Shown: positions 1-20,653 of the stretch, piece by piece
Numbering within the stretch: the stretch's first letter is position 1
Layout of the letters: each line of letters opens with the position of its first letter
Source: a virus
Length of the DNA: 20,653 bases
IMG/VR virus record: IMGVR_UViG_3300007540_000159
Span: 1-20,653 of that record
Strand: one strand, 5' to 3'
Program-made: the position numbers and the translations under genes
Notes under the pieces: model-generated
Told to the model about the DNA's origin: nothing
The model's database searches: none
What the model saw: the letters and a program-made list of their open reading frames with translations, nothing else

Positions 1-1133
1 AATTTTTGCCAAGCTGTTCCATTAAATACAGCCCAGTCTCCTATCTGCCAATCTGTGACACCATCTAAATTAGTAGTTCCTGCAACACTCACTATGTAAT
101 AAAAACCTGCTGTGCCTGAGCCTGAAGCTAAAGTAGGAGTGTTTGTAGAAGCATTCCAAGTTCCCTGAAAACTCAAACCACTTTGAAATGAAGTAGTCGT
201 CGCACCAGTTATAACACCTTTAGCGTCAACTGTAATCACTGGTATGGCAGTTGCTGACCCATACGTATTTGCAGTTACTCCAGAAGCAGGTAAGTCAGCA
301 TTAACTAACGCTCTAAAACCAGTTGGCGCTGCCGCTCCTGAAACAGGACCTCCATAAAACACATTCGCAGGTTGATCAGTTTGAATTAAGGCTGAACCCC
401 AAGTGTAAGCTCCTGTTCCTCCAGATATTAGAACTTGACCAGAAATACCAACTGGTCCTAATGATATATCATTTCCACCACCGTATGCAATAGATCCTGG
501 GGTGGATGTATTAGATCTTCCCGTACCGCCTTGATCGATAGGAAGAGTCCCATCTATTTCATCTTGATTAGAAAGATTTACAGGAGGATGCCTATGATCT
601 CCTCTAGAAAGTTCAATAGATGTACCTGCCGATCCTCCAGTAGTTGTTACAAGCGGTACATTATCTTCAAAATTTGCGCTTAGAGTAACATTATTACCTA
701 GGCTACCGCCTCCTAAAAGTCCGTCACCAGCTATAACTTGGCGCGTAACTGGGACAGTGCCTGACCCTGAAGATGCTATTTCAGTAACCGCAGTTATTCT
801 TCCAGTTTCATCTACAGTGACGACAGGTATATTATCACCATCACCGTAAGTCCCTGGAGTAGCTCCTGAGGAAGCGAGTTGTGCTGTTCCTACCCCATCG
901 TTAGCGATGCTTAAAGTAACGTCTGAAGTAAGCTGACCGCCTCCAGTCATGCCTGTTCCCGCTATAACCTGCCGAGTCGTAGGAACTCCACTAACTTGAA
1001 GAAGATCCCCAGCGCGAACCTGATAACTCACTCCTTGGTATGTGAACAATAAAAGTCCATCAGGAGACGCTACTGGGGCAGTTGGGAGCTGCGTTACTCT
1101 ACTAGGTATTAAATTACTTGGTACATCAGACAT
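1..1133 (-). CDS. Tail fibre / receptor-binding protein, 3' end cut by window
   Basis: An open frame starts at the ATG at 1133 and runs off the window edge, giving about 377 residues of an incomplete protein. It is low-complexity, rich in Gly, Ser and Thr, and built of repeated beta modules. The unit TRQVIAG.G..GGG.L occurs twice (about residues 53 and 130), and a unit with YG....IPV(V/I)TVD..G.I occurs twice (about residues 95 and 295). A GDHRHPP motif and a DQGGTGR motif are typical of phage fibre and receptor-binding proteins. The last segment, FQGTWNASTNTPTLASG onwards to GDWAVFNGTAW, is a module common in marine phage fibres. Its start overlaps the stop of the upstream gene by one base (TAATG), with GGAG eight bases ahead. 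It probably binds the host surface. The family is confident, the exact role is inferred. Confidence 0.8.
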   Translation of the reverse strand, partial: MSDVPSNLIPSRVTQLPTAPVASPDGLLLFTYQGVSYQVRAGDLLQVSGVPTTRQVIAGTGMTGGGQLTSDVTLSIANDGVGTAQLASSGATPGTYGDGDNIPVVTVDETGRITAVTEIASSGSGTVPVTRQVIAGDGLLGGGSLGNNVTLSANFEDNVPLVTTTGGSAGTSIELSRGDHRHPPVNLSNQDEIDGTLPIDQGGTGRSNTSTPGSIAYGGGNDISLGPVGISGQVLISGGTGAYTWGSALIQTDQPANVFYGGPVSGAAAPTGFRALVNADLPASGVTANTYGSATAIPVITVDAKGVITGATTTSFQSGLSFQGTWNASTNTPTLASGSGTAGFYYIVSVAGTTNLDGVTDWQIGDWAVFNGTAWQK

Positions 1134-1438
1134 TATTCAATCTCCAAATATTTATCGCCATCTTCTTGAATAATGAATTCATCACCAGCTTCTTGAATAA
1201 GACCAGCAGGGTGAGTGTCTATATTCGTATCAGGGCGATTAAATGGCAGTACAATTTGATCAGGTCTTCTAGGAGGCAGTAAATAAGGATCATAATCATC
1301 TTTATCTGCTTCACATACCATCAAACCAGGAAAATTAGGATCAGGATGGAGCTCAGCTAAAAAGAACTTTTTAGAGCATCGCGCACAAATACCTATACCA
1401 AAAGTAGTTTGTCCTGTAGGATCTAAATACAAGCTCAT
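1133..1438 (-). CDS. Small zinc-ribbon-like virion-associated protein
   Basis: This 101-residue protein has a CARC knuckle near residue 18 and a third cysteine (MVCEAD) about 25 residues later. From memory, similar short proteins with two CxxC pairs (CDRCG ... VCPDCW) lie beside adaptor genes in many marine podovirus-like phages. Here the second pair has lost one cysteine, so metal binding would need His31 or an acidic residue, or may be lost. The C-terminal half is acidic and proline-rich and looks unstructured. It overlaps the adaptor gene by four bases (ATGA), and the fibre gene starts on its stop codon, so the three genes are likely translated together. Its role in the particle is unknown; a tail assembly function is inferred only from position. 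Confidence 0.6.
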   Translation of the reverse strand: MSLYLDPTGQTTFGIGICARCSKKFFLAELHPDPNFPGLMVCEADKDDYDPYLLPPRRPDQIVLPFNRPDTNIDTHPAGLIQEAGDEFIIQEDGDKYLEIE

Positions 1439-2445
1439 GCTGTATAAACTCCTATACCAGGATTAATTTGTATCGGAGAACCATCATTATCTCCATCCCA
1501 TGCTCTTTGAATGCTTCTTTCAGCTCTCGCTTCTAATATAGGTATAAGATCTGCAGTCGCTGCAGGAGTTTCCATACATACTCTGGCAGCTAGACCATTT
1601 ACGATGGCTTCTAACCATCTGTCAGGTATTTCTATTTCTTGCTGTAAATTGTCAGTATCCATTATTTGACGATGTCTCCACAGCGTCATTACATATTTTT
1701 CAGATGCTGAATCTGGAGCTGGCCATAAATTAACTACTGGTTGAGCAACATTACGTTGATAATAAAAACTCGTAGGTCTTCCGGAAAAAGTTAAATTACT
1801 TTGATTAACGTAATTATCCCTGCTTAACACGCCCATGGGTATTGATGAAGGCATGTTACCCAGAGTTATGGTAGTATACGCTATAGTAGTCGCACCATCA
1901 GTAGGTATTATTCTAAAATACTGTTTTGATAATGCTCCCTCTATTTCACTCCAAACAATGTCACCTGCTGTAGCCAAGGCTGCAGTAGTTAAATTTTTGC
2001 TGTCAGAGGTGCCCACTGTAGTCCATGTGACATTATCAGGACTCGTTTGAAAAGTCAATGAAGTTGCCGTGGCAGACCATTTAACTCCAATAAAATTTAC
2101 TATAGTAGGTGAAGTGAAATTAACTGTATAAGAAGTATTTAAGGACGTTACTGTTCCACTTAATTCTTGGAGAGTCATTAAGTTTAAATTTAATACGTCA
2201 ATAGTACCCTTAGGTAAAGTGGATACGGGGTTATTTTCGTAAAAAGGAAGAAGTTGTTTTTCTATACACCAGCTTGGTGCTTTTATATTTGCCAACTCAT
2301 CTAAAAAGAAAGACAATGAATCTAATGCGTATTCCTGCATTTCAGAAGTGATGGCTTGCGCAGGCATGCGACATCGTCTGAAAGCATGATCAACTACTTT
2401 CAGGGCATTAAATGTCTTGACAGCAATGTTGCCAGAATAAGCCAT
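1435..2445 (-). CDS. P22 gp4-like head-to-tail adaptor with inserted beta domain
   Basis: The N-terminal part (residues 8-92) has the helical pattern of gp4/tail-adaptor proteins: a long helix with AL..VDHAFRRC, a second helix (YALDSLSFFLDELA), then the LPKGTIDVLNLNLM strand. The C-terminal part (200-336) continues that fold with SRDNY, SGRPTSFYY, LWPAPD and IPDRWLEAIVNGLAAR, all hallmarks of the family. Between them, at about 95-196, lies an insertion of about 100 residues with alternating hydrophobic residues (VNFIGVKW, LTFQTSPDNVTW, YFRIIPTD), which reads like a discoidin/F5-8C-type beta-sandwich. The protein would sit under the portal and close the head. The insertion could decorate the tail or bind glycans. 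Adaptor identity is well supported; the insert assignment is by pattern only. Confidence 0.8.
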   Translation of the reverse strand: MAYSGNIAVKTFNALKVVDHAFRRCRMPAQAITSEMQEYALDSLSFFLDELANIKAPSWCIEKQLLPFYENNPVSTLPKGTIDVLNLNLMTLQELSGTVTSLNTSYTVNFTSPTIVNFIGVKWSATATSLTFQTSPDNVTWTTVGTSDSKNLTTAALATAGDIVWSEIEGALSKQYFRIIPTDGATTIAYTTITLGNMPSSIPMGVLSRDNYVNQSNLTFSGRPTSFYYQRNVAQPVVNLWPAPDSASEKYVMTLWRHRQIMDTDNLQQEIEIPDRWLEAIVNGLAARVCMETPAATADLIPILEARAERSIQRAWDGDNDGSPIQINPGIGVYTA

Positions 2446-2498
2446 ATCAACCTCATTATTGTATTATTGGTTGCTGATACAGCAGACCCCCTAATTTA

Positions 2499-2517
2499 AA
2501 CTGGTTTACCCCCAGTT
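2499..2517 (-). other. Short hairpin over the stop codon of the KGG-repeat gene
   Basis: The arms AACTGG (2499-2504) and CCAGTT (2512-2517) are perfectly complementary with a seven-base loop, and they overlap the stop codon at 2506-2508. On the transcribed strand the hairpin is followed by an AT-rich stretch (TTTAAATTA) rather than a clean T-run. It could be a weak terminator or an mRNA-stabilising hairpin ahead of the adaptor gene, or chance. Confidence 0.25.
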
Positions 2518-2769
2518 ATTTTTCATAGTACCCATGTTTTTGAATCCAGATAGAGGATTAGACGCTCCCCTACTTTCATCACGACGAGATGCATAAGACT
2601 GAGTTTTAGTCGACTCTTTACCGTCTCTCATACCTAATGATTCATCTAATCGGTCGTTTGAATTTTGTTTTCGTCCACCTTTAGAATAACCTTTAGTTTT
2701 CATACCGCCTTTAGAATAGCCTTTGGTCTTCATGCCACCCTTTTTATATCCTTTTGATTTCATACCCAT
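2506..2769 (-). CDS. Small very basic repeat protein (GMK[ST]KGY.KGG x3)
   Basis: This 87-residue protein begins with three near-identical 10-residue units, GMKSKGYKKG, GMKTKGYSKG and GMKTKGYSKG, covering about residues 2-32. A charged, Ser/Asn-rich tail with no hydrophobic core follows. The protein is probably disordered and strongly positive at its N-terminus, so contact with DNA or an acidic virion surface is plausible. Short proteins of this kind recur, from memory, among structural genes of marine phages, but no function is established. AAGGAG stands eight bases before the ATG at 2769. The upstream 179-residue gene ends 12 bases before it, so both belong to one transcript. The repeat is clear; the function is unknown. 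Confidence 0.65.
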   Translation of the reverse strand: MGMKSKGYKKGGMKTKGYSKGGMKTKGYSKGGRKQNSNDRLDESLGMRDGKESTKTQSYASRRDESRGASNPLSGFKNMGTMKNNWG

Positions 2770-2781
2770 GTCTGAGTCTCC

Positions 2782-3321
2782 TTATTTCATTTTAGAAAAA
2801 GTCTTAGCGAGACGTGCTCGCTGCTGAGTTTTAGCAGAAGGTTTAGGACCCCCAGCTTTAGCAGGATTACCCGCAGCCACTTTATTTAAAGCACCCTTAG
2901 GTATATTTTCGCCCTTAGGAACATCCATATAATCCCTAAGAGCTCCTGGCTTTTTTACAGCACCTTTAATCCAATCTTTTTTAGAACCGCCTTCTGCTGC
3001 ATAGAAGCCAGCTTTAATTTCTTTTTCAGCTTCGCCTCTAAGTCTGCTCATTTCATCACGAGCATTCTTTTCTCTAGAGGCAACTCTATTCATCTGCTGT
3101 TTTTTATCTCTACGCTCTTGATAATCGTTAGAAGTTCTTGCTCTAACTCTTTTCATTTCATCAGCAGCATCATCTTGAACACCAATAACCCGAGCTTCTT
3201 CATCACGGATATTTTTCATTCCGCTTCGACTCCCACCTCTAGACATTTTTACTGGTTTTGATGATTTTGTAAATCCGAAATCAGAGGGGAAATCAAAGTC
3301 CTTAACATATTTTATTGTCAT
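2782..3321 (-). CDS. Basic, charged protein with C-terminal KKPGAL domain
   Basis: The 179-residue protein has three parts. The N-terminal segment (1-35) carries FDFPSDFGFTKS. The middle (about 36-105) is a long charged helix rich in Arg, Glu and Lys. The C-terminal module (about 114-179) reads KKDWIKGAVKKPGALRDYM, VPKGENIPKGAL and QQRARLAKTFSKMK. From memory, the same C-terminal module (KKPGAL...RARLA.TL) occurs in many small marine phage proteins, often alone, but has no known function. Its basic character suggests nucleic acid or capsid-interior binding (inference). The gene overlaps the preceding virion gene by four bases (ATGA). Being a fusion of an N-terminal tag, a helix and this module is the notable feature. 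Confidence 0.65.
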   Translation of the reverse strand: MTIKYVKDFDFPSDFGFTKSSKPVKMSRGGSRSGMKNIRDEEARVIGVQDDAADEMKRVRARTSNDYQERRDKKQQMNRVASREKNARDEMSRLRGEAEKEIKAGFYAAEGGSKKDWIKGAVKKPGALRDYMDVPKGENIPKGALNKVAAGNPAKAGGPKPSAKTQQRARLAKTFSKMK

Positions 3322-3764
3322 GGTTGATCTCCTGGTTGTGCTTCTGCGTATACCTTTATACCGTAAAGTAAAACAGTATAAGTGTCTCCCGCAGAGGCAT
3401 CTCTAGTGCTAAAGGCTATATCCCCAGCAGCGTTAGTTCCCATATCTCCTGTACCATTATAAGGTAAAGCAGGTTCATAAGGAATGTCATATAATTGACC
3501 TTTGGGTAATGTTACGCATAGAGCATCGTTTGCTGGGGTAGGATTACCAACCCAGTAAACATCTACACCCATATCATCTGTTTGAGCGTACAGTTTTGAA
3601 ATTTTCATTCCAATACACGCTAAACCATGAGAATTAGGATTTAATGCAGACACATCAACTTTGGTCACTTTATCTTCACCAGTGCCATCAGATATATTCG
3701 TAAACTTAGCTACGTATAAATGCTCACCGTCTTGAAGAACTTGAGTCGTTACTGCGTCAGCCAT
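3318..3764 (-). CDS. Conserved virion protein, beta-rich
   Basis: A 148-residue acidic protein that starts MADAVTTQVLQDGEHLYVAKFTNISDG, then KVDVSALNPN, LYAQTDDMGVDVYWVG and DTYTVLLYGIKVYA. The alternating hydrophobic pattern indicates an all-beta fold. From memory, proteins with this TQ.LQDG....KFTN.SDGTGE...KVDVS pattern sit just downstream of the capsid gene in many marine phages and are treated as structural. No membrane segment or signal peptide is seen. AAGGGAGA precedes the ATG at 3764. The next gene starts within its stop codon. A decoration, collar or tail-associated role is inferred from position only. Confidence 0.65.
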   Translation of the reverse strand: MADAVTTQVLQDGEHLYVAKFTNISDGTGEDKVTKVDVSALNPNSHGLACIGMKISKLYAQTDDMGVDVYWVGNPTPANDALCVTLPKGQLYDIPYEPALPYNGTGDMGTNAAGDIAFSTRDASAGDTYTVLLYGIKVYAEAQPGDQP

Positions 3765-3776
3765 GGCAGATCTCCC

Positions 3777-4232
3777 TTAAGAGAGGTTATTGTTTTGTAA
3801 ATACAGAACCGTAACTGTTGCCACGCCTGTTGTACCGTCACCATTGGCTCCAGTAAAATCAGCTAAAACTTCTAAATCAGTGCTTCCCACATCAGTAGCT
3901 TCAGTATCTAGCGTTCCATGAGTAGTGCCAAGAACTTTGGTATTTACCGCATTTAGAAAAGCATTTGCATCTGCAGCTGTTCCAACTGAAATAGTAGCAG
4001 CACCGCCATCATTTCCTGCTGTCGTGACATTTAAAATTACGTCAACAATTTGAGAATTAGCAGGTACAACTGCCATACGTTGATTAAGTTGGCTTGCACC
4101 AGTAATATTTGGTTTTGCGGCTTGACCCATAACTACCGAACCAACATTAGCAACATTAACGCCAATGTCTGTTCCCGTAGTAGCTTGGATACCGCCAGCT
4201 TTAATAGGACCTGAAAAAGTAGTAGAACTCAT
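3777..4232 (-). CDS. Conserved virion protein, possible decoration protein
   Basis: A 151-residue protein rich in Ala, Thr, Gly and Val with almost no lysine. It begins MSSTTFSGPIKAGGIQ and contains ASQLNQRMAVVPANSQIVDVILNVTTAG and a C-terminal VATVTVLYLQNN strand. The pattern is that of a small beta-sandwich virion protein, and similar proteins flank capsid genes in marine phages (from memory). It is the first gene after the terminator-like hairpin that follows the capsid gene, with GAGGAAA five bases before its ATG and a 136-base gap upstream. The gap holds no clear promoter, so transcription may read through from the capsid unit at a reduced level. Confidence 0.6.
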   Translation of the reverse strand: MSSTTFSGPIKAGGIQATTGTDIGVNVANVGSVVMGQAAKPNITGASQLNQRMAVVPANSQIVDVILNVTTAGNDGGAATISVGTAADANAFLNAVNTKVLGTTHGTLDTEATDVGSTDLEVLADFTGANGDGTTGVATVTVLYLQNNNLS

Positions 4233-4314
4233 TTTTATTTCCTCACATGCGAGTTGTTTGCATCTGTCTGCATGTCGTCAGTTGGAGCACTGTCAGATAC
4301 AAAATTTAATCTCC

Positions 4315-4355
4315 AAAAAAGTAGACCCCCACCTCTAGAAAAACTTGAGGTGAGG
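4315..4355 (-). terminator. Rho-independent-type terminator after the capsid gene
   Basis: On the transcribed strand CCTCACCTC (4355-4347) pairs with GAGGTGGGG (4335-4327), giving nine pairs with one G-U and an 11-base loop. Six T residues follow at 4320-4315, six bases after the stem. The stem begins 14 bases past the capsid stop codon. A strong GC-rich stem just after a capsid gene is a common phage arrangement; the offset T-run suggests partial termination. Confidence 0.6.
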
Positions 4356-4368
4356 ATCTTCATCAATG

Positions 4369-5283
4369 TTATACTCCTGGTGTACCGAACACAGCCCGAG
4401 GGTCTGTCCAGCCTACCGTATAACGCTCTGTAGCTTTGTAACGCATAGAATCCGTTGCAAAGTCACCTTCCATTGATTTCTCCAAACCGCGACGCATGAG
4501 GAGCTTAAGACCCTCTGGAGCATCTGTTTGAACCCACCAAGCAGTATTAGATGTAATACGTGAAAGGTTAGCTTGACCATCACTTAACAATCCCATTGAT
4601 TTAACAGGGTTGATGTCGTTGTCAGCTGTTCCCGTCTTGAGAACTGATTTCAATAGTGTTTCCGCTTGGAAAACATTACTAGGACCAGTTACAATTTGAG
4701 TAGGAGTCAACCGGATACGCTTACCGTTGTTGTCAACAGCGTTACGAATCTGGATGAGCATCTGCTCTAGGGACGTTTGAGACAATGCAGCAGCATTAGT
4801 AAGAACATTGCTGAAAGTGCCATTAACAATCGGGTGATTATTAGCACTCAAAGCAACTCCATCACCACCTGTATAAGTAGCGTTGAAAGCTCGGTTCATA
4901 ATATTAGCTGTTAAAGTCTCTTTGGTTTCAATCAATGACTGAGCTAAGTGCTTAGCGTAAGTCTGACCGATACGAATGTGATCACCGTCTTCAACCAAGA
5001 CTTTAGTCAAGGCAAAAGCCAGACCGTAGACGTGGTAGAGGTAACGCTGAACAAATAAGATACCGCCTGATTGATAAGTTACAGCCATGCCGTCTGGAAG
5101 TTCAGGTGCTGCACCAAAACCATAAAGAACTGATTCTTCATGGTAGTTACGTGGAATACCTTTTTGCTCGCGGAAAACCGCCTTCCATTCATCTGCACGC
5201 TGTTCATAGACTCCGTCAAACACTTCGTTGAGAATTGGTTCAACGACCGATCGGAAGTCTGTACTACGCATTGGAGTAGCCAT
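4369..5283 (-). CDS. Major capsid protein
   Basis: This 304-residue protein has the layout of HK97-fold major capsid proteins of marine phages: an N-terminal arm with TDFRSVVEPILNEVFDGVYEQ, a long spine helix (IGQTYAKHLAQSLIETKETLTANIMNRAF), a peripheral segment with YTGGDGVALSANNHP, and a C-terminal region with TPTQIVTGPSNVFQAETLLKS and RRGLEKSMEGDFATDSMRYKATERY. Length and motif order match Mu gpT-like or P22-group coats as I remember them. It forms the icosahedral head shell. A strong purine-rich ribosome site (AAGGGGGGA) precedes the ATG, and a terminator-like hairpin follows the stop, which fits high expression. The scaffold-like gene and co-chaperonin gene lie upstream. Confidence 0.88.
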   Translation of the reverse strand: MATPMRSTDFRSVVEPILNEVFDGVYEQRADEWKAVFREQKGIPRNYHEESVLYGFGAAPELPDGMAVTYQSGGILFVQRYLYHVYGLAFALTKVLVEDGDHIRIGQTYAKHLAQSLIETKETLTANIMNRAFNATYTGGDGVALSANNHPIVNGTFSNVLTNAAALSQTSLEQMLIQIRNAVDNNGKRIRLTPTQIVTGPSNVFQAETLLKSVLKTGTADNDINPVKSMGLLSDGQANLSRITSNTAWWVQTDAPEGLKLLMRRGLEKSMEGDFATDSMRYKATERYTVGWTDPRAVFGTPGV

Positions 5284-5297
5284 AGTCTAGTCCCCCC

Positions 5298-5891
5298 TTA
5301 TACTGAGTTGACAGCAGCTTTGTACTGTGATTCGTTGATACGAACAGTGACAGTAACATAAGCGTCTGTTAAAGCATTATCAACCCCACCCGCAATTCCG
5401 GTGATTTGGAATTGAGCTGAAGTTGCCTGGATAGCAGTTAGTGATGTAGTTGAAAGACCTACCGAAGTAGAACCTCCAGGACTTGCTACAGTCCAATCAC
5501 ATTGCTCACCGACTGCAGTTTGCACAGTCGTACCAGAGGAAGGATTAGTATACATGACATCATATATAGTCTCAGGGTCATCATAAACCCATGCGATTAT
5601 ATCTGTACCTGCAGTACTAGCTGGCCAGTAAGGTGAAAGTTCAGGACGGCCAGTTGATCCAATATATTGACAACCTGCTAAGATTCCCAACAATTTGATA
5701 CCATCTGTTGTACCTGAACGAGTACCGTCTGATGTCGCAAGCTGAATGGTGCCTGCATCAGTCAATTTGACTGGATCGCCCTGGAATATGTTTTGTGCAT
5801 ATCCAGAGGCTATTACATAGGCTTTCGCCGTAATACGACCACTATTGTGGTAGGATGGACGAAAACCAAATGGTGCACTTGTCGCTGACAT
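5298..5891 (-). CDS. Head-associated structural protein
   Basis: A 197-residue protein starting MSATSAPFGFRPSYHNSGR, with AYVIASGYAQNIFQGDPVKL, GRPELSPYWPAST and a C-terminal DAYVTVTVRINESQYKAAV. From memory this pattern (APFG..P.Y..SG...A..Y.I.SGYA..I..GD.V) is a conserved protein coded beside the capsid gene in many phages and found in virions. It is beta-rich and contains a WVYDDPETIYDV segment typical of the family. It lies 14 bases upstream of the capsid gene with AAGGAG before its own ATG, inside the promoter-to-terminator unit. Likely a capsid decoration or minor head protein; this role is inferred. Confidence 0.7.
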   Translation of the reverse strand: MSATSAPFGFRPSYHNSGRITAKAYVIASGYAQNIFQGDPVKLTDAGTIQLATSDGTRSGTTDGIKLLGILAGCQYIGSTGRPELSPYWPASTAGTDIIAWVYDDPETIYDVMYTNPSSGTTVQTAVGEQCDWTVASPGGSTSVGLSTTSLTAIQATSAQFQITGIAGGVDNALTDAYVTVTVRINESQYKAAVNSV

Positions 5892-5923
5892 AAGTAGCTC
5901 CTTGGTTAATAGATTGTTGCACG

Positions 5924-6454
5924 TCAGACAAGATCAAATTGACCCTGCCTTTCTTCTGCCAATCCCTTATTACCATCGCCCTGCTCAATGCGACTACCTG
6001 ATGCTTTTGCTTGATCTTCTAAGAAGTCAGCTGTTTCTGTCAATTTACCTTCTTCACGTAGAGGTGCATCGTGATGCGCTTCCATCATGAATTTTTCGTA
6101 AAGAGACATCGGAAGCTTAAAAGCCAGCATCTCATTAATCCCAATGAATCCTTGCCATTCACCTGTCTTAATTGAAGCATATTCCCATCCAGGAACATCT
6201 TCTGGTTTGACTGGTTCATACCCTAAACGGATACGTTGCTGTATTGAATCACGAGGATTAGTCGTAGTTAGCCAGCACATGTGCCAGCCAGGTATATCTG
6301 GTAAGTCCGGTAAACTGGACTGAAATAAATTTTGACGGAACATTTCTACCCGCTCGTCCTCTGTAACCTCCCGATTTTCTGTGGTATTACGGTCTACCAT
6401 CGCACGGTTGGCACGTCCTTCGTCTGCAGATTTCTTTAGTCGTTCGTCTGTCAT
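5924..6454 (-). CDS. Conserved protein of the capsid operon (FQSSLPDLP...NPRD family)
   Basis: The start is set at the ATG at 6454 (176 residues), because AGGAG lies six bases before it; a GTG directly upstream at 6457 would have only three bases of spacing. The first 35 residues are charged and likely disordered. The core (about 40-138) holds FRQNLFQSSLPDLPDIPGWH, WLTTTNPRDS, LGYEPVKPEDVPGWEY, INEMLAFKLP and MEAHHDAPLREE, a pattern I recall as widely conserved in marine phages and cyanophages without a function. It is the first gene after the promoter at 6483-6511 and is followed by the two head proteins. A role in head assembly is a guess from position. Confidence 0.7.
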   Translation of the reverse strand: MTDERLKKSADEGRANRAMVDRNTTENREVTEDERVEMFRQNLFQSSLPDLPDIPGWHMCWLTTTNPRDSIQQRIRLGYEPVKPEDVPGWEYASIKTGEWQGFIGINEMLAFKLPMSLYEKFMMEAHHDAPLREEGKLTETADFLEDQAKASGSRIEQGDGNKGLAEERQGQFDLV

Positions 6455-6468
6455 CACTCGCTCCTTTC

Positions 6469-6481
6469 AGCGATTATCGCT
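6469..6481. promoter_or_regulatory. Palindrome at the predicted transcription start
   Basis: AGCGATTATCGCT is a perfect six-base palindrome around a single central base at 6475. With the -10 box at 6483-6488, the start of transcription is expected near 6476, so the palindrome is centred on it. It could be an operator or a short 5' hairpin in the mRNA. It is short, and no matching regulator is visible in the window. Confidence 0.35.
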
Positions 6482-6482
6482 C

Positions 6483-6511
6483 ACTATAGTTTTAAATAAT
6501 GAAAAAGTAAA
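6483..6511 (-). promoter_or_regulatory. Sigma70-like promoter of the capsid unit
   Basis: On the minus strand TTTACT (6511-6506) and TATAGT (6488-6483) are separated by exactly 17 bases. The same two hexamers with the same spacing occur before the small terminase gene. The shared stretch is longer than the hexamers: TTTACTTTTT at -35 and TATAGTGAG at -10. The expected start is near 6476, 22 bases before the ATG at 6454, leaving room for AGGAG. Confidence 0.72.
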
Positions 6512-6519
6512 GCTTTTTC
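6501..6519. repeat. AT-rich inverted repeat after the scaffold gene
   Basis: GAAAAAG (6501-6507) and CTTTTTC (6513-6519) are perfectly complementary around five bases. It lies just after the scaffold-like gene's stop codon and contains the -35 box of the capsid promoter. The stem is AT-rich and is followed on the transcribed strand by ATTATTTAAAA rather than a T-run, so it is at most a weak terminator. Confidence 0.35.
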
Positions 6520-6524
6520 TTTCA

Positions 6525-7463
6525 TCATGAATTTTGCTTGTCATACGCAGCATATCTTTTAACGTACCGCATACGTAAAACAGGGTCGTCCCATACACCA
6601 GCTTCTATTAACGCAGACTTTCTTTCTGGGCTAATATACACCTCTTTACGAGTAGAAGTAGGTGCGTGTTCCTTACCAGAACCTACTTTAGGACCTCCTC
6701 TAGGTTTTCTTGTAGATGATTTTGCAGGTTCATAGTCATCTTCATCAAACCTTTCGGGTATACGCCTCGCTGCCCTATGTCTCAATTCATCCCAATATTC
6801 TTCGGTTTGCGGATTATATCCATCCTTAGAAAGAGCTTGGTCAATCGCCATTACAATCGCAGAATCTTCATCCCTGCCTTGTGCATCATACCAAGGATTT
6901 TCTTTCATAAACTCTTGAGCATAGTGCATAGTCCTTTCATCTACAGCTGGCGGTGGGGTAGGTTGAGACGCGTGCTGTCTAGCTTGCGCTAATTGATTAA
7001 CTTTAGCCATCGCCTGATCGCGATATTTCATGGCTTTAGCTACATCTTCACCATTATTATTTTCTACAGCCTTGGCAATAACTCGGTCAGCCATTTGAGC
7101 TTCTTTATTAGCCTGAGCTATTTGCTGTTCAATACTGACAACTTCAGATTGCTGTGCTCTTTTTTCTTGAACAGTCAATCGCCTTTCTAAGTCATCATTC
7201 CTTGAACGTAGAAAATCAAGTTCAGTTTTGTCTCTTTTAATAGCAGTTTCGCGCCTTTCTTTGCGCTCCTGTTTTTCCTTACGCCGACGTTCCCTTATGG
7301 CTTCTCTTTCATCGTCTACTTGATCCGATTCTGCAGTAGCTTCAGGTTTGTCATCTTCCTTTTCAGGTTCTTCAGGTGGCTCTTCAACCACCACAATTTC
7401 TTCTTCAGAAGTTACTTTCTCTTCTTCTTCGTCAACTTCAATCATTACATTTTCTTCAGCCAT
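6525..7463 (-). CDS. Scaffolding-like capsid assembly protein
   Basis: The 312-residue protein has an extremely acidic N-terminus (about 1-60, runs of Glu), then an Arg/Lys/Glu-rich helix and a long coiled coil (about 70-165, with LDFLRSRNDDLERRL and EQQIAQANKEAQMADRVI). A folded segment follows at about 175-235 (HYAQEFMKENPWY, EEYWDELRHRAARRIPERF), then a basic linker and a C-terminal VLRMRYVKRYAAYDKQN. Acidic, coiled-coil-rich proteins coded just upstream of the capsid gene are typically scaffolds that fill the prohead. The basic C-terminal tail could contact the coat, as scaffolds of P22 type do. AAAGGAG precedes the ATG. No protease signature is seen in it or beside it. Confidence 0.72.
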   Translation of the reverse strand: MAEENVMIEVDEEEEKVTSEEEIVVVEEPPEEPEKEDDKPEATAESDQVDDEREAIRERRRKEKQERKERRETAIKRDKTELDFLRSRNDDLERRLTVQEKRAQQSEVVSIEQQIAQANKEAQMADRVIAKAVENNNGEDVAKAMKYRDQAMAKVNQLAQARQHASQPTPPPAVDERTMHYAQEFMKENPWYDAQGRDEDSAIVMAIDQALSKDGYNPQTEEYWDELRHRAARRIPERFDEDDYEPAKSSTRKPRGGPKVGSGKEHAPTSTRKEVYISPERKSALIEAGVWDDPVLRMRYVKRYAAYDKQNS

Positions 7464-7478
7464 TACTCATCTCCTTTA

Positions 7479-7886
7479 TCAGATAAATGCTTTTATTTTT
7501 AACGGATCTCCTGTGACTCTTCCAATTATATCTAAATCATTGAATATCACAAACATTGCTGGGTCTTTACCTTCTACTGGAACTTCCCAACGATCACCGC
7601 CATATTTGGCTACACGAACGAATTCTCCTTCGTTACACCAATCTCCTTCTGGCCAGCTGTCCATCGTATTACGATTCTTAAAAGCCAGAGGACCTTTACA
7701 TATAACCTTGGCCACTTGAGTATTCCATTTTTCAGTATCAGTGGTGTCAGTAGTTAAGATTATACCGCCTGCTGTTTTACTTTTAGCAGTTCTAATTTGA
7801 ACCAGGACACGGCTACCAAAAGGCTGTATTCCAGGATCTACTTCCGGAAATGCCTCTTTTATCGCTTCCTCAGATGTCGTTGTCAC
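7479..7886 (-). CDS. GroES-like co-chaperonin
   Basis: The start is placed at the GTG at 7886 (135 residues), because AGGAG lies seven bases before it, whereas the in-frame ATG at 7901 has no ribosome site and would place AGGAG inside the gene. The protein carries the co-chaperonin layout: QPFGSRVLVQIRTAKSKTAGG, a mobile-loop-like GGIILTTDTTDTEKWN segment (the host GroES loop has GGIVL), QVAKVICKGPLAF, VRVAKYGGDRWEV and VIFNDLDIIGRV. Like T4 gp31 it would cap the host GroEL to fold the capsid protein, and it sits upstream of the scaffold and capsid genes. It lacks an obvious roof hairpin, and the insertion around residues 70-85 is longer than in bacterial GroES. It overlaps the upstream gene by 17 bases. 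Confidence 0.78.
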   Translation of the reverse strand: MTTTSEEAIKEAFPEVDPGIQPFGSRVLVQIRTAKSKTAGGIILTTDTTDTEKWNTQVAKVICKGPLAFKNRNTMDSWPEGDWCNEGEFVRVAKYGGDRWEVPVEGKDPAMFVIFNDLDIIGRVTGDPLKIKAFI

Positions 7887-8067
7887 TATGTTTCTCCTCA
7901 TCTATTAAGTTTAAAAGTACATTGATAGCTTCTTCTAACCCTGCTACCGTTCCCACGAGATACCCGTACTCAAAAATATCACGAGTTTGTGGCTTTTTTA
8001 AAGCCTCAACTGAAAATTCAGTCTGCCGATCTTTCAGCTGACTCAATAACTTATTATTTAATTGCAT
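7870..8067 (-). CDS. Small hypothetical protein, helical
   Basis: A 65-residue protein (MQLNNKLLSQLKDRQTEFS, then YGYLVGTVAGLEEAINVLLNLIDEE) predicted to be two amphipathic helices. Short proteins with DYGRLVG...GL..A...L are frequent in marine phages beside head genes (from memory), with no known function. Its ATG follows the previous stop codon directly (TAAATG), with GGGGGAG about 12 bases earlier, and its 3' end contains the ribosome site and start codon of the co-chaperonin gene, so translation of the two is likely coupled. It might be a chaperone partner or a capsid-assembly accessory, but nothing in the sequence shows this. Confidence 0.6.
   Translation of the reverse strand: MQLNNKLLSQLKDRQTEFSVEALKKPQTRDIFEYGYLVGTVAGLEEAINVLLNLIDEEKHSDNDI
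7894..7898 (-). promoter_or_regulatory. Ribosome binding site that sets a GTG start
   Basis: AGGAG lies seven bases upstream of the GTG at 7886 and inside the upstream gene. It is downstream of the in-frame ATG at 7901, so it argues for initiation at GTG for the co-chaperonin. Confidence 0.6.
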
Positions 8068-8292
8068 TTAGAGTATAGTCTCCCCCATAGCCATGCGTTT
8101 ATGTTGGTTTATGTGCCCACCTTCAGCTTTCTTAGCTGTTTTAGCTGCATCTTTAAAATCACCAGCTGACGGAGCACCTTTTGCACCTTTTTTACGCATT
8201 TTTTCCTTTTTACCAGTGTCTGGGTCAATCGTCCCAGCTGCTACACGAGCCTGTTTGTCGTGAATATTCGCATAAAGACCTTGTTTAGCCAT
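8068..8292 (-). CDS. Small basic protein (GLYANIH family)
   Basis: This 74-residue protein begins MAKQGLYANIHDKQARVAAG, continues KKEKMRKKGAKGAPSAGDFKDAAKTAKK and ends AEGGHINQHKRMAMGETIL. The GLYANIH..K..R...G...KMRK.G.KGAP....F..AAKTA pattern is, from memory, one of the most widespread small-protein families of marine phages, with no known function. It is basic and probably partly disordered. The C-terminal KRMAMG is shared with the neighbouring 69-residue protein. An AAAGGAGG site overlapping the preceding stop codon precedes the ATG. A DNA-binding or head-interior role would fit the charge, but this is inference. Confidence 0.7.
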   Translation of the reverse strand: MAKQGLYANIHDKQARVAAGTIDPDTGKKEKMRKKGAKGAPSAGDFKDAAKTAKKAEGGHINQHKRMAMGETIL

Positions 8293-8295
8293 GAT

Positions 8296-8505
8296 TTAGC
8301 CTCCTTTCGGCATTTTATTAGTTGGCAAGGACATACCATTAACACTGGCACCCATAGCCATCCGTTTGCGTTGAGGAATATCAGCAGAATTCATATTTAT
8401 ACTTCCACCTTCCTTAAAACCTTCAACATTTCTTCCTTTCAGTATATCTTTCTTAGTAACTTTACCGTCTCCGGTTAAATCAGGAAAAGAACTTTTACTC
8501 TTCAT
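8296..8505 (-). CDS. Small protein with one dockerin-like calcium loop
   Basis: The start is placed at the ATG at 8505 (69 residues, MKSKSSFPDLTGDGKVTKKD...), since GGAG lies seven bases before it. An upstream in-frame ATG at 8520 has no ribosome site. Residues 9-20 (DLTGDGKVTKKD) have Asp, Thr, Asp, Lys/Gly, Thr and Asp at loop positions 1, 3, 5, 6-7, 9 and 12, as in EF-hand/dockerin calcium loops. Only one loop is present, so a folded dockerin pair would require dimerisation. The rest includes GFKEGGS and a C-terminal PQRKRMAMG shared with the next gene. The family is familiar from marine phages but has no known role. It overlaps the upstream gene by 11 bases. Confidence 0.65.
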   Translation of the reverse strand: MKSKSSFPDLTGDGKVTKKDILKGRNVEGFKEGGSINMNSADIPQRKRMAMGASVNGMSLPTNKMPKGG

Positions 8506-9181
8506 TTTCATTCTCCGCATATAAATTATTGAAAACTTGATTCACATCAAGAACGTAGTCTAAATCCGTCTTACTGTGGTGTGCCCACTGAGAAGGACGA
8601 AAGTCTGGTGCTCCTTCACCTGCTTCAAACCAAGCTGGGGAGGTGACCCTGACTCTATTGTTAGGTAGAGCCACTATATTACCTGTCCAATTACCAGCGT
8701 CTAGTAATTCCAAAACATGAGACTGTTTGTGTTGGGCAGGATCGTCTGCTATTTCGCTGTCTGTGTAATCAACAGTGAACATATATTTAGCGGGATAAAA
8801 CTCACCTTCAATTTTAGCCAACCAAGGTGATGGCGAGCATCTGTCAAGTTTATACACACTATGAGTTCTAGATGCGCAATCCCAAGGCTGAGCATTATGC
8901 ACACTCATCGGGTCTGCCCATTCTTCAACTGCCGTATCTGCCACAAGAGCTGTTATAGGCATTCTAGCCCACATAGCTCCCCCATGTACATTAGGTTCAT
9001 CATTGTCATAAGTTTCAGCTCCCGTAAAAATTACTTGGAAGCTCAAACATCTCTCAGGCATGGTGGTGACAGCAACTGCCATCGCGTGTAAAAACTCACC
9101 ATGATACTTCTCATGATTATGTGTGTACTCGCGCCTAACCCAACATTTGAAGTAAGGTATGTTGCTCTGTAAAAATGCCAT
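8495..9181 (-). CDS. Conserved phage protein of unknown function (MAFLQSNIPYFKCW family)
   Basis: A 228-residue protein that I recall as strongly conserved across marine phages without an assigned function. Visible blocks are YFKCWVRREYTHNHEKYHGE, LSFQVIFTGAE, VHGGAMWARMPITALV, QPWDCASRTHSVY, CSPSPWLAKIEGEFYPAKYM and FTVDYTDSEIADDPAQHKQS. The last third has NNRVRVTSPAWFEAGEGAPDF. The many Trp, Cys, His and Asp residues in invariant-looking blocks resemble an enzyme or metal-binding fold rather than a simple structural protein. No known motif fits. It lies between the portal and the small head-region proteins, and its ribosome site (AAAGGAG) is 11 bases past a large hairpin element (9209-9248). 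Confidence 0.75.
   Translation of the reverse strand: MAFLQSNIPYFKCWVRREYTHNHEKYHGEFLHAMAVAVTTMPERCLSFQVIFTGAETYDNDEPNVHGGAMWARMPITALVADTAVEEWADPMSVHNAQPWDCASRTHSVYKLDRCSPSPWLAKIEGEFYPAKYMFTVDYTDSEIADDPAQHKQSHVLELLDAGNWTGNIVALPNNRVRVTSPAWFEAGEGAPDFRPSQWAHHSKTDLDYVLDVNQVFNNLYAENENEE
8513..8516 (-). promoter_or_regulatory. Ribosome binding site that sets the start of the 69-residue protein
   Basis: GGAG is seven bases upstream of the ATG at 8505 and lies within the end of the 228-residue gene. The other in-frame ATGs (8520 and 8511) have no suitable purine site. Confidence 0.5.
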
Positions 9182-9208
9182 ATAGTGATATTTCTCCTTT
9201 AAATTACC

Positions 9209-9248
9209 AATCGTTCGTTCGGTCTATTTCTTAATAGAACGAACGATT
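9209..9248. repeat. Palindromic element copy 1 (ATCGTTCGTTC, 16-base spacer)
   Basis: AATCGTTCGTTC (9209-9220) and GAACGAACGATT (9237-9248) form a perfect 12-base inverted repeat around 16 bases. If CTATT and AATAG also pair, the stem grows to 16 pairs with a four-base bulge and a TCTT loop. The right arm touches the portal stop codon; the left arm is 11 bases from the ribosome site of the next gene. No T-run follows, so it is not a typical terminator. A copy in opposite orientation lies at 16689-16730. Confidence 0.85.
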
Positions 9249-11841
9249 AGGGATTAGGGTTAATTCCACCACCACTGGTGAAGGAAGTTTTCTCATCGTT
9301 TTCCATTTCCATTTCAGCTAATTCCTTAGCTGTGCGATTGTCAGCATCGTTCATACGTTCGCGTGCCGCAAGATCTTCTGCTTTACGACGATCATCACCT
9401 TTCTCTCTAGTGAGCAGTCTATCAGTTTCTGACATCTCTCTGATATTAGTTCTTTCAGTTTCAGCCAACTGCTGTAGGTTCTCTTTTTCAACTTTCTCTC
9501 TAAGATCCCTTTCTTTTGCTCCCATTTTCATTTTCTCAATTTCAGCATCTTGAGCAAGTTTCTGCTGTTGTAGGCTCGACTGAGTTTCTAATTTCATATT
9601 ATCTAATTGAAGTTTGGCATTATCCATCTCTGATCTTTGGGCTAGCTCATTCTGTTTTATTTGAGCACTCATCTGAGCTATCTGCATAGTAGGATCTCTC
9701 TCAACAGGGTCTTTAGGCTTAAATTGTTGGGCAGCTTCATTTAACTGAGAAAGTTCTGTACCGAATCCCGCCAAGGTCTGCTCTATAAACTTCTGCACTC
9801 GTAAAATAACTTCCACTTGTTGAGGTGCGTCATCTTTGATAACACCTTTACTCTGAGCCTTATCAACTGCGTCATGTGCTTCTACTAAATAATAATTCAA
9901 TAGATGATCTTTTAAATGCATAGCCATGGGATATAACATGGTAGGAGTTATAGCTGGATTACTTCCAAATAAGGGAGATTTTAAGAACGGCATATGAACT
10001 TCTAAATGTGCTATGTGATCTTGTTGAGGTAAAACATATATGCCTTGTCCCATAGCTACTGCAACATTTTCACTTACCGGATCTCTGTCTTCTGTTCCAG
10101 GCAGTTGGTTCAATACCTCTGCTCCTGGAACTTTTAATGTCCTTAAGAACATTTCTTCCACAGCCCGTTGATCGTACATCTGAGGCATTTCTTTGGCTCT
10201 ATTCATTATAGCTTGAATCTGAGCAAATCTTTGAGCCTCACTGAATATTGCAGGATTGCTGATAGGAACTACGTCAGAAGGTCCTGCGAAATCTTCAGCT
10301 GCTATAGTTAAACCTGCATCAAGAGCATCGAGCTCTTCTTGAGTATAGTACATGCTATTGATGCGGTGGATAATATTAAAGCTCCTAGCCATCGCTGCAT
10401 GAAGTCTGGAATGTATAGAGCTAAACACTACCATTCCTTGTTCAATAATAGCCATGGTTGTTCCGACCGGAGCGTTAGGATTCTGATCAGCGAACTTTTC
10501 AAAAGAAGTCTGAACAACACCTTTACCAGCGTTTACTAAAAAGCCTAGTAATTGAAATAGAGTCTGGCTAGGTCCTGCAAACGGCAGAGGCATCGCTAAT
10601 TTACGTACGTCATCAATTAACGCTCCTCCTTCCATTTCCACAATCTCAGTCGGTTGCACATTTAAAGTCTGACCATTGGGTCCTCCTTTAAGCTTTAATA
10701 GAGTGGGTACGTTCTGTATATAGGCAGAGTCAAGTAATGCTCTCAAAGCACCTGTCGCTGCTCCGCTCAGTCCCCCGATCATATGAGTCAGTCCGATAGG
10801 GTAGGCTCCGCGCCAAGGTACAAAAGGAAACTCAACCATCCAGTGTAACTCGTTCATACGAGGGTCATCTTCTTCCCAGTTACGATATAATGATAAAGGT
10901 TTATCGGAAGACTTATCAACAGAAAGAATATATGGAGCGAGTCCAGTTTCATCTTCCATATCTAAATACGTGTAAATTTCATATACCGTTCTTAATCCGT
11001 CTTCATTATAAGAATTGTTTTCTTTACCTTCAATTTTCTCATTAGCTTTTTCAGCTTTACTAAACTCTGGGTCATTGGGGCTAGGTAAATCAACATCAGC
11101 ATACATACCTACTTCCACTCGACGCTCATATTCCATACCAGTAATATATTGAACATGAGTTTTACGCTCAGCTGTGTAAAAGTTAGTAGCTGAGAACGGT
11201 AAGTATACGTCATCAATCGGTACGAACTCAGAGGTCGGTCGATTATATTGAGCATTCCACATGTACTTCATATACTGCCCACCACCTAAAGGTAGTTGCG
11301 TACTGAGCTGTTCTAACTCTGAGCGGAATTCAATCATCTGCTCAGTTGTCTGCCAGTTCATAAACTCAGTCTTACGCGCAGCTTTTTCTACTTTAGCTTT
11401 ATCTTGCTCGCCTATCACTTTACTTTTGACAGGTCCTGTGGGAGGAAATATTTCTTTGATGAACCTCGCAGAAAAATCAACGCAAGCTTCCACTAACATA
11501 GGATGTACAACTTTATTAGCACCGCTAAACTGAGCACCTCCTGGAGCGTCATCACCTAATCCTGTACGACGCAACCCTTCTTCGTATTGCTTGTCTCTTT
11601 TTTGGCGAGCTTCTTTATCACGATTGATTTTAGTCAACAGGTCGTTTATAACTTTTTTAAGTTTACCTTGGTCAACATCTTCTACAATATTGGCGAAGTG
11701 CTCGTTACCTTCTTTTACGGTAATAGACTCCATTTTTATCATAGCTCCACCGTCTGCAGTATCTTCAACTTCAAGAGACTCCTCGGGTAGCTCAATCATA
11801 GTCATTTCTTCCTTGACTACTTCTATTTCTTCTTCAGCCAT
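9247..11841 (-). CDS. Portal protein (P22-like, marine phage type)
   Basis: This 864-residue protein is the size of large P22-like portals. The N-terminus (1-70) is acidic. The core starts with QYEEGLRRTGLGDDAPGGAQ, then VVHPMLVEACVDFSARFIKE, IFPPTGPVKSK, FMNWQTTEQM, LEQLSTQLPLGGGQYMKYMW, FVPIDDVYLPFSATNFYTA and later PVGTTMAIIEQGMVVFSSIH, blocks I know from portals of marine podovirus-like phages. The last about 150 residues (from about 715) form a long charged coiled coil that could be the internal barrel of the portal. It forms the dodecameric gate for DNA and docks the terminase. The gene overlaps the 784-residue gene by eight bases, with GGAGG six bases before the ATG. Confidence 0.87.
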   Translation of the reverse strand: MAEEEIEVVKEEMTMIELPEESLEVEDTADGGAMIKMESITVKEGNEHFANIVEDVDQGKLKKVINDLLTKINRDKEARQKRDKQYEEGLRRTGLGDDAPGGAQFSGANKVVHPMLVEACVDFSARFIKEIFPPTGPVKSKVIGEQDKAKVEKAARKTEFMNWQTTEQMIEFRSELEQLSTQLPLGGGQYMKYMWNAQYNRPTSEFVPIDDVYLPFSATNFYTAERKTHVQYITGMEYERRVEVGMYADVDLPSPNDPEFSKAEKANEKIEGKENNSYNEDGLRTVYEIYTYLDMEDETGLAPYILSVDKSSDKPLSLYRNWEEDDPRMNELHWMVEFPFVPWRGAYPIGLTHMIGGLSGAATGALRALLDSAYIQNVPTLLKLKGGPNGQTLNVQPTEIVEMEGGALIDDVRKLAMPLPFAGPSQTLFQLLGFLVNAGKGVVQTSFEKFADQNPNAPVGTTMAIIEQGMVVFSSIHSRLHAAMARSFNIIHRINSMYYTQEELDALDAGLTIAAEDFAGPSDVVPISNPAIFSEAQRFAQIQAIMNRAKEMPQMYDQRAVEEMFLRTLKVPGAEVLNQLPGTEDRDPVSENVAVAMGQGIYVLPQQDHIAHLEVHMPFLKSPLFGSNPAITPTMLYPMAMHLKDHLLNYYLVEAHDAVDKAQSKGVIKDDAPQQVEVILRVQKFIEQTLAGFGTELSQLNEAAQQFKPKDPVERDPTMQIAQMSAQIKQNELAQRSEMDNAKLQLDNMKLETQSSLQQQKLAQDAEIEKMKMGAKERDLREKVEKENLQQLAETERTNIREMSETDRLLTREKGDDRRKAEDLAARERMNDADNRTAKELAEMEMENDEKTSFTSGGGINPNP

Positions 11842-14188
11842 TGTTAGCCTCCATTAATAGTTGTACTGCATTCTTCTTAATTAAATTAGGATTATAAACT
11901 GCTCCACCTTTGGCATATCCTGAGTCACTAACGATAGTGTAAGGATCCATTAATTCAACGAATTCGCTTCTGGTTAAAAACCGAGGTATTTCAACACCGT
12001 CAGCTTGACTCCCTGCAAGCATCGCTTGAAAGCTCTCATCAACTACAGATGCCATGCCTTTGTCAAGCTCTTCTGAAAATATATCCTCTAATTTAGCTTG
12101 AACATGATCGCTGTTTTTCATATCAAATATGCCAAAATCTAATATGTCTTGGGTTCCCCCCATCGTAATGCGGTCTGTAGATATGTCATTTTTATTTTCA
12201 TTCAAAAAAGTTTTTAATGCGCTACCTAATTTAGTTCTATATTGAGGATCTTTTGACATATAGTTTTGAGTTTTCTCAGAAAAGAAACCATTACCTATGG
12301 GCTTAACTTCTCCGAGAACTAATGAACCTCCATCTACGCTATCGTCAATTGTTAAATTCATCTGTATGTGAGGACGACCTTCACCATCAAGCAACGCATA
12401 CAGCCTACTACTTCCGGATCCGTAGCTCTCAGCCATGTTTTTTCCTTGAGTACACCATCCACCAGATTTACCTATAGTTGTACAGACTTTGCCTCCTGAA
12501 TCACTCGCAGCATCAGGCATCTGCACCCAACCGCCACCTTTTTTATCAACAAAACTTAAATCAAAATCAGGTAGATCTATAACTGTGTCAGTATTGGCAA
12601 TGTTATCCAGTAATTCTTTTTTACCAACCTTGTCAGCTTCTTTCATTCTCCAGTCATTAATCTTACTTATTTTTTCTACCATCTGCCGCATGGATATTTT
12701 CTTCAAATCTTTAGGCGATATCTGTAGCTGTCTTGGTAAGCTAGTGTTGGGATCCATGGCGTTTGTAATTTCATCAATCATATGTTGAAAATTTAAATTA
12801 TTAGTTAATGCGTATTCATCTACATCTCTTATAACTGTTTCAGGAGGAACTTTACTCAACCATGGGTTTTCTTCGACTAGCTTTACGACTTTTTGACCCA
12901 TCGCAGATTCACGCATTGGAGTGCCGTCTCCTAAGCTAATGAAATCATCATCCATAAACATATTATAACGATTTAAATACGTGCCCGCAGTTTGCGTGTT
13001 TTGACTAATAGCATCGTCAGCTAGCGTTTCATAGTCTCCTGGTCCTAATGTAAATCCTTCATCTGCGGCAAGCCTGACGCTGTCATTCTTTGAACCCATT
13101 TCATTTAATATGAATTTACGCAGCTTAGTGTTCGTCCAATCTTTTAATGCTTCCGAACTTTCTTCTGTTATTTCATTAAAGTTGATACGTAATTTAGTGA
13201 GGGCATCATCTACTGGCGCAGTGTCTAATATTTGGTCTCCTGGTTCTCGTACTGCTTGCACTATCATACCTTGGTCTAGATACTTCTGCCTTAGCGCATC
13301 ATAAGCTGAATCATCAGGAACTTGAGACGCTGCTTTATTCAAAGCTCTTTTGTTTATAGCATTAATTGCAAGTTCTGAGCCTTTCTGCAGCCCAGTTCCT
13401 AGAGTGCCTCCTATAACTGCCCCAGTTCCCGCACCCTCTAATCTTTCACCTTCTTTTGCCATACCTGCGCCAGCGATGGCTCCTTCGGTTGCCCCTACAA
13501 CACCAGCTGTTCCTAGAGGTCCTAGTCTTCGCGCTCCTATGCTAGCGAGTCGGGCAAGATTACTGCTCGCTGCAGCTGTTGAAGCACCGCCCGTAAAAGG
13601 AGTCGCCACCAACGCTGCTGCGGTGGGTATCAATCCTCCTAATATTTCTCCTGCAAGTGAAGCGTAAGGACTGTCTTCGGAGTAAGCTTCGTTACCTGCT
13701 CTTATTTCCGCCACTGCTTCTTCGTAAGTGCTCTCGCCTAATTTAGATCTAACCCATGCTTCAGCTTCGTCGCCCCAACCTAATAATAAACCTTGGCCTA
13801 TAACATTACGAGCTAGATCTACGGGTCCTCCGGTTTCAACCGCTCCACCCTCAGCTGCTTTCCATTTCACCTTGTCTGCCCAATAAGCTGCAGACGACTT
13901 ACCTTTAGCGATATTTTTCGCGTGGCGGTCTTTAAAAGCTTTCCGCTGCTTAGGGTTCTGGTTTGTCTTCGCTCCTTGCTCTCCGAACCTGATCATCTTA
14001 TCTTTGCCATCCACTTTTGTCTTTACGACATGGGAGCTGCTAGGATGGCTAGGTGTTCTGCGCGGTGTGTCTAGTTCCAAAGAATCTTTTAATGATTGAC
14101 CACCCTTAGAAAAACCTTTTACTATTCTATGTAAATCTAAATCTATTTCACCCGTAATGGGATTTATTATCATGTCTTGTTTCGCCAT
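11834..14188 (-). CDS. Large multi-domain virion protein with W-C-T module, function unknown
   Basis: The 784-residue protein has distinct parts. A basic module at about 52-110 (KMIRFGEQGAKTNQNP, QRKAFKDRHAKNIAKGK, SSAAYWADKVKW) resembles a short domain seen in other phage and viral proteins. Residues about 175-275 are Gly/Ala-rich and hydrophobic (GEILGGLIPTAAALVATPF, GAGTGAVIGGTLGTGL), like membrane-active parts of ejection proteins. A helical middle holds NPWLSKVPPE (about 439) and KISMRQMVEKISKINDWR (about 500). A conserved module at about 555-660 has CTTIGKSGGWCTQG (W578-C579-T580) and LYALLDGEGRPHIQMN (596-611). It ends in a KGGAVYNP tail. It lies between the membrane protein and the portal, fitting an ejected internal virion protein (inference). 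The enzyme-like module is unassigned. Confidence 0.7.
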   Translation of the reverse strand: MAKQDMIINPITGEIDLDLHRIVKGFSKGGQSLKDSLELDTPRRTPSHPSSSHVVKTKVDGKDKMIRFGEQGAKTNQNPKQRKAFKDRHAKNIAKGKSSAAYWADKVKWKAAEGGAVETGGPVDLARNVIGQGLLLGWGDEAEAWVRSKLGESTYEEAVAEIRAGNEAYSEDSPYASLAGEILGGLIPTAAALVATPFTGGASTAAASSNLARLASIGARRLGPLGTAGVVGATEGAIAGAGMAKEGERLEGAGTGAVIGGTLGTGLQKGSELAINAINKRALNKAASQVPDDSAYDALRQKYLDQGMIVQAVREPGDQILDTAPVDDALTKLRINFNEITEESSEALKDWTNTKLRKFILNEMGSKNDSVRLAADEGFTLGPGDYETLADDAISQNTQTAGTYLNRYNMFMDDDFISLGDGTPMRESAMGQKVVKLVEENPWLSKVPPETVIRDVDEYALTNNLNFQHMIDEITNAMDPNTSLPRQLQISPKDLKKISMRQMVEKISKINDWRMKEADKVGKKELLDNIANTDTVIDLPDFDLSFVDKKGGGWVQMPDAASDSGGKVCTTIGKSGGWCTQGKNMAESYGSGSSRLYALLDGEGRPHIQMNLTIDDSVDGGSLVLGEVKPIGNGFFSEKTQNYMSKDPQYRTKLGSALKTFLNENKNDISTDRITMGGTQDILDFGIFDMKNSDHVQAKLEDIFSEELDKGMASVVDESFQAMLAGSQADGVEIPRFLTRSEFVELMDPYTIVSDSGYAKGGAVYNPNLIKKNAVQLLMEANNG

Positions 14189-14189
14189 A

Positions 14190-14429
14190 TTAACTTCCCC
14201 CGCTCAAGACGCGGTCTAACTTGTCTTCAACTCTATGTAATGCATCTAATACGCTTTTCATATCGTCGCGCATTTCTTTGCGGGTTACGTAATCTTCTCG
14301 CGTGCGATTTAATAATATGTCTATTCTTTTTAATTCACTCATCATTGAGCGGAATGTCCATAGTGCTGGTGCTATGACTAAGGTGAGTATGATATTCCAG
14401 ATCAACATAGAACTAAGTTCTGCTTCCAT
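14190..14429 (-). CDS. Small membrane protein with coiled coil
   Basis: A 79-residue protein with one hydrophobic segment (about 8-25, MLIWNIILTLVIAPALWTF), then a charged amphipathic helix of about 50 residues (SELKRIDILLNRTREDYVT, MRDDMKSVLDALHRVEDKLD). The short N-terminus suggests N-out or N-in single-pass insertion with the coil on the other side. It is reminiscent of small proteins next to terminase genes in marine phages that are sometimes labelled holin- or spanin-like. No lipobox, signal peptidase site or partner lysis gene is present in the window. It stands 11 bases after the terminase stop and one base before the next gene. A lysis role is possible but unproven; a virion membrane-contact role is equally possible. 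Confidence 0.6.
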   Translation of the reverse strand: MEAELSSMLIWNIILTLVIAPALWTFRSMMSELKRIDILLNRTREDYVTRKEMRDDMKSVLDALHRVEDKLDRVLSGGS

Positions 14430-14440
14430 CGTGCATTCCT

Positions 14441-16030
14441 CTATACCGCATAAGGGTTTACATTTTCTACCAGCCTGAGCTGAGGTTCGTCCATATCTCT
14501 AGCTTGAGGTAAATCAAAGAAACCATCATTTTTTAAATAAATTATCGCTTGTGTAAATGTATCTACATAATCGTCATGTGCGCCCACTGGGAATTTAGAG
14601 AGCTCTTTTATAAATGGCTGTGCCCATGAAACAGCGTGTCCTGGAGTTTTCTTAGACTCTGGTATCCACACTAAACCTAATTCAAGAGTAGGAGCTGCTT
14701 GATGAGCACGACTCACCTTGTCGGCATTTCCTGGGTTATACGGTATGGCGGGAACCTTAGCAAGACGTAAGTCTTGCAAAAGAGATTGGCCACTCGCCTT
14801 CGCCTCGACGAGAATCCTGTCGGGACGTTTTTTCCTACTGAACGGAGAATCCTTACTCATACCGCCATACTCAGTTCCCCACTGTTTTATCGCCTTCGCT
14901 CTAAGGTCAGGGTATGCTAAGTGTTCATCCCATGCATCTATTAACATGACATGGCGTGCTCCGTCATGGGTGAATATAGCCCACACTGTACATGCAGTGG
15001 GGTCACCTGTTGACTTTTCTGTAAACGCACAGTCATAACTCTGCAAGATGTACTCGAATGGTGGCAGACCTGTGTTGTGCGGCCAAAGTTCAAAATACTG
15101 AGTCTTTAATATACCACCCTCCGATGGAGTGGGCTCCTGTTGTAACTGACCAGCTGAACCATAAGCACCCAATAATTTTTTCAAATCAGCTATTTCATCT
15201 TCCCCGAATCTATCGGGACATATGAGTTCGCCTTTTTTCTGTCTTGGATCATATGGACCCACACTGGTTTTTCTCCTAACACCATCCCATTCTGCGGGTA
15301 TCATTAGGTGCTCCCACCCTCCAATGTCATCTATTATATGACCACTTATGTCTCTCTCATGTAAACGCTGCATGATAGTGACCATGACATCAGCCTTGGG
15401 ATCATTCAAACGAGTAGACCAAACAACGTCAAACCATTCAAGAGCTGATTCACGGATAGCATCTGATTGAGCTTCCTGTGCAGAATGAGGGTCATCAAGT
15501 AATAACCTTGAACCACCCTCACCTGTCGCAGTACCACCTACCGATGTTGCTAGGCGATATCCTGTTTTATCATTCTCATATCTCTGTTTAGCGTTTTGGT
15601 CTCCGGCAAGCCTAAACATGTGACCCCACCTATCTTGATACCAAGGGGATTGTATCAGCCGTCTGGCTTTTAGGTTGTCACGAATGCTTAGGTTGCCGGA
15701 GTAACTGGCGCACAAAAACTTTTGAGCTGGATCTGTTAGCCATTCCCACATAGGCCACATGACGGAAACGATCGTAGATTTGGAATGGCGTGGTGGTATG
15801 TTGATCAGCAGCTTCCTCAGATCCCCTCCAGAACACGCTTCAAGGTGCTCACAGATTTGCTCTATGTGCCAGCCACCAATGAATGGCACTCCAGGCTCTA
15901 CGACATGCCAGGACTGCCTAACGAACTCATAGAGGGACGCCGCAGCATTGCGTCTTTCTTTCTCCTCCTTCAAGAGGTCCAGCATGACAGCTGGGGAAGT
16001 AGTGGAAGAAGAGGCAGACATCTGATTCAT
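14441..16030 (-). CDS. terL: Terminase large subunit
   Basis: The 529-residue protein has both terminase domains. ATPase: Walker A-like PPRHSKST (79-86), the FLCASYSGNLSIRDNLKARR segment, TATGEGG (167-173) and Walker B LLLDDP (176-181). Nuclease: SYDCAF with Asp333, VEAKASGQSLLQDL with Glu409, and HDDYVDTFTQ with Asp486/Asp487, which supply the metal-binding acidic residues. It translocates DNA into the prohead through the portal and cuts concatemers. Its ATG overlaps the TerS stop (ATGA), with GAGG seven bases upstream. The length is normal for the family. The type of packaging (cos or pac) cannot be told from the sequence alone. Confidence 0.95.
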   Translation of the reverse strand: MNQMSASSSTTSPAVMLDLLKEEKERRNAAASLYEFVRQSWHVVEPGVPFIGGWHIEQICEHLEACSGGDLRKLLINIPPRHSKSTIVSVMWPMWEWLTDPAQKFLCASYSGNLSIRDNLKARRLIQSPWYQDRWGHMFRLAGDQNAKQRYENDKTGYRLATSVGGTATGEGGSRLLLDDPHSAQEAQSDAIRESALEWFDVVWSTRLNDPKADVMVTIMQRLHERDISGHIIDDIGGWEHLMIPAEWDGVRRKTSVGPYDPRQKKGELICPDRFGEDEIADLKKLLGAYGSAGQLQQEPTPSEGGILKTQYFELWPHNTGLPPFEYILQSYDCAFTEKSTGDPTACTVWAIFTHDGARHVMLIDAWDEHLAYPDLRAKAIKQWGTEYGGMSKDSPFSRKKRPDRILVEAKASGQSLLQDLRLAKVPAIPYNPGNADKVSRAHQAAPTLELGLVWIPESKKTPGHAVSWAQPFIKELSKFPVGAHDDYVDTFTQAIIYLKNDGFFDLPQARDMDEPQLRLVENVNPYAV

Positions 16031-16620
16031 TGAGAGTCCTCAATCTTCTTCATCATTTTAGTCATGCTTTCAATTTCATCGTCGCTGAGGGATTTCAAGT
16101 CTACTGCCGCTAACTGTATCGGACCTCCGTCCTGCCCTGTGTGCTCAGTGTGTAGCTTGTCCCCGTACACCTTGGGCAGCATCTTACTAAGCATCCACTT
16201 GCGGCTATCAATGCGCAGTCGGTTACGCTGAATGGCTTCACTTGACAGCGGAACCTTTACTCGTCTTTGCAGCCTCATCCCGTCTCCGTCAACGACAGGG
16301 ACGCCAGCTTCGTCAACTACATCCTCTTCAATTGTTGTGTAGTTTTCATCACTGATTGAAAGTATTTCATCAGCTATCATTCTGTATCCAGCTTCACGCG
16401 CGAGCGCGTACTGCTCGGCTAAGGCTGGCTCAGTGGAGATCCAGTCCAGAATCTGGCTAGAAGTCGGAGCCTCGGGAACTATGCCGCAAGCAGCAGTCAG
16501 ACTCATACCGTCTTGAAGCAGAGGGAGAAGAGCACTCATGATAGCCTGACGGTCATGCTTCCTAGCTCCAGGACGTATCTTAACGACCTTAGGTTCCTTC
16601 TTCTCATCGTCTTCAGACAT
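16027..16620 (-). CDS. terS: Terminase small subunit
   Basis: The start is taken at the ATG at 16620 (197 residues, MSEDDEKKEP). GGGGAG lies six bases before it and a promoter start is expected at about 16645, so the longer frame to 16716 would begin upstream of the mRNA. Residues about 20-75 form helices fitting a DNA-binding helix-turn-helix (MSALLPLLQDGMSLTAACG, TSSQILDWIST). The C-terminal half has the family signature KWMLSKMLPKVYGDKLHTEH followed by TGQDGGPIQL, and a helical tail. It recognises the packaging site and passes DNA to TerL, whose gene overlaps its stop by four bases. The palindromic elements just upstream are candidates for sites it or another phage protein recognises (inference). 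Confidence 0.88.
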   Translation of the reverse strand: MSEDDEKKEPKVVKIRPGARKHDRQAIMSALLPLLQDGMSLTAACGIVPEAPTSSQILDWISTEPALAEQYALAREAGYRMIADEILSISDENYTTIEEDVVDEAGVPVVDGDGMRLQRRVKVPLSSEAIQRNRLRIDSRKWMLSKMLPKVYGDKLHTEHTGQDGGPIQLAAVDLKSLSDDEIESMTKMMKKIEDSQ

Positions 16621-16651
16621 TAAAGACTCCCCTACTTCTAGTTTGCAACTC

Positions 16652-16680
16652 ACTATACTTCCATTCATTAAAAAAGTAAA
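16652..16680 (-). promoter_or_regulatory. Sigma70-like promoter of the packaging/portal unit
   Basis: TTTACT (16680-16675) and TATAGT (16657-16652) on the minus strand are 17 bases apart, identical in hexamers and spacing to the promoter at 6483-6511. The palindromic element at 16689-16730 starts nine bases upstream of the -35 box, where an activator or repressor would bind. The expected start is near 16645, 25 bases before the small terminase ATG. Confidence 0.72.
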
Positions 16681-16688
16681 CAGGAAAG

Positions 16689-16730
16689 TAATCGTTCGTT
16701 CTATTAGAGAGTGCAACCGAACGAACGATC
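16689..16730. repeat. Palindromic element copy 2, upstream of the terminase promoter
   Basis: TAATCGTTCGTTC (16689-16701) and GAACGAACGATC (16719-16730) are inverted around 17 bases. The reverse complement of this copy matches copy 1 (9209-9250) arm for arm: ATCGTTCGTTCGGT on one side and an 18-base identical TAATAGAACGAACGATTA on the other, while the spacer differs. The copies are therefore in opposite orientation. Confidence 0.85.
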
Positions 16731-16754
16731 AACCTGAGAACCGTCTGACCGACT

Positions 16755-16786
16755 ACGGAGAGAGGCAGAAATGCCCTCTCCTCCGT
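16755..16786. other. Long hairpin between two palindromic elements
   Basis: ACGGAG (16755-16760), AGAG and GCA pair with TGC, CTCT and CTCCGT (to 16786), giving 13 pairs with two single-base bulges (C75, C80). The loop is GAAA on the plus strand and TTTC on the transcribed strand. No T-run follows, so it is not a standard terminator of the primase transcript. It could be an RNA processing site, an origin structure or a recognition site. It sits in the only long non-coding gap of the window. Confidence 0.7.
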
Positions 16787-16797
16787 CCCTCGAGCGG

Positions 16798-16844
16798 TAA
16801 TCGTTCGGTCGGCACGATGGTTTGAACGATTACCCGAACGATCA
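16798..16844. repeat. Palindromic element copy 3, shorter, with extra half-site
   Basis: TAATCGTTC (16798-16806) and GAACGATTA (16824-16832) form a perfect nine-base inverted repeat around 17 bases, the same spacing as copy 2. A further half-site CGAACGATC follows at 16835-16843. It lacks the second GTTC in each arm. It lies seven bases past the primase stop codon. Confidence 0.75.
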
Positions 16845-16850
16845 ATCACT

Positions 16851-18965
16851 TTACACCGCATATTTACCTCTTTCAACTGACTCTTCCACACCCAAATCAA
16901 CCTGTAAATAGTGGTTAGCTCTACCGACAGGTTTATCAAGCATCACCTTCTCAACTCTACCTGAGCTGATCAGGTTATCAATGGCTCGCTCCTTACGTTC
17001 CTGACTAGCTTTAACCCCACCATCAGCCATGCTCTTACGCTCGTAGTAGCTACGACTCTTACCAGGATCACACTTGATGAGAGTGACGAGGTCATCGCAG
17101 ATGCGCTCCCACTGTTCCGACTCTTTAGCGTCTTTAATCTCTTCTTTAAGTTGTGCACGTTCGCCAGCTTGGAGCACCCGAGCCACTGAGTGCATGAACC
17201 AGATGTCTGCATCGTATCCTAGGACGTTTTTGTGTTCTTCTTTGTTCGTGACCACATCGAACGTAAGCTCTGGAAAGGTCGTAGGAAAACGAACCTTAGT
17301 AGCCTTAAGAATGCGAGGTGCATGATTATCATCCCCGTCTTTAAATACTGTATAAACCCCATGTGCATCTCCCGTCCAAGCAGACGCTCCTCTAGGAGAG
17401 AGATAGTCAGACTCACCCGATCCCAAAACCTTTGCGGTGTGGCTGACGATGATAACCGGAAAACCCAAGAAAGACTGTTTGATATACGCCATTGCACGCC
17501 CGACCTGAGCATTGTCATTTTCGTTTTCAAGATCAAATACTGCGTTTGCAGTGTCAAACACAACGAGTGGTAGAGCGTCGTAAGTTTCGCCATTAGCTTT
17601 TTCATTAGGTGTCGTCCATTCTTTATATTGTTCCGCTACTTGCGCAACTATTTTAGGGTCTAACCTATGCGCTTGAATAACCTTAACCCTCTGCTCGAAG
17701 TCTTCAGGTCGCATACCAGTCATGCCCCAGTTACACAGAGAGTATATCACCCTCTGCACCTGTACTACAGATTCAGTTATAATTATTACATTACGCCTGA
17801 CGAGCGGTCTCAGTTCAAACTCAACAGGACAGAGATGAGCAGTGGCCAGAGCCATAGGTATTATTAAAGTAGTCTTACCCACTCCTGGAGCACCAGCTAC
17901 CACGTTAACACCAGTAGACATGAAGTCATCAAAGATGTACTCAAAGACTGTAACTTCACGTGCACCGGAATGTGACGAGGCTTCTAAAGCTAACGGATGA
18001 TCCCCTTCAAGTATCACCTCAGCTTCCTTGCTGTACTTTCCTACCCAGCCATTGTCAATAGCCATCTTGAATATACTGCGGTAAGTAATTGAATGAGGAT
18101 TGTCAATGTCTCGCTCCCACTTCTTACGCTGGTTAGCAGCATCAAATTTGTCAGAACCTGAACTCCACTCAGTCCAGACTTTATAACCGTTCTCTCCGTA
18201 TGGTTTCAATGCTGTACCAACATTAACCCAAGTGGTATAATCATCAGCATCAACATACTTGAGAGCATCACGCAAGTCATCAAACGTCTGAGCAGTAGCA
18301 ATAGGTGTACCGTTTTTCTCAGTCAGAGAGTAAGTAGCAGGAGCTCTCGCTTTACTTTTAATCAAGTCAGGTAGTTGGGAAGGTTTAACAGGGTTAGACT
18401 TACTCAAAGGGGAGCTAGCCACCTTCCATTTATAATCACCACTCACACCCAAGGTAGGTGCAACGCATATGTAACCATGATGCTTGAGGTCTAAACCTTT
18501 ATCAAGAGTTCCAGGATAAGACATGTCAGGATCAGCTTTAAATATACGATGCTCCCCACCTCCTTGAGTCTTAGCTACACATTCGGAGTGTAAAACACCG
18601 TGCTCAGCCTCTAAACGGGAGAGAGACTCCTGTCCGTCATTCTGAGGGTCAATGTCAAGCGCAATAAGACCTGAGTGTGCAAGGCTGACACCAATCCCTG
18701 CGTTGGGGTCAGTAGACCACCATTCTTTTATAGTCTCTTCACTTATAGTAGCGTCATGATGACCATGCGGTGTCAATGTAGATTGAGGATGCTTTCCTGG
18801 CTTATGACCTGATTCATTGTTAGGTCTGCCGCAACGACAATCACCATTATTATCAACAGACCAGACAGGCAGCACATACCACCCAAGTTTAGCATAGGCT
18901 AGAGCGTAATCTAGGGTGCTTGGCTCATCTTCAACAGCCCATATGTGCTTAGGAGTCTTTGCCAT
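16851..18965 (-). CDS. Primase-polymerase fused to RecA/RepA-type ATPase
   Basis: The 704-residue protein has an N-terminal prim-pol domain (about 15-210): ALAYAKLGWYVLPV, a CRC...PGKHP segment with C43 and C45, the catalytic pair in LIALDIDPQNDG (D104, D106) and KTQGGGEHRIF (H139). A middle region (about 225-310) reads like the helical PriCT-type linker (YVDADDYTTWVNVGTALKPY). The C-terminal ATPase has Walker A GAPGVGKTT (358-366), Walker B LPLVVFDTAN (D471) and VIIVSHTAK, as in RepA/DnaB-related hexameric helicases. A winged-helix-like tail ends it. It would prime and unwind DNA at the fork. The gene starts directly after the helicase stop codon (TAAATG), with GGGGAG eight bases upstream. 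Confidence 0.85.
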   Translation of the reverse strand: MAKTPKHIWAVEDEPSTLDYALAYAKLGWYVLPVWSVDNNGDCRCGRPNNESGHKPGKHPQSTLTPHGHHDATISEETIKEWWSTDPNAGIGVSLAHSGLIALDIDPQNDGQESLSRLEAEHGVLHSECVAKTQGGGEHRIFKADPDMSYPGTLDKGLDLKHHGYICVAPTLGVSGDYKWKVASSPLSKSNPVKPSQLPDLIKSKARAPATYSLTEKNGTPIATAQTFDDLRDALKYVDADDYTTWVNVGTALKPYGENGYKVWTEWSSGSDKFDAANQRKKWERDIDNPHSITYRSIFKMAIDNGWVGKYSKEAEVILEGDHPLALEASSHSGAREVTVFEYIFDDFMSTGVNVVAGAPGVGKTTLIIPMALATAHLCPVEFELRPLVRRNVIIITESVVQVQRVIYSLCNWGMTGMRPEDFEQRVKVIQAHRLDPKIVAQVAEQYKEWTTPNEKANGETYDALPLVVFDTANAVFDLENENDNAQVGRAMAYIKQSFLGFPVIIVSHTAKVLGSGESDYLSPRGASAWTGDAHGVYTVFKDGDDNHAPRILKATKVRFPTTFPELTFDVVTNKEEHKNVLGYDADIWFMHSVARVLQAGERAQLKEEIKDAKESEQWERICDDLVTLIKCDPGKSRSYYERKSMADGGVKASQERKERAIDNLISSGRVEKVMLDKPVGRANHYLQVDLGVEESVERGKYAV

Positions 18966-20513
18966 TTATGCTGCTCCCCGCAGACTGTTAAAATTTTCAG
19001 TAATGACATTCCAATACTTGCCATTCTTTTTAACTTTGACAGTTTTCGGGAGTTGAGCATTCTTAACTAAATATGAAACTCGGTTAGCTGGCATAGGTAA
19101 ACTGACCACCATCCTACGTCTACGGAAGAACTCATGGTCTTTATCCTTGGGTGATGACGTATTTATAAACATTGTCGCGTTTATGCGAGCGTTCTCGGGA
19201 GTGGAGCACGTGTAAGTCACCATCAACATCGGCTGAGTACTGTTGCGTGTGCGCATAACGACAGCATTAACTTTATGCACAGGGACTTCTAACTCCGAGG
19301 AGCTACCTGCAACCATCCCCGTCATGGGGTCAATAGGAAGTATAGTAGTTAGCCCTGGATACAGCGCCCTAGGCTTTTTCTCGTATGGTTTCTGAGGTTC
19401 GGTAGCGTCTACCTTCTCACCATTCTGCCTGTAGAATGTTTCGTACATGTCAACCCCACCTAAGCGGATAAGGTTACCAGCGTAGTCTAGAACCAGACAG
19501 TTGTTCTTACTTTCATGTAGTCTGGTTCCCCTGCCCTGAATTTGAACCCACAGGCTGGAGGAAAGTGTAGGTCTCAGGCATACTATGCAATCCAAGGCAG
19601 GGAAGTCGAACCCAGTAGTTATCATATCAACTGAGCATATTACAGATATCTCACCGTTATCTAAATCAGAAAAGACTTTATTACGCTGCTCTTGATCCAT
19701 GTTTCCGGTAAGAACGGCAGAGCGACGAGATGTAGAAGCATTAATAAGACGTGAAGTCCAAGTGGCAGTCTGAACTGTCGGGCAGTAAACAGCTAAATAG
19801 TTCCTGTTACCTGCTAATTGATCAAGAGATTTGACGACTGCTTCTAACCACTCAAATGTCTGAACCTCTTCAACTTCTTTTTGCACGAAGTCACCGCTAA
19901 CAGATATGTTCTGAACATCAAGTTGAATATCAGTCTCAACACCCACAAGAGGGCAGAGCCATTTATCATCAACAGCTTTAGTCACAGTGTAATTATAAGC
20001 TAAGGTGTCAAAGAAAAACTCTTCACCATTACCGTAAATGATACCATTGTCCATGCGCCATGGGGTGGCAGTCATAGCAACGCGTAATGCAGAACTAAAC
20101 CGACGCAGTATATTCTCATAAAGAGTCGGCTCGCCATAATTATGCGGGACTCTATGTGCTTCATCAATAATGATGAGGTCTGGGTCTTCCATCTCACTCA
20201 AGACACCATTCATGCTTTGAATAGTGCCGAATATGATAGATTCATTGGTGTCTTTTCGGTTTAACCCAGCGCAGACCACACCAGCTCTCTCACCAGTGTA
20301 CTTCAAATAAGTAGCTGCGTTCTGTTTTACCAGTTGCTGAACGTGCGTAAGAATCCAGACTCGTTTGCCTTCAGCCTTGTATAACCTAGCTAATTCCGCA
20401 ATAATAAGGGATTTACCAGTACCAGTTGCGAGTTGCAACACTGGGTTCTTTTTTAGTGAAAGCGCAGCATATGCAGCTGATACCGCTTCGTTTTGGTAAG
20501 CTCGTAATTTCAT
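18966..20513 (-). CDS. DEAH-box superfamily 2 DNA helicase
   Basis: The 515-residue protein shows the SF2 motifs in order: RAYQNEAV (5-11), Walker A ATGTGKS (29-35), motif Ia LTHVQQLV (55-62), DEAH box IIIDEAHR (114-121), TATPWR (148-153), motif V TTGFDFP (299-305) and motif VI QIQGRGTR (324-331). The C-terminal 130 residues have beta-rich segments and KTVKVKKNGKYWNV and carry no recognised motif. It resembles UvsW/RadD-type phage helicases that act in replication restart or fork repair. GGAGG lies six bases before the ATG, and a promoter with a 17-base spacer is about 30 bases upstream. The primase-polymerase follows without a gap, so the two are co-expressed. Confidence 0.9.
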   Translation of the reverse strand: MKLRAYQNEAVSAAYAALSLKKNPVLQLATGTGKSLIIAELARLYKAEGKRVWILTHVQQLVKQNAATYLKYTGERAGVVCAGLNRKDTNESIIFGTIQSMNGVLSEMEDPDLIIIDEAHRVPHNYGEPTLYENILRRFSSALRVAMTATPWRMDNGIIYGNGEEFFFDTLAYNYTVTKAVDDKWLCPLVGVETDIQLDVQNISVSGDFVQKEVEEVQTFEWLEAVVKSLDQLAGNRNYLAVYCPTVQTATWTSRLINASTSRRSAVLTGNMDQEQRNKVFSDLDNGEISVICSVDMITTGFDFPALDCIVCLRPTLSSSLWVQIQGRGTRLHESKNNCLVLDYAGNLIRLGGVDMYETFYRQNGEKVDATEPQKPYEKKPRALYPGLTTILPIDPMTGMVAGSSSELEVPVHKVNAVVMRTRNSTQPMLMVTYTCSTPENARINATMFINTSSPKDKDHEFFRRRRMVVSLPMPANRVSYLVKNAQLPKTVKVKKNGKYWNVITENFNSLRGAA

Positions 20514-20544
20514 TTCTATCCTCCGAGTTATCAGTTATCCGAAT

Positions 20545-20573
20545 ACTATAGTTTTATTTCCGTAAAAAAGCAA
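20545..20573 (-). promoter_or_regulatory. Sigma70-like promoter of the replication unit
   Basis: TTGCTT (20573-20568) and TATAGT (20550-20545) on the minus strand are 17 bases apart, the same architecture as the other two promoters with a different -35. The expected start is near 20538. The leader carries a direct repeat GTTATC-A-GTTATC (20527-20539 on the plus strand) across it, which may be an operator. Confidence 0.6.
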
Positions 20574-20583
20574 GTTTTATTTT

Positions 20584-20653
20584 TTAATACTCATCTTCAT
20601 GATTGTCATCATACTCTCTATCTTCTCCCCAGTCTTTAAAATCACCTCTTTCT
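20584..20653 (-). CDS. C-terminus of an unknown acidic protein
   Basis: The 23 visible codons, read in the frame ending with TAA at 20584-20586, give an acidic tail ERGDFKDWGEDREYDDNHED followed by EY. One alternative frame also stays open to 20574-20579 but gives a less phage-like composition. The acidic, Asp/Glu/Tyr/Trp-rich ending resembles C-terminal tails of single-stranded DNA binding proteins, which would fit beside a helicase and primase, but 22 residues are too few to name it. The 5' part lies outside the window. Confidence 0.4.
   Translation of the reverse strand, partial: ERGDFKDWGEDREYDDNHEDEY

Follow-up and report, generated by a model that had tools for sequence, protein, structure and literature searches.

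Putative iteron-and-hairpin replication origin between the prim-pol and terS genes of a group of uncultured tailed phages

Three palindromes with ATCGTTC arms lie between the genes of a 20,653-nucleotide stretch of viral DNA (IMG/VR record IMGVR_UViG_3300007540_000159, referred to here in its entirety as the window), and their presence raises the question of which protein reads them and for what purpose. A preliminary description had offered a regulator operator, an origin and a site for the small terminase (TerS) as candidates. We found that an origin fits best, that an operator is its main rival and that TerS is to be rejected as a general explanation. The palindromes at 16691-16842 are probably half-site repeats in a replication origin, which would be bound by the winged helix of the primase-polymerase/helicase (prim-pol) encoded next to them.

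Palindromes of the window and the module in the prim-pol-terS gap

The 20.7-kb window is a fragment of an uncultured tailed phage. Its main genes are all on the minus strand and were found by Pfam to include a DEAD helicase, prim-pol/helicase, terS, terL, portal and capsid, among others. The closest cultured match of its TerL was Roseobacter phage CRP-901, at 44% identity. Many relatives were present in IMG/VR (137 prim-pol contigs, of which 80 were retained), and nearly whole contigs were examined; these contigs are metagenomic and mutually related, and the p-values given below are therefore descriptive. No gap similar to that between prim-pol and terS was found in cultured phages, the closest match in bacterial genomes was 53% identical over part of prim-pol, and a sequence search of solved structures revealed no relative. 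The features discussed are as follows.

9209 to 9250, no strand assigned: copy 1, near-perfect palindrome over the portal stop codon, found in the closest clade only
16027 to 16620, minus strand: terS, terminase small subunit of Sf6 type (PF20901, E 3e-25), the downstream neighbour
16652 to 16680, minus strand: sigma70-like promoter for terS, TTTACT-N17-TATAGT, 10 bases past palindrome A
16689 to 16731, no strand assigned: copy 2 (palindrome A), ATCGTTCGTTC-N17-GAACGAACGAT with flanks, kept in relatives
16745 to 16794, minus strand: conserved 50-nt hairpin, GC-rich, between copies 2 and 3 (covariance model match of 76 bits)
16800 to 16842, no strand assigned: copy 3 (half-site cluster C), directly 3' of prim-pol, with place and layout kept in relatives
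16851 to 18965, minus strand: prim-pol (Pfam; DNA primase by PHROGs)
16890 to 17048, minus strand: predicted winged-helix core of prim-pol, about residues 640-692, the proposed iteron reader (AF2 model, PDB matches)

The pattern ATCGTTC-N(10-30)-GAACGAT matched the window exactly three times (9210-9247, 16691-16729 and 16800-16842, the last with an inner pair at 16800-16830) and was not found in 100 shuffles of it, bearing out the earlier view that palindromes at three sites were not due to chance. The spacers, described as conserved in length, measured 16, 17 and 17 bases, and the 18-base stretch reported to be shared by copies 1 and 2 was exact (9232-9249 vs 16689-16706); the two stretches are oppositely oriented, such that the minus strand of copy 2 reads like the plus strand of copy 1. 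The intergenic location claimed for all three copies holds once terS is started at the ATG at 16620 (MSEDDEKK); we judged the TTG start at 16716, which overlaps copy 2, to be a wrong call of the mechanical open reading frame list.

What did not stand was the treatment of the three copies as one element. Copies 2 and 3 belong to a single origin-like module, located in the 230 bp that separate prim-pol from terS, and copy 1 is a stray after the portal gene. Copy 3 proved to be a small cluster of half-sites and not a single palindrome, with ATCGTTCG at 16800, a degenerate inner copy at 16824-16830 and ATCGTTCG on the minus strand at 16835. In gene direction, the module consists of the ATCGTTCG half-site cluster, the 50-nt hairpin, the ATCGTTCGTTC palindrome, the sigma70-like promoter and terS. 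Its half-site, the 8-base ATCGTTCG, is present as both inverted and direct repeats, and relatives with this iteron carry 3-12 exact copies each within about 450 bp, often as TAATCGTTCGGTTTAATCGTTCGGGTAATCGTTCGAACGAT; such clusters, in which a short site is repeated in both orientations, are those of iteron-type origins.

Across 19 genomes or fragments including the window, with GC contents of 34-58%, 138 of the 153 ATCGTTCG copies were located in this one gap (16.1 per kb vs 0.017 per kb elsewhere). Among the 15 copies outside it, four were in the copy-1-type sites of G001/G002 and two in copy 1 of the window. This concentration in one gap supports the suggestion of a two-fold symmetric protein-binding site outside genes, and the arms were kept as sequence over this range of GC. 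The reading of palindrome A (TAATCGTTCGTTCTATTAGAGAG) as a T7-class promoter, appealing on visual inspection, leaves the direct and inverted repeats unexplained and was set aside; a search for phage RNA polymerase (PF00940) gave 0 matches in 17 contigs, as it also did in the control genomes.

The module adjoins the prospective initiator gene, lying directly 3' of prim-pol in the window and many relatives. The cluster begins at most about 100 bp from the 3' end of prim-pol in the window, G001, G048, G025, L234, L254, L285 and L286, and the module is 1-6 kb from prim-pol in G003, G015 and G010. The position of the terS promoter was similar in most relatives, not all. Promoter-like sequences of the form TTTACTTTTT-N13-TATAGT were detected on the minus strand of the window at 6483-6511, 16652-16680 and 20545-20573 (the third with 3 mismatches), compared to 0.57 expected.

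Copy 1, which shares bases with the portal stop codon TAA (9249-9247), is inverted relative to copy 2 and has an inner palindrome. It was found after the portal gene only in the window, G001, G002, L005, L007, L017 and L036, which form one subclade; in L007, L017 and L036 the start of the palindrome inside the stop codon is also kept. Possible roles for this copy are an accessory initiator site, a decoy, a control site and an mRNA hairpin; under the origin model it would be a secondary binding site of one subclade, in any of the first three roles.

Several other features of these phages were observed. A GroES-type co-chaperonin lookalike, recognised by eye only, is encoded at 7479-7901 (minus strand) and is present in every relative compared. 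Small proteins encoded at 2506-2769 and 8296-8520 (both minus strand) contain repeats rich in glycine and lysine, such as KGYSKGG, and this motif also occurs in small proteins of relatives. The TerL of G017 (L177) is interrupted after its PPRH motif by an intein-like insert. The 101,830-base record IMGVR_UViG_3300047121_000347 (G022; L208, L209) contains prim-pol, iteron cluster and hairpin twice each, and is either a chimera or two phage genomes within one record.

Association of the module with prim-pol, conservation of the hairpin and replacement of the iterons

The module was present in all 37 prim-pol contigs that hold the gap (34 plus G038, G049 and G028). Two comparisons separated its inheritance from that of the terminase. 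G010 and G020 are 66-67% identical to the window group in prim-pol and 68-69% in DNA polymerase, and only 40-44% in TerL; their TerS is unrelated to that of the window group (for G010, phrog_309 vs phrog_1482), yet the module was kept. By contrast, seven contigs with TerL 78-80% identical and no prim-pol (G006, G009, G013, G029, G033, G034 and G035, some of them fragments) had neither the iteron cluster nor the hairpin. G011 has the module and no detected prim-pol; this contig extends only about 350 bases beyond the cluster, and in G007 prim-pol is located at that place. Since the module is kept with an unrelated TerS and absent without prim-pol, it belongs with replication and not packaging.

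Recognition of the module by TerS as a pac or cos packaging site is thus highly improbable. Repeated boxes near terS are known for the pac and cos sites of SPP1 and lambda, and here too the module is directly upstream of terS in most relatives; unlike those sites, it does not go with its terminase or follow TerS/TerL identity, and the persistence of the site in G010 beside a TerS of another family rejects TerS as the general reader. Each end of the G002 contig carries a part of the prim-pol gene, suggesting a map that is circular or circularly permuted; this also speaks against a packaging site in the gap.

The hairpin comprises an outer stem, a 3x3 internal loop (GGA / GTA) and an inner stem with one bulged base; the loop recurs in most hairpins as GGA against GTA, GGA, GCA or AAA. 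For the 13 hairpins that could be aligned (a MAFFT alignment of all hairpins was poor for the distant ones), 92.7% of cells were paired and six pairs had changed on both sides. Covariation of these stems exceeded that of all slides and all 500 shuffles (0/500 as high). Of 40 contigs searched with a covariance model, 26 had a match, one for each replicon and without exception in the gap; the seven contigs without prim-pol had none. Additional matches were found in L254, L234, L285, L260 and L235, and analogous folds, missed by the model or outside its run, in G017, G043, G052, G038, G049 and G028.

Covarying stems would also suit a transcribed RNA element (3' UTR hairpin, small RNA or attenuator) of which the palindromes would be further hairpins, and the portal stop codon is immediately followed by a near-perfect hairpin, copy 1. 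This explanation appears very doubtful, as the palindrome arms are conserved as sequence, in direct and inverted repeats, over GC contents of 34-58%; no Rfam match was obtained and no U-tract terminator was seen at the elements. In G010 and G020, moreover, the unit of cluster, hairpin and palindrome has the opposite orientation with respect to terS and is flanked by outward-pointing promoter-like sites, so the module is probably a DNA element rather than a terS leader.

When iterons were sought de novo as clustered 8-mers, with the motif left unused, other prim-pol phages were found to have iterons in the equivalent gap. Their sequence differs by lineage, and the layout (repeats, hairpin, repeats and usually a promoter) remains constant. 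The first six entries below are from this search.

G036: iteron AACGTTCG
G007, G011: iteron ATGTTCGG
G017: iteron AATGCCCGG
G043: iteron AAAGCCCGG
G052: iteron CCTAAATAAG
G025: iteron TAATCGTTTGG
L234: iteron AATCGTGTG
L254: iteron ACCGTGTG
L286: iteron ATCAAGTG
L285: iteron TAACGGGT
G038: iteron ATCAGTC
G049: palindrome arms ATTGTTTG
G028: palindrome arms CCGTTTG

In a prim-pol tree built without the C-terminus, G017/G043 and G052 were nested in the ATCGTTCG group with moderate support, and iterons have therefore probably been replaced more than once.

Prim-pol as the candidate reader

The domains of prim-pol are Prim-Pol (PF09250, residues 21-193), PriCT_2 (232-302), AAA_25 (342-512) and a predicted C-terminal winged helix. 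The last was modelled by AF2 from the C-terminal 144 residues (pLDDT 87; elements H78-83, H95-108, E111-120 and E123-129), and the model matched winged helices of the PDB with Z of 8-9; the full-length model (pLDDT 55) was too poor for use.

Eight replication proteins were first compared for columns conserved in ATCGTTCG/AACGTTCG phages and changed in all four other lineages. Such columns made up 4 of 25 conserved columns in the winged helix vs 2 of 1,308 elsewhere (p 1.4e-6). A strict code of winged-helix residues, strong in this first set, was partly contradicted by further phages: L235 has the ATCGTTCG iteron despite changed winged-helix residues; conversely, most of the residues in question are unchanged in L254 and L286, whose iterons differ. 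Iteron distance was moderately correlated with winged-helix distance (partial correlation r 0.36, p 0.006); a higher value, 0.51, was obtained for AAA-domain residues 391-430. Taken together, these comparisons of sequences suggest that prim-pol is the likeliest reader of the iterons.

An apparent thymidine hypermodification operon, with an amino acid:DNA transferase, 5-hmdU DNA kinase parts, a thymidylate-synthase-like protein and a YfbR-like HD protein, is present in most ATCGTTCG phages (L119:4490-8908 in G001, and equivalents) and missing from G017, G007 and G006. Operon and site co-occur in all site-bearing complete genomes, and both are absent from G017, G007, G006 and G009. A reader encoded in this operon was rejected as a rule, as G052 has the operon but the CCTAAATAAG iteron.

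Origin model, its main rival and known systems

We propose that prim-pol, encoded immediately upstream, would bind the half-sites through its C-terminal winged helix and assemble on the iterons that flank the hairpin on either side. The ATPase ring of the protein would open the DNA at the module, the hairpin would form on the exposed strand and act as single-stranded DNA, and the prim-pol domain would then prime synthesis. Third-position GC skew displayed no clear switch at the module and follows the direction of transcription; GC/AT skew lent the model no support.

The main rival, an operator region, has a phage activator or repressor acting on the half-sites to time the terS/late promoter in an early-to-late switch, the hairpin being a piece of regulatory DNA or of transcript. 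The module is always upstream of terS or its positional equivalent, and a sigma70-like promoter follows the last half-site by 10-15 bases in the window, G001, G003, G012, G015, G037, G010 and G020 and at other distances in G004, G030 and G022b, but no clear promoter was found in G039, G040, G042, G047, G048 or G025. G010 and G020 can be argued both ways: a position between two outward promoter-like sites would suit an operator, and the flipping of the unit would not. The replication genes included no recognisable, conserved candidate for a regulator, although a small unannotated gene could encode one, and a conserved hairpin with covarying stems is unexpected for an operator. On balance we regard an operator as unlikely. 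Origin function and regulation of the terS promoter through palindrome A may coexist.

The proposed mechanism is best read, by analogy, as joining two known schemes, that of P4 alpha, which binds iterons, and that of pRN1, whose origin has a stem-loop. The required second iteron site of phage P4, away from its ori, is crr; copy 1 may be a counterpart in one subclade. As in P4, a primase-helicase has a C-terminal winged helix (predicted here). The ATPase domain of prim-pol is AAA_25, which we take to be RecA-like.

The pRN1 protein ORF904 comprises a prim-pol, a helicase and a winged helix, and depends on a stem-loop located 3' of the gene that encodes it (Berkner et al. 2014, PMC4234260). The phages described here similarly combine these three parts in one protein, the winged helix by prediction, with a stem-loop directly 3' of the gene. 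They differ from pRN1 in that Pfam assigns AAA_25 (342-512) where pRN1 has an SF3 helicase, and in that iterons flank the hairpin, whereas pRN1 has none. The pRN1 authors propose an equivalent scheme for phage BIP-1, the protein of which likewise carries PriCT_2 (PMC4234260). P4 alpha binds iterons by a C-terminal winged helix and is a Toprim primase (PMC4234260), by contrast to the archaeo-eukaryotic prim-pol (PF09250) found here. Membership in either type is therefore incomplete, with the primase type differing from P4 and the ATPase type from pRN1. At oriV of RSF1010, RepC iterons are accompanied by ssi hairpins that serve RepB' as priming sites (PMC4234260); this plasmid is alike in principle in having iterons plus hairpins, and differs in using three separate proteins and paired ssi hairpins instead of one protein and one hairpin. 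The binding motif of pRN1 was never identified (PMC4234260), but clear iterons flank the hairpin beside the pRN1-like prim-pol described here.

With at least ten natural iteron variants in dozens of contigs, recognition, melting and priming of the pRN1 type become testable, and the module serves to mark, at the sequence level, the proposed origin in a phage group without close cultured members. More tentatively, this large group of uncultured phages may have kept layout and hairpin frozen while the iterons of each lineage were swapped together, along with the winged helix that reads them, in the manner of plasmids escaping incompatibility. If so, origin specificity would count among the diversifying traits and would determine which phages replicate one another's DNA during co-infection.
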